Below are positions 1 through 64,000 of a stretch of DNA of 64,000 nt, piece by piece (the first letter of the stretch is position 1; each line of letters begins with the position of its first letter). Under the pieces are notes generated by a model, which saw nothing but the letters and a program-made list of their open reading frames with translations, did not search any database and had not been told where the DNA came from. The stretch spans positions 1 to 64,000 of the forward strand of contig JQIS01000005.1 of NCBI GenBank assembly GCA_000830175.1. Direction: 5' to 3'. The translations under genes were made by a program, and so were the position numbers. Source of the DNA: Sulfurovum sp. FS08-3. GTDB lineage: Bacteria > Campylobacterota > Campylobacteria > Campylobacterales > Sulfurovaceae.

Positions 1-4
1 TTAG

Positions 5-66
5 TAGGACTAAAGTCCTACTTCCAGTGGCTTAAGCTTTGATTTAGATAGTTATTTCACACTCTC
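5..66 (+). repeat. 62-bp repeat, left copy of a window-scale inverted pair
   Basis: This block is the exact reverse complement of 54942-55003. It begins with a small palindrome (TAGGACT, AA, AGTCCTA) able to form a hairpin. Beyond position 66 the flanks of the two copies diverge, with only scattered similarity. The right copy sits exactly where leuS is broken. What lies left of base 1 is not visible. Confidence 0.9.
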
Positions 67-138
67 ATGAGAGGTGGAACGAGCGAGAAACAATAAGGCT
101 CTTTCGAGGCTTCAATGAGACTAAAAGCACTCTTAAGA

Positions 139-144
139 TATAAT
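139..144 (+). promoter_or_regulatory. -10 box of prfB promoter
   Basis: TATAAT lies 36 bases upstream of the prfB start codon. No convincing -35 box is visible, as is usual for sigma-70 promoters of Campylobacterota. An AAGGTGA ribosome-binding site follows just before the gene. Confidence 0.5.
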
Positions 145-180
145 CAATTTTTAAATTATAGATTAAGGTGAGAATGATTT

Positions 181-1275
181 ATGGACTCGTATGAGTATGG
201 AGAACTGCTAAAGCAACTAACTACCAAAGTAGAAAATATCAAAAACATTATCAAACCCGCTCAAGCTCAAGAGCGTCTCGACGAGATTGAAGCTATGGTG
301 CAAGACCCCGCTTTTTGGATCGATGCTACCAATGCCTCAAAAATATCGCAAGAGAAGAAAAAATTAGAGCAGTTGGTGGAGAAGTTTAACAACGCCCAGA
401 GTGCTATCGATGATGCCAAAGAGTATTTTGATTTGGCAAAAAGCGACAACGATGAGGAGACGCTTGAACTCCTCTACGATGAGGCTCCCCATCTCAATGA
501 GGGGATTGAATCGCTAGAGATTGAGATGATGCTCTCAGGTGAACACGATGGCAACAACGCTATTGTCACCATTCACCCAGGTGCGGGAGGTACGGAGTCG
601 CAAGATTGGGCAAGTATGCTCTATCGTATGTATTTGCGATGGAGTGAGCGTCACGGCTTCAAGGTGGAAGAGCTTGATTATCAAGTAGGCGATGAGGCAG
701 GGATTAAAGATGTGAGTTTCATCATCAAAGGCGAAAACGCTTACGGCTACCTCAAAACCGAAAACGGTATCCACAGGCTTGTGCGTATCTCTCCTTTTGA
801 TAGCAATGCCAAACGCCACACTTCGTTTACTTCTGTAATGGTTTCGCCCGAAATTGAAGATGATATTGATATTGTAATAGAGGATAAGGATATACGGGTA
901 GATACCTATCGTGCCAGTGGAGCAGGAGGGCAACACGTCAATAAAACCGAATCCGCTATTCGCATTACCCATATCAAAACGGGCATCGTGGTGCAGTGTC
1001 AAAACGACAGAAGCCAACACAAAAACCGCTCTACTGCAATGAAAATGCTCAAATCTCGCCTCTATGAGTACGAAAGCGAACTCAAACAAGCCAAACTCGA
1101 CGGAGTCGAGAAGTCCGATATTGGCTGGGGGCATCAAATCCGCTCCTATGTCCTAGCCCCCTACCAACAAGTCAAAGACAACCGAAGCCACAAAGCCTAC
1201 TCCAACGTCGAAGCGATACTTGATGGCGATATTGATAAGATAATCGAGGGGGTATTGATTTCGCAAATGAAATAG
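181..1275 (+). CDS. prfB: Peptide chain release factor 2
   Basis: RF2 recognises UGA and UAA stop codons in the ribosomal A site and triggers release of the finished protein in the cytoplasm. The 364-residue product has the family's normal length. The SPF anticodon-like tripeptide that defines RF2 (RF1 has PxT) is at residues 204-206, and the GGQ peptidyl-hydrolysis motif is at 249-251. The gene is one continuous frame: the programmed +1 frameshift near codon 25 that autoregulates prfB in many bacteria is absent. The start is supported by an AAGGTGA ribosome-binding site. Identification is secure. Confidence 0.97.
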
Positions 1276-1348
1276 AGTATTGCTAAATAGATACGCAAGG
1301 GTTTAAAAGCCTTTATTGAGAAAAACAAGATAGAAGATAGGCAAATAG

Positions 1349-1738
1349 ATGAAAAATTTTGAAAAATGGAATGAAGTAAAAAGCAAACTTCACAATAAAA
1401 AAACAAAAATAGTAATCCCAAAAGAGCGAGAGGTGTATTGGGCAAGTATAGGAGTCAATATTGGTCACGAACAAGACGGAAAAGGTGATATTTTTTCTCG
1501 ACCTGTATTGGTTCTAAAAAAATACAATCAACATATATTTTTCGGGATACCTTTGTCCACACAACTACGAGAGGGGAGTTTCTTTTTTGAATTTCTTCTC
1601 AATGGTGAAAAAAGAAACGCACTGATTGTACAAGGCAGGTTGCTAGATACCAAAAGATTAGAAAATAGAATCGGAATGATAAATAGAGAAGATTTTGATA
1701 GATTGAAAAACAAATTGAAAGAGTTGATGGGTGTATGA
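1349..1738 (+). CDS. PemK/MazF-family toxin (endoribonuclease), solitary
   Basis: A 129-residue protein with the compact MazF/PemK fold signature: REVYWASIG near residue 28, then a FSRPVLVLKKYN segment and a GIPLST strand. MazF toxins cleave mRNA at short motifs and are normally neutralised by an upstream antitoxin gene. No antitoxin-sized frame is seen in the 73 bases after prfB or in the 134 bases before hsdM, so the toxin looks orphaned or is controlled from elsewhere. It stands at the edge of the restriction-modification island and may belong to it. Family call is firm; activity is inferred. Confidence 0.8.
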   Translation: MKNFEKWNEVKSKLHNKKTKIVIPKEREVYWASIGVNIGHEQDGKGDIFSRPVLVLKKYNQHIFFGIPLSTQLREGSFFFEFLLNGEKRNALIVQGRLLDTKRLENRIGMINREDFDRLKNKLKELMGV

Positions 1739-1746
1739 GTTTTCTC

Positions 1747-1765
1747 CCCCTAAAAGTTTAAGGGG
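1747..1765 (+). terminator. Possible hairpin after the MazF-like gene
   Basis: A CCCCT...AGGGG stem lies 8 bases past the toxin stop codon. No U-run follows, so it is a weak terminator candidate and may simply be an RNA end-protecting hairpin. Confidence 0.3.
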
Positions 1766-1872
1766 CGTCCCGAAGGAAATTGTAATAGACACTATAGCAA
1801 AATGAAAGCAAAAAGTCAAGGTGTGATAATAAGTAATAGCATGGAGTCTATGCAACGATAGAGGAAAGATAG

Positions 1873-4455
1873 ATGAATAAACAACAATTAGCTGCCAAGA
1901 TTTGGGAATCCGCCAATCAAATGCGATCAAAAATAGAGGCAAATGAGTACAAAGATTATATTTTAGGATTTATATTTTACAAATACCTTTGCGACAAAGA
2001 GGAGCAGTTTGCGTTCAAAGAGGGGTATGCCAAAGAGGATTTGGTCAGCTTAAGCGAAGATGACAATGAAACGGTTGAGTATTTCAAAGAAAATATTGGT
2101 TTTTTTATCGCTTATGACAATCTCTTCTCTGCATGGATAAGGCTAGGGCGAGATTTTGATGTATCCAATGTACGGGATGCTCTATCGGCTTTTGAGAGGC
2201 ATATTAGCCCTGCTCACAAAAAACTCTTTGATGGTATTTTTACGACGTTGCAAACGGGGCTAAGCAAACTGGGTGAAAATGCCGCTTCGCAAACCAAAGC
2301 GATAAGCTCTCTTATTTATCTTATCAAAGATATTCCTATGAACTCCAAAGCCGATTACGATGTTTTGGGCTTCATTTATGAGTATCTTATCTCTATGTTT
2401 GCTGCAACTGCTGGTAAAAAAGCGGGGGAGTTTTATACCCCTCACGAAGTATCCGTACTTATGTCGGAGATTATCGCACACCATCTCAAAGATAAAAAAG
2501 AGATACAAATCTACGACCCCACAAGCGGTTCGGGATCACTGCTTATCAACATCGGTAACAGTGTCGCCAAACATATAGACAATGAAAACAATATCAAATA
2601 CTATGCCCAAGAACTCAAACAAAACACTTACAACTTAACCCGTATGAATTTGGTCATGAGAGGAATACTCCCTAGCAATATCGTGACACGCAATGCCGAT
2701 ACGCTTGAAGATGATTGGCCCTATTTTGATGAAAATGACCCTATTGGCACTTATAATCCCCTCTATGTTGATGCCGTCGTCTCCAATCCTCCCTACTCTC
2801 AAAAGTGGGACAACGAAAACAAAGAGTCCGATCCACGCTATAGCCGTTTTGGATTAGCACCCAAGACCAAAGCCGATTATGCCTTTTTGCTCCATGATTT
2901 GTATCACCTACGACCCGATGGTATTATGACGATTGTATTGCCTCACGGAGTACTTTTTAGAGGTGGCGAAGAGGGAGCGATACGAAGAAACCTTATAGAA
3001 CAAGGACATATTGATACCATTATCGGACTTCCTGCTAATATCTTCTTTGGGACAGGTATTCCTACTATCATCATCGTACTCAAACAAACAAGAGACAACA
3101 CCGATGTATTGATAATCGATGCTTCAAAAGGGTTTGAAAAAGTCGGCAAAAGCAATAAGCTTCGAGCCTCCGATATCAAAAAAATAGCCGATACGGTAAT
3201 CCATAGAGAGACGATAGAGAAGTACTCAAAAGTAGTAAGCCTCCATGAAATAAGAGAGAACGACTACAATCTCAATATCCCACGATACGTCGATAGTTCT
3301 GCACACGAAGAGAGCTACGATATTTATGCTACGATGTTTGGGGGAGTGCCTCAAAGTGAGATAAGTGAGCTTGATGCGTATTGGCAAAGTTTTCCTACTT
3401 TAAAAAATGATGTGTTTGATGATGTGGTAAGCCAATACACCCAACTCAAAACCGATAATGTCACACAAACCATCATGGAAAATGGCGATATACAAGCATT
3501 TATCACTCGCTTTAATACCTCATTTGAAACCTTGAATAGCTTTCTTAAAAAAGAGCTTTTGGAGCAGTGCCAGAGCCTAAAAATCCAAAGAGAGCAAACG
3601 ATACTAGCGAACGATATTTTTGCACGGCTTGAAAATACTCCGCTTATAGACAAATACGAAGCCTATCAAATCCTTGATGACAATTGGCATACCATAGCTA
3701 CCGATTTGGAAATCATCCAAACAGAAGGCTTTGAAGCTACTAATCAAGTCGATGCAAATATGGTTATAAAAAAGAAAAACGGCAAAGAGGTAGAGGAGCA
3801 AGAGGGTTGGAGGGGGCATATCATCCCTTTTGATTTGGTGCAAACTACTTATCTACAAGAGGAGCTTGAAGCTCTCAAAATCAAAGAGGAGAGACTCCTA
3901 GAAATCACCGCACTCTATGAAGAGATAGTAGAGAGTCTAAGCGAAGAGGAAAAAGAGCTAGAGATGGTCAAAGAGTCAAAAGATGGCTTTGTCAATGCCC
4001 AAGTAGCAAAAGAAGCGAAGCAAATCAGAGCGGAAATCAAGAAAAAAGTCACATTTGAAGAGGATAGTGTAGAGCTAAAAATCCTCACAGTCGATGAGCT
4101 AATAGCCCAAGAAAAAGCACTCAAAAAAGAGGTCAAAGAGGAGTCAATAGCCTTACATATAAATACCAAAAAAACAATAGAGAGCCTAAGCGATGTGCAA
4201 ATCTATGAACTATTGGAGCTAAAATGGATAAAACCTCTTGAAAATGAGCTAACCAAACTCCCCAATGGGATTATCAATACATTGGTAAACAAAGTGCAAG
4301 AGTTAGCCGTGAAATACGAAACAACCCTAAAAGATATAGAAGATGAGATAACAGCAACAAGCAAAGAGCTTTCCGTGATGGTCGATGAACTCGATGGCGG
4401 TGAGTTTGATATGCAAGGACTCAAAGCCTTTCAAGAGCTTTTAGGGGTGAAATAA
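1873..4455 (+). CDS. hsdM: Type I restriction-modification system, DNA methyltransferase subunit M
   Basis: HsdM transfers methyl groups from S-adenosylmethionine to adenine in the asymmetric site chosen by HsdS and is also part of the cleavage complex with HsdR. The N-terminal HsdM_N helical domain (about 1-140) is followed by the N6-adenine methylase core, with the SAM-binding motif DPTSGSGSLL near residue 215 and the catalytic NPPY at 305-308. At 860 residues it is longer than the usual ~500: the C-terminal part is glutamate/lysine-rich and reads as long coiled coil. A GAGGAAAG ribosome-binding site supports the start. The stop codon overlaps the next start (TAATG), so the genes are translationally coupled. 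Confidence 0.93.
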   Translation: MNKQQLAAKIWESANQMRSKIEANEYKDYILGFIFYKYLCDKEEQFAFKEGYAKEDLVSLSEDDNETVEYFKENIGFFIAYDNLFSAWIRLGRDFDVSNVRDALSAFERHISPAHKKLFDGIFTTLQTGLSKLGENAASQTKAISSLIYLIKDIPMNSKADYDVLGFIYEYLISMFAATAGKKAGEFYTPHEVSVLMSEIIAHHLKDKKEIQIYDPTSGSGSLLINIGNSVAKHIDNENNIKYYAQELKQNTYNLTRMNLVMRGILPSNIVTRNADTLEDDWPYFDENDPIGTYNPLYVDAVVSNPPYSQKWDNENKESDPRYSRFGLAPKTKADYAFLLHDLYHLRPDGIMTIVLPHGVLFRGGEEGAIRRNLIEQGHIDTIIGLPANIFFGTGIPTIIIVLKQTRDNTDVLIIDASKGFEKVGKSNKLRASDIKKIADTVIHRETIEKYSKVVSLHEIRENDYNLNIPRYVDSSAHEESYDIYATMFGGVPQSEISELDAYWQSFPTLKNDVFDDVVSQYTQLKTDNVTQTIMENGDIQAFITRFNTSFETLNSFLKKELLEQCQSLKIQREQTILANDIFARLENTPLIDKYEAYQILDDNWHTIATDLEIIQTEGFEATNQVDANMVIKKKNGKEVEEQEGWRGHIIPFDLVQTTYLQEELEALKIKEERLLEITALYEEIVESLSEEEKELEMVKESKDGFVNAQVAKEAKQIRAEIKKKVTFEEDSVELKILTVDELIAQEKALKKEVKEESIALHINTKKTIESLSDVQIYELLELKWIKPLENELTKLPNGIINTLVNKVQELAVKYETTLKDIEDEITATSKELSVMVDELDGGEFDMQGLKAFQELLGVK

Positions 4456-5486
4456 TGACATTGAGCACTACGGTAAATAACCAGATTATAGAAGATATTA
4501 AAAATCTTTTGATTATCTCCAGAACACAACTTCAGCAATCCGTCAATAGCGTTATGGTTCAAACCTATTGGCAAATAGGGAAGATGATAGTAGAAGATGA
4601 ACAAAAGGGAGAGAGTAGAGCCAAGTATGGCAAAAAGCAACTAGAACAAATCTCAAATGCTTTGACTGTGGAATTTGGAAAAGGTTTTGATACAACTAAT
4701 CTTAGAAATATGCGACGATTTTATCTCACTTTTCCAATTCAGGAGACACTGTCTCTCAAATTGAGTTGGAGCCATTATTGCAAAATAATGAGAATTGAAA
4801 ATCTAAATGCCAGAGATTGGTATATCAAAGAGACGATAGAAAACAATTGGAGCGTACGAGCATTAGAGAGACAGATAAGCGTACTTTATTATGAACGGCT
4901 TTTGTCGAGTAGTGAAAAAGCCCCAGTTATTGAGGAAGCAACTCAAAAAACAAATGAGCTACACATAGAGATAAAGCATTATCTTCGAGATCCCTATATC
5001 CTAGATTTTTTAAATCTACCAACCTCTTCGGTGATTGAAAGTACCATAGAACAAGAGCTTATAGACAATCTACAGCATTTTTTGCTTGAACTGGGTCGTG
5101 GTTTTGCCTTTGTGGCTAGGCAACAACGCCTTTGTGTTGAGGGGGAGGATTTTTATATTGATTTGGTGTTTTACAACTTCAAAGTCAAATGCTTTTTGCT
5201 TATAGATTTGAAGCTAGGCAAACTCACCCATCAAGATGTGGGGCAGATGGATACCTATGTGCGAATCTATGATAAGTTCCACAAAAACGATGATGATAAT
5301 CCCACTATCGGGCTGATACTTTGTAGCGAGTCCTCTCAAGCAGTAGCAAAATACTCCGTGCTAAGTGAGAGCAAACAACTCTTTGCCTCCAAATATCTGC
5401 CATTTTTGCCCACCGAGGAGGAGCTAAAAAGAGAGCTTGTAAGAGAGCGAAATATGATAGAAAATAGGGTGGCATATGACAACTAA
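4455..5486 (+). CDS. DUF1016/YhcG-family PDDEXK nuclease-domain protein
   Basis: This 343-residue protein matches the YhcG (DUF1016) pattern: an N-terminal helical DUF1016 domain (about 1-170, with a YWQIGK motif near residue 35) and a C-terminal PD-(D/E)XK-like domain containing FYIDLVFYN and LIDLKLGKL, then GQMDTY. These carry the acidic and lysine residues expected of the nuclease core. Such proteins are frequent in restriction and other defence islands, often inside type I operons as here, but their role is not established. It overlaps hsdM by one base and hsdS by eleven, so it is made together with the methylase complex. Confidence 0.85.
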   Translation: MTLSTTVNNQIIEDIKNLLIISRTQLQQSVNSVMVQTYWQIGKMIVEDEQKGESRAKYGKKQLEQISNALTVEFGKGFDTTNLRNMRRFYLTFPIQETLSLKLSWSHYCKIMRIENLNARDWYIKETIENNWSVRALERQISVLYYERLLSSSEKAPVIEEATQKTNELHIEIKHYLRDPYILDFLNLPTSSVIESTIEQELIDNLQHFLLELGRGFAFVARQQRLCVEGEDFYIDLVFYNFKVKCFLLIDLKLGKLTHQDVGQMDTYVRIYDKFHKNDDDNPTIGLILCSESSQAVAKYSVLSESKQLFASKYLPFLPTEEELKRELVRERNMIENRVAYDN

Positions 5487-6684
5487 AAGCAAAGTGCCAC
5501 ACATTCGTTTTGGAGGGTTTAGTGGGGAGTGGGATAATATAAAATTTGATGAGTCATTTACAAATATTCCTAATAACAATCTATCAAGAGCAGAGCTAAA
5601 TTATGAATCAGGTTTAGCCAAAAATGTACATTATGGCGATGTTCTAATCAAATTTGGAGAATTATTAGATATTGAAAAAGAAAAAGTTCCATTTATTTCT
5701 AATAATGATTTTGTAGTTAAATTCAAATCCTCAAGACTTCAAAATGGTGATATGATTATTGCAGATGCAGCTGAAGATGAAATGGTAGGCAAATGCACTG
5801 AAATAGTAAATATAAATGATGAAATGGTTTTTTCAGGATTGCATACCATTGCAATAAGACCAACCAATGAATTTGCATCAAAATATCTTGGTTACTATAT
5901 GAATTCATCTTCATACCATAATCAACTTTTACCATTACTACAAGGTACGAAAGTATTGTCAATTTCTAAATCGACAATAAAAAACACAGAAATACTTTTC
6001 CCAAAAGAACAAGCCGAACAAACCAAAATCGGCGACTACTTTCAAAAACTAGACAAACTCATAGAGCAAAAAGAGAAAAAATACCAAAAGCTTAAAGAGT
6101 TTAAAAAAGCGATGCTAAGTAAGATGTTTCCAAAAAATGGAGCGACTATTCCTGAGATACGATTTGGAGGGTTTAGTGGGGAGTGGGAGGAGAAGAGTTT
6201 GGGGGATATTTCAAAAATTACAACAGGTAAATCCAATAGAGAAGATTCTGGAATAAATGGAAAATATACTTTTTTTGACCGTTCTGATGACATTAGAACA
6301 AGTGATATTTATCTCTTTGATTGTGAAGCAGTAATTGTTGCGGGGGAAGGTTCAGACTTTGTGCCTAAATATTTTATTGGAAAATTTGATTTACACCAAC
6401 GAACATATGCAATAATGAATTTTGAGCTGTTAGACGGTAAATTTTTGTTTTACTACATACACCTTTTTAGAAAGTATTTTTTAGGTCAGGCAGTTGGCTC
6501 TACGGTTAAATCTTTAAGATTACCAATGTTTCAAGAAATGCCTATTAAATTTCCTGAAAAAGCCGAACAAACCAAAATAGGCAACTACTTCCAAAAACTA
6601 GACAGTCAAATAGAATTACAACTTCAAGAGCTACAAAAACTAAAAAACATCAAAAAAGCATCGTTAGCTAAGATGTTTGTGTAA
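5476..6684 (+). CDS. hsdS: Type I restriction-modification system, specificity subunit S
   Basis: HsdS chooses the DNA target of the HsdM/HsdR complex. The 402-residue product has the expected two-fold layout: target-recognition domain 1 (about 10-175), a central helical spacer ending the first half (EQTKIGDYFQKLDKLIEQ), target-recognition domain 2 (about 230-360) and a matching C-terminal helix (EQTKIGNYFQKLDSQIE). Each half starts with the same FGGFSGEW segment, encoded by an identical 26-bp DNA repeat. The recognised sequence cannot be predicted from sequence alone. A near-identical copy of the last 121 bases lies downstream at 7587-7707. Confidence 0.93.
   Translation: MTTKSKVPHIRFGGFSGEWDNIKFDESFTNIPNNNLSRAELNYESGLAKNVHYGDVLIKFGELLDIEKEKVPFISNNDFVVKFKSSRLQNGDMIIADAAEDEMVGKCTEIVNINDEMVFSGLHTIAIRPTNEFASKYLGYYMNSSSYHNQLLPLLQGTKVLSISKSTIKNTEILFPKEQAEQTKIGDYFQKLDKLIEQKEKKYQKLKEFKKAMLSKMFPKNGATIPEIRFGGFSGEWEEKSLGDISKITTGKSNREDSGINGKYTFFDRSDDIRTSDIYLFDCEAVIVAGEGSDFVPKYFIGKFDLHQRTYAIMNFELLDGKFLFYYIHLFRKYFLGQAVGSTVKSLRLPMFQEMPIKFPEKAEQTKIGNYFQKLDSQIELQLQELQKLKNIKKASLAKMFV
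5509..5534 (+). repeat. 26-bp direct repeat in hsdS, copy 1
   Basis: Identical to 6163-6188. It encodes the FGGFSGEW segment that opens the first target-recognition domain, so homologous recombination here could swap recognition domains in frame. Confidence 0.85.
6163..6188 (+). repeat. 26-bp direct repeat in hsdS, copy 2
   Basis: Identical to 5509-5534. It opens the second target-recognition domain of hsdS, in the same frame as copy 1. Confidence 0.85.
6564..6684 (+). repeat. 121-bp direct repeat: 3' end of hsdS
   Basis: Aligns without gaps, with only a few substitutions, to 7587-7707. It covers the C-terminal conserved helix of hsdS through its stop codon. The two copies flank the RhuM-HKD gene. 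Confidence 0.85.
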
Positions 6685-6697
6685 ATAGGGGGGCAAA

Positions 6698-7534
6698 ATG
6701 TCGGATGTGGTAGTGTATGAAAGTGGTGAACTGGAGCTTAAAGTATCCGTGGATAGTGATACTATTTGGCTCACTCAAAAGCAAATAGTTTCGCTATTTG
6801 AATCAAGCAAGGCAAATATTAGTGAGCATATAAAATCTATCTACAGCGATAATGAGCTTGATAAAATCTCAACTGTTCGGAAATTCCGAACAGTTCAAAA
6901 AGAGGGAAATAGAGAGGTTTCAAGAGAGGTAGAGCATTATAATCTTGATATGATTATCTCGATAGGTTATAGGGTAAATAGTAAAAAAGCCACAAAATTT
7001 AGACAATGGGCAACATCAGTTTTAAAAGAGTATATCGCTAATGGTTATGCAATCAATAGTGAGAAAATGACACAACAAAGATTATCGATACTAGAAAGTG
7101 ATGTAAACCGTATCAAGTCTCATATCAAAAACAACACTTTGGAGTTAAAGCAAGGAGTCTTTTATAATGGACAAATATTTGATGCTTATGCTTTTGTGGT
7201 GGATATTATAAAAAGTGCTACAAAAACCATAACTCTTATCGATAACTACATAGACGAAACCACACTTACAATGCTTTCAAAAAATAAGACAGCAAATATT
7301 ACAGTTGTTTCTTATACTTTCTCAAAAGAGTTAAAATTGGATATAGAAAAATACAATAAACAATACAAAGCTTTAAGAACTATCACAAATAAGAGTTTTC
7401 ACGATAGATATTTGATTATTGATAGCAATAGAGTTTATGCCGTGGGGGCTTCTTTGAAAGATGTAGGAAACAAAACTTTTAATGTGAATCTTATGAGTGA
7501 TTTTTGTGAAGATGATATTTTGGGCGGTCGATAA
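6698..7534 (+). CDS. RhuM-like protein with C-terminal phospholipase D-type (HKD-like) domain
   Basis: The 278-residue protein starts with a RhuM-like DNA-binding region (about 1-130): IWLTQKQIVSLF, an NISEHIKSIY helix and FRQWAT, features shared with the next RhuM gene. A helical linker follows, then a domain (about 150-278) with HDRYLIID, an HxRx4D version of the HxKx4D motif of phospholipase D-type nucleases, and a following VGASLKD. Its role is unknown; a nuclease or DNA-binding accessory of the restriction system is an inference. GGGGGG just ahead of the ATG serves as ribosome-binding site. The gene is bracketed by the 121-bp hsdS repeats, so it travels inside the hsdS shuffle region. 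Confidence 0.7.
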   Translation: MSDVVVYESGELELKVSVDSDTIWLTQKQIVSLFESSKANISEHIKSIYSDNELDKISTVRKFRTVQKEGNREVSREVEHYNLDMIISIGYRVNSKKATKFRQWATSVLKEYIANGYAINSEKMTQQRLSILESDVNRIKSHIKNNTLELKQGVFYNGQIFDAYAFVVDIIKSATKTITLIDNYIDETTLTMLSKNKTANITVVSYTFSKELKLDIEKYNKQYKALRTITNKSFHDRYLIIDSNRVYAVGASLKDVGNKTFNVNLMSDFCEDDILGGR

Positions 7535-7707
7535 TGTTGCGAAATAATGATTTAAAAGAAGTTGATTTGCTTTATCCATCAAAAAACGAACAAACCAAAA
7601 TAGGCAACTATTTCCAAAAACTAGACAATCAAATAGAGCTACAACTTCAAGAAATTGAAAAACTAAAAAACATCAAAAAAGCATCATTGGCTAAGATGTT
7701 TGTGTAA
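7534..7707 (+). pseudogene. hsdS 3' fragment (57 codons)
   Basis: The frame opens with an ATG overlapping the stop of the preceding gene (TAATG) and encodes the end of a target-recognition domain (NNDLKEVDLLYPS) followed by the conserved HsdS C-terminal helix (EQTKIGNYFQKLDNQIE...LAKMFV). The helix part is nearly identical to the end of hsdS upstream, but the preceding recognition-domain residues differ. It is therefore a remnant of another hsdS allele. It may be inert, or a spare cassette that could be recombined into hsdS through the 121-bp repeat. Confidence 0.8.
7587..7707 (+). repeat. 121-bp direct repeat: second copy of the hsdS 3' end
   Basis: Same length as 6564-6684, no gaps, a few substitutions. 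See the hsdS fragment for its coding content. Confidence 0.85.
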
Positions 7708-7717
7708 AGGCAAAAAA

Positions 7718-8713
7718 GTGATACAAAACTCTCAAATCCTTATCTACCAAACAACCGATGGTAAAACAAAAATAGAGACACGACTCGAAAACGAGACAGT
7801 CTGGCTAAGCATCGAGCAGATGGGTGAGCTTTTTCAAAAAAGTCGCTCAACCATCAATGAGCATATTCTCAATATCTATAAAGAAGAGGAGCTTGAAGAG
7901 AGTCAAACCATGAGAAAAATCGGAATTTCCGATTTTTCTACCAAGCCCACAAATTATTATAATCTTGATGTGGTGATATCGGTGGGGTATCGAGTGAAGT
8001 CTTTGCAGGGGACTAAGTTTCGCCAATGGGCAACCGCACGACTCAAAGAGTACATCATCAAAGGCTTTGCCATGGATGATGAAAAGCTCAAAAATCTAGG
8101 CGGTGGCAACTATTTTGAGGAGCTTTTGGCTCGTATAAGAGATATTCGCTCAAGCGAAAAGGTATTTTGGGCAAAAGTGCTGGATGTCTATGCCACAAGT
8201 ATCGACTATGACCCAAAATCTGAACTCTCAATCACATTTTTTCAAACCGTACAAAACAAAATGCACTGGGCAGTCCATGGCAATACCGCCGCAGAAATCA
8301 TCTACAAAAGAGCCGACAGTACCAAAGATAACATGGGGCTTCTAAGCTTCAAAGGGGAGATACCGACAAAAGCAGAGAGTCAAATCGCCAAAAACTATCT
8401 TGATGAAAAAGAGCTAAATATTCTAAACCGTATGGTAACTGCCTATTTGGAAGTAGCGGAGATCCAAGCTATGAATCAAGAACCGATGTATATGAAAGAC
8501 TGGATAGAGAGACTTGATGGCTTTTTGAAGATGACAGGTAAAAATATCTTAGAAAATGCAGGTACCATTAGCCACGACAAAGCAATACAAAAAGCTCATG
8601 ACGAGTACCAAAAGTACAAAGAGAACCAAAAAAATTCTCTTACAAGAGGTGAAAAAGATTTTTTAAACTGTATAGACTCAGTAACAAAAACACTTAAAGG
8701 TGGTAAAAAATGA
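7718..8713 (+). CDS. rhuM: RhuM-family protein
   Basis: The product (331 residues from the GTG chosen here) has the full RhuM layout: an N-terminal winged-helix-like region (VWLSIEQMGELFQKSRSTI), the YYNLDVVISVGYRV and FRQWAT motifs, and a C-terminal half with NKMHWAVHGNTAAEIIYKRA and a DWIERLDGFL segment. RhuM proteins were first noticed in Salmonella pathogenicity islands and are common next to restriction genes; no biochemical role is established. The frame is open back to a TTG at 7700, but the GTG at 7718 lies about 7 bases after AAAGG and is preferred. Its stop originally overlapped an hsdR start (ATGA); see the insertion at 8704-9037. Confidence 0.8.
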   Translation: MIQNSQILIYQTTDGKTKIETRLENETVWLSIEQMGELFQKSRSTINEHILNIYKEEELEESQTMRKIGISDFSTKPTNYYNLDVVISVGYRVKSLQGTKFRQWATARLKEYIIKGFAMDDEKLKNLGGGNYFEELLARIRDIRSSEKVFWAKVLDVYATSIDYDPKSELSITFFQTVQNKMHWAVHGNTAAEIIYKRADSTKDNMGLLSFKGEIPTKAESQIAKNYLDEKELNILNRMVTAYLEVAEIQAMNQEPMYMKDWIERLDGFLKMTGKNILENAGTISHDKAIQKAHDEYQKYKENQKNSLTRGEKDFLNCIDSVTKTLKGGKK

Positions 8714-8718
8714 CATTT
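8704..8718 (+). repeat. Left duplication flanking an inserted toxin-antitoxin cassette
   Basis: TAAAAAATGACATTT here recurs at 9022-9037 (with one extra A) at the true start of hsdR. The left copy keeps a dead hsdR start codon overlapping the rhuM stop (ATGA). It looks like a duplication made when the intervening ~319 bp entered. Confidence 0.6.
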
Positions 8719-8741
8719 GTGAGTACATTGAAGTTTTGTGT

Positions 8742-8747
8742 TATAAT
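8742..8747 (+). promoter_or_regulatory. -10 box of the small antitoxin-like gene
   Basis: TATAAT 26 bases ahead of the ATG at 8773, followed by an AAAGGATAAG ribosome-binding site. The cassette therefore has its own promoter inside the restriction operon, which may also help transcribe hsdR. Confidence 0.5.
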
Positions 8748-8772
8748 TGCTAAATTTGATAAAGGATAAGCG

Positions 8773-8976
8773 ATGCATACCATGACATTAAGTTACGAAG
8801 ATGAAGCAACCAAAGAGAAGATAATGCTTTTTGTCAATAATTTTTTGAGAGAAAAAGTTGAAGTAAGTGATATTGAAGATATAAAAGATTTATTGCTTAT
8901 CGACGAGGCAAAAAAAGAAAATTTACCCAATATAAGTTTTGAAACCGTTTTAAAAGAGTTTGGTTGTGAAAATTGA
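8773..8976 (+). CDS. Small antitoxin-like protein
   Basis: An acidic 67-residue protein (NNFLREKVEVSD, then a C-terminal SFETVLKEFG helix) with the size and tail of antitoxins that pair with RelE/ParE toxins. A putative toxin reading frame begins inside its last codons, as is typical for such pairs, but stops after 11 codons. The gene has its own promoter and sits in the segment inserted between rhuM and hsdR. The antitoxin assignment is inferred from size and arrangement only; no domain was securely recognised. Confidence 0.5.
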   Translation: MHTMTLSYEDEATKEKIMLFVNNFLREKVEVSDIEDIKDLLLIDEAKKENLPNISFETVLKEFGCEN

Positions 8977-9001
8977 GATAAATGCAAAGGCGTACAAATA
9001 A
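8966..9001 (+). pseudogene. Truncated RelE/ParE-type toxin start (11 codons)
   Basis: A GTG overlapping the antitoxin-like gene's end opens VKIEINAKAYK and then a TAA. The residues look like the first beta-strand and helix start of RelE/ParE toxins. If so, the toxin has been lost and only the antitoxin is left. The call is short and tentative. Confidence 0.4.
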
Positions 9002-9022
9002 AAATAATGATGATAAGTAGAT

Positions 9023-9037
9023 AAAAAAATGACATTT
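9023..9037 (+). repeat. Right duplication flanking the inserted cassette, overlapping the hsdR start
   Basis: Run of A followed by ATGACATTT, matching 8704-8718. This copy carries the start codon used by hsdR. Confidence 0.6.
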
Positions 9038-12000
9038 ACAAGCGAAGCAGAGTTTGAAAAGGCTTTTATAGGAGTTTTGAGGGAGTGTGGTTGGGGTGAA
9101 TATCCTATTATCAAAAATCCAACAGAGGAGGATTTGCTTCAAAACTGGGCAAATATACTCTATGAAAACAACAAAGGGATAGATAGATTAAACACTATCC
9201 CTCTTACAAAGAGTGAAATGGCACAAATCATCGAGCAGATAAATGCTCTCAAAACGCCGCTTAAACTCAATGGCTTCATCAACGGCAAAACCGTAAGTAT
9301 CACAAGAGACAATGCGCTAGACACCCTACACTACAGCAAAGAGATAAGTCTCAAAATGTACGATAGACGAGAAATAGCCGCAGGGCAAACCCGTTATCAG
9401 ATTGTGCAACAACCCATATTTAAAACCAAATCAAAAATTTTAAACGACCGTAGAGGCGATGTGATGTTGCTTATCAACGGTATGCCCGTCATTCATATCG
9501 AACTCAAAAAAAGCGGAGTGCCTGTAAGTCAAGCCTATAATCAAATAGAAAAATACTCAAGAGAAGGTGTATTTACGGGGTTTTTTGCTTTGGTGCAGAT
9601 ATTTGTAGCAATGGAGCCAGAGGAGAGTCTCTATTTTGCCAATCCTGGGATGGATGGAAGATGGAACAAGGATTATTATTTCCATTGGGCGGATTTCAAT
9701 AATGAACCCATCAATAACTTCAAAGATGTCGCCTCTACACTGCTAAGTATCCCTATGGCTCATCAGTTGATTGGTGACTATACAGTGCCAGATGATGCCG
9801 ATGGAGTCTTAAAAGTAATGAGAAGCTATCAGTACTATGCAGCCAACGCTATAAGCGATAAAGTCGGCAAGATAAAAGATTGGAAGAGCAAAAACACCTT
9901 AGGCGGGTACATTTGGCACACCACAGGAAGCGGTAAGACGATGACGAGTTTCAAATCCGCCGAGCTGATAGCCAACTCCAAAGATGCCGATAAGGTGATA
10001 TTTTTGATGGATAGGATAGAACTAGGGACGCAATCTCTTCTTGAATATCAATCTTTTGCAGAGGATAAAGATGATGTACAAGCGACCGAAAATACGGGGG
10101 TGTTGGTGACGAAGCTCAAAAGTAGCGACCCCCAAAACACACTCATTGTCACCTCTATCCAAAAAATGAGTCGGATAAATAGCGAAGAGGAGGGACTCAA
10201 AGCCAAAGATTTGGAACTTATGAGCAATAAAAGAGTGGTCTTTATCGTCGATGAGGCACACCGTTCTACTTTTGGGAGTTCCGCCCAAAGCGATAAAGAT
10301 GGTATGCTCATCACTATCAAAAAGACATTTCAAAATGCCATCTTTTTTGGTTTTACAGGCACTCCAATACACGAAGAAAATAAAAAGAAAGATAGTACAA
10401 CAGCCACAGTTTTTGGAGATGAACTTCACAGATACAGCATAGCCGATGGAATACGAGATAAAAACGTACTGGGGTTTGACCCGTACAAAGTGCTTACTTA
10501 TAAAGATAAGGACTTAAGAGAAGCTATAGCCTTACAACAAGCAAAAGCAAACGATGCACAAGAGGCTCTAAGTGATGAGAAAAAGAAAAAAGTATTTCTC
10601 AAATATATGAACGAAGTCAAAATGGCAGGAGATAAAGACGAAGCGGGTAAATACATCAAAGGGATAGAGGATTTTGTACCCAAAGCACAATACGAGAGAG
10701 ATGAACATAGAAACAAGGTAGTCGAAAATATCGTAGATGGGTGGATGACGCTTAGTCAAAATTCTAAATTTCATGCCATTTTTGCGACAAGCAGCATTCC
10801 CGAAGCGATAATGTATTATAGGCTACTCAAAGCCAAAGCACCAGAACTTAAAGTGACGGCTTTGTTTGATTCGACTATTGATAATGAGGATGGAATCTCA
10901 ACGGCATTTAAAGAAGAGGGATTGGTGGAGATTTTGGAAGATTACAACCAAAGGTACGGACAAGATTTTTCGCTCAAAAACTTCCCAAAATTCAAAAAAG
11001 ATATTGCTTCACGACTTGCCCATAAAAAACCCTATATCACCCTAGAAAAGAGTCCCCAAAAACAGATAGATTTGCTTATTGTGGTCGATCAAATGCTTAC
11101 AGGGTTTGATTCAAAGTGGATTAATACGCTCTATCTCGATAAACTCCTAGAATACGCCAATATCATCCAAGCTTTTTCGAGAACCAATAGGCTTTTTGGG
11201 ATAGATAAACGATTTGGTACTATCAAATACTACCGATACCCCCATACCATGCAAGCCAATATCAATAGAGCCATCAAACTCTATTCGGGCGATAAACCAC
11301 TGGGACTCTTTGCCGATAGGCTAGAGAGTAATCTCAAAAAACTCAATGGCATTTTTGATGAAATTGATGAACTCTTTGAAAATGCCAAAATCGAAAATTT
11401 TGAAAAACTCCCCGATGATAGGGCGGAAAAGGGTAGATTTGCTCAGTTGTTTAAAGCGTTTATCGAGACACTGGAGGCTGCAAAAATCCAAGGGTTTGTG
11501 TGGGGCAAACAACCTCTTGAGCTTGATGAAAACATCTATCATATTTTGCTGCAACGCTACAAAGAACTCTCGCAAATGGGTCAAAGAGATGGTGAGAGTA
11601 TGGATATTGCTTTTGAAATTGATGGCTACATCACCCAAATAGATACCGACAAAATCGATACGGATTTTATGAACTCACGATTTGATAAATATCTCAAAAC
11701 TTTAACAAGTGGCAATCCAGAAGAAATTGAAAAAAGACTCAATGAACTCCATAAATCGTTTGCGACATTAAGCCAAGAGGAGCAAAAGTATGCTAATATT
11801 TTCATCCACGATATCCAAAGCGGAAACATTCAAATAGATGAGAACAAATCTTTTAAAGAGTATATTGCTCAGTATCAAGCCAATGCAGAAGATGAGCAAA
11901 TTGCTGAACTCGTTGCGTTATTGGGACTCGATGGAGCAAAACTTAAAAAGATGTTGGGTAGCCCAATCAATGATACCAATATCAATGATTACGGTCGTTT

Positions 12001-12139
12001 TGATGAGCTAAAAAACAGCGTGGATAAAGCCAAAGCCAAAGCCTATTTTGAAGAGCTTGAAGGATGCACCATCCCTATCCCAAAGGTCAATAGGAGAGTT
12101 CATAATCGACTCAAAAAGTTGCTTTTGCAAAGGCAATAG
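9029..12139 (+). CDS. hsdR: Type I restriction enzyme, restriction/translocation subunit R
   Basis: HsdR translocates DNA using ATP and cuts it far from the recognition site when the site is unmethylated. The 1036-residue product has the expected order: an N-terminal PD-(D/E)XK nuclease (GDVMLL near 143, then HIELKK near 160), a helicase domain with Walker A TTGSGKT near 301, the DEAH box (IVDEAHRS) near 403 and FGFTGTP near 435, a second RecA-like half containing DQMLTGFDSKW, and a helical C-terminal domain that binds the M/S core. It is intact, so the type I system is likely functional. Confidence 0.95.
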   Translation: MTFTSEAEFEKAFIGVLRECGWGEYPIIKNPTEEDLLQNWANILYENNKGIDRLNTIPLTKSEMAQIIEQINALKTPLKLNGFINGKTVSITRDNALDTLHYSKEISLKMYDRREIAAGQTRYQIVQQPIFKTKSKILNDRRGDVMLLINGMPVIHIELKKSGVPVSQAYNQIEKYSREGVFTGFFALVQIFVAMEPEESLYFANPGMDGRWNKDYYFHWADFNNEPINNFKDVASTLLSIPMAHQLIGDYTVPDDADGVLKVMRSYQYYAANAISDKVGKIKDWKSKNTLGGYIWHTTGSGKTMTSFKSAELIANSKDADKVIFLMDRIELGTQSLLEYQSFAEDKDDVQATENTGVLVTKLKSSDPQNTLIVTSIQKMSRINSEEEGLKAKDLELMSNKRVVFIVDEAHRSTFGSSAQSDKDGMLITIKKTFQNAIFFGFTGTPIHEENKKKDSTTATVFGDELHRYSIADGIRDKNVLGFDPYKVLTYKDKDLREAIALQQAKANDAQEALSDEKKKKVFLKYMNEVKMAGDKDEAGKYIKGIEDFVPKAQYERDEHRNKVVENIVDGWMTLSQNSKFHAIFATSSIPEAIMYYRLLKAKAPELKVTALFDSTIDNEDGISTAFKEEGLVEILEDYNQRYGQDFSLKNFPKFKKDIASRLAHKKPYITLEKSPQKQIDLLIVVDQMLTGFDSKWINTLYLDKLLEYANIIQAFSRTNRLFGIDKRFGTIKYYRYPHTMQANINRAIKLYSGDKPLGLFADRLESNLKKLNGIFDEIDELFENAKIENFEKLPDDRAEKGRFAQLFKAFIETLEAAKIQGFVWGKQPLELDENIYHILLQRYKELSQMGQRDGESMDIAFEIDGYITQIDTDKIDTDFMNSRFDKYLKTLTSGNPEEIEKRLNELHKSFATLSQEEQKYANIFIHDIQSGNIQIDENKSFKEYIAQYQANAEDEQIAELVALLGLDGAKLKKMLGSPINDTNINDYGRFDELKNSVDKAKAKAYFEELEGCTIPIPKVNRRVHNRLKKLLLQRQ

Positions 12140-12210
12140 GCTTTAATGTGCAAAAGAGTCAAATTTTCCAAACTGTTTCGACAGTAAACCCAATCAACAA
12201 GAGAAGTAGC

Positions 12211-14376
12211 ATGAATATTGAGACACTATTAACGCACCAGCACGACTTTATTGATTACACCTCATCACTCCAAGAGGCTATTGAGGTGATGACACACTAT
12301 GAAATGCACTACATCATTATTGTTCAAGAGAGTCGAGCCGTAGGTATCTTGACCGAAACCGATATTGTGCGTCTCTACCATGAGGGGGTTGATTTTGGTG
12401 AGAGGGCCTATCACTATGCCGCAAAGATGCTTATTAGTGTCAATATCAAACGACCTATCAATTTTATTTTGACATTGATGAGCGATAACACTATCAAACG
12501 CATTGTTATTACCAACGATGAGGGAGAGTATTGCGGTACGGTTTCGCTTGAAGATATTATCTATCTCTTTGAAGCAGAAGTTCACCAGCAGCGTACCCTT
12601 ATCAATCAACTTTGCCATGAGGGCAATGCGGCTTCTATTATCGCTCACAACGCCTCATTGGAGTATGCCCTTGATACGATGTGTCAAAAATCAATCGAGT
12701 CGATTGTCGTGGGTGACAAAGATTGCAAACCCATTGGCATTATTACCCAAAGCGATATTGTCAAACTTGCCAAAAGTGCAATCAATTTACACCAAGAGGT
12801 TAATCTCTTCATGCACACACCCATTCTCACTATTGACACCAACCTTCATATCAATGATGCGATCGAGAAGATGCGTAAACACCGTATTCGCCACCTTATG
12901 ACAAGAGACAACGACGGGGAGTATTACATTATAGGTCTCAAAGAGATACTCAACAATTTGCGAGGCAACTACTCTACTTTTTTGGAAAATAAGCTCAAAG
13001 ATACCCGCCATACTTTTGATGCCATGCAAGAATTGGTGATTGAAGTGCTTGATTTTGGGGCGCAGCAGATTATCTCATGGATGAACAAAGAGGCGAAAAA
13101 TAGACTCAATCTTGCCATTGATGCACCCATTGCCAAGCTATTTGATACGCAGAGATGGCAAGAGATTTATGCCAAACTTCAAGAGTGCGGACACTACTCG
13201 CAAAAGATTCACTTAGGAGACGCTATTTTTGGTGCTACTTTCTCACACAATGATATTTTGGGTACGAAAATTATCAAAGTTCTTTTGAATGATATTACCC
13301 AAATAGAGACGCTCAATACCCAACTGCTTCACAATATCGAACAAAATTACCAAATGACACTTCAATCGCTTGTGGAGCTTGTAGAGAGTCGTGATACCTA
13401 TACAGGAGGACACTCCTTGCGTGTTGCTACCTACTCCAAAGCCATTGCTGCGCAGATGAAACTATCGCAAAAAGAGTGTGAATTGGTCTATCAAGCGGGT
13501 ATCTTGCACGATATTGGCAAAATTGTCACTCCCGATACGGTACTGCTCAACCCTGGCAAACTCTCCCCATTGGACTATAAACTCATTCAAGAACACGTCC
13601 AAGTAGGCTACTCAATACTCTCAAAAATCCCTATGTATCATGACATTGCCAATATTATTCGATACCACCACGAACGCTATGATGGCAAAGGCTACCCTTA
13701 CGGTATCCAAGGAGAAGAGATACCTCTACTTGCCTCTATTTTGGCTATTGCCGATAGTTTTGATGCAATGACTACCAATCGAATCTACAAGGCCCGCAAA
13801 TCCAAAGAGGAGGCGATAGAGGATATTTGCAACAACAAATCCAAACAGTTTCATCTCGAGATTGTCAAAAAAGCCAAAATCGCCTTTGAACAAGTAGAGA
13901 TCGATGCAACCGCTTCGCAACTCCCTACCAATCCAATCGAACAAGAGCGTTTTGCCTACTTCTACCGTGACCGCTTGAGCAATGCCTACAACGAGGAGTA
14001 TCTCAATCATATTCTTAGCACCAACCGTTTTGAATGTCACTATCGCTATGTTCATCTTGTCTCTTTGCACAATTTCAACAACTTCAACCAAAGAGAGTCG
14101 TGGCAGATGGGCAATCGCCTATTGGCTATCATCGCCGACTACTTTATCAAAAGCTACCCCTTAGCCCTCGTGGTGCGTATCCATGGAGATGATTTTGCTA
14201 TGCTCTCCAAAGAGCTATTGGAGATTGACATTGAGGCGTTTACCCATCAAGCGTTTTTTGCCCAAAGCCAACTTGAGGCGAGTCTCATGACGATTGATTT
14301 GGAAAGAAGAGGCGTAGAGAGTTTGGATGAGCTTGAAAGCCTCATTCGTTCGATTGGAAAAAGCGATGCAAAATAA
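12211..14376 (+). CDS. CBS-pair / HD-GYP / degenerate GGDEF signalling protein
   Basis: A cytoplasmic protein of 721 residues from the ATG used here. Two CBS pairs (about 1-125 and 145-260) can bind an adenosine nucleotide. A central region leads into an HD-GYP phosphodiesterase domain with HDIGK near 433 and HHERYDGKGYP near 488, the family's metal-binding and GYP signature, so it probably degrades cyclic di-GMP. The C-terminus resembles a GGDEF domain in which the signature is reduced to HGDDFAML, and it is unlikely to synthesise c-di-GMP. The frame extends upstream to a GTG at 12148, but AGAAG before the ATG at 12211 and the start of the CBS domain favour the latter. Confidence 0.85.
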   Translation: MNIETLLTHQHDFIDYTSSLQEAIEVMTHYEMHYIIIVQESRAVGILTETDIVRLYHEGVDFGERAYHYAAKMLISVNIKRPINFILTLMSDNTIKRIVITNDEGEYCGTVSLEDIIYLFEAEVHQQRTLINQLCHEGNAASIIAHNASLEYALDTMCQKSIESIVVGDKDCKPIGIITQSDIVKLAKSAINLHQEVNLFMHTPILTIDTNLHINDAIEKMRKHRIRHLMTRDNDGEYYIIGLKEILNNLRGNYSTFLENKLKDTRHTFDAMQELVIEVLDFGAQQIISWMNKEAKNRLNLAIDAPIAKLFDTQRWQEIYAKLQECGHYSQKIHLGDAIFGATFSHNDILGTKIIKVLLNDITQIETLNTQLLHNIEQNYQMTLQSLVELVESRDTYTGGHSLRVATYSKAIAAQMKLSQKECELVYQAGILHDIGKIVTPDTVLLNPGKLSPLDYKLIQEHVQVGYSILSKIPMYHDIANIIRYHHERYDGKGYPYGIQGEEIPLLASILAIADSFDAMTTNRIYKARKSKEEAIEDICNNKSKQFHLEIVKKAKIAFEQVEIDATASQLPTNPIEQERFAYFYRDRLSNAYNEEYLNHILSTNRFECHYRYVHLVSLHNFNNFNQRESWQMGNRLLAIIADYFIKSYPLALVVRIHGDDFAMLSKELLEIDIEAFTHQAFFAQSQLEASLMTIDLERRGVESLDELESLIRSIGKSDAK

Positions 14377-14389
14377 ATAAGGAGGCAGT

Positions 14390-14620
14390 GTGTTATTGGT
14401 AATGTTTTTGGTCTATTGGACACCGCTTGTATTGGCTAGTATGGTGATTGTGATGATATTTGCTCATAAACACTGGGTGAGAGTAGTTTTTGGTTTTGTC
14501 GCTATCTATCTCTTGGGAATTTATCTTTTTTCTGCTATAGTCTCTTATTATCACGAAAAAGATACTTTGACGACAAAACCCGTCACACACATTACCCATT
14601 TAGGAGCCAATTATGTTTAG
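14390..14620 (+). CDS. Small two-segment inner-membrane protein
   Basis: This 76-residue protein of unknown function has two hydrophobic segments (about 1-23 and 29-52) and a short hydrophilic tail. It begins with GTG directly after a strong GGAGG ribosome-binding site and overlaps the next gene by eight bases, so the two are co-translated. No family was recognised. Confidence 0.6.
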   Translation: MLLVMFLVYWTPLVLASMVIVMIFAHKHWVRVVFGFVAIYLLGIYLFSAIVSYYHEKDTLTTKPVTHITHLGANYV

Positions 14621-15110
14621 AGTCCTTTTACTCTCCCTCTTTTTTCTATTTTTATCGACCCCGCTTTTTGCGGCCGAAGAGTCGTCGTGGCTAGAGAGTG
14701 AAACAATCGGCGATTTTTCTATGGAGATGGAGGAAAAATCCTTGAAAGAGAAGCTCATTTGTGATTTTAAGCGAGACAAAGAGCAGTGGTGGGGTGCTGA
14801 TGGACTCTATCATCAAACGTGGAGTTGTCCATCTAGGGGAATTGATTTTGATATGAGTTCCCAACGCAAAGGCGGCAGTAAAATTATCACCCGTATTACC
14901 ATCACCGCACCCAGCCAATTGAAAACCAAACGGGGCATTGGTATTGGTAGTAGCGAACAAGAGGTGATTCGAGCCTACAACAATGTCAAAGAGAGCCAAG
15001 CAACACGCCCCAAAGAGACCTTTGTAGCGGGTAGCGTTTTTGGCGGATTGTTTTTTGATTTTCAAAACGGCAAAGTGGTATCGATTATGCTAGGTGCTGC
15101 AGCTGAGTAG
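14613..15110 (+). CDS. Secreted protein of unknown function
   Basis: The 165-residue product starts with a clear Sec signal peptide (basic start, hydrophobic run, cleavage expected after LFA). Two cysteines (in LICDF and WSCPS) could form a disulfide in the periplasm. The central GIGIGSSEQEVIRAYN segment resembles the repeated GxxxxEVxxxYG turn found in several small periplasmic domains. No enzyme motif is seen. It overlaps the small membrane protein gene upstream, suggesting a joint envelope role. Confidence 0.6.
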   Translation: MFRVLLLSLFFLFLSTPLFAAEESSWLESETIGDFSMEMEEKSLKEKLICDFKRDKEQWWGADGLYHQTWSCPSRGIDFDMSSQRKGGSKIITRITITAPSQLKTKRGIGIGSSEQEVIRAYNNVKESQATRPKETFVAGSVFGGLFFDFQNGKVVSIMLGAAAE

Positions 15111-15205
15111 TTTGCGGTGAGCGTCACTCCCTGCTACGATACGGAATAAAACCACACTCATCAAGTTTAGCAAATCACATATCAAAAAATTTTACAAATA
15201 ATTGC

Positions 15206-15673
15206 TTATTTCTTTTTGATTTGTTCTAGCATTTTAATTAATTTATCTTTTTGTCTTATAAGTTCTTCTTGTTCTTTTATTGTTTTTTGATTTTGATTTA
15301 TTGTTTTTTGATTTTGATTTATTGTTTGTTTGTTTTGATTTATTGTTTTTTCATTTCTTGCAATTTCATTATCATATTTTAGTATTTTTTCTAAATTATC
15401 ATTATATTTTCTACTAAGTTCTGCAATCTCTTTTTCAATTTGTGCTATTTGTGCATCAAGTCTTTTTTCTTCTGCTTTACCTTTTGCTATTTCTTCATCA
15501 AGTCTTTTTTCTTCTTCAGTATAGGCAGTGACTACTGCTCCTGTTTGTGCAATGAGTGTTTTTAAAAATGGATTTCCTTGGGCGGGAGTTGCACTTGTAT
15601 TGCTATCCATATCCTCTTTGGCTATCAAGCTTGTCGTAATAAGCAGTGATAGTGTTAGTAGTTTTAGTTTCAT
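15206..15673 (-). CDS. Exported coiled-coil protein with heptad-like KTINQNQ repeats
   Basis: A 155-residue protein with a Sec signal peptide (cleavage near SLIA-K) and then almost uninterrupted charged coiled coil. The C-terminal third contains three to four copies of a KTINQNQ heptad, encoded by 21-bp tandem DNA repeats, so its length may vary between strains. Its ATG overlaps the stop codon of the nuclease-gene remnant (ATGA), so translation was probably coupled to that gene. Function is unknown; a periplasmic spacer or scaffold is a guess. Confidence 0.6.
   Translation of the reverse strand: MKLKLLTLSLLITTSLIAKEDMDSNTSATPAQGNPFLKTLIAQTGAVVTAYTEEEKRLDEEIAKGKAEEKRLDAQIAQIEKEIAELSRKYNDNLEKILKYDNEIARNEKTINQNKQTINQNQKTINQNQKTIKEQEELIRQKDKLIKMLEQIKKK
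15279..15341 (-). repeat. Three tandem 21-bp units inside the coiled-coil gene
   Basis: Units start at 15279, 15300 and 15321. The first two are identical, the third differs slightly, and a fourth partial unit follows. Each encodes one seven-residue turn of the coiled coil, so copy-number changes would keep the frame. Confidence 0.8.
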
Positions 15674-15831
15674 TGTTTGTTATCCAAATGCTTTTTGAGT
15701 TCATCGATAGAGATATTAAGCTCTTTGGCTACCTCTTCGATAGAGAGTTTAAATTTGGTTATCATTTTGATAGCCATATTGAGCGTAGTTTCTACTATTC
15801 CCTCTTGTTTGCTGGTTAGAATTGCTGTAGG
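15670..15831 (-). pseudogene. 3' remnant of an Rpn/PD-(D/E)XK transposase-family nuclease gene
   Basis: About 53 codons are open, including LNMAIKMITKF and LSIEEVAKELNISIDELKK. This is the typical C-terminal tail of the Rpn (recombination-promoting nuclease, PDDEXK transposase-like) proteins, in which a helix-turn-helix follows a basic stretch. The catalytic part is missing and an in-frame TAA stands at 15832, inside the first CRISPR repeat. The remnant abuts the CRISPR array, which suggests that the array or a deletion removed the rest. Confidence 0.6.
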
Positions 15832-16029
15832 TTAAAGCATATTTCTTGTGAATCTTCTTTAATACTGTATTATACCAAATGGGGATTTGAAAGTAGGTTA
15901 AAGCAGGTAAACTAATGGCACTCACATACCAACAATTATACCAAATGGGGATTTGAAAGTAGGTTAAAGCCTATGTTTTCTGATGTTATGTCTATCTTGA
16001 TTATACCAAATGGGGATTTGAAAGTAGGT
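15827..16029 (+). CRISPR. Short cas-less CRISPR array, three spacers
   Basis: Two complete 36-bp repeats (15869-15904, 15935-15970) and a third copy lacking its last six bases (16000-16029) are preceded by a 12-bp repeat end (15827-15838). The repeat starts ATTATACC and ends GTAGGTTAAAGC. The three spacers are 30, 30 and 29 bp (15839-15868, 15905-15934, 15971-15999) and unrelated to each other. Repeat and spacer lengths fit type II arrays, but subtype cannot be fixed without cas genes and none lie in the window. Both ends are degenerate, so this looks like a relic or an orphan array served in trans. Confidence 0.85.
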
Positions 16030-16059
16030 AGGGCGGTGCTGTAATTAAACTTTATTCAC

Positions 16060-16065
16060 TATAAT
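16060..16065 (+). promoter_or_regulatory. -10 box for the glutaredoxin-ATPase-nuclease-glyQ operon
   Basis: TATAAT stands 78 bases ahead of the glutaredoxin-like start and just past the CRISPR array. The four genes downstream are overlapping or one base apart, so this is the likely main promoter for all, including glyQ. Confidence 0.45.
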
Positions 16066-16142
16066 ATCACTATTCAATTTTATTCGCTCTTCTCCTCCGA
16101 TTTGGTTGGGGTGAGGGTGGAAATGCAATCAGGAGAACACCA

Positions 16143-16397
16143 GTGGATAACAAACCTCAAAAACCCAGACAAAAAACGGTAGTACTCTTCACCTCTCCCA
16201 CTTGTAAATGGTGTAGCGTAGCCAAAAATTACTTCAAATCCAACGATATTAAATTCAAAGCCATTGACATTACCAAAGACAAAAAAGCAGAGTATGATTG
16301 CCTAGCCCACGGATGCCGTGGAGTACCCGTCATTATGATAGGCAGCCAATGGATTTGCGGATTTGACGAGAAGAAGATTAAACGGGCGTTGGGATAG
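16143..16397 (+). CDS. Glutaredoxin-like thiol-disulfide protein
   Basis: An 84-residue thioredoxin-fold protein: first strand TVVLFTSPTC, active-site CKWC (about residues 20-23), cis-proline motif GVPVIMI and a final GFDEKKI helix as in glutaredoxins. Such proteins reduce disulfides or glutathionylated proteins in the cytoplasm. The start is a GTG behind AGGAG. It is one base from the ATPase gene, so it leads the operon. Confidence 0.85.
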   Translation: MDNKPQKPRQKTVVLFTSPTCKWCSVAKNYFKSNDIKFKAIDITKDKKAEYDCLAHGCRGVPVIMIGSQWICGFDEKKIKRALG

Positions 16398-16398
16398 T

Positions 16399-17430
16399 AT
16401 GCAACTAGAACTCCAAAACATCGGTATGATCAAAGAAGCAAAGGTTACTATCGATGGGCTTACTGTGATTGCTGGGGAGAATGATACGGGGAAGAGTACA
16501 TTAAGTAAAGCATTGTTTTATGGATTAACTATTATTAGAGAAGTTCAATCCAATGCTAGTGATGGAAAATTAACAACTGTTGACTACCCAACTGTTTTAG
16601 CTTGTACAGATATATTTAAAGTTGATATTTTACAAGGAATAAATGTAGAGTATTTAAAAAATTCAATTATCGAACTAACTATTAATGGACAAACAATAAA
16701 TCCCAAATTACTATCAGGAGCAAGTGCAACACAAATAAACGATAAAGTCAAAAATATGACAATTCCAGAGGCTATTTTTATAGAAACTCCATTAGTGTGG
16801 AATTTTTCAGATTTTTTTCGAGATATTGCTCAAATAGAGTCTCAAATGAGAATTAAATTAAATTACCCATTTTTAATGAAAGATTTAAACTTTAAGCTTC
16901 ATATCAAAAGTGCTTCTGATGGAGTCGATATTAAGAAGCAGATGACTGAGCTTATGGGTGGCGAGTTTAAAAAAGATGAGATGGGTCGTTACTATTTTGA
17001 CAAACAAGGTCAGAAAATTGATTTAGTTAATACCGCTACAGGAATCAAAACCTTTGGTATTTTTCAAGTACTTTCTCAAAACAATTGGCTTAATCAAGAT
17101 ACTGTTTTAATCCTCGACGAACCCGAAGTACACATTCATCCAAAATGGCAACTTGAAATGGCAAAAGTGATTGTGGATTTGGTAAAAAATGGGGTGAAAA
17201 TAGTGGTTAATTCTCATAGTCCTTATATGATAGAAGCACTTAAACGCTACAGTGATAGAGCAAACTTGCAAGATAAAACCAATTTTTATTTAGCGCAAGA
17301 TGGATTTATAAAAAAAATCAATGATAGCAATTCACAAACACTAGTTTCTATTTATGAAAAACTCTCTGAACCTTATGATATTTTTGAAGAGATGGATAGT
17401 CAAAGATTGGAAAAGTTTATCAATGGCTGA
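16399..17430 (+). CDS. AAA (ABC/OLD-like) ATPase, candidate defence-system component
   Basis: A 343-residue ATPase of the RecF/OLD-like group. Walker A GENDTGKS lies at 26-33, the Walker B LILDEPE motif with D240/E241 follows a long insertion, and an H-loop NSHSPYM starts at 271. The insertion between the Walker motifs is only about 200 residues, so no long SMC arm is present. There is no Toprim domain, unlike full OLD nucleases. An earlier in-frame start at 16363 lies inside the glutaredoxin-like gene; ATG 16399 fits the first beta-strand (MQLELQNIG). It overlaps the downstream nuclease-like gene by 8 bases, so the two are probably an ATPase-effector pair. The DNA looks richer in A+T than the flanking housekeeping genes. 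Confidence 0.8.
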   Translation: MQLELQNIGMIKEAKVTIDGLTVIAGENDTGKSTLSKALFYGLTIIREVQSNASDGKLTTVDYPTVLACTDIFKVDILQGINVEYLKNSIIELTINGQTINPKLLSGASATQINDKVKNMTIPEAIFIETPLVWNFSDFFRDIAQIESQMRIKLNYPFLMKDLNFKLHIKSASDGVDIKKQMTELMGGEFKKDEMGRYYFDKQGQKIDLVNTATGIKTFGIFQVLSQNNWLNQDTVLILDEPEVHIHPKWQLEMAKVIVDLVKNGVKIVVNSHSPYMIEALKRYSDRANLQDKTNFYLAQDGFIKKINDSNSQTLVSIYEKLSEPYDIFEEMDSQRLEKFING

Positions 17431-17959
17431 CTTTAATCTTTTTTATCAAGAGTATAAACCTTTTATCTCGACTTTCAAAGAGACCAGTTATGATGGTGAC
17501 AATAATTTCTATCTATGCACGAATGAAAGCATTGAAGTCATCAATTTTGATGCAATTGTAGAAAAAATATATCCCGATTCAAATATTAGACCAAAATCTT
17601 TCGATACTATTTACTTTGACAAAACCAATCATTGCATCTATCTAATCGAATTTAAAAACCAAAAAAAACCTGACAAACAAGAGATTGAAGAGAAATTAAC
17701 CGCTGGGAAAAAAGAGTTTGATTCACTATTAAACCAGTTAAATATCTCTAAAAATAGTTATAAATTTGTATTTTGTTTGGTGTATAATAAATATATACCC
17801 AAAGAAGAACGGCACAAGAGGGGATTGTTTAAAAGTATTACCTTTGAATTTTTGAACAAATATAAAGAAAACTCTTTTGTCAATGATATTTACACAGAAG
17901 ATGTATCATTTTTTACAACACAATTCAAAAAAAATTTACAAAAGGAATTAATATGTTAA
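17423..17959 (+). CDS. Putative PD-(D/E)XK nuclease-like partner of the ATPase
   Basis: A 178-residue protein with no family securely recognised. Residues 55-80 read FDTIYFD...IYLIEFKNQ, a hydrophobic strand with D61 followed by E76-x-K78; this is the spacing and setting of the PD-(D/E)XK nuclease core. The rest is helical and lysine-rich. The ATG at 17423 overlaps the ATPase stop region by 8 bases, and the gene overlaps glyQ by 7, so it is bound into the operon. Together with the ATPase it resembles two-gene antiphage systems (ATPase sensor plus nuclease), but it matches none that I can name. Confidence 0.6.
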
Positions 17960-18837
17960 CATTTAGCCAACTACTCCTAAAACTTCAAGAGTTTTGGGCA
18001 AATCAAGGGTGCAATATCGTACAGCCTTATGATATACCAGCAGGTGCGGGGACGTTTCATCCCGCTACACTTTTACGCTCACTCGATAGCAAACCGTGGA
18101 GCAGTGCCTATGTAGCACCCTCTCGTCGTCCAACAGATGGAAGATACGGTGAAAACCCTAATCGTTTGGGAGCCTATTATCAGTTTCAAGTGCTTATTAA
18201 GCCCTCTCCCGATGATATTCAGGCGTTGTATCTCAAATCGCTTGAGTATATTGGACTTAATCTAAAAGAGCATGATATTCGTTTCGTAGAAGACAACTGG
18301 GAGTCACCAACTCTTGGTGCGTGGGGGCTTGGTTGGGAAGTTTGGCTTGATGGTATGGAGGTGACGCAATTTACCTATTTTCAACAAGTGGGCGGACTCG
18401 TATGTGACCCCGTAGCAGTAGAGATTACCTATGGGACGGAGCGATTGGCTATGTATCTTCAAGGAGTGGAGAGTGTCTTTGATATTGTATGGAACACAAA
18501 CGCACACGGCACAACAACCTATGGGGATGTACACAAAGAGAGCGAGTATGAGTTTAGCAAATACCACTTCGAGGTAGCCTCAACCGATAAGCTTTTAAGA
18601 GATTTTGAAGAGAGTGCAAAAGAGTGCAAAAAAGTTCTTGAAGCAGGATTGCCACTCCCCGCTTATGACCAATGTATGATAGCCTCTCATGCTTTTAATG
18701 TTTTGGATGCACGAAAAGCTATCTCACAAGCCCAAAGACAAAACTATATTCTCAAAATTCGTGAACTCTCCAAAGGGTGTGCCCAGCTCTATAAATCACA
18801 AGAATCCCAGCGGGAAGATAGAGTGAGAGCCAAATAG
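17953..18837 (+). CDS. glyQ: Glycine-tRNA ligase, alpha subunit
   Basis: GlyQ is the catalytic subunit of the heterotetrameric bacterial glycyl-tRNA synthetase, which charges tRNA-Gly. The 294-residue sequence matches the family over its length, with [15 protein letters not shown] at the start, [16 protein letters not shown] and the [18 protein letters not shown] block. The beta subunit gene glyS is not in this window. The start codon lies within the end of the nuclease-like gene, and its ribosome-binding site AGGA is inside that coding sequence, so an essential gene is translationally tied to the ATPase-nuclease pair. Confidence 0.96.
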
Positions 18838-18867
18838 TTTATGGTATAATAATTCAAAGGGGTTATC

Positions 18868-19077
18868 ATGCAGACATTACATTTGCAAGCTGAAGATACT
18901 GTAATTGATAAAATTATGGATATGATTAATCAGTTTGCACTAAAGGGTAAGAAGGTTGAACTTCTAGATAGTGTTACATTGGATGTAGAGAGTCAGATGA
19001 TTGTCAAATCTCTTCAAGAAGAGAAGCAAGGTAAGACGATAGAACACGATACATTGTGGGATGAGCTTTTAAACTAA
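18868..19077 (+). CDS. Antitoxin of a RelE/ParE-type toxin-antitoxin pair (pair 1)
   Basis: A 69-residue acidic protein ending in HDTLWDELLN. It directly precedes a RelE/ParE-type toxin gene with no gap (TAA then ATG), which is the basis of the call. The N-terminus LHLQAEDTVIDKIMDMIN resembles the start of pair 2's antitoxin. A TATAAT box and an AAAGGGG ribosome-binding site lie in the 30 bases upstream, so the pair has its own promoter. Confidence 0.65.
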   Translation: MQTLHLQAEDTVIDKIMDMINQFALKGKKVELLDSVTLDVESQMIVKSLQEEKQGKTIEHDTLWDELLN

Positions 19078-19377
19078 ATGAGAATAATCTATACCCAAAG
19101 TGTCAAAAGCCAACTGTATAAAATTAAAGAGTATATTACACGAGATAGCAGAGAAATTGCTTTAAGACATTTGAAAAACATTAAAAGTAAAATTGAACTG
19201 ATAGGAAAATATCCTTATATTGGTAAAGTCAATACAACAGCCAATAATCCCAGTATTCGAGATTTCGTAATTTTGGGTTACAAGGTTATCTATAAAGTCA
19301 ATGAAAAATCAATAACCCTATTGGCAATTTATAAATATATTGATTTTGATGAGTCATCTTTGGAGGAGATAGGGTAA
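19078..19377 (+). CDS. RelE/ParE-family toxin (pair 1)
   Basis: The 99-residue protein has the typical plan of the family: a first strand (IIYTQSVKSQL), two helices, a basic strand pair around IRDFVILGYKVIYKV, and a final hydrophobic strand. ParE members poison DNA gyrase and RelE members cut ribosome-bound mRNA; which applies cannot be told from sequence. It abuts the antitoxin gene. Confidence 0.8.
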   Translation: MRIIYTQSVKSQLYKIKEYITRDSREIALRHLKNIKSKIELIGKYPYIGKVNTTANNPSIRDFVILGYKVIYKVNEKSITLLAIYKYIDFDESSLEEIG

Positions 19378-19442
19378 ATGGGTGAAATGATAGACAAAGA
19401 GATAAAAGGCTTTACGGGACAACGGTCAATAAAGGAGAAATT

Positions 19443-19712
19443 ATGCAAACCATTCAACTGCAAATTGATGATGATATTTATGAGTCTATCAAGCAACAAG
19501 GTATTGATTTAAAAGCCAAAGTTTATGAGCTTATTGATGGGCTTGTGGATGATGGCTATCCCTCTATCTCAACGGATGAAGCCAAAAAGAGAGTAGCTAA
19601 TGCCGTTGAACGCTATCGAAGCGGTGAGGGTCGTTACTATGATGAAAATGAGTACCGTGAGCATAAAATCAATACTATTGAAAAGCTAAAAATCAAGTAT
19701 GCAAACAGTTAG
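19443..19712 (+). CDS. Antitoxin of a RelE/ParE-type toxin-antitoxin pair (pair 2)
   Basis: An 89-residue protein with a short N-terminal strand (IQLQIDDDIYESI) and a long charged C-terminal helix containing VERYRSGEGRYYDENEY, the kind of tail that wraps a toxin. An AAAGGAGAA ribosome-binding site precedes it. It overlaps the toxin gene by 14 bases. Confidence 0.65.
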   Translation: MQTIQLQIDDDIYESIKQQGIDLKAKVYELIDGLVDDGYPSISTDEAKKRVANAVERYRSGEGRYYDENEYREHKINTIEKLKIKYANS

Positions 19713-19977
19713 AAGCGATAAATATCTACACGAACTTGATTTGCATCTTGAATATATAGCAAAAGATAGTTTGAATAGAGCATTAAACTTTTTGGATAAA
19801 CTTGATAAGAGTATTGAAACTCTACCCGATATGCCTTATCGCTGCAGGGCTTCATACTATTATGATGATAAAAAGATTCGTGATTTGATCTTCAAAGGCT
19901 ATACCATTCCCTATTTGATTGATGAAATTCAAAATAAAATTGTACTATTGGATATTTTTAAATGGAGTGAGCGGTAG
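19699..19977 (+). CDS. RelE/ParE-family toxin (pair 2)
   Basis: A 92-residue toxin with LEYIAKDSLNRALNFLDKL and a conserved RDLIFKGYTIPYLID segment, as in ParE-like toxins. It overlaps the antitoxin upstream. The two pairs lie side by side but their proteins are only distantly alike, so tandem acquisition is more likely than recent duplication. Confidence 0.78.
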   Translation: MQTVRSDKYLHELDLHLEYIAKDSLNRALNFLDKLDKSIETLPDMPYRCRASYYYDDKKIRDLIFKGYTIPYLIDEIQNKIVLLDIFKWSER

Positions 19978-20091
19978 ATTTGACGATGTTCGTAGTTAGA
20001 TGGTCTCTTTTTTCTAGGCAGACATTGGATTTTGTTTGGATTTTTGCAACAAAATCCTTGCAAGATACTACGCCTTATTTGAAAGATATGC

Positions 20092-20097
20092 TATAAT
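20092..20097 (+). promoter_or_regulatory. -10 box of alr, probably giving a leaderless mRNA
   Basis: TATAAT ends only five bases before the alr ATG. Transcription normally begins 6-8 bases past the box, which falls on the start codon itself. No ribosome-binding site is present. Confidence 0.5.
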
Positions 20098-20102
20098 CCC
20101 GC

Positions 20103-21101
20103 ATGGCTTATATTACAATAAACAAAGAACATTTTTACCACAATCTCAATACCCTTTCCAAAAAAGTTGGCACAATCAAACAAATCGCAATCGTGCTAAA
20201 AGACAACGCTTACGGACACGGGCTTGAAATCATCGCCAAACTTGCTCACGATTTTGGCATACAACACGCTGTCGTTAAAAACAGTGACGAAGCAAGACGC
20301 ATCGAGAGGCTTTTTGATAGCGTTTTGATTTTGAATGATACGCCCGTGTCGCACGACACCTTTACCTTTGCTATCAACTCGCTTGAAGCACTCCAAAGAG
20401 TTACCCCTCACGCTCCAATAGAACTCAAAATCGATACAGGAATGCACCGAAACGGCATAGCTTTGGAGGAGGTAGAAGAAGCGATAGAAATCATTCAAGC
20501 CAACAATCTCCATCTTGTAGGAGTCATGACGCACTACAAAAATTCCGATGAACTCTCTAGCGAACTCTTTTGGCAATACAAAAACTTTCAAAAAGCACTT
20601 GATTTTATCAAAATTAACTACTCAAAACCCTTTCGGATACACTCCCAAAACTCCTGTGCGACGCTACGAAACCACCACTTTAATGAAGATTTGGTACGCA
20701 TTGGCATTGCGGCGTACGGATACAACGAACTCTCTTCTATTTTTGAAGCCCCCAAGCTCAAACCCGTCATGAGCTTGTACGCCTCACGCATCGCCTCTTA
20801 TACGCTTCCCAAAGGGAGTCGTGTAGGCTATGGCGGCGAGGGATTCTTAGAGCATTCACAGAGAGTTTCAACCTACGATATTGGCTATGGCAACGGATGG
20901 TTAAGGGCGACTAAAAATATGCCTTTGTCCAATGATTTGGCGATTGTGGGTAGAGTGTCGATGGATTTTGTGTCGATAAACTCCGATGAAAAAGAGGTCT
21001 GTTTGATGCACGATGCTCAAAGAGTAGCCCACTATTGCAATACGATTAGTTATGAAATTACGACACGTTTGGATGAGAAAATTGAGCGAAAAGTTATTTA
21101 G
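20103..21101 (+). CDS. alr: Alanine racemase
   Basis: A pyridoxal-phosphate enzyme converting L- to D-alanine for peptidoglycan. The 332-residue protein carries the PLP lysine in LKDNAYGHG (about residue 33), the KIDTGMHRNG segment and the catalytic tyrosine in RVGYGGEGF (about 240). It is slightly shorter than the 360-residue family norm, as often in Campylobacterota. The start matches the family (MAYITINKEHFYHNL). It is followed after six bases by the FIST-EAL gene. Confidence 0.95.
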   Translation: MAYITINKEHFYHNLNTLSKKVGTIKQIAIVLKDNAYGHGLEIIAKLAHDFGIQHAVVKNSDEARRIERLFDSVLILNDTPVSHDTFTFAINSLEALQRVTPHAPIELKIDTGMHRNGIALEEVEEAIEIIQANNLHLVGVMTHYKNSDELSSELFWQYKNFQKALDFIKINYSKPFRIHSQNSCATLRNHHFNEDLVRIGIAAYGYNELSSIFEAPKLKPVMSLYASRIASYTLPKGSRVGYGGEGFLEHSQRVSTYDIGYGNGWLRATKNMPLSNDLAIVGRVSMDFVSINSDEKEVCLMHDAQRVAHYCNTISYEITTRLDEKIERKVI

Positions 21102-21107
21102 AGCGTC

Positions 21108-23573
21108 ATGAAAACCACGAATGTAATCCTACAAACTCCCCATGAGCTTGATGCACTACTAGAGAATACCCCGATAGAAGATAATGAAAAACTGCTTATT
21201 CAAATCTTCGTCTCCACTTCTACTCCTGAATATTTGGAGTGTTTGCACACAACACTACAAACTCATTTTCAAAAAGCTCATATTGTTGGAAGCAGTTGCG
21301 AAGCCTCTATTGCCAACGCAAAGGTAGTCAATGACGGAGCGACATTACTAAGCTTTACGCAATTTGAAGATACCACATTGCACTCCTATCATGCCCACCA
21401 TCAACCACAAGATACTCAAAGCGGAGAGCTTATGGGAGAGTATTTTAAAACCTACAATCCCAAAGTTCTCATTCTCTTCATGGATGCTTTTCATTGCAAC
21501 GCCGAAGAGTTACTTAGAGGACTCTATGCAAAACTACCCCATGTTATTGTCTGCGGAGGTCTCGCTTCGAGGGGGTCAAACTTTGAAGATACGTATATTT
21601 TCAACAACACTTTTTGGACACATAGTGGCATGGTAGCTGTGGGACTTACCAATGAGAATCTCAATGTCATAGAGAACTTTGCCTTTGATTGGATGCCTGT
21701 GGGAGTTTCGCAAACGGTGACTAAGGCTTCTGGGAATATTGTCTATCAAATTGATAATATCAGTGCGGTTGCCTTTTATGATAAATATCTAGGACACAGT
21801 GTGACGCAAAATCTTCCCGATACAGGGATTGAGTTTCCACTCATTATCCCACGCAACGACCAATACATCGCCAGAGCTGTCGTCAATCGACACGATGATA
21901 AATCCTTGAGTTTTGCAGGAAACATCTACGAGGGTGAGCGGGTGCAATTTGGGATTGGCAACATTGAAAGTATTTTGGAACACTCACGCAACTATCAAAA
22001 AATTTTGCCCTATAGCAATATTGAATCTATCTTTGTCTATTCGTGCATTGCCCGTAAGCACTTTTTGGGTAGTGATATTGCTATTGAATTGGAAGCTTTT
22101 GAACACATTGCCCCTACCAGTGGCTTTTTTACCTTCGGGGAGTTTTACAACCATCATCTACTCAACCAATCCAACCGCTTCATCGCACTATCTGAAGCCC
22201 CTTTTGAGAAACATCAAAGCAGGGTGGACAAAAAATACAAAACCGATTCTCAAACCAATATCCTAAAGGCACTGCTCAATCTAAGCAACGCAACAAGCAA
22301 AGATTTAGAGACTCTCAATAGTTCACTCATCCATCAAATCCAAGAACACGAAGCCAATATTAAACGCAATCTCTACTACGACGACCATACCAAACTGCCC
22401 AATCGCCTCAAACTCATCGAAGATATTGGCAACTATGCGGGATGCTATTTGGTGCTGTTTAATATCGATCGTTTTTCACGCATTAACTACTTTTATGGAT
22501 TTGAAGCGGGAGATTTGTTGCTCTATGAATTTGCTACTTTTTTGAAAGAGCGATTGGAAACTATTGGTTTGCTCTACAAACTCCCCTCGGATGAACTGGC
22601 TCTTGTGGTGACGACCAAAGCCATCGATATTCACCACTTCATCCATACGATTAGTCTTGAACTTAAAATGATGCTTTTTAACTATCAAAACATCAAAATC
22701 GCCTATACCGCTACGATAGGGGTAGCCAAAATTATTGGCGATGGAGTTTCGATGCGTCATGCCGATACTACCGTAAGCCAAGCTAAGTTGATGCGCAAAC
22801 AGTATCTCTTTTATGAAGATATCGAAAACGAAAACAAGCGAGTCATTCAAAAGAGTTTGCAATTGGCTCCAAGTGTGCGTGAAGCGATGCAACACAAGAG
22901 ACTCCAAATGCACTATCAGCCCATTTTTGACCTCAAAACCGATAGGATTTACTCCTACGAAGCCTTAGCACGTTTTGTTTTGGACAATGGCACCATACTC
23001 ATGCCCAGTGATTTTTTGCCTATTTTGCCCGATATTCATCTCTCGCACGATTTTGTCAAAATGGTCATTGAGCAGACCTTTGAGTGTTTTGCAAAGCACG
23101 ATATGCGATTTTCTATCAATTTAAGTATCGAAGATATTTTGGATACTCACCTCAATGATTTTTTGTGCTTACAACTCCACAAATATCAATTGCACAAAAA
23201 AATTACCCTAGAGATACTCGAAACCGTAGAGATTGTCGAATCCGATGCCATGAAAAAGTTTATCACACAAGCCAAATCGCTAGGCATTCACATAGCTATT
23301 GATGATTTTGGTAGCGGATTTGCCAACTTTGAGTACATTACCAAAATTGATGCCGATATTATCAAAATCGACGGTTCGCTTATCAAAAATATCCATACCG
23401 ATACCAATGCCAAAATAGTAGTCGAAACCATCGTGGCTTTTGCACAAAAACTGGGCATGAAGACCGTAGCGGAGTATGTCCACTCCCAAGAGGTTTACGA
23501 TGTGGTCAAGGCTATTGGTATTGATTATGGACAAGGATTCTATTTAGGTGAGCCACTTGCCCATCTACTCTAA
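21108..23573 (+). CDS. FIST sensor / degenerate GGDEF / EAL cyclic-di-GMP phosphodiesterase
   Basis: An 821-residue cytoplasmic signalling protein. FIST N and C domains (about 1-390) are small-ligand sensors often linked to amino acid sensing. A GGDEF-like domain follows (about 430-580) whose signature has become LPSDEL, so synthesis is unlikely. The C-terminal EAL domain (about 590-821) keeps the EAL signature in YEALARF and DDFGSGFANF with DADIIKIDGSL, so it should hydrolyse c-di-GMP. It starts six bases after alr, suggesting co-transcription and a possible link between alanine and c-di-GMP signalling. Confidence 0.88.
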   Translation: MKTTNVILQTPHELDALLENTPIEDNEKLLIQIFVSTSTPEYLECLHTTLQTHFQKAHIVGSSCEASIANAKVVNDGATLLSFTQFEDTTLHSYHAHHQPQDTQSGELMGEYFKTYNPKVLILFMDAFHCNAEELLRGLYAKLPHVIVCGGLASRGSNFEDTYIFNNTFWTHSGMVAVGLTNENLNVIENFAFDWMPVGVSQTVTKASGNIVYQIDNISAVAFYDKYLGHSVTQNLPDTGIEFPLIIPRNDQYIARAVVNRHDDKSLSFAGNIYEGERVQFGIGNIESILEHSRNYQKILPYSNIESIFVYSCIARKHFLGSDIAIELEAFEHIAPTSGFFTFGEFYNHHLLNQSNRFIALSEAPFEKHQSRVDKKYKTDSQTNILKALLNLSNATSKDLETLNSSLIHQIQEHEANIKRNLYYDDHTKLPNRLKLIEDIGNYAGCYLVLFNIDRFSRINYFYGFEAGDLLLYEFATFLKERLETIGLLYKLPSDELALVVTTKAIDIHHFIHTISLELKMMLFNYQNIKIAYTATIGVAKIIGDGVSMRHADTTVSQAKLMRKQYLFYEDIENENKRVIQKSLQLAPSVREAMQHKRLQMHYQPIFDLKTDRIYSYEALARFVLDNGTILMPSDFLPILPDIHLSHDFVKMVIEQTFECFAKHDMRFSINLSIEDILDTHLNDFLCLQLHKYQLHKKITLEILETVEIVESDAMKKFITQAKSLGIHIAIDDFGSGFANFEYITKIDADIIKIDGSLIKNIHTDTNAKIVVETIVAFAQKLGMKTVAEYVHSQEVYDVVKAIGIDYGQGFYLGEPLAHLL

Positions 23574-23603
23574 ACAAAGCCCAAAAGATAAAAAAGGATA
23601 AAG

Positions 23604-24545
23604 ATGAAACTCTCACTTGTAGTACCCGTCATGAACGAAGAGGAAAACATTGAACCGTTGCTTCAAACCATTGCCCACGCTCTTGTCGATATTGAACATG
23701 AAATTATTGTCGTTGATGATGGCTCTAGCGACGCAACCGTAGCCAAACTCAAAGCCCACGCCCCCGCCAATCTCAAACTTATCGTTTTTAATCGCAACTT
23801 TGGACAATCGACAGCTATGCAAGCAGGGATTGATTACGCCAGTGGAGAGCTTATCGCTACGATTGATGGAGATTTGCAAAATGACCCTCATGATATTCCT
23901 ATGATGATTGAACTGCTCCAAAAAGAGGAGTGGGATGTGGTAGCGGGTATTCGTAGCAAACGACAAGATGGAGTCTTTTTGCGTAAAATCCCTAGCAAAA
24001 TTGCCAATTGGATTATTCGTAAATCCACGGGAGTTTACATTAGCGATTACGGCTGTACGCTCAAACTCTTCAAAAAAGAGGTAGCCAAAAATTTGGGACT
24101 CTACGGAGAGTTGCACCGCTTTATTCCTGTACTTGCCAAGCTCTACGGTGCTAAAATGACCGAAATCCCCGTCAAACACCACGCACGGGTTCATGGAGTC
24201 TCCAAATACGGAATAGGACGCACCTTTAAAGTCGTAAGTGACCTTATGCTTATGCTCTTTTTCCAAAAATATCGCCAACGCCCCATGCACCTTTTTGGAG
24301 GCGTGGGGAGTGCGATGTTGCTATCGGGACTCCTTATCAATCTCTACCTTTTGGGCGTTAAGCTCTTTGGGGAAGATATTGGAGGGCGACCGCTTTTGAT
24401 GTTGGGTGCTTTGCTGACACTAGGAGGGATTCAACTCATTGCTACAGGATTTTTGGCTGAAATCATCATGCGTACCTACTACGAAGCACAAAACAAAAAA
24501 CCTTACATTGTCAAAGAGGTTTACCAAAGAGATATAAAACCTTAA
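23604..24545 (+). CDS. Family 2 glycosyltransferase, polyprenyl-phosphate type (ArnC/GtrB-like)
   Basis: The 313-residue protein has a GT-A domain: LSLVVPVMNEEENI, VVDDGSSD and the catalytic DGDLQNDP near residue 93. Two C-terminal membrane segments follow (about 232-252 and 265-287). This layout is that of enzymes that load a sugar onto undecaprenyl phosphate at the inner membrane for lipid A or surface glycan modification. The sugar is not predictable. AAAGGATAAAG precedes the ATG. Confidence 0.88.
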   Translation: MKLSLVVPVMNEEENIEPLLQTIAHALVDIEHEIIVVDDGSSDATVAKLKAHAPANLKLIVFNRNFGQSTAMQAGIDYASGELIATIDGDLQNDPHDIPMMIELLQKEEWDVVAGIRSKRQDGVFLRKIPSKIANWIIRKSTGVYISDYGCTLKLFKKEVAKNLGLYGELHRFIPVLAKLYGAKMTEIPVKHHARVHGVSKYGIGRTFKVVSDLMLMLFFQKYRQRPMHLFGGVGSAMLLSGLLINLYLLGVKLFGEDIGGRPLLMLGALLTLGGIQLIATGFLAEIIMRTYYEAQNKKPYIVKEVYQRDIKP

Positions 24546-24552
24546 AGCAATA

Positions 24553-24570
24553 CTCCCACAAGGGAGGCTT
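24553..24570 (+). terminator. Terminator between the glycosyltransferase and pyrE
   Basis: CTCCC-ACAA-GGGAG followed by GCTTTT lies between two convergent genes, directly before the pyrE stop. The short stem and T-run fit a weak intrinsic terminator for the plus-strand gene. Confidence 0.5.
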
Positions 24571-25176
24571 TTAGTTGCGACTCCCTGGTTTAATCGCCTC
24601 GCTTCCCGCTTGACACAAGGGGCATTGGTCGGGTGAATACATTTCAAATTCAAAATCCTCCAATGCAAAAAACGCAACTCCCGCTTTGAGTTTGCACTCT
24701 TGTTTGGTTTGGATGGGACTTCCCACACGAGAGCAAAAGCCACGATTTGCCAAAGAGGCAAAAGCAACCACTTCGCCTCCTAGTGATTCAATCACCTCAA
24801 GAGCCTCCATAGCTGAACCTCCTGTGGTGATAATATCTTCGCAAATAATAAATTTCTCACCCGCTTTGACTTCAAAACCTCGGCGAAGTTGCATGACACC
24901 CTCTTTTCGCTCCACAAAGATAGAGCGAATCTCCAATGCCCGTGCAAGTTCATATCCTGCAAGTACACCACCCAAAGCAGGTGCGCAAACCGTATGGGCT
25001 TCAATTTGGGCGTTGCGAATCATGTGTGCCAAAGCACCCGCTAATTTCTGTGCCACCGCAGGATCTTCCAAAACTTTTGCACTTTGCAAATAGCGACTGG
25101 AGTGGTTACCGCTACTCAAAATAAAGTGACCTTCGAGCAATGCCCCTGCATCTTTATATATTTGTTCTATATTCAT
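24571..25176 (-). CDS. pyrE: Orotate phosphoribosyltransferase
   Basis: PyrE joins orotate to PRPP, the fifth step of UMP synthesis. The 201-residue protein has the PRPP-binding signature [15 protein letters not shown] (about 115-130) and the [16 protein letters not shown] start typical of the family. Three bases separate it from frr upstream on the same strand, so they form an operon with secG further up. Confidence 0.95.
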
Positions 25177-25178
25177 GC

Positions 25179-25736
25179 TTAGACTTTTAAAATATCTTGC
25201 TCTTTTTTAGCAAAGACAGTATCGCACTCGGTTACGTGTTCATCGGTAAATTTTTGGATTTGATCCATTGCTTTTTTGGACTCGTCGTCGTTAATGGCTT
25301 TGTCTTTGTTGAGTTTTTTGACTTTGTCGTTGGCATCTTTTCGGATATTTCGGATAGCGACTTTGGCTTTGTCGGTCATACCTTTGGCTTGTTTGACAAT
25401 CTCTTTTCTTTGATCGGTCGTCATAGGAGGAAAGAAGAGCTTAATCACGCTTCCGTCGTTGTTGGGATTGACACCAATGTTTGCCTCTTGAATAGCTTTG
25501 CCTACAGGATTGAGCATGGTTTTTTCCCATGGAGTGATAGTAATGGTTGTAGCATCGGTTGCAATGACATTGGCGACTTGATTGATAGCTGTGGGTGTGC
25601 CGTAGTAATCGACTTTGATATGGTCAATAATGTTGGTTGTCACGCTTCCCGAACGCAAAGTACTGTAGTCTCTTCTAAGGGCGACAATGCTCTTTTGCAT
25701 ATGTTCTTTGGTATCATTGAAAATTTCATCTAGCAT
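25179..25736 (-). CDS. frr: Ribosome recycling factor
   Basis: RRF splits terminated ribosomes together with EF-G. The 185-residue length is exactly typical. The start [17 protein letters not shown], the central ITPWEKTML and [10 protein letters not shown]-like ([15 protein letters not shown]) stretches are family hallmarks. The gene is read just before pyrE. Confidence 0.97.
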
Positions 25737-25789
25737 GTAAAATCCTTTGTAAATAATTATAGCATTTTAGCGTGTTTTAGCTTATTTAA

Positions 25790-25950
25790 CTGATGTTATG
25801 CACTTAAAAAAATCTCACGATGATAGTTATAGAGGCACTTTGCGAAGCAATCGATTCGTCACTTCAAACTTGATTTGGAATCTTAGATTTTGTGTCATAG
25901 CCAAAAATGACGATTACCTTGAAAGCAGTGGTAAGTGGTGATACTTTTGC
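25790..25950. repeat. Degenerate copy of the 230-bp mobile repeat
   Basis: The left end (CTGATGTTATGCACTTAAAA) matches the terminus of the repeats at 57727 and 63498. Further in, only scattered blocks such as CGAAGCAATC and GTGGTGATAC remain, and no right terminus is clear, so the end is approximate. It fills most of the 287-bp frr-secG gap; a short GC hairpin near 25979-25995 is all else seen there. Confidence 0.5.
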
Positions 25951-26023
25951 GTAATAGTGAGATAAGGAAGCGTCGCCCTACCCTCTTTGGGGGTAGAGTA
26001 TGCAGATAACAAAGAGTTCTTTT

Positions 26024-26515
26024 TTAGTTTGAAGCGTTGGACTCTTTGGTATTATTGGACTCAACGGTTGAGTTTGTATCAATTGGCGTTGTGTTGCTAT
26101 CGCTCGAAACGTTTGCATCCTCTAAAGTTTGGGTTGCGTTAGACTCTGTAGGTGTTTGAATGGGTGCAGATACGGGAGTCTCTTCTATCTTTGTGGGCAG
26201 GGCTGGAGCATCGTTGCTAGGTACTTTTTTATCACTTGTAGGTGCCATTGGAACATCGCTTGTTACGCTATCGACTACCGATTGGCTGTTCTCTTTGTTG
26301 TAAAAATATCCAAGTGCTAAGGTATTAACAATAAACAACAAAGCGATACTAAAAGTAAACTTTGCTAAAAAACCCGCAGGTCCTTTGGCTCCAAACATAC
26401 TCTCATTGCTACCGCTATAGGCTCCAAGTCCAATAGATGAACTCTTTTGAAGTAAAACGGCAATGGTGATGACAAGCGATAATAGTATTTGAAAAATCAA
26501 AAGTGTTGATGTCAT
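26024..26515 (-). CDS. secG: Preprotein translocase subunit SecG
   Basis: SecG is the small SecYEG channel subunit of the inner membrane. Two membrane helices (about 1-22 and 52-72) flank the conserved QKSSSIGLGAYSG...MFGAKGPAGFLAK loop. The C-terminal tail is unusually long and rich in Ser/Thr/Asn/Glu/Val, taking the protein to 163 residues versus about 75-110 normally; such low-complexity tails are common in Campylobacterota SecG. It lies upstream of frr and pyrE. Confidence 0.92.
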   Translation of the reverse strand: MTSTLLIFQILLSLVITIAVLLQKSSSIGLGAYSGSNESMFGAKGPAGFLAKFTFSIALLFIVNTLALGYFYNKENSQSVVDSVTSDVPMAPTSDKKVPSNDAPALPTKIEETPVSAPIQTPTESNATQTLEDANVSSDSNTTPIDTNSTVESNNTKESNASN

Positions 26516-26639
26516 TCTATCCTCTTTTTAAAAACTTACCCTCTAGTGGGTATAATGGCGGTAATTATACCCAAATTTAATGAAAATGAGATAAATTCAT
26601 CAATATAACCCAAGAGTTTTTATTTCGACATAGAAAGCC

Positions 26640-28019
26640 CTAGATACTCTCTATGACCCTTTGAACACGTGCTTTGGTCTCATCAATGCCTATAATATCA
26701 ATAATCTCATCCAATCCCGAACCGCTCATAGCTCCAAGGAGTGCGATACGTAGAGGTTGTCCTAGTTTGCCAAATCCCAACTCTCTTGCACTCAAAAATG
26801 CATTCATCAGTGCGTGTATCTCTTGCGAAGAGCTGGGTTGAAGGGTCATTAAATCCTCAATAAAGCTTGATAGTATCTCTTTGGTATCGGCTTTGAAGGC
26901 TTTTTGCACCGCTTTTGAATCATACTCTTTGGGAGCGTTTAAAATAAGCTCAATTTGCTCTTTGAGTTCTATCATGGTTTTGGCACGTTCAATAGTGGCT
27001 TTGAGAATTGCCTCTTTTTTGTCGTGTGTTGAAATATCGCAATCGTAGCTTTTGAGCAACTCTATCATTTGGTCTGTGGGCATATTTTTCATGTGCGTTG
27101 CATTAATCCACAAAAGTTTATCGAGATTGTAGCTTGAAGCACTCTTGTTGATATTGCTAGGCTCGAAGAGTTCTATCATCTGCTCAAGTGTAAATATCTC
27201 TTGGTCACCATGACTCCACCCCAATCGTACCAAAAAGTTTAACAACGCCTCGGGCAAAAATCCTTGCGTTTTGTACTCCATCACATCGGTGGCTCCGTCT
27301 CGTTTGGAGAGCTTTTTGCCTTGTTCGTTGTTAATCATAGCCACATGATAAAATTTGGGCAACGCCAATCCCAAGGCACGATAGACTACAATTTGTTTGG
27401 GAGTATTGTAGAGGTGATCATCGCCTCGTATGACATCGGTAAGCCCCATCTCATGGTCATCAATGGCTACGACAAAATTGTACGTCGGCACTCCATCACT
27501 TCGAGCGATAATGAAATCATCGACTTCACTAGCATCAATAGAGATAAAACCCTTGACTCCATCTTCAAACTCAATTTTACCGCTTTGGGGAGCTTTGATA
27601 CGAATGACAGGCTCAACTCCTTGCGGTGGCGTACCCTCAAAATCACGGTATCTGCCATCGTAACGGGGGCGTTCGCCTTTTGCCATTTGTGCTTCTCGCA
27701 AAGCATCTAGCTCCTCTTTGGACATATAGCACTTATAGGCATTGCCCTCTTCTAGGAGTCTATCAATATAAGTTTTGTAAATATCAAAACGTTTGGATTG
27801 ATAGAGTACTTCACCATCATAGCTCATGCCTACCCAATCAAAGGCTTTGATAATCGCTTCAAGTGCCTCGTCGGAATTTCGTGCCAAATCGGTATCTTCA
27901 ATCCTCAATAAAAACTTTCCGCCGCTGTGTTTTGCCCAAAGCCAAGAAAAAAGTGCCGTACGCAAACCGCCAATATGCAAATAGCCTGTAGGAGAGGGTG
28001 CAAATCGTGTAACAACCAT
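26640..28019 (-). CDS. gltX: Glutamate-tRNA ligase
   Basis: A class I synthetase charging tRNA-Glu (in Campylobacterota a second GltX paralogue often charges tRNA-Gln for amidation). The 459-residue product shows the HIGH-type motif (HIGG at 15-18), the KLSKRDG form of KMSKS near residue 240 and a C-terminal helical anticodon-binding domain. Whether this is the discriminating or non-discriminating copy cannot be told here. Confidence 0.95.
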   Translation of the reverse strand: MVVTRFAPSPTGYLHIGGLRTALFSWLWAKHSGGKFLLRIEDTDLARNSDEALEAIIKAFDWVGMSYDGEVLYQSKRFDIYKTYIDRLLEEGNAYKCYMSKEELDALREAQMAKGERPRYDGRYRDFEGTPPQGVEPVIRIKAPQSGKIEFEDGVKGFISIDASEVDDFIIARSDGVPTYNFVVAIDDHEMGLTDVIRGDDHLYNTPKQIVVYRALGLALPKFYHVAMINNEQGKKLSKRDGATDVMEYKTQGFLPEALLNFLVRLGWSHGDQEIFTLEQMIELFEPSNINKSASSYNLDKLLWINATHMKNMPTDQMIELLKSYDCDISTHDKKEAILKATIERAKTMIELKEQIELILNAPKEYDSKAVQKAFKADTKEILSSFIEDLMTLQPSSSQEIHALMNAFLSARELGFGKLGQPLRIALLGAMSGSGLDEIIDIIGIDETKARVQRVIESI

Positions 28020-28055
28020 AAATAACCTTTGATAAATAGATAATGGAAAGTATTA

Positions 28056-28088
28056 TAGTAAACTTTGGCTAAAAGCCAAAGTTTACTA
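28056..28088. terminator. Perfect 15-bp stem between a lipoprotein gene and gltX
   Basis: TAGTAAACTTTGGCT, a three-base loop and its exact complement. It lies 25 bases past the stop of the minus-strand lipoprotein gene and 37 bases ahead of the gltX start. No good U-run follows on the minus strand, so it may be a terminator, or another of the GGCT..AGCC palindromes seen at 40675 and 57638. Confidence 0.5.
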
Positions 28089-28113
28089 TCAAGAGATAGA
28101 ATAAGTGTAAATT

Positions 28114-28707
28114 TTATCGCAACTCGATAAAGTCAATCTGTTTTTGTTGCAAATTAGCTACTATTCGATTGATGTACTCTCTTGCTTCATCACTGGTTGC
28201 ATACTCTCCATCGTATCCGCTAGCCGCTACTGCCAAAGCCCCGTAGAGTGTAGCCATAGTAGCATCGTTGATAGTGACATTTTCAGAGATGAAACTAGGA
28301 ATCAAAAAGTCATCAATTTGTTTTTGGGTCTCAAGATAGTCGCTCACACTTGAGAGAATTTTAATGCCTGTATCGACATTGCCATCATTATCAAGTGTTT
28401 GCAAAAACTGCATCGTCTCATCATTGGTCTCGACCAATATAGCCCCATCGCTAAGGTCACGGTAAGATACCTTGCGTAGCTCTTTGCTACCCACATAAAA
28501 GGTACACCCCTCACCCTCTTCAAAGCTAAAAGTACCATCACTCCCTGTAGTCCCTTTGGGTGCATCCCCGCAATCGTACTCAACACCTTCGATATTGTAA
28601 TAACGTGCGTTTAAAGTTTGAATATCTTTCTCATCATCACCCGCCAAAGAGCTACACCCTGCGAGTACCATGAGCGAGAGCAATGATAGTGTATATAAAG
28701 TTTTCAT
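28114..28707 (-). CDS. Lipoprotein with YxCG...C.F module
   Basis: A 197-residue lipoprotein: signal peptide ending in the lipobox LAGC, then a serine and acidic region. Residues about 38-75 form a module (VEYDCG, TGSDGTFSFEEGEGCTF) with two cysteines likely to be disulfide-bonded. Two neighbouring lipoproteins share it. The C-terminal half is helical and unrecognised. Residues after the lipid cysteine (SSLAG) do not include the Asp that favours inner-membrane retention, so outer-membrane location is likely. Function unknown. Confidence 0.7.
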   Translation of the reverse strand: MKTLYTLSLLSLMVLAGCSSLAGDDEKDIQTLNARYYNIEGVEYDCGDAPKGTTGSDGTFSFEEGEGCTFYVGSKELRKVSYRDLSDGAILVETNDETMQFLQTLDNDGNVDTGIKILSSVSDYLETQKQIDDFLIPSFISENVTINDATMATLYGALAVAASGYDGEYATSDEAREYINRIVANLQQKQIDFIELR

Positions 28708-28722
28708 TTGTATCCTTTTAAT

Positions 28723-29139
28723 TTAGTAACGTGTAATCTTTAACGTTTCGTTATGCATAGCATCCGTAATAGCGTTTAAGAGTCTCTCATCGGTGACATT
28801 TTGCAAATCAAAGACATAAATATTGCTTGTATCAATGGTGTCACTATCGACAACTCCTAGCTCGTACGTTGTGTTGTTGTAATCAAAGGTAAAGACACAA
28901 TTAGCCCCATCTTCATACTCAAACATTCCGCTATTATCGGTAATCCCCTCCAATAATCCGCAATCGTATTTAATATTGCCCACACGGTATTGGAAATTGT
29001 CAAGGTCTTTGATATGGAAATAGGAATAGTAGTAATACCCATCGTTGTAGTAGGGATCTCTTTCATAGGACTCATCATCATTACCACCGCATGAACTCAA
29101 AAAAAAGAGTGCCGATACCATCAAAAAAAATCGTAACAT
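28723..29139 (-). CDS. Lipoprotein with YxCG...C.F module
   Basis: A 138-residue lipoprotein with lipobox LSSC followed by GGNDDES and a tyrosine-rich stretch. The module IKYDCG...TDNSGMFEYEDGANCVF (about 56-85) aligns with its neighbours at 28114 and 29761, conserving both cysteines, the Asp-x-x-Gly turn and the aromatic-Glu-x-Gly. Downstream residues contain a short VTDERLLNAITDA helix. It is separated from the next gene by 15 bases, so the set may be one operon. Confidence 0.7.
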   Translation of the reverse strand: MLRFFLMVSALFFLSSCGGNDDESYERDPYYNDGYYYYSYFHIKDLDNFQYRVGNIKYDCGLLEGITDNSGMFEYEDGANCVFTFDYNNTTYELGVVDSDTIDTSNIYVFDLQNVTDERLLNAITDAMHNETLKITRY

Positions 29140-29239
29140 AATATACTCCTTGGACGTTGTTTAAATCTATATCTCAATCGCTTGGAACTCAGATATAGAT
29201 TCGGATTTATCCCCTATCAAAGCGATAGAGGATAGGCAA

Positions 29240-29704
29240 TTAGCAGTTAGAATAACCAATCGAATCAATAGTAAAGTACTCAACACCTATGATGTAGTAG
29301 GTCATGTCCTCTTCAAGATAACCATTAGATGTTTCGATAGCATAGCTTCCACGATCGCTATCGTAAAAATCCAATTTATATCCACCATTAACGGCACTAT
29401 AAGTCCCCGTATGGTTGCCATTACCATTTAAATAGTAATAGACAGAACCATCGCTACAAAAATCTATATAGCCACCACTTGAATCCGAAATACTTCGACC
29501 TGCCAAGCTGTATAGACTTACAGAATCACCACTATTGGTGTAATCACCGCCATTCGTGTAGTCGCCGCCATTGTTGTAATTGTCATTGTAATCATTGTCA
29601 GTATATCCATCATCAGTGAAGATATCATCACCTCCGCCTCCACCGCATGAGGTCAAAGCCAATGCAATGCCCAGTGCCAAAAACAATTTTGTTAAAGTTT
29701 TCAT
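29240..29704 (-). CDS. Gly/Asn/Asp/Tyr-rich lipoprotein
   Basis: A 154-residue lipoprotein with lipobox LTSC, a poly-glycine spacer, then a low-complexity D/N/G/Y stretch containing two GGDYTNGGDYTN-like units. The C-terminal part is beta-rich with aromatic residues (YIDFCSDGSVYYY), a plausible small barrel or sandwich with two cysteines. The paralogous YxCG module is not evident. Function unknown. Confidence 0.65.
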   Translation of the reverse strand: MKTLTKLFLALGIALALTSCGGGGGDDIFTDDGYTDNDYNDNYNNGGDYTNGGDYTNSGDSVSLYSLAGRSISDSSGGYIDFCSDGSVYYYLNGNGNHTGTYSAVNGGYKLDFYDSDRGSYAIETSNGYLEEDMTYYIIGVEYFTIDSIGYSNC

Positions 29705-29760
29705 CGTAACTCCTTTTGTGTTATATTCTAAATTATAGCACTTTGCATATAAAATAGATA

Positions 29761-30144
29761 TTAATTGGAGAGGACGATTCTATTGGCATCGGTACGCAAA
29801 TCAGCCTCATAGAGTCTATCAATCATACTATCATCGGTAATCTCATAAATCTCTCCATCTTGAAGCTCGTTGTTATCAAGACTAAAGAACTCTCGTCCAT
29901 TGAGAAAAAATCGACAACTTGTGCCGTTTTCGTATAAAAATCCCCCTACACTATCGGTTTTGTCTCTATCCAAATAGCCACACTCATACTCCATTCCTGT
30001 CACGGGGTATTGCTCGACATAAATATAGGTTTTGCCAAATCCCTCTATATCGCTTTTGGTAGCTTGATCATAGTAGGGATTGTTGCAGTTTGTTAAGAGA
30101 CTCATATATATAAGCGCAATTAACAATTTATGTATCTGCTTCAT
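29761..30144 (-). CDS. Lipoprotein with YxCG...C.F module
   Basis: A 127-residue lipoprotein with lipobox LTNC. The module MEYECG...TDSVGGFLYENGTSCRF (about 51-84) is the third copy in this cluster and makes up most of the mature protein, followed by a DDSMIDRLYEADL helix. The start overlaps the 3' end of the TudS-like gene by 17 bases. The minimal form suggests that the module itself is the functional unit. Confidence 0.7.
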   Translation of the reverse strand: MKQIHKLLIALIYMSLLTNCNNPYYDQATKSDIEGFGKTYIYVEQYPVTGMEYECGYLDRDKTDSVGGFLYENGTSCRFFLNGREFFSLDNNELQDGEIYEITDDSMIDRLYEADLRTDANRIVLSN

Positions 30145-30589
30145 TGTACTCCTTTAAAAAATCCTGAGAGTCTAGGGCGATAATCTCTCGTTTTTGTGCT
30201 TCTAATGCCATTATACCACTATATTGATTTGAAATGAAATTTTTTTGACTATCATAGAGCCTTGCACTGCCCACACCGCAACTAGGCGATCGACTCTTGC
30301 CAATGAAAAGATCAAGATTGGGATGGTCATCGAAAAAATTACAAGCATAGGTTTTGATGGGAGCTGTAAGATCTTTATGGGTTGTATTGCAAATGGCTTT
30401 GAGACTATCCTCTTGCACCAAATCCATCGTAGGGCGAGGCGTACCAAACGCCCAATCTTCAGGACAAAAAGGAATGAGTTGCCAATCGAGTCGCTCCAAA
30501 TAGGCTACCAAATCCTTATCAAAGTTGCTTTGCCCGTCGTATTTGCACAGTGTGCCTAGCAAACAAGCACTAATGGCTACACGTTTCAC
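30128..30589 (-). CDS. TudS/DUF523-family iron-sulfur protein
   Basis: The 153-residue protein matches DUF523, whose characterised member TudS is a [4Fe-4S] thiouracil desulfurase that turns toxic thiouracil into uracil. The family cysteines are visible: ISACLLG (C9), LCKYDG (C15), FCPEDW and SRSPSCGVG. The start is a GTG overlapping the DUF420 stop (TAGTG). Length fits the TudS-only form without the extra DUF1722 domain. Desulfurase activity is inferred from the family. Confidence 0.8.
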   Translation of the reverse strand: MKRVAISACLLGTLCKYDGQSNFDKDLVAYLERLDWQLIPFCPEDWAFGTPRPTMDLVQEDSLKAICNTTHKDLTAPIKTYACNFFDDHPNLDLFIGKSRSPSCGVGSARLYDSQKNFISNQYSGIMALEAQKREIIALDSQDFLKEYNEADT

Positions 30590-31059
30590 TAGAGTGCAAA
30601 GAGTATCACATAGACCAAAAGACCTGTAAGCGAAGTAGCCACAATCCCCATAGCCACTCTCATACCTGCTTTTTTGTGATTGTATTGCGGTGGAGTTGCT
30701 ACGATACGCTGTTTTTGAGCTTTTATGATCACTTCAACCCACAAATAGAGCGTAATGATGGCAATAGCAATATGCACAATCAAAATACTCAAAGCCATTG
30801 AGTAGCCCACAGAGGTATCTTTGACAAACTCTTTAAATCCACCGCCAATACGCACACCGTACTCAAAATAGCCTACGACAATCACAGATACTATCAAAAT
30901 AACAATCTGCGTGATTTGATGCCACTTGAAACTCTTTTGATGAGCCAAATAGATAGACCCCGCTATCAAAAAAGGCAAAAGTGCCACAATAACCGTCACA
31001 AAATCCATAAAAAAGGGCGCTCTTGTCCCCAAAAATCCTGCTTCAAACATATATTCCAT
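30589..31059 (-). CDS. DUF420 membrane protein
   Basis: A 156-residue protein with four hydrophobic helices and conserved histidines (AHQKSFKWHQ, IVHIAIA), in keeping with DUF420, a family linked to haem-copper oxidase assembly (CtaM-type). An inner-membrane role in cytochrome oxidase biogenesis is inferred from the family; no oxidase genes are in the window. It lies between the aldehyde dehydrogenase gene and the TudS-like gene on the same strand. Confidence 0.7.
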   Translation of the reverse strand: MEYMFEAGFLGTRAPFFMDFVTVIVALLPFLIAGSIYLAHQKSFKWHQITQIVILIVSVIVVGYFEYGVRIGGGFKEFVKDTSVGYSMALSILIVHIAIAIITLYLWVEVIIKAQKQRIVATPPQYNHKKAGMRVAMGIVATSLTGLLVYVILFAL

Positions 31060-31068
31060 TTTTTTCCT

Positions 31069-32526
31069 TTAACAAATCACTATCGATTTAATTTCTGTAA
31101 ACTCTTCCAATGCCCATTTGGGTCCCTCACGTCCGATACCCGAAAGCTTCGTTCCGCCATAGGGTTGCACATCAAAACGAAGCGTGGGAATATCATTAAT
31201 CACTACCCCACCGCATTGAGCCTCGTTGATGAAGCGTTGTACAAGCTTAAGGTCATTGCAAAAAATCGAAAATTGCAACCCGTAATCGGTGTTGTTGATT
31301 TTGGTCATCGCCTCATCAAAGCTCTCTACGGCAATAAGACTCACGATAGGAGCAAAAACCTCTTCGCAAACAATCTTCATCTCATCGGTTACTTCACTCA
31401 TAACGGTAGGCAAAAAGACTCCATTTTCATCCCATTTAGCTCCGCACAACGCCTTTGCCCCCTCATTGATAGCATTTTGAACCCAACTCATGGCTCGCTC
31501 ATTGGCTTCATCATTGATAAGAGGTCCAATAAAGGTCTCATCCTCAAAGGGTGAACCTACTTTTAGTTTTTGCGTCTCTTGGGCTAGAAGTTGGCTAAAG
31601 GCTTCATAGACTTCATGGTTTACATAAATTCTTTGGAGTGAGATGCAGACCTGTCCGCTATTGATAAACGCCCCAAAGGCACATCTTTGAGCCGCTAAGC
31701 CCAAATCGGCACTCTTGTCGATATAGGTTGCTGCGTTGCCTCCTAGTTCTAAGCTCACCTTTTTAATCCCTGCTTGTGACATAATGATTTTACCCACAGG
31801 CACCGAACCCGTAAAGGATAGTACTCTAGGAATAGAACTTTGTACGAGTGTCGAACCCACCTCGACATCACCGTAAACTACGCTCAAAGCATCTTTTATG
31901 GCGTATTTGGAATCAATAAAGGCTTTGGCTAAGAGATAGGCGGTCATAGGGGCTTCGGGTGTTGGTTTGAGGACGACTGCATTTCCAGCACCCAATGCAG
32001 GGGCGATTTTGTGTACTACTAAATTGAGAGGAAAGTTAAAAGGGGTAATACACGCCACCACGCCTACAGGTTCACGTCGATAAAAAGCTAGGGTTTTTTT
32101 ACCGCTTGGGACAATATCGGTAGGAATAGTCTCGCCGTGCAAATGTGCCAATTCATAGGCGGTAATTTTAATCGTCTCAATGGCACGTTGAACCTCTATG
32201 CGAGAAAAAGCGATAGGTTTGGCGACCTCTTGGGTCAAGACCAAAGCAAACTCCTCCAAATATTCTTGCAGTGTTTTGGCGACATCTTCGAGCCATGCTA
32301 TGCGTTGCGATAACGGGGAGGCTTTGGTAGCGACACTCGCCTCTTGGGCAATCTCTAGGGCTTTTAGAGTATCTTTGGCATTACACTTTGGGAAGCTTGC
32401 AACCACCTCTTGGGAGTAGGGATTGATAATCTCTCCCCTCTCCTCTTTGTCGGCTTGTGTAGAGCCAAAGAATATATAAGCTCTGTTATTCTCTTCTTTG
32501 TTTTTGGATTTAAAAAATTCAAACAT
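31069..32526 (-). CDS. NAD(P)-dependent aldehyde dehydrogenase
   Basis: A 485-residue soluble enzyme of the ALDH superfamily: substrate/cofactor region PFNFPLNLVVHKIAPAL, SFTGSVPVGK, the glutamate in LELGGNAA (about 262) and the catalytic cysteine in NSGQVCISLQR (about 296). The closest style is that of lactaldehyde/succinate-semialdehyde dehydrogenases, but the substrate cannot be set from the sequence. It is the first gene of a run continuing into DUF420 and TudS-like genes. Confidence 0.88.
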   Translation of the reverse strand: MFEFFKSKNKEENNRAYIFFGSTQADKEERGEIINPYSQEVVASFPKCNAKDTLKALEIAQEASVATKASPLSQRIAWLEDVAKTLQEYLEEFALVLTQEVAKPIAFSRIEVQRAIETIKITAYELAHLHGETIPTDIVPSGKKTLAFYRREPVGVVACITPFNFPLNLVVHKIAPALGAGNAVVLKPTPEAPMTAYLLAKAFIDSKYAIKDALSVVYGDVEVGSTLVQSSIPRVLSFTGSVPVGKIIMSQAGIKKVSLELGGNAATYIDKSADLGLAAQRCAFGAFINSGQVCISLQRIYVNHEVYEAFSQLLAQETQKLKVGSPFEDETFIGPLINDEANERAMSWVQNAINEGAKALCGAKWDENGVFLPTVMSEVTDEMKIVCEEVFAPIVSLIAVESFDEAMTKINNTDYGLQFSIFCNDLKLVQRFINEAQCGGVVINDIPTLRFDVQPYGGTKLSGIGREGPKWALEEFTEIKSIVIC

Positions 32527-32652
32527 TCATGCTCCTTTTTTAGTGCAATATTTTAGCTAAATATGGTTTAAGGGTGCATAGTCATTAAATGAGTAAAATA
32601 ATTTTAATGTCATGTATGCTATCATCAAGCTATTGCCAAAAAGGATAAGAGC

Positions 32653-32888
32653 ATGAGTACATTAACATTAAAATGCCCAATGCTAAATATGAACGCCTCA
32701 AACTCTATGCCAAAAGCCAAAACATATCTCTCAACAAACTCTTTGATGAATTTGCAACCATTGCTTTGACACAGTTTGACACCAAAACACGCTTTGATAT
32801 TAGAGCTTCAAAGGGAGATAGACAACAAGGTTTAGAGCTACTTGACAAAATGGATAAGGAACAAGAGACCTTAACTAGTGGGCATTAA
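32653..32888 (+). pseudogene. Ribbon-helix-helix (HicB/Arc-like) antitoxin with an N-terminal frameshift
   Basis: The reading MSTLTLK from the ATG at 32653, behind AAGGATAAGAG, would continue into MPNAKYERLKLYAK if the A4 tract at 32670-32673 held five A's. That joined protein has the ribbon-helix-helix plan: a strand TLTLKMP, then KYERLKLYAKSQNISLNKLF. As written, the strand is out of frame and only a 71-residue form from the internal ATG at 32673 is open. No toxin gene follows. This is either decay, phase variation at the A-tract, or a base-calling error. Confidence 0.6.
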
Positions 32889-32936
32889 GTCCAATTTTTC
32901 TTTTGCTTCGGTCAATAAAGATAGAGTCACTACACA

Positions 32937-33998
32937 CTATTTTAGATTATTGGCAAATTTTTCGACTTCATCGATAAATCTATCGACCAATTGATCTTCA
33001 GGTAGTTTGGCAACCACTTCGCCTTTGACCATAATGAGTCCCGAATTTTTGCCATAAGCAATCGCCACATCGGCGTGTTTGGCTTCGCCAATGGCATTGA
33101 CGGCACACCCCATTACCGATATATCGAGTGGGGCTTTGATATGGGCGGTGCGTTTTTCTACCTGTGCTACGGCGGATACCAAATCGGCTTCAATGCGTCC
33201 GCAAGTAGGACAGGAGATGATATTGACTCCCTCACGGCTTCGACCGCTATCTTTGATAATGGCTTTGGCTACTTTAATCTCCTCTTCAAGCTCTCCCGTG
33301 ATAGAAACCCGCATCGTATCGCCAATGCCATCAAGCAACAACGCCCCTAAACCTATCGCCGATTTGATGGTGGCATGAAAAATTGTCCCCGCTTCCGTCA
33401 CGCCCAAATGAAAGGGATAATCCACCAAAGGGCGTAGCATCCGATAGGCATCCACGGTACGATTGACATCACTGGCTTTGAGCGAGATTTTAATATCTTC
33501 AAAGCCCAAATCCTCTAAAAACTTGATATTATAAAGAGCCGACTCCACCATTCCTTGGGCGGAGGCTCCATATTTTTGCTCAAACTCTTTTTCAAGACTT
33601 CCTGCATTGACTCCTATACGGATAGGCAAGTTTCGCTCCCTACACGCCTTAACAATCTCTTTGACTCGTGATTTTTCACCAATATTACCTGGATTGAAGC
33701 GAATGCAATCGACCCATTTGGCAGCTTCTAGGGCGAGGCGGTAGTTGAAATGAATATCGGCTACAAGCGGAATAGCGATGCGTTTTTTGATCTCTTGAAG
33801 TGCTAAAGCATCCTCCATATCAGGCACAGCCACCCGTACAATATCGCACCCTGCAAAGTGAAGGCGATTGATTTGTTCTACTGTGGCTTCGATATTTTTA
33901 GTATCACTGTAAGTCATGGATTGTACGCTTATAGGAGCATCACCCCCTACGGCAACATTGCCTACAAATATCTTTTTGGTTGGGTATCGTTCGTTCAT
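32937..33998 (-). CDS. ispG: 4-hydroxy-3-methylbut-2-en-1-yl diphosphate synthase (flavodoxin)
   Basis: IspG performs the penultimate step of the MEP isoprenoid pathway with a [4Fe-4S] cluster. The 353-residue product starts as expected ([24 protein letters not shown] is split here by the TIM-barrel strand) and has the cluster cysteines in ISCPTCGR and MGCAVN. The length is that of the single-barrel bacterial form. It appears to be transcribed alone. Confidence 0.95.
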
Positions 33999-34055
33999 CT
34001 CTTTTCCATTTTTGTGGATTATCTCCGCTTTGTCAATGGGGTTATTATATCTTAA

Positions 34056-34290
34056 CTGACCTTATGCACCTAAAAAAATACCCCATTAAATACATCATTG
34101 CGAACGTTAGTGAAACAATCTAAGATTTATTTTTACTTTTTTAGAAAAAAGTAGGCAAAAAAAGCGTCACCACTCGCCACTCGCTACGCTTTCAAAGTCG
34201 TTGCTTGTGACACAATGTAAAATAGATTGCTTCGTACTTCGCAATATTCTAATCTAAAGATAATTTGATAAGTAAAGTGTCCAACATCAG
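34056..34290. repeat. 235-bp copy of the mobile repeat
   Basis: Termini CTGACCTTATGCACC and CCAACATCAG are imperfect versions of the inverted ends seen at 57727 and 63498. The interior keeps TCATTGCGAACG, TAGAAAAAAGTAGGCAAAAA, GCGTCACCACTCG and ATAGATTGCTTCG. It occupies most of the gap between ispG and the next gene. No target duplication is evident, so it is an older copy. Confidence 0.75.
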
Positions 34291-34311
34291 TTGGATGCGT
34301 AAGCTCAGTTA

Positions 34312-34701
34312 TTAGTAGCGATATCTTTCTTCGGGTGAAACCAATCCTTGCTTTACCAATTCTGCAATTATAGAACCTGTAGTCCGCTCAAAGATGATTG
34401 CTAACTCTGAAATAGATTTTGTCTCTTTAAACTGATTGGCTAATTTACTTTTTAGTTCATTGCTCCAAGGCAATCCAGAATTTTTTGGCAAACCTTTTTG
34501 TATATTTTCTTCTTGTTTTTGTTCTAAAGTTTTCTTAATATTATAGGTCTTGCCTTGCTTCTTATTGTTTAAGATAAAAAATAAAGCCCTGATAATATCT
34601 GGATGATTATAAGGTGAATTTATCTCAAAAATCTCACCGGTAACTGGGTGTACGCCATTTGCTAAAGAGTTAATAATACTATAACTTTTTTCTTCATCCA
34701 T
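34312..34701 (-). CDS. Conserved protein with C-terminal helix-turn-helix
   Basis: A 129-residue soluble protein. The N-terminal part (LANGVHPVTGEIFEINSPYNHPDIIRALF region) has the VNPxTGExL.xDSPYNxPxVxRAL pattern of a small family of conserved hypothetical proteins. The C-terminus (PWSNELKSKLANQF...ISELAIIFERTTGSI) resembles the GcrA/Myb-like helix-turn-helix found in proteins that scan DNA or RNA. Role unknown. It sits alone next to a mobile repeat. Confidence 0.55.
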   Translation of the reverse strand: MDEEKSYSIINSLANGVHPVTGEIFEINSPYNHPDIIRALFFILNNKKQGKTYNIKKTLEQKQEENIQKGLPKNSGLPWSNELKSKLANQFKETKSISELAIIFERTTGSIIAELVKQGLVSPEERYRY

Positions 34702-34926
34702 AAGTCATCCCATACTACTATTATAAATTGTCAAGTTTTACAACATTATACTATGCCATGTATTTTATATCGTATATAGTATATCAAGAATTTATTGAAA
34801 TCTTCTTTTAACGCACTTTGTTCTTATCAAAAGACACAAGGTGACAAAAGAACACTATCACTTTTTTACACTCTTTAAGAGCAAAGGAGAAATAAAACAA
34901 GAAAATACTACACTTAAATATAAGCA

Positions 34927-34942
34927 TTTCTTTCAAAAGAAA
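34927..34942. promoter_or_regulatory. Palindrome upstream of the efflux operon, possible operator
   Basis: TTTCTTT-CA-AAAGAAA lies about 60 bases ahead of the -10 box of the TolC gene. The 339-bp gap 34702-35040 otherwise holds AT-rich DNA (including an imperfect TATATCGTATATAGTATAT palindrome near 34770) and no gene. No regulator gene is adjacent. Confidence 0.3.
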
Positions 34943-35001
34943 CACAACGAGAAAAAGTTATCTTTTTGAAAATGATTAATTGTGTCGTAAACTTATATGG
35001 A

Positions 35002-35007
35002 TATAAT
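35002..35007 (+). promoter_or_regulatory. -10 box of the efflux operon
   Basis: TATAAT 33 bases ahead of the ATG, followed by TAGGAGAG as ribosome-binding site. It is the only strong promoter seen before the four efflux genes. Confidence 0.55.
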
Positions 35008-35040
35008 AATGCTTTAATATATTTTAGGAGAGTTAGATAG

Positions 35041-36432
35041 ATGAATATCAAAACCATTTTCATTTTTCTCATTGCGTTTCCGCTCTTTGCTGGTATGGAG
35101 AATCTCTCTCTTGACCAAGCTTTAAAGATTGTGCAAAAAGAGAATTTGGACATAAAAGTTGCTCAATTTGATGCACTGATGCAAAAATATGAAACCAAAA
35201 TTGCACAGGGGCATAGCTTCGGAAAGCTTGATTTGACACTTCAAGGGATGCGTTCTAATGATGCAGGGAATGTTTTTGGCTTCAAGCTTCAAAGCCGTGA
35301 AGCCACATTTGGCGATTTTGGATTTGATGAGTTTTTGGGGCCTTTGGGCGGTGCGATTTATGGAGCTTCACAAGGGATAGCTCCTAGCGATATGAGTGGA
35401 TTGCTCAACCAACAACCCAAAATGCTCAACTTTCCAGAGGAGCGTAACCATTATGTAAGCAAACTCACCTTTACCATGCCACTTTTTACAGGTGGGAAGC
35501 TACACAACTATCGCAAAATTATGCATCGTATGTATGAGTTGAGCAAACTCGATGCCAAAAAAGTACGCAACAAAAAGATTTTTGAAACCAAAAAAACATT
35601 TCACGATATTTCGCTTGTAGATAACTATATTCGCAATCTAAGCCTCATTATGACCAATATTAACCGCCTAGAGAGTGTAGTTGAAAATATGGAGCATGAG
35701 GGGTATGCCAAAGATATTGACCTACTAGAGGTTCAAGCCCGAAAAGCCGAAGCTCAAAGTATGTACGAACAAGCCAAACTCAATCGTGAACTTGCCTATC
35801 AATACCTCTCGTTTTTGCTCAATCGTGAAGTAAGCTCTATCAAGCCTGTAAGCGATGTCGCACCTACTCCTCATGTCACCCAAGCCGATATTTCCAAAAA
35901 CCTTGATATCCAAAAAGCACTCCACGGCTATGAGATGGCTACCATGGGGGTCAATGTGGAGCGTAGTAACTTTTTGCCTCAAATTGGAGCATTTGCAGAG
36001 TATGGAAGTGCTGATGATAAATTCCTCAATGAGTTTGGTCAAAAAGATTTCTACACCGTAGGGGTACAGCTCAAATGGAATATCTTCAACGGCGGAATGG
36101 ACAAATACGCTCTTGAAAAAGCCAAACTCAAACAGATGCAAGCCCACGACCAAGCCCAACTTGCCAAAAAGGGTATTGCATTGCACGTCAAAAAGCTTCA
36201 AAGTGAAATCAATACCGCCAATGCTAATATCAAAAGCTACCAAGCTCAATACCATTTTGCAACCAAAGTTTACAACAACTACCATGCACGCTACAAAGAG
36301 GGAATGGTCTCTATTAGCGATTTGCTTATGAAGCAATCCAAGCAACTTGAGATGTTGCTTCAACTGCTTAGCGCTAAAAATACCCGAAACTACAAAGTTT
36401 TTGAGCTTAATAGTATTTTAAACAGAGGATAG
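35041..36432 (+). CDS. TolC-family outer-membrane efflux protein
   Basis: The 463-residue protein forms the outer-membrane channel of a tripartite pump. It has a signal peptide (cleavage near FPLFAG), two internal repeats rich in long helices, and the outer-membrane factor pattern ending in YKEGMVSISDLLMKQSKQLEML. The SD and -10 box lie directly upstream. Three bases separate it from the adaptor gene, with the split RND pump after that. Confidence 0.9.
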   Translation: MNIKTIFIFLIAFPLFAGMENLSLDQALKIVQKENLDIKVAQFDALMQKYETKIAQGHSFGKLDLTLQGMRSNDAGNVFGFKLQSREATFGDFGFDEFLGPLGGAIYGASQGIAPSDMSGLLNQQPKMLNFPEERNHYVSKLTFTMPLFTGGKLHNYRKIMHRMYELSKLDAKKVRNKKIFETKKTFHDISLVDNYIRNLSLIMTNINRLESVVENMEHEGYAKDIDLLEVQARKAEAQSMYEQAKLNRELAYQYLSFLLNREVSSIKPVSDVAPTPHVTQADISKNLDIQKALHGYEMATMGVNVERSNFLPQIGAFAEYGSADDKFLNEFGQKDFYTVGVQLKWNIFNGGMDKYALEKAKLKQMQAHDQAQLAKKGIALHVKKLQSEINTANANIKSYQAQYHFATKVYNNYHARYKEGMVSISDLLMKQSKQLEMLLQLLSAKNTRNYKVFELNSILNRG

Positions 36433-36435
36433 AAG

Positions 36436-37233
36436 ATGTTACGAAAAATAGTTATAATGACACTGCTACTCATGGCACAAGCAAGTGCTTTTGAGTTGGT
36501 ACTAAGCGGTTCGGTTGTTTCTGATAATCAAAAGATGATTACAAGCCGATACATGGGTCACGTCAAAACCATGGCAGTAGCCGATGGCGATATTGTCAAA
36601 AAAGGGCAACTGCTCTACGAGATTGACTCCAAAGAGATAGAAGCAGCTGAGAGACAAGTCGATTTGGGAATCTCACAAGCACGATTGGCACTGCAAATGA
36701 ACAAGAGTCAATACACTAACATTTTGACCAATTTGGCTCGTCACCAACGCCTTTATAGCAAAAATATGGTAAGTAAATACGAACTTGAAACGTTGCAATT
36801 GGCTGCAACCAACCTCAAAGATATGGTTGAAATTGCACAACAACAAGTCGCACAAGCACAAGCCAAAAAAGAAGAGGTACTCAATCAATACAACTATCTC
36901 AAAATTACCGCTCCCAATAATGGGGTTATTGTCGAAAAGAGACTCAACGAGGGTGAAATGGCTATCCCTGGAATGCCCGCTGTCATCTTGACCGATTTGA
37001 CACGACTTAAAATCATTGTTGAGATTAGCGAAACCGATTTGAAATATGTCAATTTGGGCAAAGCTGTCGATATTGAGATCCCCTCGATTAAATTCAACAC
37101 AGTAGGCAAAGTGAGTTCCATTATCCCAAGCTCCAATCCCATGACGCACAAATTTAAGATGAAATTAGAGTTTGATATGAAAAACAAATCTATCTATCCT
37201 GGAATGTATGCCAAAGTCGTCATTAAATATTAA
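36436..37233 (+). CDS. RND efflux periplasmic adaptor (membrane fusion protein)
   Basis: A 265-residue adaptor with signal peptide, a lipoyl-like half (VADGDIVKKGQLLYEIDSKE), a helical hairpin (about 70-130), the second half (APNNGVIVEKRLNEGEMAIPG) and a beta-barrel domain. It bridges inner-membrane pump and TolC channel. It is shorter than usual (350-400) since the C-terminal membrane-proximal domain is reduced. It lies between the TolC and RND genes. Confidence 0.9.
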   Translation: MLRKIVIMTLLLMAQASAFELVLSGSVVSDNQKMITSRYMGHVKTMAVADGDIVKKGQLLYEIDSKEIEAAERQVDLGISQARLALQMNKSQYTNILTNLARHQRLYSKNMVSKYELETLQLAATNLKDMVEIAQQQVAQAQAKKEEVLNQYNYLKITAPNNGVIVEKRLNEGEMAIPGMPAVILTDLTRLKIIVEISETDLKYVNLGKAVDIEIPSIKFNTVGKVSSIIPSSNPMTHKFKMKLEFDMKNKSIYPGMYAKVVIKY

Positions 37234-37248
37234 GGAGGATACCAAGTC

Positions 37249-38919
37249 ATGGAAGAAGAGATAAAAAAAGGGTATGAAGTTACCGATATAGCGGGTAAAC
37301 TTGCCAAAGGTTTTCTCAAAAGCCCTTTAACCTCTGTTTTGGGAGCTTTTTTGCTTTTGATGGGTTATCTTGCTTTGGCAGTTATGCCACGAGAAGAGGA
37401 TCCTCAAATTGCTATTAGCGGTGGGGGCGTTATTGTCCCTATGCCTGGGGCTACACCCCAAGAGGTTGAAAATATTATTGTCAATCCTCTTGAACGAAAG
37501 CTCCGTGAAGTCAAGGGAATTGAACACATTTACGGTATGGCGATGGACAATGTAGGAATTGTCAATGTCATGTATTATGTCGGCGAAAATCGAGAGGATT
37601 CCAATTTAAAGCTTTATGATAAGGTGATGCAAAATATGGATTTGATGCCCCAAGGGGTCATGCAACCCATCATTAAACCTTTTGATATAGATATTGATGT
37701 ACCCATTCTCACCTTTGCTTTTTATGCCAAACACACCTCCAAAGTCGATGAAGCCGAACTTTTCGAGAAGGTACGCAAAATCCAACAACGTATCAATGGA
37801 GTTGAAAACGTAGCCAAAACGACGTTGCAAGGAGACCACAAAAAACAATTTAACATCGAAGTCGATATCAATAAACTCTCCGCCTATCACCTCTCTTTGG
37901 GACAAATCATGCAAGCCGTACAATCTTTGGCGGTCAATGTACCCGATGTCAAAGGACGTATCAACGATGGTAAATTGGTCATTTTTGGAGTCAAAAACGC
38001 TATCGAAACGGTCGAAGATGTAGGAAGCGTCATAGTAGCTCAATATATGGGTTCGCCTATCTATCTAAGGGATGTAGCCAATGTGACTCAAGGCATTGAT
38101 AAACAAAACTTCAAAAGTGCTGAAATTACCTACAAAGAACAACCCAAAGAGGGCGAAGAGGCTCACGACGAAAAACCAACCTCCGCAACCACATCGCAAT
38201 ACAAGCAAATCACCATGACCGTAGCCAAATTGGCAGGTACCAACGCCGTATTTGTGGCACAAGATGTATTGGAGGTTCTCAAAGGGTTTGAAAAAGAGTT
38301 GGCTGCTGAGGGCATTGGTTATATTGTCACCCGAAACTACGGCAATCGAGCCAATGAGGCGGTCAATGAACTCATGCACCACCTTGTGATTACGATTATT
38401 ATCATTGCGGTGATGCTTGTCTATGCTTTGGGATGGAAAGAGTCGCTTATTGTTACCTTTACCGTTCCTGCTATTTTGGCGGTTACGCTCTTTATTGCCT
38501 ATATGACAGGGCAGACTATTAACCGTATTACCCTTTTTGCTTTCTTGCTCTCACTGGGGCTACTGGTGGATGCGGCTATTATTGTCATTGAGAATATCCA
38601 TAGACACCTCCATGCACACAACGTCGATGAAAAAGAGATGGAGGAGTTGCTCATTGAAGCTACCGATGAGATTGGAGCACCTACCAATATCGCCACGTTT
38701 GCTATTATTATGACGATGGTACCTATGGCGTTTGTAGGGGGAATGATGGGGTCTTTTATGAAACCTATCCCCTACAATGTCCCTGTAGCCCTCTTTGCTT
38801 CGTTGGTGGTTGCCTATATCTTTACGCCCTATTTGAGCCTCAAACTGCTCAAAAAACCAGTGCATAAACATCACCACAAGCATCATGATGATGCCCATCA
38901 CGAGGAGCATAAACAGTGA
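37249..38919 (+). CDS. RND efflux pump, N-terminal half (split gene)
   Basis: The 556-residue protein equals the first half of an RND transporter: TM1 (about 32-52), the large periplasmic loop, then TM2-6 (about 380-545) with the LGLLVDAAIIVIENI motif of TM4 carrying the proton-relay aspartates. It ends after TM6 in a histidine-rich tail (HKHHHKHHDDAHHEEHK), which may bind metal. The second half is encoded by the next gene, whose GTG overlaps this TGA (GTGA). Sequence style fits the hydrophobe/amphiphile or heavy-metal branches, not assignable further. Confidence 0.88.
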   Translation: MEEEIKKGYEVTDIAGKLAKGFLKSPLTSVLGAFLLLMGYLALAVMPREEDPQIAISGGGVIVPMPGATPQEVENIIVNPLERKLREVKGIEHIYGMAMDNVGIVNVMYYVGENREDSNLKLYDKVMQNMDLMPQGVMQPIIKPFDIDIDVPILTFAFYAKHTSKVDEAELFEKVRKIQQRINGVENVAKTTLQGDHKKQFNIEVDINKLSAYHLSLGQIMQAVQSLAVNVPDVKGRINDGKLVIFGVKNAIETVEDVGSVIVAQYMGSPIYLRDVANVTQGIDKQNFKSAEITYKEQPKEGEEAHDEKPTSATTSQYKQITMTVAKLAGTNAVFVAQDVLEVLKGFEKELAAEGIGYIVTRNYGNRANEAVNELMHHLVITIIIIAVMLVYALGWKESLIVTFTVPAILAVTLFIAYMTGQTINRITLFAFLLSLGLLVDAAIIVIENIHRHLHAHNVDEKEMEELLIEATDEIGAPTNIATFAIIMTMVPMAFVGGMMGSFMKPIPYNVPVALFASLVVAYIFTPYLSLKLLKKPVHKHHHKHHDDAHHEEHKQ

Positions 38920-40652
38920 AAAAGTTAGAAAATTTTGTCTATTCCACCTTGCAAAGCAAAAAGAAAAAAATGCAAGTTATTGTTATTACGGCATTGGCAT
39001 TTTTTGGCTCACTGCTGATGTTTCCCACTCAGTTGGTATTGGCCAAGATGCTACCTGGCAAAAGCGACAACACCTTTTCGGTCTATGTCGATACGCCCTC
39101 AGGAAGTTCGATACAACAAACCAAAAAGGTCACAAGTTGTATTATTGATCAATTAATACAAGAACCCGAAGTACTCAATGTAAGCCTCTTTTTGGGGCAT
39201 GGTATTCCGCTTGATTATGCAGGATTGGTCAAAGGCTCATCGATGAAAATGAGTGAAAATGTAGCGGAGATTTCGGTCAATTTAACCGACAAACACCACC
39301 GAGACGAACCCTCTTTTTTGATGACGCAACGTTTGCGACCCGAGCTTAAAAAGTCGTGTGGCAATTTGGTACAAGGTACAAATATCAAAATGATTGAACA
39401 ACCCGCAGGTCCTCCCACGTTGGCTTCTATTGTGGTAGAAGTTCATGGGGATGATACCCAAAAGACACGGGAAATATCGACAAGAGTCGCCAATGTCCTC
39501 ACCAAAACCGAAGGATTGGTAGATGTCGATGTAATGCTTGATGAGATTTACAGTAAATATGAACTCATTCCCGACAAAGAGAAGGTTGCTCGTAGTGGGT
39601 TGGCGATTGCCCAAGTCAATCAAATCCTCTATCTAGCCTTTGAGGGAATGGTGATTGCCTCCAAAAACTCTCAAAACGATGCCGATCAAATTGGTATCTT
39701 TTTGATTTTGAGCGACGACACCAAAGAGCTACAAGGGGACACCAAGGATGCCTTGCAAAGCAAACTCTCATCCCTTAATCTTATGAACCAAAAAGGGATG
39801 ATGGTGCCTTTGAGCGAAGTGGTGACGGTCAAAAAGGTTAAATCACGTCCAATGATTATGCACAAAAACCTTAAGCGTATGGTCAATGTCGTAGCCGAAA
39901 CCGATATGGTATCGCAAGTCTATCCGCTTCTTGATGCACGAAGCCAAATGATTGAAGCCTTTAGTAAGGATTTTGAAGTCGAAAAATCATCAGGCTTTTC
40001 TACCTATATGTTTGATTTGGAGCTAACGGATAAGGCAAGTGGCAAAAAGTATCTCTTGCGATGGGATGGGGAGATGAAGGTTACTTTGGATACCTTTAGA
40101 GATTTGGGCGGTGCTTTTATTGCCGCACTTATTTTGATCTTTTTGTTGCTAGTGGTTTATTATCAAAGCTTTGCCTTGAGCGGTATTATTTTGTTAGGAA
40201 GTTTCCTTTCACTCATTGGGGTGATTGTGGGTCACTGGGTAGCCGATTTGGTCACAAGTGAGACCTTTTTCCTTACAGCAACATCGCTTATTGGCTTTAT
40301 TGCTTTGATGGGGATTAGTTCACGCAACTCTTTGTTGCTTATTGATTTTGCCAAATCGCTTATTAATGATCACTGCATGGAGAAAAAACGTGCCATTGCC
40401 GTTGCAGCAGCGACACGTGCCAAACCTATTATGCTTACCGCTGTAGCCATTATTTTGGGTTCGGCACTTTTGGCAAGTGACCCTGTTTTTGGTGGTTTGG
40501 GTGTTGCTTTGATATCGGGGACGGTTGCGGCAGTCTTTGTTTCGCTTTTGTTTATCCCCATTCTTATGGATGGCACCAAGGCTATGGATCCCCACAAAGA
40601 GAGCGATTGCCACCCTAGCTTCGACAAAGACCGTATTGCTATTACCCGCTAG
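38916..40652 (+). CDS. RND efflux pump, C-terminal half (split gene)
   Basis: A 578-residue protein that begins just before TM7 (about 20-42) and carries the second periplasmic loop and TM8-12, including GISSRNSLLLIDFA in TM10. Together with the preceding gene it reconstitutes one pump of about 1130 residues, near the normal size. Both halves have intact reading frames, their own initiation signals and a 4-base overlap, so this is a stable split at the natural midpoint, not a fresh frameshift. The halves must assemble in the membrane. Confidence 0.88.
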   Translation: MKKLENFVYSTLQSKKKKMQVIVITALAFFGSLLMFPTQLVLAKMLPGKSDNTFSVYVDTPSGSSIQQTKKVTSCIIDQLIQEPEVLNVSLFLGHGIPLDYAGLVKGSSMKMSENVAEISVNLTDKHHRDEPSFLMTQRLRPELKKSCGNLVQGTNIKMIEQPAGPPTLASIVVEVHGDDTQKTREISTRVANVLTKTEGLVDVDVMLDEIYSKYELIPDKEKVARSGLAIAQVNQILYLAFEGMVIASKNSQNDADQIGIFLILSDDTKELQGDTKDALQSKLSSLNLMNQKGMMVPLSEVVTVKKVKSRPMIMHKNLKRMVNVVAETDMVSQVYPLLDARSQMIEAFSKDFEVEKSSGFSTYMFDLELTDKASGKKYLLRWDGEMKVTLDTFRDLGGAFIAALILIFLLLVVYYQSFALSGIILLGSFLSLIGVIVGHWVADLVTSETFFLTATSLIGFIALMGISSRNSLLLIDFAKSLINDHCMEKKRAIAVAAATRAKPIMLTAVAIILGSALLASDPVFGGLGVALISGTVAAVFVSLLFIPILMDGTKAMDPHKESDCHPSFDKDRIAITR

Positions 40653-40674
40653 CGAAGCTAAACAACCTTGAATC

Positions 40675-40732
40675 TGTAGCCTCGGCTTTAGCCGAGTTAT
40701 GGGTTAAATGTTTAGCTAAAGCCAACCTGTAC
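40675..40732. repeat. REP-like element with two GGCT/AGCC palindromes, copy 1
   Basis: Begins TGTAGCCTCGGCTTTAGCC and ends GCTAAAGCCAACCTGTACA: two small palindromes (CTCGGCT/AGCCGAG and TAGCTAAAGC-type) in a row. Closely related to 57638-57709. Such paired palindromes are typical of REP elements mobilised by RAYT transposases; no transposase gene is in the window. Confidence 0.7.
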
Positions 40733-40778
40733 AGCTGGAATTTTCCAATGCAGAAATTTTGAAGTGCATAACAATCTT

Positions 40779-40796
40779 TTGTGACTATCTTGTAAC
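40779..40796 (+). promoter_or_regulatory. PHO-box-like direct repeat for phoD
   Basis: TTGTGAC-TATC-TTGTAAC: two 7-base half sites repeated with an 11-bp period, the geometry of the PhoB operator. It ends ten bases before a -10 candidate, as in PhoB-activated promoters where the box replaces the -35 element. The downstream gene encodes a phosphatase. Confidence 0.6.
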
Positions 40797-40806
40797 TCTT
40801 TTTGAA

Positions 40807-40812
40807 TACACT
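40807..40812 (+). promoter_or_regulatory. -10 box of phoD
   Basis: TACACT, ten bases after the PHO-box-like repeat. It places transcription start near 40819, so the ATG at 40840 with its GGAGAG ribosome-binding site is the start, and earlier in-frame ATGs are outside or at the edge of the mRNA. Confidence 0.5.
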
Positions 40813-40839
40813 ATGAAAAAATTTCATATGGAGAGCATC

Positions 40840-42663
40840 ATGCGAGGTATGACAAGACGAGAGTTTATCAAGGTTTCAGGTGCAGTGGCTTCAACCATTC
40901 TTATCTCTACAGGCTTAGTAGCTTGTGGTAGCAGTTCAAACACTAGTGACAACAACACTACAAACAATGCAGCCAATCCATCAACACCGCTTCGTGTCGC
41001 CTTTAATCACGGCGTAGCCAGTGGTGACCCCTATGATACAAGTGTGATTATTTGGACTCGTGTGACACATCTCGAAGCACTCCAGAGCGATATTGAAGTC
41101 GCTTTTGAAGTCGCTACCGATGAGGCGTTTACAAACCTTGTGCATAGTGGAATCTACACCGCCAACCAAGCGAGTGATTTTACCGTCAAAGTCGATGCAC
41201 AAAATCTTCAAGCAGCTACAACCTACTACTATCGATTTAGCTCCAACGGCGTAACTTCGCCCATTGGCAAAACCAAAACACTCCCCATTGACAATCCAGA
41301 ACAAATCAAAATGGCACTCTTTACCTGTGCTAATTACCCCAATGGATATTTCAATGTCTATACCGAGGCAGCCAAAATAGAAGATTTGGACGTAACACTT
41401 CATTTGGGGGATTATATCTACGAATACGGAATGTATGAAAACGATGATTTTGATGCCAAAGTACCCGCCTATGCAACCTCCAAAGCCGTTGCAATTGGTA
41501 GAGAATTACCCCAAGACAACAACAAAGAGCTTATCACGCTCGAAGATTACCGCAAACGTTACGCACTCTACCATACCGATAGCGGCACACAAGCCATTCA
41601 TGCAGCAGCTCCCATGATAGTCGTATGGGATGACCACGAAGTAGCCAACGATACCTACAAAGAGGGTGCTCAAAATCATGATGAGAGCGAGGGAGATTTT
41701 GCTCAGCGAACACACGATGCATTGCAAGCCTATTTTGAGTGGCTACCTATTCGTACGATTGAGGACAAAAAAGCTATCTATCGTCGTTTTGATTTTGGAG
41801 GATTGGTATCGCTTTATATGCTTGAAACCCGTCTCTTTGGGAGAGATAAACAGCTTAGCTACAGCAGCTATTTTGATGCTCAAGGCAACTTTGATGCACA
41901 AACTTTTCAAAGCGATATTGGAAGCCCCGAACGCACCATGCTAGGCACTACTCAATTGGAGTGGTTACAACAACAAATGGCAACCTCAAACGCCACATGG
42001 CAACTGCTAGGACAACAAGTATTGATGGGCAAAATGTACCTACCCTCTGAGTTGCTTATGGTAATCTCACAGCTTGATGGTGCGACAGGCGAAACCAAAA
42101 CGGCACTTTTAACCCAACTCAATGCACTTTTGGGTGAACTTGTCACTATCAAAACACGTATGTTGCAACAAGATGCGACACTTACCCAAGAGGAAATAGC
42201 ACGCGTCACTACCGTACTTCCTTACAATTTGGATGCGTGGGATGGATATTTTATGGAGCGTGAGACCATTTTTGGCACAGCCAAAGCGTTGGGCAAAAAA
42301 CTTGTCGTAGTAGCAGGAGATACCCATAATGCGTGGGCGAATAACCTTCGAGACTACAAAGGTGAAGTGATTGGAGTCGAGTTTGCCACCCCCTCCGTTA
42401 CCTCTCCGGGGCTTGAAGAGTATGCGGGATTGAGCGATGTTATGGCTGCAGCACAGTTTGAGGGGGCGATTGATTTGCTCATCGATGACCTCAAATACCT
42501 TAACGCTTACGATAGAGGCTTTATGACGCTCACTTTTGATGCTACGCAAGTAAGTGCCAATTGGTACTATGTAAACGGTTGCGACTCCACAGAGTATAGC
42601 CTAAACGCTCATAGAGCCAAAACGATTACAGTAGCCAACACTACAGGAGCTTTGAGTATTTAG
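40840..42663 (+). CDS. phoD: PhoD-family alkaline phosphatase, Tat-exported
   Basis: PhoD releases phosphate from phosphomonoesters/diesters outside the cytoplasm using Fe and Ca. The 607-residue product starts with a twin-arginine signal (TRREFIK) followed by a lipobox-like LVACGSSS, so it is probably a Tat-exported lipoprotein. Metal-ligand motifs of the PhoD/purple-phosphatase fold are present: LHLGDYIYEYG, VVWDDHEVANDTY and VVAGDTHNAW. An acid-rich spacer and long inserts are seen. The frame runs back to 40759, but the promoter lies there, so ATG 40840 is used. The PHO-box-like repeat predicts induction by phosphate starvation. Confidence 0.9.
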   Translation: MRGMTRREFIKVSGAVASTILISTGLVACGSSSNTSDNNTTNNAANPSTPLRVAFNHGVASGDPYDTSVIIWTRVTHLEALQSDIEVAFEVATDEAFTNLVHSGIYTANQASDFTVKVDAQNLQAATTYYYRFSSNGVTSPIGKTKTLPIDNPEQIKMALFTCANYPNGYFNVYTEAAKIEDLDVTLHLGDYIYEYGMYENDDFDAKVPAYATSKAVAIGRELPQDNNKELITLEDYRKRYALYHTDSGTQAIHAAAPMIVVWDDHEVANDTYKEGAQNHDESEGDFAQRTHDALQAYFEWLPIRTIEDKKAIYRRFDFGGLVSLYMLETRLFGRDKQLSYSSYFDAQGNFDAQTFQSDIGSPERTMLGTTQLEWLQQQMATSNATWQLLGQQVLMGKMYLPSELLMVISQLDGATGETKTALLTQLNALLGELVTIKTRMLQQDATLTQEEIARVTTVLPYNLDAWDGYFMERETIFGTAKALGKKLVVVAGDTHNAWANNLRDYKGEVIGVEFATPSVTSPGLEEYAGLSDVMAAAQFEGAIDLLIDDLKYLNAYDRGFMTLTFDATQVSANWYYVNGCDSTEYSLNAHRAKTITVANTTGALSI

Positions 42664-42729
42664 GGGTGCTTCTTGCACCGTTGAGAGAAAAGTTACTAAG
42701 TATAAAACTTTTTATTGATAAATATATGA

Positions 42730-42735
42730 TATAAT
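42730..42735 (+). promoter_or_regulatory. -10 box ahead of the CNNM leader peptide
   Basis: TATAAT, placing transcription start near 42742 and giving a leader of about 90 bases before the CNNM transporter gene. Confidence 0.5.
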
Positions 42736-42769
42736 CTTGTTTAATAATTTTGTAAAGGATTAAGAAAAA

Positions 42770-42835
42770 ATGAGTTCATCCGACTCTTATAATAGGCGTA
42801 CCTCAACGATTACTTTTGCGAGGTACGCACAATGA
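42770..42835 (+). CDS. 21-residue leader peptide (uORF) of the CNNM transporter gene
   Basis: ATG behind an AAAGGA site opens MSSSDSYNRRTSTITFARYAQ and stops with TGA overlapping the ATG of the transporter gene (ATGA). It contains both arms of a 9-bp hairpin. The peptide is rich in Ser/Thr/Arg and has no signal or membrane segment, so it is more likely regulatory than functional as a protein. Translation would melt the hairpin that covers the downstream ribosome-binding site. No known leader peptide was recognised. Confidence 0.55.
   Translation: MSSSDSYNRRTSTITFARYAQ
42796..42828 (+). promoter_or_regulatory. Hairpin sequestering the ribosome-binding site of the CNNM gene
   Basis: GCGTACCTC (42796-42804) is perfectly complementary to GAGGTACGC (42820-42828), with a 15-base loop. 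The right arm contains GAGGT, the only ribosome-binding site for the ATG at 42832. Folding would block initiation unless the leader ORF is translated through it. Confidence 0.6.
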
Positions 42836-43917
42836 CCCTGTTGCTTACTTATCTATTTGCTGCACTGTTTATCTCTTTTTTGTGTTCTGTCCTTGAGGCT
42901 GTTTTGCTCTCTAGTACCTCTTCGTATATTGAAACTTTGGCAAAAGATGGCGATACCAAAACCTCTAAAATGTTAAAAGACCTAAAGTCCAATATTGATA
43001 AACCCATATCTTCAATCTTAACCCTCAATACCACTGCTCATACCATGGGGGCTGCGGGTGTAGGTGCACAAGCTCAAATTTTATTTGGCAACGAGTGGCA
43101 AACTTTGATTGCATTTATTTTAACTCTATTGATTCTCTATTTTTCAGAGATTATTCCCAAAACAATCGGTGCAATTTATTGGAAAAATCTTTTGGTTCCA
43201 GCTGCCTACATCATATCATTTATGATTAAAATTACCTATCCTTTGGTTTGGTTTTCGGGCTTAATAACAAGCTATATCTCAAAAAGCAAAAAAGAGGAGA
43301 TTAATTTCTCACGAGATGAGATTATGGCGGTTGTCTCCATGGGAGAGAAAGAGGGTTCTATCCAATCCAAAGAGAGCCTTTTAATCGAAAATCTCTTAAA
43401 GCTCAAAAATATAAAAACAAAAGCCATTATGACACCTCGAAGTGTCGTTTTTGCACTTAATGCCGATATTACCGTCCAAGAAGCTATCGAAGATGATAAG
43501 ATGTATATTCATTCAAGAATACCCATCTACAATGAATCCATTGATGATATTATCGGGGTTGTCTTTAATCAAACGATTTTAGAAGAGAGTGTTGAAGAGA
43601 GAGACCAAACGCTTCTAAGAGACATTACCGTTGCGGTTCATAAGATTTCAGAGAATGTTCCCGTTTCGGTACTTATAGATCTCTTTGTAAAACGCAAAAC
43701 ACACCTCTTTGTGGTGCATGATAGCTACGGACAAACCAGTGGTGTTGTGACACTCGAAGATGCCATAGAGACACTGCTGGGCGTAGAGATAGTCGATGAG
43801 ATGGATGAAGTTGAAGATATGCAAGTTTTAGCAAAAGACAAAAGCAAACGATTTCAAGATAAGCTATTGGTAGAAAAGAAAAGATTGCAAAATTTAGATT
43901 CATCGAAAAAAAATTAA
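42832..43917 (+). CDS. CNNM-CBS membrane protein (CorC/CorB-type ion transporter)
   Basis: A 361-residue inner-membrane protein. An N-terminal CNNM/DUF21 domain with about four hydrophobic segments (1-160) contains the EIIPKTIG motif, and is followed by a CBS pair (about 195-320; MTPRSVVFAL, HSRIPIYNESIDDIIGVV, VTLEDAIETLLGVEIVDE). The C-terminal CorC_HlyC domain is absent. Members of this family export Mg2+ or other divalent cations, with the CBS pair sensing ATP-Mg; this role is inferred. Its expression is probably set by the leader peptide/hairpin overlapping its start. Confidence 0.85.
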   Translation: MTLLLTYLFAALFISFLCSVLEAVLLSSTSSYIETLAKDGDTKTSKMLKDLKSNIDKPISSILTLNTTAHTMGAAGVGAQAQILFGNEWQTLIAFILTLLILYFSEIIPKTIGAIYWKNLLVPAAYIISFMIKITYPLVWFSGLITSYISKSKKEEINFSRDEIMAVVSMGEKEGSIQSKESLLIENLLKLKNIKTKAIMTPRSVVFALNADITVQEAIEDDKMYIHSRIPIYNESIDDIIGVVFNQTILEESVEERDQTLLRDITVAVHKISENVPVSVLIDLFVKRKTHLFVVHDSYGQTSGVVTLEDAIETLLGVEIVDEMDEVEDMQVLAKDKSKRFQDKLLVEKKRLQNLDSSKKN

Positions 43918-44031
43918 CATTTGTTGCACACCTCCTTGGTCAATTGCTCTCAAAAGGCAGTTGTCGTTGCGAGGCACAAAACTATTACCAAAAAATAAAT
44001 ACCATACCATTATCTCTCAAAAAGGAACACA

Positions 44032-44922
44032 ATGAAATTTGTAGGAGCGCATGTAAGCAGTAGTGGCGGAGTCGATAACGCACCGTTAAACGCCATGGAG
44101 ATAGGAGCCAAAGCTTTCGCACTCTTTACCAAAAACCAACGCCAATGGGTCGCCAAACCACTTGAAAGCAAAACCATTGATAAGTTTGTGGAAAATTTGG
44201 AAAAGAGCGGGATTTTGCCCAAACATATTTTGCCTCACGATAGCTATTTGATCAATCTAGGGCATCCAGACAAAGAGCAACTCGAAAAATCACGCCACGC
44301 TTTTATCGATGAGTTGCAACGTTGCCAACTTTTGGGGCTTGATAGACTCAATTTTCACCCAGGTAGCCATTTGGTCAAACTATCCAAAAAAGAGCCTCAC
44401 TACGCTCAAATGTTGCAAGAGATAGAGGATAGTTGCCTCGAAGTCATAGCCGATTCGATGAATAGAGCCATTGAGGCGACGAAAAACTCCTCTGTCAAGC
44501 TTGTCATTGAAAACACCGCAGGACAAGGGAGCAATTTGGGTTATCGCTTTGAACATCTAGCCAAACTCATTGAACTAGTCGAAGACAAAAGCCGTGTGGG
44601 AGTTTGTCTTGATACCTGTCATACCTTCACATCGGGATACGATTTGCGAACCCGTGAAGCTTATGATGCGACGATGGATGCTTTTGAGAAGATTGTAGGA
44701 TTTGAGTATCTTATGGGTATGCACATCAACGACTCCAAACCCACCCTTGGCTCACGTGTCGATAGACACCACTCGCTAGGCGAAGGAGAGATTGGCTGGG
44801 ATACCTTTGGATTTATCATGAACGATAGTCGCATGGATGATATACCTTTGATACTCGAAACCATCGACGAATCGCTCTGGGCAAAAGAGATTAGAGATTT
44901 ATATCATTTGATAGCGAAGTAG
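44032..44922 (+). CDS. nfo: Endonuclease IV (AP endonuclease)
   Basis: Nfo nicks DNA 5' to abasic sites in base-excision repair. The 296-residue protein carries the family's zinc-ligand motifs: [57 protein letters not shown] and LETID. All nine metal ligands appear intact. Its stop codon touches the stop of the converging subtilase gene. Confidence 0.97.
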
Positions 44923-46043
44923 CTACTTTTTATACTCCTTAGCTGCCAATACTGCTTTGTAGGCATCGATTTTGCCGTAGGCGTATTTGCGGTTCCATCC
45001 TGCGATGTACTCTACGTCTCCTATCTTTTGGGCGTTGGTGATGATAATTTCACGCACCTCTTGGGGTGTGAGGTCGGGATTGACACTGAGCATCAAGGCT
45101 ACTACACCTGAGACAATAGGAGCCGATGCCGATGTACCCGAAAAAAGGTATATCCATCCTCCAATATCCCCTCGTGTAAACCCAACTGATACGCTCCATA
45201 GTCATCGGTTGCGACGATACCAATACGCTCACCTGCTGGAGCTAAAATATCAATACTATCGCCGTAGCTTGAGTAAGAGGAGCGGGTATTGGATTCGCTA
45301 CTCGACCCCACCCCCAAAACAAAAGCGAGTTCGGATTCATCATTAATGCCGTAGCGATCCAAACTGTAGCCATCGTTGCCCGAAGCAAACACCACGACAA
45401 TACCTTCATCGTAAAGCTCTTTGATTTTATGGGCAACAGCGTCGGAGACATTGTTGGTACCCCAACTGCAATTAATCACTCTAGCCCCACTCTTTTGGGC
45501 ATACTCAAAGGCTTTGAGCGTATCGGCATCGGTGGTAAGTTGGCTATCTTGAATCAAAACAATTTTTGCTTTAGGAGCGACTCCTATCGTGCCTACACTG
45601 TTGGAAACAGCCGCCACAATACCTGCAACAGCCGTGCCGTGTGTGCCAAGCCCCTCACTTGAGACTTCATCGTTCTCATTGATTACACTGTAAGTTAAAA
45701 CAATATTATCTTTTAAATCTTCATGATTGGCTTCAAATCCATTGTCAATAATAGCAATGGCTATCCCCTCCCCTTTGGTAATCTCCCACGCTTTGGCGAC
45801 ATTGGCTGAGGAGTCTTGGGTAATAGCGTAGTTGTATCCAAAAGTGCGATTGGTGGGTGCTTCGATATGCCATAGGTATTGTCGGTAGGGGTCTTGTAGC
45901 TTAGCCACCTTGCCATCATACAACAAAGAGCTATCAATAAGAGGCTTTGGGGTTGTGTTTGCATCGATAGAGGTTGTGCCACCTCCGCCTCCACAAGCGA
46001 CTAAACCAAAAGCCAAAAAGAGTGTGTAGGTTATGTTTCTCAT
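44923..46043 (-). pseudogene. Subtilisin-like (S8) serine protease with a frameshift before the catalytic serine
   Basis: The open part (45102-46043) encodes a lipoprotein-type signal (LVACGGGGG), the Asp motif IIDNGFEANHED, the His motif GTHGTAVAGI and the oxyanion Asn in NCSWG and FASGNDG. The frame then fails at a run of six T's (45141-45146 on the plus strand read as A's). In the next frame the protein continues with SGTSASAPIVSGVVALM, the catalytic serine motif, and ends at 44923 in KEYKK. One missing base in the run explains everything. The gene is therefore inactive as written, or switched off reversibly, or miscalled. The start overlaps the propeptide-like gene by four bases. Confidence 0.8.
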
Positions 46044-46414
46044 CGTGATTGTTTGGCTTTGATAAAATTGGGATGAGCGGATGCAACCCCCTCTTCATGA
46101 TAGATTAAAGCAGCGATTTCAAAAACCCTATCCCTTGGAGTCACTTTGCATCGATAAAAACGGTTGCCTATCTTTTCAACGACATCAATAGGATATTTTG
46201 CAACCAGCGTATCAATACTTTGCGTTTCAATAATAATCTCATCGCCTACCCACACGGTTCTATTGTATTCATCTACAAAGGTATCAACCGACAAATGCGA
46301 ACGTAAAGGAGTATCTTGTTTGGTGAGATATACTTTTTGAGCGTTTTGGTAGTAGAAAGTTTGCGGATATAAAAACGAAGAGAGTATCAACAAAAAAACC
46401 ATCTGTTTTTTCAT
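46040..46414 (-). CDS. Secreted subtilase-propeptide-like protein
   Basis: A 124-residue exported protein: signal peptide ending near LYPQ, then a domain with VYLTKQDTPLRS and KVTPRDRVFEIAALIYHEEGVASAHPNF. The ending EGVxxAHPNF is the familiar end of S8 protease pro-domains, where it precedes the mature enzyme. Here it is encoded separately, its stop overlapping the protease start (ATGA). It is probably a folding chaperone or inhibitor acting in trans; this is inferred from resemblance and gene order. Confidence 0.6.
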   Translation of the reverse strand: MKKQMVFLLILSSFLYPQTFYYQNAQKVYLTKQDTPLRSHLSVDTFVDEYNRTVWVGDEIIIETQSIDTLVAKYPIDVVEKIGNRFYRCKVTPRDRVFEIAALIYHEEGVASAHPNFIKAKQSR

Positions 46415-46446
46415 AATTTTTCTTTCATTATATTAGTCTCCTTTGC

Positions 46447-46520
46447 AAGAAGCAAAGCCCCTTGCAAATTCCTCTCACTAAAGCTTCGCCCTTGGCGAGA
46501 GAAACCTTTATGATTTTGAC
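46447..46520. repeat. 74-bp tandem repeat, unit 1
   Basis: Identical to the following unit over 71 bases. Each contains an inverted pair CTCTC...GAGAG, so each RNA copy can fold. Lies between the propeptide-like gene and bamA. Confidence 0.9.
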
Positions 46521-46591
46521 AAGAAGCAAAGCCCCTTGCAAATTCCTCTCACTAAAGCTTCGCCCTTGGCGAGAGAAACCTTTATGATTTT
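46521..46591. repeat. 74-bp tandem repeat, unit 2
   Basis: Second copy, ending six bases before the bamA stop codon. The doubled hairpins lie where a bamA terminator would be expected on the minus strand. Confidence 0.9.
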
Positions 46592-46597
46592 AAGGGG

Positions 46598-48832
46598 TTA
46601 AAATTTTGTCCCCATTGAAAATTCAAAGGTACTTGTGCTATCACCTGTCTCATCATCCAAAGCTTTGGCAAAGACGAGATTGATAGGACCAAAGCCCGAT
46701 TGCCACTCGATGACGACACCCGCTGAACTTCGTTTGATCTCATCAAAGCTATCTTCACCTATCATACCGTAGTCATAGAAACCTGTCAAACGCATTTTGG
46801 CTTCGGTAGAGAGCGGGATACTTGCCTCGATACTGGTTGTGAAGTTTTGAAGTCCCCCTGTTCGTCTGCCCAATGTATCTCTAGGAGAGAGTGAGTAGGC
46901 GTTGTATCCTCTTAAGCTTCCAATACCACCCATAAAGAGTTTTTCAGCAATAGGCACATACCCCTCGTCGGTGATGTAATTAACTCTGGCTTTGTATCGC
47001 AAAATCAAATCGTAATCAATAATATCTTGGAAACCGTAATAAGCACCAAATTTTGCTTTGTATTTGATAAACTCAGCATCTCCGCCCAATCCAGCATATT
47101 CGATGTTGAGTCCTGCAATGATACCCTCACGTGCTACATAAAAATCATCGGTGTTGTCGAAATTAAATCCAAGAAGTCCTGCACTTTTGATATATGTACC
47201 TGTAAAGATAGGGTCAATTACCCCTCCACCAATAGCGTTGGGATTGGCAGCGTTATTGGCTTCATGGAAATCAGTATCAACATAGGCGTATCCCAATGAA
47301 GCATAGAAGTTTCGAGTAAGCTGTTTGCCCACCGCAATACTTCCACCAATTTGCTCTTGATCATAATCGATATACTCATAGTCTCGTTTGTAGAGGTTGA
47401 GTGCCAATGAGTATTCGCTATCAAAGATTCTTGGGTTGGAGAAACCTACATTGTAGTTGGTTGAGACCTCCGAAACATCAAATCCTAGACTCGCCGTAAT
47501 CCCTGTACCAAAGATGTTTTTATCCGATACACTCGCATTGAGCATAAACCCTTCATAGCTTCCGTATCCACCCCCTGCAGTAATACTACCTGTGGCAGTC
47601 TCTTCGACTTTGACGTGCAAATCAACTTTGTCGGCCGATACACGCTTAGGAGTAATATCGACTTTTTCAAAAAATCCTGTACGTCCCAAAGCACTTTTGG
47701 AGTCTTTGAGATCGGTATAGCTATAGGTATCGCCTGGAGCTAGATAGATGTAGCGTCTAACTACGCTATCTTTTGTCGCACTGTTTCCTGAAATGATAAC
47801 GTCATTGATTTTGACTTGATCACCTGCAAGAACCTGATAGGTTACGCTTACTTTTTTGTTTTGGGTATCTTTTTGGAAGTTTGGCACGATTTGGGCGTTG
47901 GCATATCCCAAATTTCCTACTTGTTCGGTGAGGTATTTGATATCTTGTCGCACTCTTTCGATGTTAAAGACACGCCCCGTTTGAAGCCTAAACTCATCTT
48001 TATCAACGGTGAGTCCTGGTACATTTTGCATAATATCGACACGTGCAACACGGTATTGTACCCCTTCATTGACGACATAGTTTACCTCAGCGTTGTAAGT
48101 ACCAAAATCGACACGCATAACAGGTTTACTTACAGTTGCATCAAGGTATCCTTGTTCAAGGTAAGCATCTCTTGCACGGTAAGCATCATAAGAGAGCTGA
48201 TCGACATTGGCATCCCCGCTGTTACGTCCTGGCAAAAAGCCCAACACTTCACTCTCTTTGTTGGCGACTTTTTTCTCAATTTCGTTTTTGCTTAGATTTT
48301 TTGCCCCTACGAAATTGACTTTTTTGATATTAATCTTCTCGCCCTTATTGACTTTGAAGGTCAATGCCATACCGTCGTTAATCTTTTTCTCTTCGATATT
48401 GACAACGGTATCGTAGTAGCCCTCCGATTCAATTTTTTTGGTTAGTGCTTGTTTGGCCTTTTCGATGGTGATTTTGTCGTAAAAATCTCCTCGTTTGAGT
48501 CCTACTTGCTCCAATGCCTTGACACCATCTTCCTCACTGCCGTATCCCTCTACGTTGATATTGGTAATGGCATTTTTCTCTTTGACGTGATAGACCAAGC
48601 CTCCGCCACCTCTGTTTTCGACATAGACATCACTAAAGTAACCCTGAGCAAAAAGTTTTTTGACTGACTCATTGACACGTCGAGAATCCAATGGATCTCC
48701 CACATGAATATCGGCAACCTCTTTGGCTACCTCTGGCGATAAATGCACTAAACCATCGAATTTGATACTTGTAATCTTTTGCCCCATCAAGAGCGAACCT
48801 GCAACAAGTGATAACGCTATAATTTTCTTCAT
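46598..48832 (-). CDS. bamA: Outer membrane protein assembly factor BamA
   Basis: BamA inserts beta-barrel proteins into the outer membrane. The 744-residue product has a signal peptide (SLLMGQ), five POTRA repeats (about 20-390) and a C-terminal 16-strand barrel that ends in FEFSMGTKF, the aromatic C-terminal signature. The conserved barrel-loop motif appears as GSLRGYN (VRGF-type). The frame has an earlier start at 48841, but the MKK start at 48832 begins the signal peptide better. It is the essential copy as far as can be seen. Confidence 0.95.
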   Translation of the reverse strand: MKKIIALSLVAGSLLMGQKITSIKFDGLVHLSPEVAKEVADIHVGDPLDSRRVNESVKKLFAQGYFSDVYVENRGGGGLVYHVKEKNAITNINVEGYGSEEDGVKALEQVGLKRGDFYDKITIEKAKQALTKKIESEGYYDTVVNIEEKKINDGMALTFKVNKGEKINIKKVNFVGAKNLSKNEIEKKVANKESEVLGFLPGRNSGDANVDQLSYDAYRARDAYLEQGYLDATVSKPVMRVDFGTYNAEVNYVVNEGVQYRVARVDIMQNVPGLTVDKDEFRLQTGRVFNIERVRQDIKYLTEQVGNLGYANAQIVPNFQKDTQNKKVSVTYQVLAGDQVKINDVIISGNSATKDSVVRRYIYLAPGDTYSYTDLKDSKSALGRTGFFEKVDITPKRVSADKVDLHVKVEETATGSITAGGGYGSYEGFMLNASVSDKNIFGTGITASLGFDVSEVSTNYNVGFSNPRIFDSEYSLALNLYKRDYEYIDYDQEQIGGSIAVGKQLTRNFYASLGYAYVDTDFHEANNAANPNAIGGGVIDPIFTGTYIKSAGLLGFNFDNTDDFYVAREGIIAGLNIEYAGLGGDAEFIKYKAKFGAYYGFQDIIDYDLILRYKARVNYITDEGYVPIAEKLFMGGIGSLRGYNAYSLSPRDTLGRRTGGLQNFTTSIEASIPLSTEAKMRLTGFYDYGMIGEDSFDEIKRSSAGVVIEWQSGFGPINLVFAKALDDETGDSTSTFEFSMGTKF

Positions 48833-48937
48833 AAAACACACACTCTCTTATAGAAAAATTTTAAGAATAGTGTATCTATTTTTGGCTAAAAAGTTCATAA
48901 TAAAGACTTAAAAATATCAAATTAACGCCAATAATGG

Positions 48938-48943
48938 TATAAT
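48938..48943 (+). promoter_or_regulatory. -10 box of tyrA
   Basis: TATAAT followed after about 17 bases by AAGGTGG, the ribosome-binding site used for ATG 48976. It lies in the short divergent gap with bamA. Confidence 0.5.
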
Positions 48944-48975
48944 CTCCTCTCTAAAATAACAAGGTGGAATATACA

Positions 48976-49815
48976 ATGAACCAAAAACGGGTTGCGATTA
49001 TTGGATTGGGGCTAATGGGTGGCTCTTTGGGATTGGCTATCAAAAAGGCTTCAAACGACTACTACATCATTGGCTTTGATCACAACAAAACGCATCAAAA
49101 AGAGGCATTGGAGTATGGGCTAGTCGATGAGTGTAGTGATGATAATGAGCGTATCACGCAATGCGATATTATCTTTTTGGCTATTCCCGTCGATGCTATT
49201 ATCCAAACCGTCAACGCTTTTGGGTCGGTTGCACCCCATACAACTATCATTGATTTAGGTAGCACCAAACACAAAATATCAACCTCCATCAAAGCCTCGC
49301 TTCGTACCCATTTCGTAGCCGCTCACCCCATGGCAGGGACGGAGAAGTGTGGTCCTAGTGCAGCTTTTGATACGCTCTATAATGATAAAGTATTGGTACT
49401 GTGCGATCTTGATAAGTCAGGCGAACATCAAGTCCAAGTAGCTCGTGAGATATTTACGCTTATCAATATGAAAATCGTAGAGATGGATTCCCACCATCAC
49501 GATAGACGTGCTGCCTATATCTCGCACATGCCCCATGCCCTTAGCTACGCTCTAGCCAATACTGTACTCAATCAAGAAGACCCCAAAAGCATCTTGACAC
49601 TTGCAGGAGGTGGCTTTAGGGATATGAGCCGTATCGCCAAAAGTTCGCCTACTATGTGGGAGGATATTTTTCGCCAAAACAAAGAGAATGTGTTAAGCTC
49701 TATCCAATGCTTCAACAAAGAGTTACACAAGTGCGAAGCGTTGATACAAGAAGAGGATTGGGATGGACTCAATAGCTGGATGACCAAAGCCAATGCTTTG
49801 CACCAAATACTCTAA
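48976..49815 (+). CDS. tyrA: Prephenate dehydrogenase
   Basis: TyrA oxidises prephenate to 4-hydroxyphenylpyruvate on the way to tyrosine. The 279-residue protein begins with the NAD-binding GLGLMGGSLG (Rossmann) and has HPMAGTEKCGP and the catalytic-histidine region ISHMPHALSYAL. A GTG at 48964 is in frame but overlaps the AAGGTGG ribosome-binding site, so the ATG is used. The end overlaps the frame of hldE only slightly. Confidence 0.93.
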   Translation: MNQKRVAIIGLGLMGGSLGLAIKKASNDYYIIGFDHNKTHQKEALEYGLVDECSDDNERITQCDIIFLAIPVDAIIQTVNAFGSVAPHTTIIDLGSTKHKISTSIKASLRTHFVAAHPMAGTEKCGPSAAFDTLYNDKVLVLCDLDKSGEHQVQVAREIFTLINMKIVEMDSHHHDRRAAYISHMPHALSYALANTVLNQEDPKSILTLAGGGFRDMSRIAKSSPTMWEDIFRQNKENVLSSIQCFNKELHKCEALIQEEDWDGLNSWMTKANALHQIL

Positions 49816-49825
49816 AAGGCAGACG

Positions 49826-51235
49826 ATGAATATTTTAGTCGTGGGCGATTTGATGCTTGATTGTTATCTTTGGGGCAAGTGTGAACGCATCTCTCCCGAA
49901 GCACCCGTGCAAGTCGTTGATATTACCAAAGAGGACAAGAGACTCGGAGGAGCGGGGAATGTGATCAACAATCTGTTGGCTTTTGGTGCAAACGTTGGGG
50001 TTCTTTCGGTAGTGGGCGATGACGATACCGCTGTGGAAATTCAAAAACTTTTAGAGGGGGTTGAGCAACATTTGGTCACCCAAAAGGGACGCAAAACCTC
50101 TCAAAAGAGTCGCATTATCGCCTCGCATCAACAAGTCGTACGCTACGACAAAGAGTCCAAAGAGGATATTGACCCCGCTTCGCAAGAGCAAATTTTGACC
50201 CTTTTTGAGGCAATTATCCCCCACTTCGATAGCCTCATACTCTCCGATTACAGCAAAGGAGTTTTGACCCAAAGCCTAACCCAAGAGCTTATTGCCATTG
50301 CCAATCGCTACACCATCAAGGTTTTGGTCGATCCCAAAGGGAGCGATTATAACAAATACAAAGGGGCTTATCTGCTCACTCCCAACAAAAAAGAGGCACA
50401 AGAGGCGACACACATTGCTATCAAGGACTCCAAAGGACTACTACAAGCCCTACAAGCCTTACAAAATATTGCTACTGTTCCTTTGATAACGCTTAGCGAA
50501 GAGGGAATTGCTTTGCTTCACAATGGGCAGCTCATTCAAAAACCCACCGTGGCTAGAGAGGTCTATGATGTCACGGGTGCGGGAGATACGGTGATTGCCT
50601 CTTTGGCTTTTGGGTTGGCACAAGGCAAAGATATTCTCTCGTGTGTAGAGTTTGCCAATTTGGCTGCGGGGGTAGTTGTGGGCAAACTGGGCAGTGCAAA
50701 CGCTACGCTTGATGAGATAGAGGAGTATAAAAGCTCACTCCATCAAAGCTCTATTGCATCGCATATCAAAAGTTTTGAAGAGATTACAATAATCGCTCAA
50801 CGTCTCAAAGCCCAAAACAAAACCGTTGTCTTTACCAATGGATGTTTTGATATTGTGCATCGTGGGCATGTGGAGTATCTTGATCGTGCTAAATCTTTTG
50901 GAGATGTTTTAATTTTGGGTCTCAATTCCGATAGTAGCGTACGTCGTCTCAAAGGTGAGAGTCGTCCCATCAATAGCCAAGAGGATAGAGCCTATATCCT
51001 TGCTGCTCTTGAGAGTGTCGATTATGTGGTGATTTTTGATGAAGCAACGCCCTATAGCCTTATTCAAGCACTCCAACCCGATATTTTAGTCAAAGGGGGA
51101 GACTACAAAGGCAAAGAGGTAGTAGGTAGCGATATTGCCAGAGAGGTAAAACTCGTCGATTTCGTAGAGGGGCGTTCCACAACCCAAACCATAGCCAAGA
51201 TAGAGTCTGCTGTGAAAGCAAACAATTGCGTTTAA
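49826..51235 (+). CDS. hldE: Bifunctional heptose-7-phosphate kinase / heptose-1-phosphate adenylyltransferase
   Basis: HldE (RfaE) makes ADP-D-glycero-manno-heptose for the LPS inner core. The N-terminal PfkB-type kinase (about 1-310) has GGAGNVINNLLAFG and the active-site DVTGAGDTV. The C-terminal nucleotidyltransferase (about 330-469) has TNGCFDIVHRGHVEYL and GLNSDSSVRRLKG. At 469 residues the fusion is full length. It begins ten bases after tyrA; heptose-pathway partners gmhA, gmhB and hldD are not in the window. Confidence 0.95.
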   Translation: MNILVVGDLMLDCYLWGKCERISPEAPVQVVDITKEDKRLGGAGNVINNLLAFGANVGVLSVVGDDDTAVEIQKLLEGVEQHLVTQKGRKTSQKSRIIASHQQVVRYDKESKEDIDPASQEQILTLFEAIIPHFDSLILSDYSKGVLTQSLTQELIAIANRYTIKVLVDPKGSDYNKYKGAYLLTPNKKEAQEATHIAIKDSKGLLQALQALQNIATVPLITLSEEGIALLHNGQLIQKPTVAREVYDVTGAGDTVIASLAFGLAQGKDILSCVEFANLAAGVVVGKLGSANATLDEIEEYKSSLHQSSIASHIKSFEEITIIAQRLKAQNKTVVFTNGCFDIVHRGHVEYLDRAKSFGDVLILGLNSDSSVRRLKGESRPINSQEDRAYILAALESVDYVVIFDEATPYSLIQALQPDILVKGGDYKGKEVVGSDIAREVKLVDFVEGRSTTQTIAKIESAVKANNCV

Positions 51236-51273
51236 AGCGATAAAATGTTTATCAAATAAGAATTATTTTATGC

Positions 51274-51279
51274 TATAAT
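51274..51279 (+). promoter_or_regulatory. -10 box of the RimB-like/rimK/M42-like/ackA operon
   Basis: TATAAT 50 bases ahead of the RimB-like start, in the only sizeable gap between hldE and ackA. An AAGGAGATGTAGAGG region precedes the GTG start. Confidence 0.55.
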
Positions 51280-51328
51280 GCCCCCGATTTGTCAAGGTGG
51301 CTTTGCCTAACAAAAAGGAGATGTAGAG

Positions 51329-51751
51329 GTGAAAAACAAAAAAGTTATAGGTGCCAAAGAGAGCATATCCATTATTGATTTGGAGCTTTTTAATCTTGAT
51401 GCCAAAGTCGATACGGGAGCCGACTCCAACGCTTTGCATTGCGATGATATTTGGATTGACGGTGATGAGGTTGAGTTTACACTGCTTGATGAGACTCATC
51501 CTGCCTATCACGGCAAAACCATACGCTTACCTATCCACAAAATCAAACGCATTAAAAGCTCCAATGGATTGATGCAACAACGTGCTACTATTCGAGTCAC
51601 GGTAGAGTTTTTTGGCAAACGATACAAATCCGTTATCTCCCTAACAGATAGAAGCGATATGAAATACCCTATGCTCATCGGTCGTAAGTTTATGAGTGGT
51701 CGATTTTTGGTCGATGTATCCAAAGAGTATCTAAGTACAAAGGAAAACTAA
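51329..51751 (+). CDS. RimB-like retropepsin-type protease (COG4067)
   Basis: A 140-residue protein of the ATP-dependent zinc protease/RimB family: the aspartic-protease-like [11 protein letters not shown] motif near residue 28 and the conserved ending [16 protein letters not shown]. Family members are usually found next to rimK, and Pseudomonas RimB modulates RimK action on ribosomal protein S6. It overlaps rimK by one base (TAATG). The GTG start follows GGAGATGTAGAGG. Confidence 0.85.
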
Positions 51752-52683
51752 TGCTAGTCTATATTTTATCACGCAATGAAACACTCTACTCAACTAAGCG
51801 TCTAGTAGAAGCAGGAGAGCAAAGAGGATGGAAGATGAGGGTAATTGATTATCTCCAATGCTCTATTGAGATTATGAAAGGGGAGCTAATGGTCAATTAT
51901 CACGGTGAGCAAATCCCCGCTCCTGATGCTATCATTCCCCGTATTGGGGCAAGTCGTACCTTTTACGGCACAGCCATGGTTCGACACTTTGAGATGATGG
52001 ATGTCTTTACCGTGACGGGTTCGTTGGCTATCAAGCGAAGTCGTGATAAGTTGCGAAGTTTGCAAATTCTCTCCAAAAAAGGGATTGATATGCCCCGCAC
52101 CGTCTTTGCCTCCAACAAATCAAGTGCCAAAGATATTATAGCCCTAAGCGGTGGAGCGCCTTTGGTACTGAAGATACTCGAAGGAACACAAGGGGTGGGC
52201 GTAGTATTGGTAGAGAGCGATAAAGCTGCCAAATCGGTACTTGAAGCCTTTTACGGTATGGATGTCAATTTGCTTGTGCAAGAGTTTATCGCCGAAGCAG
52301 GAGGAGCGGATATCCGAGCCTTTATTGTCAATGGCGAAGTCGTTGGAGCGATGAAACGCCAAGGAGCCGAAGGGGATTTTCGCTCCAACCTCCACCAAGG
52401 AGGCAAAGCCGTAGCCCATAAACTCAATCGAAAAGAGAAAGCCACCGCTTTGGCGGCTGCTAAAGCCATGGGACTAGGGATTTGTGGCGTTGATATGATA
52501 CCCTCCTCCAGAGGACCTCTTGTTATGGAGGTAAACTCCTCTCCTGGACTTGAAGGGATTGAGAAATCGACAGGCATTGATATCGCAGGAAGAATTATGG
52601 ACTACATTGCAGCCAATGTAACCCCCAAAGAGGATGATGATATGAAGAAAAAACGACGCAAAAGAGATAATATAGGAGCATAA
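51751..52683 (+). CDS. rimK: RimK-family alpha-L-glutamate ligase
   Basis: An ATP-grasp ligase that adds glutamate residues to the C-terminus of ribosomal protein S6 in the characterised members. The 310-residue product shows [13 protein letters not shown], the ATP-grasp core [11 protein letters not shown] and [18 protein letters not shown], and the Mg-binding [13 protein letters not shown]. It ends in a short basic tail (MKKKRRKRD) that is additional to the usual protein. It overlaps both neighbours by one base. Confidence 0.92.
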
Positions 52684-53804
52684 TGGAACTCTTTTATGAT
52701 ATTTTAAAACAACTTATTCGTGTACCTAGTGTAGTGGGTGCCGAACACTCTTTTTTTATGTTTCTCAAACGAGAACTTGAGGAGCTTGAACTAACTGTTG
52801 AGTACTACGATGGATTGCTTGTGGCTACAGGAAACAACTCCCAAAGCGGTTACATATCGGCTCATGTTGATAGGCATGGACTTATCTGTACGGGACACAA
52901 TGAGTTTCAATACGCTGCCTTTATCGCCAAAAACCAAGCCGATTTGCAAGGCACATCCAACTCCGAACAGATGCTCAAAAACTTCACTACCCGTTTTGTG
53001 GATCAAAAGGTACAAGCCTATCAACCCTACAGCGGTAGTTATCTGGGGATTGGAATCATTGAAGATGCCTTTTTGTGCCAACGGCGTAACAACATTATCT
53101 TCAAAGTCGCTGGATTTGACCACCTTCTTCCCTCTACGCCTATTGCCTTTATGGATAAGCTCACTATCGAAGACAATTTGGTCTCAGCTCAGCTTGATAA
53201 CGTCCTCTCGGTTGCTATCATCCTCTATCTCTACCATTTGGGCTACCAAGGTACTGCCTTTTTTAGTGCTTCCGAGGAGGCGGGAAAGAGTTGGCGTTTT
53301 ATACTCGAATGGTTTAGACGTTTTGACAAAACCACCGATGAACTTTTGGTGCTTGATACAAGTCCCTATCCTACTTTGGAAGATATTGCCAATTTGGATA
53401 TTGTACTGCGTAATCGTGACGAAAACGGTCACTTTCGCTCTCCGCTCAAAGCCGCAATCAAAAAAATAATACTCAACAAAAAGATAAAATACCACTTCAA
53501 AGATGCCTATCTCAAAAACAAAATGATGCAAGAGGGCATTACAGAAGGCTCTATTGGAGTCACGGAGCTAGGACGCTTAATCCATGCAACCAAAACCATT
53601 CAAGGCACAACATTGCAAATTCCTACCATCGGATACCATACCGCCAATGAGACGACTTACAAAAAATCTATTGATGCCATGATAGAGATACTCAAATCCC
53701 TCTACGGTCTGGAATTGCCAACACCCTCAAAACCTCCAAAGGAAGTATATGCACATTTTAACCATCAATTCAGGCAGTTCCTCCATCAAATCCAAGCTTT
53801 TTGA
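52683..53804 (+). CDS. M42-family-like metallopeptidase
   Basis: The 373-residue protein has the dinuclear-zinc ligands of M42/M20 aminopeptidases: SAHVDRHG (His and Asp), SAQLDNV, SASEEAG, LDTSPYP and the final GYHTANET. In M42 enzymes (glutamyl or tetrahedral aminopeptidases) these remove N-terminal residues from peptides. Here it overlaps rimK by one base and ackA by 56, so it is embedded in this operon and may act on glutamylated products; the substrate is a guess. Confidence 0.75.
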   Translation: MELFYDILKQLIRVPSVVGAEHSFFMFLKRELEELELTVEYYDGLLVATGNNSQSGYISAHVDRHGLICTGHNEFQYAAFIAKNQADLQGTSNSEQMLKNFTTRFVDQKVQAYQPYSGSYLGIGIIEDAFLCQRRNNIIFKVAGFDHLLPSTPIAFMDKLTIEDNLVSAQLDNVLSVAIILYLYHLGYQGTAFFSASEEAGKSWRFILEWFRRFDKTTDELLVLDTSPYPTLEDIANLDIVLRNRDENGHFRSPLKAAIKKIILNKKIKYHFKDAYLKNKMMQEGITEGSIGVTELGRLIHATKTIQGTTLQIPTIGYHTANETTYKKSIDAMIEILKSLYGLELPTPSKPPKEVYAHFNHQFRQFLHQIQAF

Positions 53805-54891
53805 CGACGATAGAGAGTTGCTCTCTATTGCGATTGAAAAGATTGGCGAACACCTCTCCATTGTGACTTCAAAACACAACACCACGACGCACAAAGAGGA
53901 GCTTGTAATCGCCTCGCATCAAGAGGGTTTTGTGGTGATGCAAAGAGTTATTGCAACAAGTGGAATTGATGCGATTGAAAAAGTAGCCCATCGAGTAGTA
54001 CACGGTGGCAATCTCTTCGTAGAACCTACGTTGCTCGATAGCGATGCAATTGCCCAAATTGAGTCCATCTCTTCGTTGGCTCCCTTGCACAATCCCTCCA
54101 ATCTATTGGGCATTAGAGCTGCTCGAGAGGTCTATCCCCATGCTCAACACTTTGCTGTTTTTGACACCGCTTTTCACCAAAGCATTCCCGATTATGCCTA
54201 CCGCTATGCTATCGACAAAAAATATTACGAGAGCGATAAAATCCGTCGATACGGCTTTCACGGCTCATCGCACAGCTTTGTTGCCAAAGCATTTGCCCAT
54301 CTTCATGCTATCCCAAACCCCAATCTCATCACCATTCATCTAGGCAACGGTGCAAGTATTACAGCTATCAAAGAGGGCAAAAGCATCGATACCTCTATGG
54401 GCTTTACTCCTCTTGAAGGACTAGTGATGGGAACAAGAAGCGGTGATATAGATCCCTCCATTACCCTTTTTATCACCCAAAAATACAACCTAACCCCCCA
54501 AGAGGTCGATACGATACTCAATAAACGCAGTGGATTGTTGGGGATTTGCGGCATGAATGATATGCGTGAGATTATCGAGGCTTCTCAAAATGGCAACAAT
54601 GAGGCTACTTTGGCGATTGAGATATTTTGCTACCGTATCAAAAAATATATCGGGGCTTATCTTGCCGTTGTGGGCAAACTCGATGGCATTGTTTTTACAG
54701 GCGGGATAGGAGAGAACGCACCGCTTATTCGTCAAAAAGTATTGGCAAATATGGAGCATCTAAACATTGTGCTTGATGATACTCTCAACCATCAAAACGC
54801 CCACTTGATTCACACACCCACTTCCTTGCCCATAGCCGTTATCGCCACCAACGAAGAACTAGAGATGGCACGATTGATAGCTAGGTTGTAA
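53749..54891 (+). CDS. ackA: Acetate kinase
   Basis: AckA interconverts acetate plus ATP and acetyl phosphate. The 380-residue protein starts HILTINSGSSSIKSKLF and contains HRVVHGG, VFDTAFHQSIP, YGFHGSSHSFVA and FTGGIGENAP, all family hallmarks. Its first 56 bases overlap the peptidase gene in another frame, behind an AGGAAG ribosome-binding site. The usual partner pta is absent from the window. Confidence 0.96.
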   Translation: MHILTINSGSSSIKSKLFDDDRELLSIAIEKIGEHLSIVTSKHNTTTHKEELVIASHQEGFVVMQRVIATSGIDAIEKVAHRVVHGGNLFVEPTLLDSDAIAQIESISSLAPLHNPSNLLGIRAAREVYPHAQHFAVFDTAFHQSIPDYAYRYAIDKKYYESDKIRRYGFHGSSHSFVAKAFAHLHAIPNPNLITIHLGNGASITAIKEGKSIDTSMGFTPLEGLVMGTRSGDIDPSITLFITQKYNLTPQEVDTILNKRSGLLGICGMNDMREIIEASQNGNNEATLAIEIFCYRIKKYIGAYLAVVGKLDGIVFTGGIGENAPLIRQKVLANMEHLNIVLDDTLNHQNAHLIHTPTSLPIAVIATNEELEMARLIARL

Positions 54892-54941
54892 TCAAAAGCT
54901 ACGCTATGGGGCTTTTTGGATTCTCTCGTTTTGTCTTGGGA

Positions 54942-55003
54942 GAGAGTGTGAAATAACTATCTAAATCAAAGCTTAAGCCACTGGAAGTAGGACTTTAGTC
55001 CTA
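54942..55003 (-). repeat. 62-bp repeat, right copy, inverted relative to 5-66
   Basis: Perfect reverse complement of 5-66. It ends immediately before the leuS fragment. The 50 bases between ackA and this copy contain a further imperfect GGGAGAG/CTCTCG pairing and nothing else. Confidence 0.9.
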
Positions 55004-56478
55004 AAAATATCCCTGTATGGACGGCGAACTTTGTATTGGGTTCGTACGGTGGGGGTGCGGTCATGGCGGTTCCTGCTCACGACGAACGAGATTTTGAATT
55101 TGCGACAAAATACAATCTACCCATCAAAAGCGTTATCACTGGGGGCGAAAATCCAAATCAAGCCCATACAGGTGAGGGCGAATTGATGGAATCGCACGAT
55201 TTTAATGGTCTAGCAAACACACAAGCCAAAGCCAAAATCATTGAGATGATGGAAAAAGAGGGTTTGGGCAAAGCGACAATCAACTTTAAATTGCGTGATT
55301 GGGGAGTGACAAGACAGCGTTATTGGGGTGCTCCTATGCCCTTTGTGCATTGCGACAGTTGCGGATTGGTGAGCGAAAAACTCGAAAATTTACCTATCGC
55401 TTTGCCCGATGATGTCGAGATTACGGGAGCGGGAAATCCACTTGATAATCATCCTACATGGAAACATTGCAAATGCCCAAAGTGCGGCAAAGATGCCCTA
55501 AGAGAGACCGATACGCTTGATACCTTTGTGCAATCAAGCTGGTACTTCTTGCGATACGCTACCGATCCTAGCAAATGGCAAGAGGAGGCGTTAAGCAAAG
55601 AGGATATTAACTACTGGATGAATGTCGATCAATACATCGGAGGAATCGAACACGCTATTTTGCACCTGCTCTATGCACGGTTTTTTACCAAAGCGTTGAG
55701 AGATTTGGGCTATTTTGAGGGATTTGATGAGCCATTTGAACGCCTTTTAACACAAGGAATGGTACTCAAAAATGGAGCAAAGATGTCCAAATCCAAAGGC
55801 AATACGGTTGATCCCGATGCCATTATCAAAGAGTACGGAGCCGATACGGCACGGCTTTTTATCCTCTTTGCCGCTCCTCCGCAAAAAGAGCTAGAGTGGA
55901 ATGATAGTGCCGTGGAGGGAGCATTTCGATTTATCAAAAAGCTCTACGATAGACAAAGCAGGGTCACACTCCATACGCTACCCGCCATTACACATGAGAG
56001 CCTAGATAAAAACGAAAAAGAGGCACGACTCAAAGTCTATGAAGCGTTGCAAAAATCACACCATGTCTATGAGACAAGTTTTGCGTTCAATACCCTCATC
56101 GCTGCTTGTATGGAAGCTCTTAATACTCTGGATAAACAAGAAAACGCACAAGTGTGGAGCGAGGGGATGTTTATTATTTTAAATCTCCTTGAACCCATCA
56201 TTCCTCATATTGCAACCCAGCTAAGCGAGACTCTCTTTGGTCGTAAAAATCTCCATGCCAAAATCGAGATTGCACAAGAGGTTTTTGTCAAAGATACGAT
56301 TGTGTTAGCCATTAGCATAAACGGTAAACGTCGAGATGAGATTGAAGTGGCTATTGGACTAAGCGACGATGAGATTATCGCCAAAGCCAAAGAGGTTGTC
56401 GCCAAATGGATTGAGGGCAAAACAATCGTTAAAGAGATTGTTGTACCTAATAAATTGGTCAATATTGTCGTAAAATAG
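55004..56478 (+). pseudogene. leuS: Leucine-tRNA ligase, 3' portion only
   Basis: Codons from 55004 encode [20 protein letters not shown], the middle of the CP1 editing domain of leucyl-tRNA synthetase, then the rest of the enzyme: [11 protein letters not shown], the zinc-type CPKCG cluster region, [12 protein letters not shown], the KMSKSKGN catalytic loop and the C-terminal anticodon/tRNA-binding domains. About the first 320-330 residues, including HIGH, are missing, and an in-frame TAG stands in the repeat upstream. The only usable starts are the TTG at 55036 and later codons. As essential leuS cannot be lost, a whole copy or the 5' half must be elsewhere. Confidence 0.85.
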
Positions 56479-56482
56479 CTTT

Positions 56483-56929
56483 CTAGCTTGAAGCCTCTAT
56501 CATTTTTTGCGATTTCTCTTGGAGTATTTTTAGAGCTTGGGCAATACCATCAATAATAAGCTCTGGGGAGGCAGCACACCCAGGGATATAAACATCGACG
56601 GGGATGTAGTGGTCAATACCGTTTTCGACATTGACCATATCCTTAAAAACTCCTCCCGTAGAGGTACAACTTCCCAGTGCTATAACAACTTTTGGATGGG
56701 GTATTTGATTGTAGAGTTCGACTAGACGGGTACGAGAGCGATAGGTAACGGGTCCTGTGACCAAAAAAATATCCGACTGCTTGGGATTACCGCTATTGAT
56801 AGCCCCAAAACGCTCTAAGTCATATTTGGGCGAGAGGGCTGCTAATATCTCGATATCACACCCGTTGCAACTTCCTGCGTTGTAGTGCAATATCCATGGA
56901 GATTTTTTACTGTATTTGGACAACTCCAT
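56483..56929 (-). CDS. Orphan NuoB/hydrogenase-small-subunit-type [4Fe-4S] protein
   Basis: A 148-residue protein of the NuoB/EchC/HycG family that holds the proximal [4Fe-4S] cluster (N2-type) of complex I and energy-converting hydrogenases. The ligands are visible: AGSCNGCDIE, ALGSCTSTGG and YIPGCAASPEL. The QGC pattern, length and sequence suit the group 4 hydrogenase branch better than NuoB. All partner subunits are absent here and the gene has its own promoter (56961-56966, minus), so it is isolated or the operon was broken at the leuS side. Confidence 0.82.
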   Translation of the reverse strand: MELSKYSKKSPWILHYNAGSCNGCDIEILAALSPKYDLERFGAINSGNPKQSDIFLVTGPVTYRSRTRLVELYNQIPHPKVVIALGSCTSTGGVFKDMVNVENGIDHYIPVDVYIPGCAASPELIIDGIAQALKILQEKSQKMIEASS

Positions 56930-56960
56930 TGCCTTATCTCCTAGTGTAGAATTTGGATGT

Positions 56961-56966
56961 ATTATA
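56961..56966 (-). promoter_or_regulatory. -10 box of the NuoB-type gene
   Basis: Reads TATAAT on the minus strand, 32 bases before the start codon, in the divergent gap with lemA. Confidence 0.45.
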
Positions 56967-57047
56967 ACATAGGAGCTTTTAGAAACTCCCCCTACTTTAA
57001 GATTCTATTGGTTATTATGTTATTTAGTATTATTTAAGGAGTATCTC

Positions 57048-57614
57048 ATGGGTTTTTTTGGTATTTTACTTTTGATTGTCATAGCTGTGGTTATCTATTT
57101 TATTGCTATCTACAATAAATTTGTCTCCCTTAGTGCCTCGATAGACTCATCATGGTCCGATATTGATGTCCAGCTCAAACGACGCTACAATCTCATTCCA
57201 GCCCTCATAGAGACGGTCAAGGGGTATCAAGCCTACGAATCCTCTACACTTGAAAAGATTGTCGAAGCTAGAAACATGGCAATGAACAGCGAAAGTGTCC
57301 ATGAACAAGGCGTTGCACAAAGTATGCTCACGCAATCGCTTGGCAAACTCTTTGCTCTAGCTGAAGCCTATCCAAACCTCAAAGCCGATACTACCTTTGC
57401 CAATCTTCAAGGACAATTGGCGATTATAGAAGATGATATTCAAAACGCTAGACGCTACTACAATGCCGTCGTAGAGGAGTACAATGGCAAACTCAAACAG
57501 TTTCCCGATTTGCTTGTCGCCAATCAATTCAACTTTGGTGATAGAGAGTATTTCAAACTCGACGATGCAGAGGCTCAAGAGGTCAAAAAGATGCCAAAAG
57601 TTGATTTTTCGTAA
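57048..57614 (+). CDS. lemA: LemA family protein
   Basis: A 188-residue membrane-anchored protein: one N-terminal membrane helix (about 2-22) and a helical bundle with RRYNLIPALIETVKGY and YNAVVEEYNGKLKQFPDLLVA, both signature stretches. LemA proteins are of unknown function and usually sit beside DUF2207-type or TPM-domain genes; here a DUF2207-type gene (60748) lies 3 kb away. An AAGGAG ribosome-binding site precedes the ATG. Confidence 0.93.
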   Translation: MGFFGILLLIVIAVVIYFIAIYNKFVSLSASIDSSWSDIDVQLKRRYNLIPALIETVKGYQAYESSTLEKIVEARNMAMNSESVHEQGVAQSMLTQSLGKLFALAEAYPNLKADTTFANLQGQLAIIEDDIQNARRYYNAVVEEYNGKLKQFPDLLVANQFNFGDREYFKLDDAEAQEVKKMPKVDFS

Positions 57615-57637
57615 CACATTCATTTTGCACTTGAATG

Positions 57638-57709
57638 TGTAGCCTCGGCTTTAGCCGAGTTTGAAGCATTCAACAACTTCCCAATGTTTGGCTAAAGCCA
57701 AACCTACAA
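57638..57709. repeat. REP-like element with two GGCT/AGCC palindromes, copy 2
   Basis: TGTAGCCTCGGCTTTAGCCG... ends in TTTGGCTAAAGCCAAACCTACA. It repeats the paired palindromes of 40675-40732 with a somewhat longer middle. It lies between lemA and the mobile repeat. Confidence 0.7.
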
Positions 57710-57726
57710 GTGTATAAACTTAGTAT

Positions 57727-57956
57727 CTGATGTTACGCACTTTGCCCATCAAATCATCTTTAAACCAGTCATTGCGAGGCACGAAACAATCTATTTTAAA
57801 TTGTGTCACAAGCAACGACTTTGAAAGCGAAGCGATTGGCGAGTGGTGACGCTTTTTTGCCTACTTTTTTCTAAAAAAAGTAGAAATAAATCTTAGATTA
57901 CTTGCGTTCACAATGACACACTCTAATGAGGTAATTTTTTAAGTGCGTAACATCAG
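57727..57956 (-). repeat. 230-bp mobile (MITE-like) repeat, minus orientation
   Basis: Starts CTGATGTTACGCACTT and ends AAGTGCGTAACATCAG, perfect terminal inverted repeats. TAGTAT (possibly TTAGTAT) lies directly outside both ends as a target duplication. The sequence is the reverse of the copy at 63498-63727, also 230 bp. Internal inverted blocks (GTCATTGCGA/TCGCAATGAC and GTCACCAC/GTGGTGAC) would let a single strand fold. It carries no gene. It ends 7 bases from the pabB stop. Confidence 0.88.
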
Positions 57957-57963
57957 TTAGTAT

Positions 57964-58914
57964 TCAAAAAGGAAAATAGATCTTATCCATCATCTCTTGA
58001 TACTCGCTTAGAGCGTTGCTATCGAGTGTAATGCCTCCGCCGCTTTTGTAGAGGAGTGTGTCGTTTTGTTGCTCCACAAAGCGTATCATGACGGATGAGT
58101 CTAGGTTTGTGCCATCAAAAATCCCAAAGATACCGCTGTAAAATCCCCTATCGTAATCCTCAATAGCGTTAATTAGTTCGAGTGTCTTTTTTTTGGGAGT
58201 ACCCGAGATAGAACCAGCAGGTAAGAGTCTATCTAAGATTTCGCCCAGTCGCTCATGCCAATGCACCTCCAAATCCCCCACAATTTCGGAGCTTACTTGC
58301 AACAACTCCTTAGAACCCGCTTGAATTGTGTCGATGTAGCGAAAACGCTCCACCCTTACATGCTTACAAACCCTAGAGAGGTCGTTACGCATCAAATCGA
58401 CCATCATGGTGTGTTCTGCCATCTCTTTGGGATTGGAGAGTATCTTCTCTTGGGCGCAGGGGATATTGGCATCTATTGTGCCTTTCATGGGATAGGTTGA
58501 TAGCGTGTTGTTTTGGATTTGAATAAAACGCTCAGGCGAAAAGCAAATAAAGCGATTGTCAAAATAGAGCTTAAAGGGAGCTTTGGCACGATAGAAAATC
58601 TCTTCGAGGCTCAAAGGAGTCTGAAGCGGTGTAGCAAAGGTGAGATTGAGCAGATAGGTATTGCCCTTTTGTATCTCCTCTTTGACTCTATCGATTGCTT
58701 TTTGATAGATACTAAACTCAATAGGGGATTTGACCAAAGTATAAGAGGTATTGGGGGTAATATCTTCAAAGTTTTGCAATGTGCCAACTTTGTAGAAGAT
58801 ATTGTGAAGCTTATCAAGCTCTTGGGCAAAAATCTCCTTTTTGTCAAAAGAGATCACAAACAAAAAAGGTTTTTTGGCTTTAGCTAACGCCGTAATGGTC
58901 TCAAACGAAGCCAA
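57964..58914 (-). CDS. pabB: Aminodeoxychorismate synthase component I
   Basis: A 316-residue chorismate-binding enzyme supplying 4-aminobenzoate for folate. It is short because the N-terminal domain is reduced. The core carries the active-site region YPMKGTID, AEHTMMVDLMRNDLSRV, the PAGSISGTPKKKT stretch and GGGITLDS. Anthranilate synthase TrpE is the alternative; the short form and MKGT point to PabB. One base separates it from pyrB upstream, so the two are co-transcribed. Confidence 0.9.
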   Translation of the reverse strand: MASFETITALAKAKKPFLFVISFDKKEIFAQELDKLHNIFYKVGTLQNFEDITPNTSYTLVKSPIEFSIYQKAIDRVKEEIQKGNTYLLNLTFATPLQTPLSLEEIFYRAKAPFKLYFDNRFICFSPERFIQIQNNTLSTYPMKGTIDANIPCAQEKILSNPKEMAEHTMMVDLMRNDLSRVCKHVRVERFRYIDTIQAGSKELLQVSSEIVGDLEVHWHERLGEILDRLLPAGSISGTPKKKTLELINAIEDYDRGFYSGIFGIFDGTNLDSSVMIRFVEQQNDTLLYKSGGGITLDSNALSEYQEMMDKIYFPF

Positions 58915-58915
58915 T

Positions 58916-59806
58916 TTAACTATCTAAAATCAGATTTTTCAATATCGCCATACGCATATAAAGCCCATTGGTCACTTGCGTCAAGACTTTGCAACGACTA
59001 TCTTGGAGAACTTCATCGCTAATATCAATATTACGCATCACGGGACCGGGGTGCATGATCAAAATATTACGCCCTTTTAGCACCTCTTGGGTAATGCAAT
59101 ATTTATGACCATAGTGAGAGTAATCTTTAAAAACAGGCTTTTCGTGGCGTTCAATCTGGGCTCTTAGACTCATAATGGCATCGACTTTGTCTATCACATC
59201 CTCCAATTTTTTATACTGAGGCAAGGCATCGCCCACAAAAGAGATAGGAGGCAAAAAGGCTTTGGGACCCACAAGTAAGATATTCATCCCCATACGCCTT
59301 AGAAGTCTAATCGCACTTGAGGCTACCCGAGAGCTAATAATATCTCCCACAATGGCGATAGTTTTGCCTCGAATATCTCCAAAATGCTCTACAAGTGTCA
59401 TATAGTCTAGCAACGCTTGGGTAGGATGAGCGTAGTTACCAGCACCCGCATTGAGTACCCTAGAGAGGTTCATAGCCGATAGATTTCGTGCTACATTGTT
59501 GTCTTTGTGACGAATCACGACACAATCGGGATCCATAGCGGAAATATTGGCAAAGGTATCTTCCAACGTCTCGCCTTTGTTGGTGGAGCTGCTTGATGGA
59601 TTAAGGTTAATCACCCCCATGCCCAAACGTTTGGCGGCTATCTCAAAAGAGGTGCGTGTGCGTGTAGAGTCTTCAAAAAAGAGATTGACCATTATCTTGT
59701 TTTCCAAAAATGGAGGAGGATTTTTGTGTTTAAAAGCAAAAGCATCGGCTAGTATCGCTTCTATTTGTTTGTCGCTTAAATCGTTGGTATCAACAAGATG
59801 TTGCAT
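58916..59806 (-). CDS. pyrB: Aspartate carbamoyltransferase catalytic subunit
   Basis: PyrB joins carbamoyl phosphate to aspartate in pyrimidine synthesis. The 296-residue product has the FFEDSTRTRTSFEIA carbamoyl-phosphate site, HPTQALLDY and the HPGPVMRNI aspartate loop. The open frame reaches to 59857, but MQHLVDT at 59806 follows GGGAG at the right spacing and matches the family's start. pyrI, the regulatory subunit, is not in the window. pabB follows directly. Confidence 0.95.
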   Translation of the reverse strand: MQHLVDTNDLSDKQIEAILADAFAFKHKNPPPFLENKIMVNLFFEDSTRTRTSFEIAAKRLGMGVINLNPSSSSTNKGETLEDTFANISAMDPDCVVIRHKDNNVARNLSAMNLSRVLNAGAGNYAHPTQALLDYMTLVEHFGDIRGKTIAIVGDIISSRVASSAIRLLRRMGMNILLVGPKAFLPPISFVGDALPQYKKLEDVIDKVDAIMSLRAQIERHEKPVFKDYSHYGHKYCITQEVLKGRNILIMHPGPVMRNIDISDEVLQDSRCKVLTQVTNGLYMRMAILKNLILDS

Positions 59807-59991
59807 GGAGGCTCCCATAGATATAAAAATAGATATAAAATGGGTTATTATATCCAATCTATCATTTAAACTATTTTTACCGCTTCAATGCGTAAAGTTT
59901 ATTAAAGTTACACAAAATTACTATCCAACTTATGGATTAATAAACAATATGATGGTACAATTGTGGCTACTCAAATACTAAGGAGACCTTA

Positions 59992-60702
59992 ATGAAAAAG
60001 ATTATGTTGGCTTTGATGTTTGCTATGTTTACGCAACTTCACGCATTAAACGAAAGCAGTGCTATTCCTGCAGACCACAAAACATTAGTGGACAAAGTTT
60101 TAACCGATTTGCATTTTGAAGATGCCAGCGATGAGTCACGAATGACCATCTATAAAGAACTCAAGCCTTTTTTGAAAGAGGGTTGGTATTCGCATTGGAT
60201 TTCAAATCGAACAGGAAGCGATTCAAAAATAGCCGATGCTCAAACAATGTACACCGATATTATGCTCTACAACAACGAAAGAGTTACCAACGTGACACTT
60301 ATCTACTTTAGACAATTCAATCAAGTCTATGTAGGTGTCAAAGAGTTTGTTGTGACAAGCGATAAACTTGCTCTTGAACGATTTAGAAAAAACAAAAACG
60401 ATGCCAAACTAGAGAAACTCAACGAAACCGACAACTACGCTGTATTTAACGAAAAAGGCTTTATGGGTTACGAAACATCCTATATCAACGGTGCTAATGC
60501 CATGATGGTTTATGAGACTTCCAACTATCTTAATGTCTATCCTAAAAATGTTACCAATACCATCCCTAATGATGAGGGCAGTAACGGTACTTTGGACAAA
60601 GAGATTCCTTCAACCAACACCACACCATCGTCGCTGGACAAAAATCCAACCAACACGCTTGACAATCAAGAGAACGATTTAACACTTATTCCTAAATCTT
60701 AA
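59992..60702 (+). CDS. Secreted protein of unknown function
   Basis: A 236-residue exported protein (signal peptide MKKIMLALMFAMFTQLHA). Its N-terminal part is a compact alpha/beta region of about 155 residues; the last 55 residues are low-complexity Asn/Thr/Pro/Ser and acidic, probably a flexible tail. No family recognised. It lies 45 bases from the DUF2207-type gene, in the same direction. Confidence 0.6.
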   Translation: MKKIMLALMFAMFTQLHALNESSAIPADHKTLVDKVLTDLHFEDASDESRMTIYKELKPFLKEGWYSHWISNRTGSDSKIADAQTMYTDIMLYNNERVTNVTLIYFRQFNQVYVGVKEFVVTSDKLALERFRKNKNDAKLEKLNETDNYAVFNEKGFMGYETSYINGANAMMVYETSNYLNVYPKNVTNTIPNDEGSNGTLDKEIPSTNTTPSSLDKNPTNTLDNQENDLTLIPKS

Positions 60703-60747
60703 TTCATGTAGAGCTTTGGCTCTACACTCATTGACAAGGATTGTACA

Positions 60748-62598
60748 ATGAAAAACATCTTAAGCTATTGTATTTTTTTATCTCTTTTCATCGTGGGACT
60801 TCAAGCAGAAAAAATAGAAAAGTATAATGTAGATTTAACCCTTGAACAATCGGGCAAACTCACCATTCGTGAAGATATACTCTACGATTTTGAGGGAGAA
60901 GAGCGTAGAGGAATCTATAGAGATATTCCTTATCAAATCAAACTTGATGGACTCTATACACGAGATATTGGTATCAACAATGTTCGCATTATGAGAGACA
61001 ACGCAGAAGATAAACTCACACTGCTCTACCCCGATAGCAAAACCTTGCGTATTCGCATTGGCGATCCCGATCAATTTTTGAGTGGACAACACACCTACAC
61101 TATCTTTTATAGTGTCGATAAGGGTGTCCTCTCCCACAACCAAACCCACGACATTACGAGCTGGAACATTATCGGTACACAATGGGAAGTCTCTATCGAT
61201 AAAGTGACTGCCTTTATCTATCTGCCCTCCTCGCTTACGCAACAAAACACCACCATTACACTCTACAGTGGTAGAAGCGGTTCAACAACCAATCAAGCCA
61301 AAGGAAGCTGGGTTGATAACCGAACCTACCGTATCGAAGCTACCTATCTCATGCCTTACGAAGGAGTAACCGCCGATATTATCTATCCCAAAAATATATT
61401 GGATCAAAGCGGAACGAGCAATAGTGCTATTACTGTAGGGGATCAAATCAAGCGTACATGGAACTGGTTTGCTATTTTTGTTTTATCGTTGATGAGTTAC
61501 CGTTTTTGGCTAGGATTGGGGGCTAATGATTTTAAACGTGTCGTAGCAACCCAATATCAAGCTCCTCAAGGTCTAAGCGTATTGCAATCGGGGCTTATTT
61601 TTGATAAATTTGCCAACGACAAAGATTTCTCAGCGGCTATTTTGGAACTAGGTCACAAAGGCTATCTAAGCGTTTCAAAAGAGGATGATGACTCCATGCC
61701 AACCTTTACAAAGACTCAAAAAGACCAAACGGAACTTACCCCTGATATGCGTTATCTCCTCAACGATACGCTCTTTGATAGAAGCGATACCTACACACTC
61801 AAAAAAGACTCCAACGCACAAGCTCGTAAACTTTTGAGTGCATTTGAAAAGATCAACACTATGCTCTACGAGTGGTCGCTCAATCAAAATTATATGCAAA
61901 ACAATCCCAAAGAGGCACGTAAAAGCTTTTTGATTAAGATGATACTTCTCGCTATTCCCTTTTTGGGTATCTCTTTTTACTCTTCTATCTCGCTATTGGG
62001 AGCTGAGAGTACCTTCATATCTATCTTTTTTAGTATCTTTATGGTGACGGGGTTGATTGTCTTGTTTGCAACCCAAGGGTGGTTTGGCATAATCTTTGCA
62101 TCGATGTTTATTGGCATGAGCGGCCTAAGCACCTTGCCTGTTTTTTTAGAGCAAGGAGGACTTAAAAATATTCTCTATACTCCGCTCTTTTTGATTGTGG
62201 TTTTTACGTTGATGGTGTGGTTTACCTACAAACGTATCGGCAAATATACCCAAAGAGGCTCGGTTGCCAAATCGCAACTTGATGGATTGCAACGCTTTAT
62301 CAAAAGAGTCAAAACCGATGAGATACAACGCCGTCTCAAACAAGACCCGCTCTTTTTGGAACGCTATCTCCCTTATGCCGTTTTGTTTGGAGAGGCGAAG
62401 CATTGGCTTACATTTTATACACAATTGGAAGTTGAAAAGCCATCATGGTATCGTGGCAATATGAGTGCTATGCACCTACTTACCAACGATATTCAACACG
62501 CCAGTACCATGCAACAATCCTCAAGCGGTGGCTACAGCTCTGGTGGCGGGGGTTCTTCGGGTGGCGGAATGGGTGGCGGAGGCGGAGGCTCGTGGTAA
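60748..62598 (+). CDS. DUF2207-family membrane protein
   Basis: The 616-residue protein starts with a signal peptide, then an extracytoplasmic beta domain (about 22-215) with RGIYRDIPYQI, the DUF2207 signature. A membrane helix near 235, three more in 395-500 and a cytosolic region follow, and the C-terminus ends GGGGGSW in a Ser/Gly-rich tail (SSGGYSSGGGGSSGGG). LemA and DUF2207 proteins often occur together in membrane-associated clusters. Function unknown. Confidence 0.88.
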   Translation: MKNILSYCIFLSLFIVGLQAEKIEKYNVDLTLEQSGKLTIREDILYDFEGEERRGIYRDIPYQIKLDGLYTRDIGINNVRIMRDNAEDKLTLLYPDSKTLRIRIGDPDQFLSGQHTYTIFYSVDKGVLSHNQTHDITSWNIIGTQWEVSIDKVTAFIYLPSSLTQQNTTITLYSGRSGSTTNQAKGSWVDNRTYRIEATYLMPYEGVTADIIYPKNILDQSGTSNSAITVGDQIKRTWNWFAIFVLSLMSYRFWLGLGANDFKRVVATQYQAPQGLSVLQSGLIFDKFANDKDFSAAILELGHKGYLSVSKEDDDSMPTFTKTQKDQTELTPDMRYLLNDTLFDRSDTYTLKKDSNAQARKLLSAFEKINTMLYEWSLNQNYMQNNPKEARKSFLIKMILLAIPFLGISFYSSISLLGAESTFISIFFSIFMVTGLIVLFATQGWFGIIFASMFIGMSGLSTLPVFLEQGGLKNILYTPLFLIVVFTLMVWFTYKRIGKYTQRGSVAKSQLDGLQRFIKRVKTDEIQRRLKQDPLFLERYLPYAVLFGEAKHWLTFYTQLEVEKPSWYRGNMSAMHLLTNDIQHASTMQQSSSGGYSSGGGGSSGGGMGGGGGGSW

Positions 62599-62628
62599 AA
62601 AAGAGGCTATGGAGCCAAAAGTGATGCT

Positions 62629-63447
62629 ATGCAACTAATCAAAATACTTTTTTTTATTACTTTTGTTTTGAGTGCTTTTGTATCGCTTAGTAGCGTCTAT
62701 GTTTTGGGGCTTGATAGAAGCATTGAGATTGCTCAATACGCCTACAAACACTCCATTGCCAAAACCCTCCAAAGCACCAAAGTTTCCACCCCTACTGTGC
62801 CTATTGTATCCATCCATCAAGCCTTTGATGCAATCGATAGAGAGACACTGTGGCTACTAGCCGAAATAGAGACTCAAAGCAATGCTATTGATTTTAACGC
62901 TATTGATTTTTTGCCCTCCCCTATCGCCATTATGGAGTTGCCTAAACTCAACGATACGCTAGCACTCTTTTTTGACAAAAGCATTTTGACACCTCCCACT
63001 ATCAAGCTACCATTAGAGACAAACGCTACTAAGCCCAATCCTATCATTGCCCAAAAGAGACCCACACAAGAAGATGCTCCACTAGGTAATAAAATACATA
63101 TCAAAGTCAATCTCTCCACCCAAAGAATGAGCGTCTACAGAGACAACAAACTCCTCTATCACTGGAAAGTCTCAACGGGTCGCAAAGGATACTCCACGCC
63201 CATAGGTCAATACAAACCCCAATATCTTACCAAAATGCACTACTCACGCAAATACCACAACTCCCCTATGCCCTACTCCATCTTTTTTCGTGGAGGCTAT
63301 GCCTGTCACGGCACTACAAGCGAATGGCGACTGGGTCAAAGAGCCTCTCACGGTTGTATCCGACTCAAAACCTCCAACGCCAAAACACTCTTTCAGCTCG
63401 TGCAAAACGTAGGCAAAGAGAGAAGTACGATTGATATTAAATATTGA
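62629..63447 (+). CDS. L,D-transpeptidase (YkuD domain)
   Basis: A 272-residue protein anchored by an N-terminal membrane segment (about 5-28), with a helical linker and a C-terminal YkuD domain (about 158-272) having the substrate motif TPIGQY and the active-site cysteine in HGTTSEWRLGQRASHGCIRL. It cross-links peptidoglycan (3-3 bonds) or attaches proteins to it, outside the cytoplasm. Thirty bases separate it from the DUF2207-type gene. Confidence 0.92.
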   Translation: MQLIKILFFITFVLSAFVSLSSVYVLGLDRSIEIAQYAYKHSIAKTLQSTKVSTPTVPIVSIHQAFDAIDRETLWLLAEIETQSNAIDFNAIDFLPSPIAIMELPKLNDTLALFFDKSILTPPTIKLPLETNATKPNPIIAQKRPTQEDAPLGNKIHIKVNLSTQRMSVYRDNKLLYHWKVSTGRKGYSTPIGQYKPQYLTKMHYSRKYHNSPMPYSIFFRGGYACHGTTSEWRLGQRASHGCIRLKTSNAKTLFQLVQNVGKERSTIDIKY

Positions 63448-63497
63448 TAGCTCAATATTTGAATTTTGCTAGGATTTATGCTATAGTTGCTTATTAT

Positions 63498-63727
63498 TTG
63501 ATGTTACGCACTTAAAAAATTACCTCATTAGAGTGTGTCATTGCGAACGCAAGTAATCTAGGATGTATTTCTACTTTTTTTAGAAAAAAGTAGGCAAAAA
63601 AGCGTCACCACTCTCGAATCGCTACGCTTTCAAAGTCGTTCGTGGTGACACAATTTAAAATAGATTGCTTCGTGCCTCGCAATGACTGGTTCGAAAATGA
63701 TTTGATAGGCAAAGTGCGTAACATCAG
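63498..63727 (+). repeat. 230-bp mobile (MITE-like) repeat, plus orientation
   Basis: Inverted relative to the 57727-57956 copy and the same length. The termini are TGATGTTACGCACTT and AAGTGCGTAACATCAG, flanked by a TTATTAT direct repeat (63491-63497 and 63728-63734), a clear target duplication. The interior keeps the same fold-back blocks. No coding capacity. Confidence 0.9.
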
Positions 63728-63759
63728 TTATTATTTTAACGCAAAGTGAGTGTGTGGTT

Positions 63760-64000
63760 ATGAAAATTTTCTTGTTTATTATAGGTTTTGCAGTGTTGGC
63801 TTTTGTGAGTTGTACACATTCAAGTATCGCTTGGGAGACATTAATCAAAGAAAAAAGCGGCTATTGTGCCAATAAGTTTCAAGACAAAGAGGAGATGGAA
63901 GCGTGTGAAGTCAAACATCTAGCCGTACAACACGCCAAAAAGGAGTGTCAAAACTACACACATCCTGAGTATTGTCTTGCTATTGCTGAGTATAGTTGGG
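63760..64000 (+). CDS. Lipoprotein of unknown function (5' part, cut by the window end)
   Basis: An open frame runs off the right edge. The N-terminus is a lipoprotein signal (KIFLFIIGFAVLAFVSC with the lipobox Cys). The following 60 residues contain further cysteines in a spaced pattern (GYCANKF, EACEVK, KKECQNY, EYCLA), reminiscent of paired disulfides or a small Cys-rich repeat. No family recognised from the part seen. Confidence 0.7.
   Translation, partial: MKIFLFIIGFAVLAFVSCTHSSIAWETLIKEKSGYCANKFQDKEEMEACEVKHLAVQHAKKECQNYTHPEYCLAIAEYSW

Follow-up and report, generated by a model that had tools for sequence, protein, structure and literature searches.

A two-gene cassette lies between a glutaredoxin-like gene and glyQ

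Two overlapping forward-strand genes separate a glutaredoxin-like gene from glyQ in the window, the whole 64,000-nucleotide stretch of Sulfurovum sp. FS08-3 DNA analysed here. The upstream gene (16399..17430; ATG at 16399, stop at 17430) encodes a 343-residue OLD/Rad50/PtuA-like ABC ATPase, the proposed sensor and switch, and the downstream gene (17423..17959; ATG at 17423) encodes a 178-residue predicted PD-(D/E)XK nuclease of type 1, hereafter the effector. The left flank of the site is formed by the glutaredoxin-like gene (16143..16397, forward strand), which carries a CKWC motif and matches Pfam Glutaredoxin (2.5e-13), and the right flank by glyQ (17953..18837, forward strand), the gene of the glycyl-tRNA synthetase alpha subunit (Pfam tRNA-synt_2e, 1.3e-139). 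A single base lies between the end of the glutaredoxin-like gene (16397) and the ATPase start, the ATPase and effector genes share 8 bases (17423–17430), and the effector gene reaches 7 bases into glyQ, which starts at 17953. The coordinates, motifs, gap and overlaps given in the original prediction all match the re-read sequence. The higher A+T content that it attributed to the pair is also found, the G+C fraction being 0.318 in the ATPase gene and 0.270 in the effector gene, compared with 0.424 in the glutaredoxin-like gene, 0.444 in glyQ and 0.405 across the window.

Type I restriction genes occupy 1873–12139 of the window, some 4 kb 5' of the pair, and are interleaved with the PADLOC candidate families PDC-S02 (4455–5486) and PDC-S05 (6698–7534 and 7700–8713). 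Closer to the pair, three CRISPR-like 36-nt repeats (ATTATACCAAATGGGGATTTGAAAGTAGGTTAAAGC) with spacers of 30 and 29 nt are found at 15869–16035; the third repeat is degenerate at its end, and these are the sole copies in the genome. Directly 3' of glyQ are two small gene pairs (18868–19377 and 19443–19977) that by eye resemble ParE/RelE-type toxin–antitoxin modules.

The ATPase retains intact nucleotide-binding motifs around a hypervariable insert

The ATPase matches the Pfam families AAA_15 (5.5e-14) and AAA_21 (2.4e-13), as well as the PADLOC profiles HEC-02A (2.5e-28, residues 2–291) and PD-T4-4_A (9.3e-28), although the two PADLOC matches are not specific, as many other ATPase families are also matched. 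Its AlphaFold model (pLDDT 89, pTM 0.89) has its best Foldseek fold match in PtuA of Septu and retrons (9e-9) and also matches Rad50 (6e-8). Among 49 homologues, the Walker A motif GENDTGKST (residues 26–34; 16474..16500) is invariant at G26, N28, D29, G31, K32, S33 and T34, the Walker B motif VLILDEPE (residues 236–243; 17104..17127) at D240, E241, P242 and E243, and the H-loop SHSPY (residues 272–276, including H273; 17212..17226) at all five residues. The invariant motifs and the ABC fold recovered by Foldseek identify an OLD-type ABC ATPase with intact motifs for ATP binding and hydrolysis; Pfam, Foldseek and motif invariance thus bear out the assignment to the OLD/RecF type that had been made from GENDTGKS, LILDEPE and NSHSPYM.

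By comparison, an insert at approximately residues 45–122 (16531..16764), the proposed recognition region, is hypervariable. Column conservation in the insert is 0.14–0.30, versus 0.8–0.9 around the P-loop and Walker B, and its mean pairwise identity is 0.09 over 54 pairs. Between two genomes of the same genus, nucleotide identity collapses at 16500–16790. The dN/dS ratio is 0.12 for one close pair of ATPases and 0.12–0.16 between effector homologues, and the pair is under purifying selection.

The effector is a predicted PD-(D/E)XK nuclease

Searches of Pfam, PADLOC, NCBIfam and PDB sequences returned no significant match for the effector; 4ffl (E 0.031), considered as a solved structure by sequence, was judged a chance match. 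In its AlphaFold model (pLDDT 84, pTM 0.82), the core elements follow the order alpha-beta-beta-beta-alpha-beta, as in PD-(D/E)XK enzymes. Foldseek found nothing better than E 0.05 for this model, and the best of these non-significant neighbours are mostly PD-(D/E)XK superfamily nucleases (arenavirus and bunyavirus cap-snatching endonucleases, Hef/Mus81, BspD6I, Card1, BstEII and HamA), which is supportive of a nuclease fold but not proof. Residues S22, D43, D61, E76, F77, K78 and K91 do not vary among 56 sequences whose identity falls as low as 19%. D43 (codon 17549..17551) precedes D61 (17603..17605), the first acidic residue of the nuclease motif, which is located just ahead of the model strand 62–66, and E76-F77-K78 (17648..17656) form the ExK motif within the model strand 71–78. 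The gene adjacent to and downstream of the ATPase gene thus encodes a small predicted PD-(D/E)XK protein whose active-site residues are conserved, the Foldseek matches being non-significant. The modelled core and the invariant residues agree with the small PD-(D/E)XK-like partner with D61 and E76-x-K78 that had been predicted, and the model has a nuclease fold rather than the non-nuclease fold that would have spoken against it. The absence of an HNH or Toprim partner is likewise upheld, as the effector has no HNH, PtuB, Toprim or AriB match in Pfam or PADLOC.

Four effector types can be distinguished by their motifs, namely type 1 (EFKN, as in the window), type 2 (EFKSS), type 3 (EFKD) and type 4 (GCC..EEKS). 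Types 1–3 are alignable and share invariant D, D and ExK residues, and type 4 shares the residue pattern only; hhalign detected no homology of type-4 to type-1 effectors (probability 0.2%). A cysteine about 11 residues ahead of D43, C32 (17516–17518), is conserved in at least 90% of the 56 sequences, and a cysteine of this kind is present in nearly all type 1–4 effectors and absent from clostridial relatives. Many effectors, also at loci away from glyQ, end in L-x-C.

The ATPase and the effector form a real pair

Scanning one genome per species, we found 51 effector loci, mostly in Sulfurovum, Sulfurimonas, Sulfuricurvum, Arcobacteraceae and Nautiliaceae; the remaining few are in Beggiatoa-type gammaproteobacteria, Advenella and Clostridia. 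Many of the sampled genomes are metagenome assemblies, and effector types 2–4 were sampled through the ATPase search. The ATPase gene lies directly upstream at 47 of these 51 independently found loci, and the other four are contig edges or decayed copies, indicating that the pairing is real. Class-wide, such an ATPase occurs in 8 of 150 genomes at E 1e-25. Directly downstream of the effector is glyQ at 27 of the 51 loci, and the other 24 are elsewhere, as in the orders mraY-[pair]-murD in Sulfuricurvum (L113) and rsmG-[pair]-guaA (L159), in which gene names were assigned by eye. Cassettes away from glyQ often stand alone among housekeeping genes, without a clear defence island. At L143, L150 and L152 in Sulfurimonas and Sulfurovum, several successive ATPase fragments look like tandem arrays in decay.

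The glyQ site is a hotspot of cassette turnover

The region 5' of glyQ was read in 75 relatives and in the window's own genome. The usual order at an empty site is purE-(grx)-glyQ. An ATPase cassette, intact or reduced to remains, was found at 28 of the 68 sites that could be read, and the remaining 40 are empty; beyond these, two sites hold other inserts, two genomes have glyQ elsewhere and four sites lie at contig edges. Parsimony on the glyQ tree, which is weakly supported with few strong branches, requires at least 11 changes of occupancy, of which four are forced by strong branches. Stacks contain as many as three cassettes (L093) and bring together two ATPase classes with several types of effector. 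With 28 sites occupied and 40 empty, the pair is not a housekeeping module, and a universally conserved Campylobacterota module, which the original prediction had named as its own counter-case, is contradicted by the same counts and by the 8 of 150 class genomes. Our comparison reveals the glyQ site as a hotspot, new here, at which cassettes are gained, lost, stacked in tandem and reshuffled; the literature collection searched yielded no paper on a glyQ hotspot. The site is a simple marker for finding more Campylobacterota effectors, given that its empty and filled states can be read directly and that the ATPase scaffold or its cousin already occurs with at least four types of effector.

The junction of the cassette with glyQ is shown by AAAAGGAATTAATATGTTAA (17940..17959, forward strand), which encodes the effector tail (..K-E-L-I-C-stop) together with the glyQ Shine-Dalgarno sequence and start codon. 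At most empty sites, glyQ begins M-N-x-x-x-[IL]TFS. Where the cassette is one of the main type-1 group, and at a single type-3 site, glyQ begins with ATG or GTG directly ahead of LTFS, and the longer start is kept with a second type-1 group and with the other types. The junction sequences indicate that the main type-1 cassettes supply the ribosome-binding site and start of glyQ. The tail of the junction is kept in three decayed copies, which have an internal effector deletion (L062), an ATPase remnant (L072) or an effector broken by stops (L079). The empty and decayed sites indicate that the module can be lost. The earlier proposal that coupling to glyQ prevents loss of the module is at odds with these decayed copies and with the at least 11 changes of occupancy. 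Rather than the whole module, the last codons of type-1 cassettes may be locked in.

The ATPase is a mosaic whose C-terminus tracks the effector

Between the window's genome and G004, another species of the same genus, the glutaredoxin-like gene and glyQ are about 87–99% identical in nucleotide sequence, and identity collapses in two blocks, one covering ATPase residues ~35–130 and the other taking in the ATPase C-terminus and the entire effector. Effector genes in this genus share only about 50% identity. The closest relative found for the effector (82% identity) lies at a different locus in Sulfuricurvum, where the ATPase is 50% identical overall and reaches 0.70–0.85 in the last three bins. 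Effector identity over 54 pairs is correlated with the identity of the C-terminal ATPase segment 285–340 (17251..17418), the proposed effector-docking part (Spearman 0.82, or 0.81 as a partial correlation with the ATPase core held constant; Mantel p 0.0005), in contrast to the insert 45–122 (Spearman –0.03; partial –0.21). The correlation could arise from genetic linkage alone, because the segment adjoins the effector gene. These comparisons establish, as a new observation, that effectors are interchangeable and that the ATPase is a mosaic in which the C-terminus tracks the effector and the insert does not. With dozens of alleles in which the insert and the effector module vary separately, specificity could be mapped by segment swaps.

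A proposed immune cassette and its alternatives

We consider it likely that the pair is a two-gene innate immune cassette, in which a sensing ATPase controls a nuclease that arrests the infected cell, and that such cassettes are exchanged at the glyQ site. The module would probably act by abortive infection, and its anti-phage role is suggested by kinship: the defence reading draws on the likeness in design to the tested WonAB system and on the type I restriction genes and PADLOC candidates upstream in the window. The hypervariable insert would recognize some sign of infection, and the C-terminal end of the ATPase may bind the effector, as suggested by the C-terminus/effector correlation and by the WonAB model. 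Upon triggering, an ATP-driven change, to which the invariant motifs point, would release or activate the small nuclease. The nuclease would then cut cellular nucleic acid, with an RNA involved in translation as the likelier target by analogy with WonB, and the infected cell would be arrested before phage are made. Recombination through the core flanking genes may replace whole cassettes, or the insert and the effector separately.

A restriction-like system that degrades phage or plasmid DNA entering the cell, instead of an RNA-acting abortive system, is a less likely reading that nevertheless deserves weight. DNA endonucleases make up most of the PD-(D/E)XK nucleases, and the closest folds of the ATPase, those of Rad50 and PtuA, engage DNA. 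Against this, no methylase or other self/non-self partner lies beside the pair, and WonB of WonAB, nearest in design among tested systems, halts translation with DNA left intact (PMC12137116). The same system bears on the improbable reading of a selfish toxin–antitoxin or addiction module, in which the ATPase would restrain a nuclease toxin, the module would be kept because its loss harms the cell or the expression of glyQ, and defence against phage would play no part. Two overlapping genes with one small putative nuclease fit such a module, as do the takeover of the glyQ ribosome-binding site and start by type-1 cassettes and the tail kept in three decayed copies. However, the supposed antitoxin is a full ABC ATPase with a hypervariable insert that would be unexpected in a plain antitoxin, 40 of the 68 sites are empty and loss is thus tolerated, and the WonAB ATPase is needed for toxicity, which speaks against simple neutralization (PMC12137116).

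That the effector is no nuclease at all, but a degenerate PD-(D/E)XK fold used only for binding, appears still less probable. The effector lacks a significant structural match, and type-4 effectors share the motif pattern without detectable homology to type 1, yet D43, D61, E76 and K78 are invariant down to 19–26% identity, and a dead fold would not keep them. Least credible is a housekeeping or regulatory pair that belongs with glyQ and serves DNA repair or the tuning of glycyl-tRNA synthetase, for which translational coupling to glyQ and the Rad50-like ATPase fold could be cited. In the family, 40 of the 68 sites that could be read lack the pair, as do 142 of 150 class genomes, 24 of the 51 loci are not directly before glyQ, and within one genus the effector genes are about 50% identical as compared with about 87–99% for the glutaredoxin-like gene and glyQ; the housekeeping reading is largely refuted.

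Building on the immune-cassette reading, we tentatively extend it to the site itself, with a chance that we put slightly below even. The glyQ site may act as a chromosomal docking station, at which the insert and the effector/C-terminus unit are swapped independently and cassettes are stacked up to three deep, yielding a sensor-by-effector repertoire without mobile-element genes, with some cassettes anchored through the ribosome-binding site and start of an essential gene.

Comparison with known ATPase–nuclease systems

The original prediction regarded the pair as a candidate new defence system, but the same two-gene design is present in WonAB, in the OLD-ABC ATPase + Novel REase class (PMC12137116), in PD-T4-4 and in PADLOC HEC-02. 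WonAB, an anti-phage system of the Vibrio cholerae WASA-1 prophage, consists of an OLD-type ABC ATPase followed by a small PD-(D/E)xK protein; it requires both genes, the ATPase motif residues and the effector ExK lysine, and it aborts infection and shuts off translation while DNA is left intact, the ATPase being required for effector toxicity (PMC12137116). Compared by published description, our pair shares with WonAB the gene order, the Walker A lysine, the Walker B glutamate, the H-loop histidine and the ExK lysine of the effector. In addition, WonB was modelled on C-terminal extensions of WonA (PMC12137116), and the effector here is likewise proposed to sit on the ATPase C-terminus, on the basis of a correlation for which linkage alone could suffice. 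The differences are that WonA is about 57 residues longer between Walker A and Walker B (E300–K34 versus E241–K32, in the residue numbers of the paper for WonA), and that WonAB resides in a prophage and our pair on the chromosome before glyQ. The OLD-ABC ATPase + Novel REase class of an in silico survey (Krishnan et al. 2020, cited in PMC12137116) has, as described there, the same architecture as our pair, and is said to cover all WonAB homologues and to occur in 0.96% of genomes.

The pair ranges widely, as its clostridial relatives (L162 and L163) show. Searches of phage and plasmid collections gave no effector match, and gave ATPase matches on two plasmids and a single faecal phage-like contig, each followed by a small ExK protein. 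These are contig MT835532, which also has a relaxase-like gene (L167, 2950–4876), an Acinetobacter plasmid (L166, 1532–3563) and the small mobilizable Klebsiella pneumoniae plasmid pMB6975_2 (5.9 kb; L168, 1619–3584), in which the ATPase and a hypothetical ExK-motif protein lie directly 3' of the replication gene.

HEC-02 (PADLOC, 'Hma-embedded candidate'), on which no paper turned up in the literature collection searched, resembles our pair in its 340-residue ATPase, its ExK partner of 170–173 residues and its overlapping genes (L164 and L165). The two HEC-02 pairs (L164, 486–2013; L165, 1486–3013) lie between aminotransferase-like and surface-sugar/polysaccharide genes, another cassette wedged into an operon. 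BLASTP aligned the HEC-02 ATPase with ours over 94 residues only (27%), and the effector had no match to HEC-02B at E 1. The HEC-02B models each matched, weakly, 1 of 25 relatives of the effector (best 0.0014), one a type-2 and one a type-4 effector, at E of about 0.001–0.01. Membership of HEC-02 by profile was rejected, since HEC-02A is matched and HEC-02B is not. The same holds for PD-T4-4 of Escherichia coli, an AAA_15 ATPase plus PD-(D/E)XK nuclease that protects against phage (PMC9519451, PMC10952713): PD-T4-4_A is matched and PD-T4-4_B is not, and the PD-T4-4 ATPase profile is about 120 residues longer than our ATPase. Septu and retron PtuAB and PARIS AriAB similarly join an OLD/Rad50-like ATPase to a nuclease partner, but that partner is HNH (PtuB) or Toprim (AriB) rather than PD-(D/E)XK, and identity with Septu or PARIS was rejected as the effector matches neither kind.

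ATPase-plus-nuclease pairs are widespread. By analogy, the cassette would work like WonAB and PD-T4-4, and probably like HEC-02; it is probably a new branch of a recently described anti-phage kind, not a new category.

Follow-up and report, generated by a model that had tools for sequence, protein, structure and literature searches.

A conserved short leader overlapping CNNM transporter genes in Campylobacterales and its possible link to Mg2+

In Sulfurovum sp. FS08-3, the start codon of a CNNM-CBS transporter gene overlaps the stop codon of a 21-codon reading frame, which raises the question of whether translation of the transporter depends on ribosomes crossing this leader and, if so, what the leader might sense. 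Regulation of bacterial Mg2+ exporters is largely unexplored; a Salmonella study of 2025 leaves it open and suggests control based on leaders or on intrinsic ribosome destabilisation (IRD) (PMC12421838), the latter defined in PMC9718836. The leader is a conserved, compact element for testing that idea in dozens of species, which are sulfur-oxidising and related bacteria of a phylum with few known leader peptides.

The leader and its transporter in the window

The stretch of DNA analysed (the window) comprises 64,000 nucleotides from the start of contig JQIS01000005.1. Within it, the leader-transporter unit is flanked by a PhoD-like phosphatase gene and an endonuclease-IV-like gene, one on either side, and the nearest named contigs are Sulfurovum MAGs with 98% transporter identity. 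A sequence-only reading of the window had described a TATAAT box, an AAAGGA site, a 21-codon frame and an overlap of its TGA with the transporter ATG, and direct reading located every one of these (Table 1). The perfect 9-bp stem that it had placed over the transporter's GAGGT site was an exact match, both on direct reading and on folding. A second SD-preceded short ORF (43967-44035) overlaps the start (44032) of the downstream endonuclease-IV-like gene.

Table 1. Positions of the leader, stem and transporter features within the window
Feature	Position	Strand	Basis
-10 box TATAAT of the leader transcript	42730..42735	+	Direct reading
SD1 (AAAGGA), ribosome-binding site of the leader	42754..42759	+	Direct reading
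Leader ORF MSSSDSYNRRTSTITFARYAQ, 21 codons, stop TGA at 42833-42835	42770..42835	+	Sequence and ORF translation
Leader codons 2-11, conserved: polar/acidic residues, then RR; rare codons	42773..42802	+	Comparison with relatives
Left stem arm (anti-SD2) GCGTACCTC, within the leader	42797..42805	+	Sequence and folding
Right stem arm GAGGTACGC, including SD2 GAGGT (42820-42824)	42820..42828	+	Sequence and folding
CNNM-CBS transporter gene, ATG at 42832 (ATGA overlap with leader TGA)	42832..43917	+	Pfam CNNM and CBS

The transporter possesses the CNNM transmembrane domain (PF01595, 4.7e-30) and CBS domain (PF00571) that define the CNNM/CorB/CorC family, bearing out its earlier naming as a CNNM-CBS protein, and among solved structures the nearest are archaeal CorB (7m1u/7m1t) and CorC-type CBS domains. 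It is presumed, by analogy, to be a Mg2+ exporter of the CorB/CorC/MpfA kind, with the direction of transport inferred from family members MpfA and CorC (PMC6711546, PMC12421838). MpfA exports Mg2+ (PMC6711546), proteins of the CorC/MpfA type act in Mg2+ export or in protection from Mg2+ (PMC6711546, PMC12421838), and CorC-type exporters are induced by high Mg2+ (PMC12421838). In many relatives (L016-L027, L030 and L107) the CNNM gene lies directly 3' of an apparent mgtE, a Mg2+ importer family, and has no leader; these gene pairs would presumably place an importer and an exporter in one operon. The transporter of the window is placed inside an Aliarcobacter clade of the transporter tree though its genome belongs to the Sulfurovum family, and this nesting suggests that transporter and leader were acquired together by horizontal transfer.

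A short reading frame retained across the order

The transporter was searched for in 60 relatives and then in 399 genomes of the order, and the loci were fetched and their upstream regions read. At 118 loci, encoding 83 distinct peptides, a short ORF stops at or beside the transporter start, in nearly all cases within an ATGA, and either has its own ribosome-binding site or is coupled to the gene before it. Counted over the 133 distinct homologues that form the tips of the transporter tree, the leader is present in 92 (~70%), which span several families of the order. Fourteen of the remaining tips lie directly behind an apparent mgtE, and 27 were scored with neither arrangement, at least two of which (L061 and L095) reflect incomplete data or a leader that ends earlier. 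The leader frame, whose conservation in relatives the sequence-only reading had proposed to check, is kept in these 92 homologues, with the conserved codons at the start of the peptide.

The architecture of the leader is constant in outline. Most leaders are 18-22 codons long (full range 11-32 residues), the stop overlaps the transporter start by +4 in nearly all loci, and AAGGA is found 5' of the leader start in nearly all relatives. A TATAAT match of 5/6 or 6/6 lies upstream of all 57 ATG-type leaders, compared with a shuffled mean of 4.7 of 6, and these matches mostly end 30-37 nt before the leader ATG. At L097-L106 the start of the leader instead shares nucleotides with the stop codon of the preceding gene (ATGTCTGA), which looks like a ubiD-type decarboxylase, so that three cistrons form an overlapping chain. 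The genomic background was ~750 kb from three genomes, and among the 410 SD-preceded genes sampled this arrangement was rare: ~10 had an SD-preceded short ORF overlapping their start.

These leaders form a real, conserved family that is apparently undescribed so far: the literature searched, mostly non-subscription papers, yielded no account of a leader ahead of Campylobacterales CNNM genes. Two further frames deserve mention. At L011 and L159 an open frame (IDSEDQSSIAKAMTKK) ends in ATGA on the CNNM start and would begin with AUA; it is possibly a leader with an unusual start. The leader at L149 (Malaciobacter halophilus; MYEPSESTKSRVK) looks unrelated, and is likewise acidic, Pro-containing and furnished with rare codons.

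Predicted occlusion of the transporter's ribosome-binding site

The ribosome-binding site of the transporter (SD2) lies within the last codons of the leader, where it is predicted to be locked in a hairpin. The 51-nt stretch containing the stem of the window folds at -16.9 kcal/mol (z -4.4), with none of 200 shuffles as stable, and SD2 has an unpaired probability of 0.17. A stem as long over an SD was seen at 3 of the 410 sampled genes, so that a 9-bp stem is unusual for one gene and not extreme for a window of ~60 genes. Perfect 11-bp stems cover the SDs of two other genes, in the Sulfurospirillum sample (L164:6044) and in the Arcobacter sample (L175:7329). The 9-bp stem itself is limited to the genus of the window (L001-L003), where both arms are unchanged in L002 and L003 and the loop varies.

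Compared with synonymous shuffles, SD2 sequestration across the leaders was weakly enriched (15 of 77 in the lowest tenth, median quantile 0.34), and this weak general signal led to a search for a specific partner of SD2. In sister lineages the partner proved to be transporter codons 2-4, which pair with SD2 through AGUGU/ACACU, GGGGU/ACCCU or AGCGU/ACGCU and leave the start codon in the loop. With each lineage represented once, this pairing scored -7.5 kcal/mol in the lineages' own combinations against -5.9 kcal/mol when re-dealt (2 of 5000). Thr2 carried the wobble base that pairs best with SD2 in 10 of 15 lineages, and leaderless homologues lack the codon 2-4 pairing (-2.0 and -1.5 kcal/mol). 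When each lineage contributed a single sequence, accessibility was lower for leader-type SD2s than for ordinary SDs from the same genera (p 2e-5); relative to leaderless homologues it differed only at p 0.08. For Sulfurospirillum and Sulfurimonas there is modest support that a small UAGGA/UUCUA hairpin may hide SD2.

Because relatives hide SD2 by differing pairings, it looks as though the function has been conserved in these predictions while its form changes by lineage. Of the stem proposed in the sequence-only reading, the occlusion of SD2 in the absence of leader translation therefore extends by prediction to relatives, and the particular 9-bp helix stays with the three Sulfurovum loci. Together with the in-frame conservation and the overlap, this sequestration makes it very probable, as judged by comparison, that translation of the transporter depends on ribosomes crossing the leader, which would act in cis as a coupled leader peptide gating the CNNM gene.

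An RNA-level element, such as a riboswitch or a protein-binding hairpin (for example a CsrA site), could in principle control SD2 with the ORF incidental. In its favour, the choice of leader codons is constrained beyond the peptide and some local hairpins exist; the rare codons described below could likewise reflect a conserved RNA motif of fixed sequence rather than slow decoding. However, no Rfam family, including the Mg2+ riboswitch, matched within the window, RNAalifold returned no consensus structure for the Sulfurovum/Arcobacter leaders, and the reading frame, stop overlap and SD1 are all conserved, leaving this explanation very improbable. For the Sulfurospirillum/Sulfurimonas leaders RNAalifold gave two weak helices with little covariation. 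A hairpin over leader codons 5-9 (CCUR..YAGG), spotted by eye, was discarded as it found no support from RNAalifold on the Sulfurovum/Arcobacter set. No terminator was found near the leader.

The peptide start and its possible relation to Mg2+

Conservation within the leader is confined to the first ~10 codons, and the C-terminus drifts. Substitutions in codons 2-10 are most conservative in the leader frame, relative to the other frames, in five of six groups, and codons 11-18 display no conservation, which points to selection acting on the start of the peptide. This start is acidic, often S-D/E-P-D-S or N-D-S followed by R/C; examples are MTQSEPDS(C/R)S, MTPSDPDSCS, MNSNDSYYRR, MNTNDADCRR and MSSDRRC, as well as (TTG)SDPYSRR, (TTG)SDPEP, (TTG)DSDS and MSDSSSKQR. 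Asp or Glu accounts for 122 of 581 residues (21%) at positions 2-8 versus ~3% after position 8. All 27 lineage representatives have at least one acidic residue at positions 2-8, versus ~50% of ordinary genes, and 13 have at least two, versus 11-17%; the 14 lineages with a single acidic residue are weaker in this respect than the EPDP of MgtL. The leaders therefore carry the acidic, often Pro-containing N-terminal motif expected of an IRD leader, with the exception of L003. Its transporter is 98% identical to that of the window, and its leader has lost its only acidic residue (D5N) and kept the remainder, so that either one acidic residue is dispensable or the element is relaxed there.

The same codons are rare in their genomes. 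The rare-codon quantile of codons 2-11 is 0.021 in the leader of the window and has a median of 0.0155 over the 27 lineages, compared with 0.17 for the rest of the leader; it is at or below 0.05 in 18 of 27, and the pattern holds in AT-rich and GC-rich genomes alike. AGG supplies 34 of 59 leader Arg codons versus 10% in the background (AGG is 3% of Arg codons in the group of the window's leader), CGG supplies 6 of 7 versus 2%, and TCG occurs 23 times in one group of leaders, versus a background of 11% of Ser codons.

A small protein acting in trans, for instance as a transporter subunit, might explain why the ORF is conserved and overlaps the transporter gene. Products of 11-32 residues with a mostly hydrophilic conserved end and no conservation at the C-terminus make this explanation scarcely credible, and on account of the free C-terminus it was rejected. 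Amino-acid-specific attenuation was also rejected, because no codon or amino-acid run is common to the leaders.

The best overall explanation, with about an even chance of being right, combines a coupled leader with ribosome drop-off and a Mg2+-gated exporter. The mRNA would start ~30 nt before the leader, as inferred from the conserved -10 box. A ribosome finishing the leader would open the hairpin, whose strand opposite SD2 comprises leader codons 10-12 in the genus of the window and transporter codons 2-4 in sister lineages, and would terminate at the ATGA atop the transporter start; that the transporter would then be made by coupling or reinitiation is well supported by comparison. The first ten codons would be risky, with acidic and Pro/Ser residues and genome-rare codons favouring pausing and peptidyl-tRNA drop-off. 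Hypothetically, since 70S ribosomes are unstable at low Mg2+, most would then abort before SD2 and leave the presumed exporter off, and with ample Mg2+ they would get through the leader and the presumed exporter would be made.

The sensing part of this scheme is the more tentative one. Ribosome stalling or arrest had been proposed as the sensor in the sequence-only reading, and only part of that proposal was retained: arrest at a fixed C-terminal site is disfavoured because the C-terminus drifts, and early pausing or drop-off is favoured in its place, given the acidic residues and rare codons within codons 2-11. Peptidyl-tRNA drop-off belongs to early elongation (PMC10192219), and acidic N-termini destabilise ribosomes with the involvement of Mg2+ in MgtL (PMC11282234) and MgtQ (PMC8092293); on analogy with these two, Mg2+ sensing by the leader is plausible. 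Drop-off together with Mg2+ sensing is nevertheless put at somewhat below an even chance. Points against it are the D5N change in L003, the single acidic residue in many lineages, and the position of AGG, which in the leaders is mostly codon 9, versus codons 2-5 for NGG drop-off in E. coli (PMC12204400).

Coupling without any sensor would account for several of these observations. In that case the leader would set a fixed low level of a membrane protein, with the acidic start and rare codons thinning the ribosomes; the coupling features are strong, the C-terminus is free, and L003 could lose its acidic residue without harm. It leaves unexplained, however, the persistence of the acidic N-terminal pattern and of genome-specific rare codons over several families, as well as the association of the element with a Mg2+ homeostasis gene, and it is regarded as rather unlikely. 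Stalling rather than drop-off is less likely again. A ribosome would pause at about codons 8-10 (RR, RC, CS, QR) on a ligand or on scarce charged tRNA (Arg, Ser), and in the genus of the window would cover the left stem arm and free SD2, resulting in induction. The conserved block ends exactly at codons 8-10, AGG, TCG and CGG are retained against genome preference, and a ribosome on codon 9 of the window's leader would sit over 42797-42805. Yet no single amino acid is shared at the pause (R, C, S, Q, V), and the anti-SD2 of sister lineages is located in transporter codons, so that a pause in the leader would leave the pairing closed.

The drop-off reading places the leader close to two known systems. 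MgtL, which precedes mgtA in E. coli and Salmonella, is also a short ORF heading a Mg2+ transporter mRNA, with an acidic and Pro-containing start followed by an Arg run, and ribosome destabilisation on its acidic motif has been reported (PMC11282234). The impression of the sequence-only reading that the leader resembles none known thus did not hold, since it is similar in kind to MgtL, with no sign of common descent. In contrast to the present leader, mgtL ends 140 nt before mgtA, an ATPase gene, and works via Rho-dependent transcription termination, turning an importer on at low Mg2+; the Campylobacterales leader overlaps the CNNM start, with SD2 sequestered, and is proposed to turn on an exporter when Mg2+ is plentiful. 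MgtQ, the uORF of Salmonella mgtB, shares an early Asp and Glu, ribosome destabilisation and a hairpin hiding the SD of a Mg2+ transporter (PMC8092293). However, mgtQ is intercistronic and of 8 codons, and its abortion promotes importer translation via alternative stems, whereas completion of the Campylobacterales leader is expected to promote translation. The leader would work partly like MgtL and MgtQ and is a member of neither.

Other systems resemble it in part. YoaL-YoaE (MgpA) and CorC/YbeX of enterobacteria protect from an excess of Mg2+. YoaL extends over the start of yoaE, full translation of MgpA requires the YoaL start codon, and an IRD sequence has been reported at the N-terminus of CorC (PMC12421838). 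YoaL, however, is 52 aa long and lacks an acidic cluster, YoaE belongs to the TerC proteins rather than to CNNM, and the mechanism is putative. LeuL-type leaders of the same phylum are small SD-preceded ORFs, with rare Leu codons in LeuL (PMC3847290), but count one amino acid, precede biosynthesis genes and attenuate at transcription.

A more speculative generalization, held to be doubtful, is that the Campylobacterales leaders form a family in which early drop-off reads ribosome stability or Mg2+ and the exporter is on only when the leader is completed, a mirror image of MgtL that evolved separately. If so, Mg2+ homeostasis would have recruited nascent-chain ribosome destabilisation at least twice, to opposite effect in import and in export, and this reversed logic is without description in the papers searched.

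Two observations were made elsewhere in the window. On the minus strand, a subtilisin-like protease gene (44923-46414) is apparently split into three overlapping frames (46040-46414, 45102-46043 and 44923-45096) and is probably a frameshifted pseudogene. Two copies of the peptide MQIPLTKASPLARETFMIL are encoded by overlapping ORFs at 46462-46601, in a direct repeat of ~74 bp.
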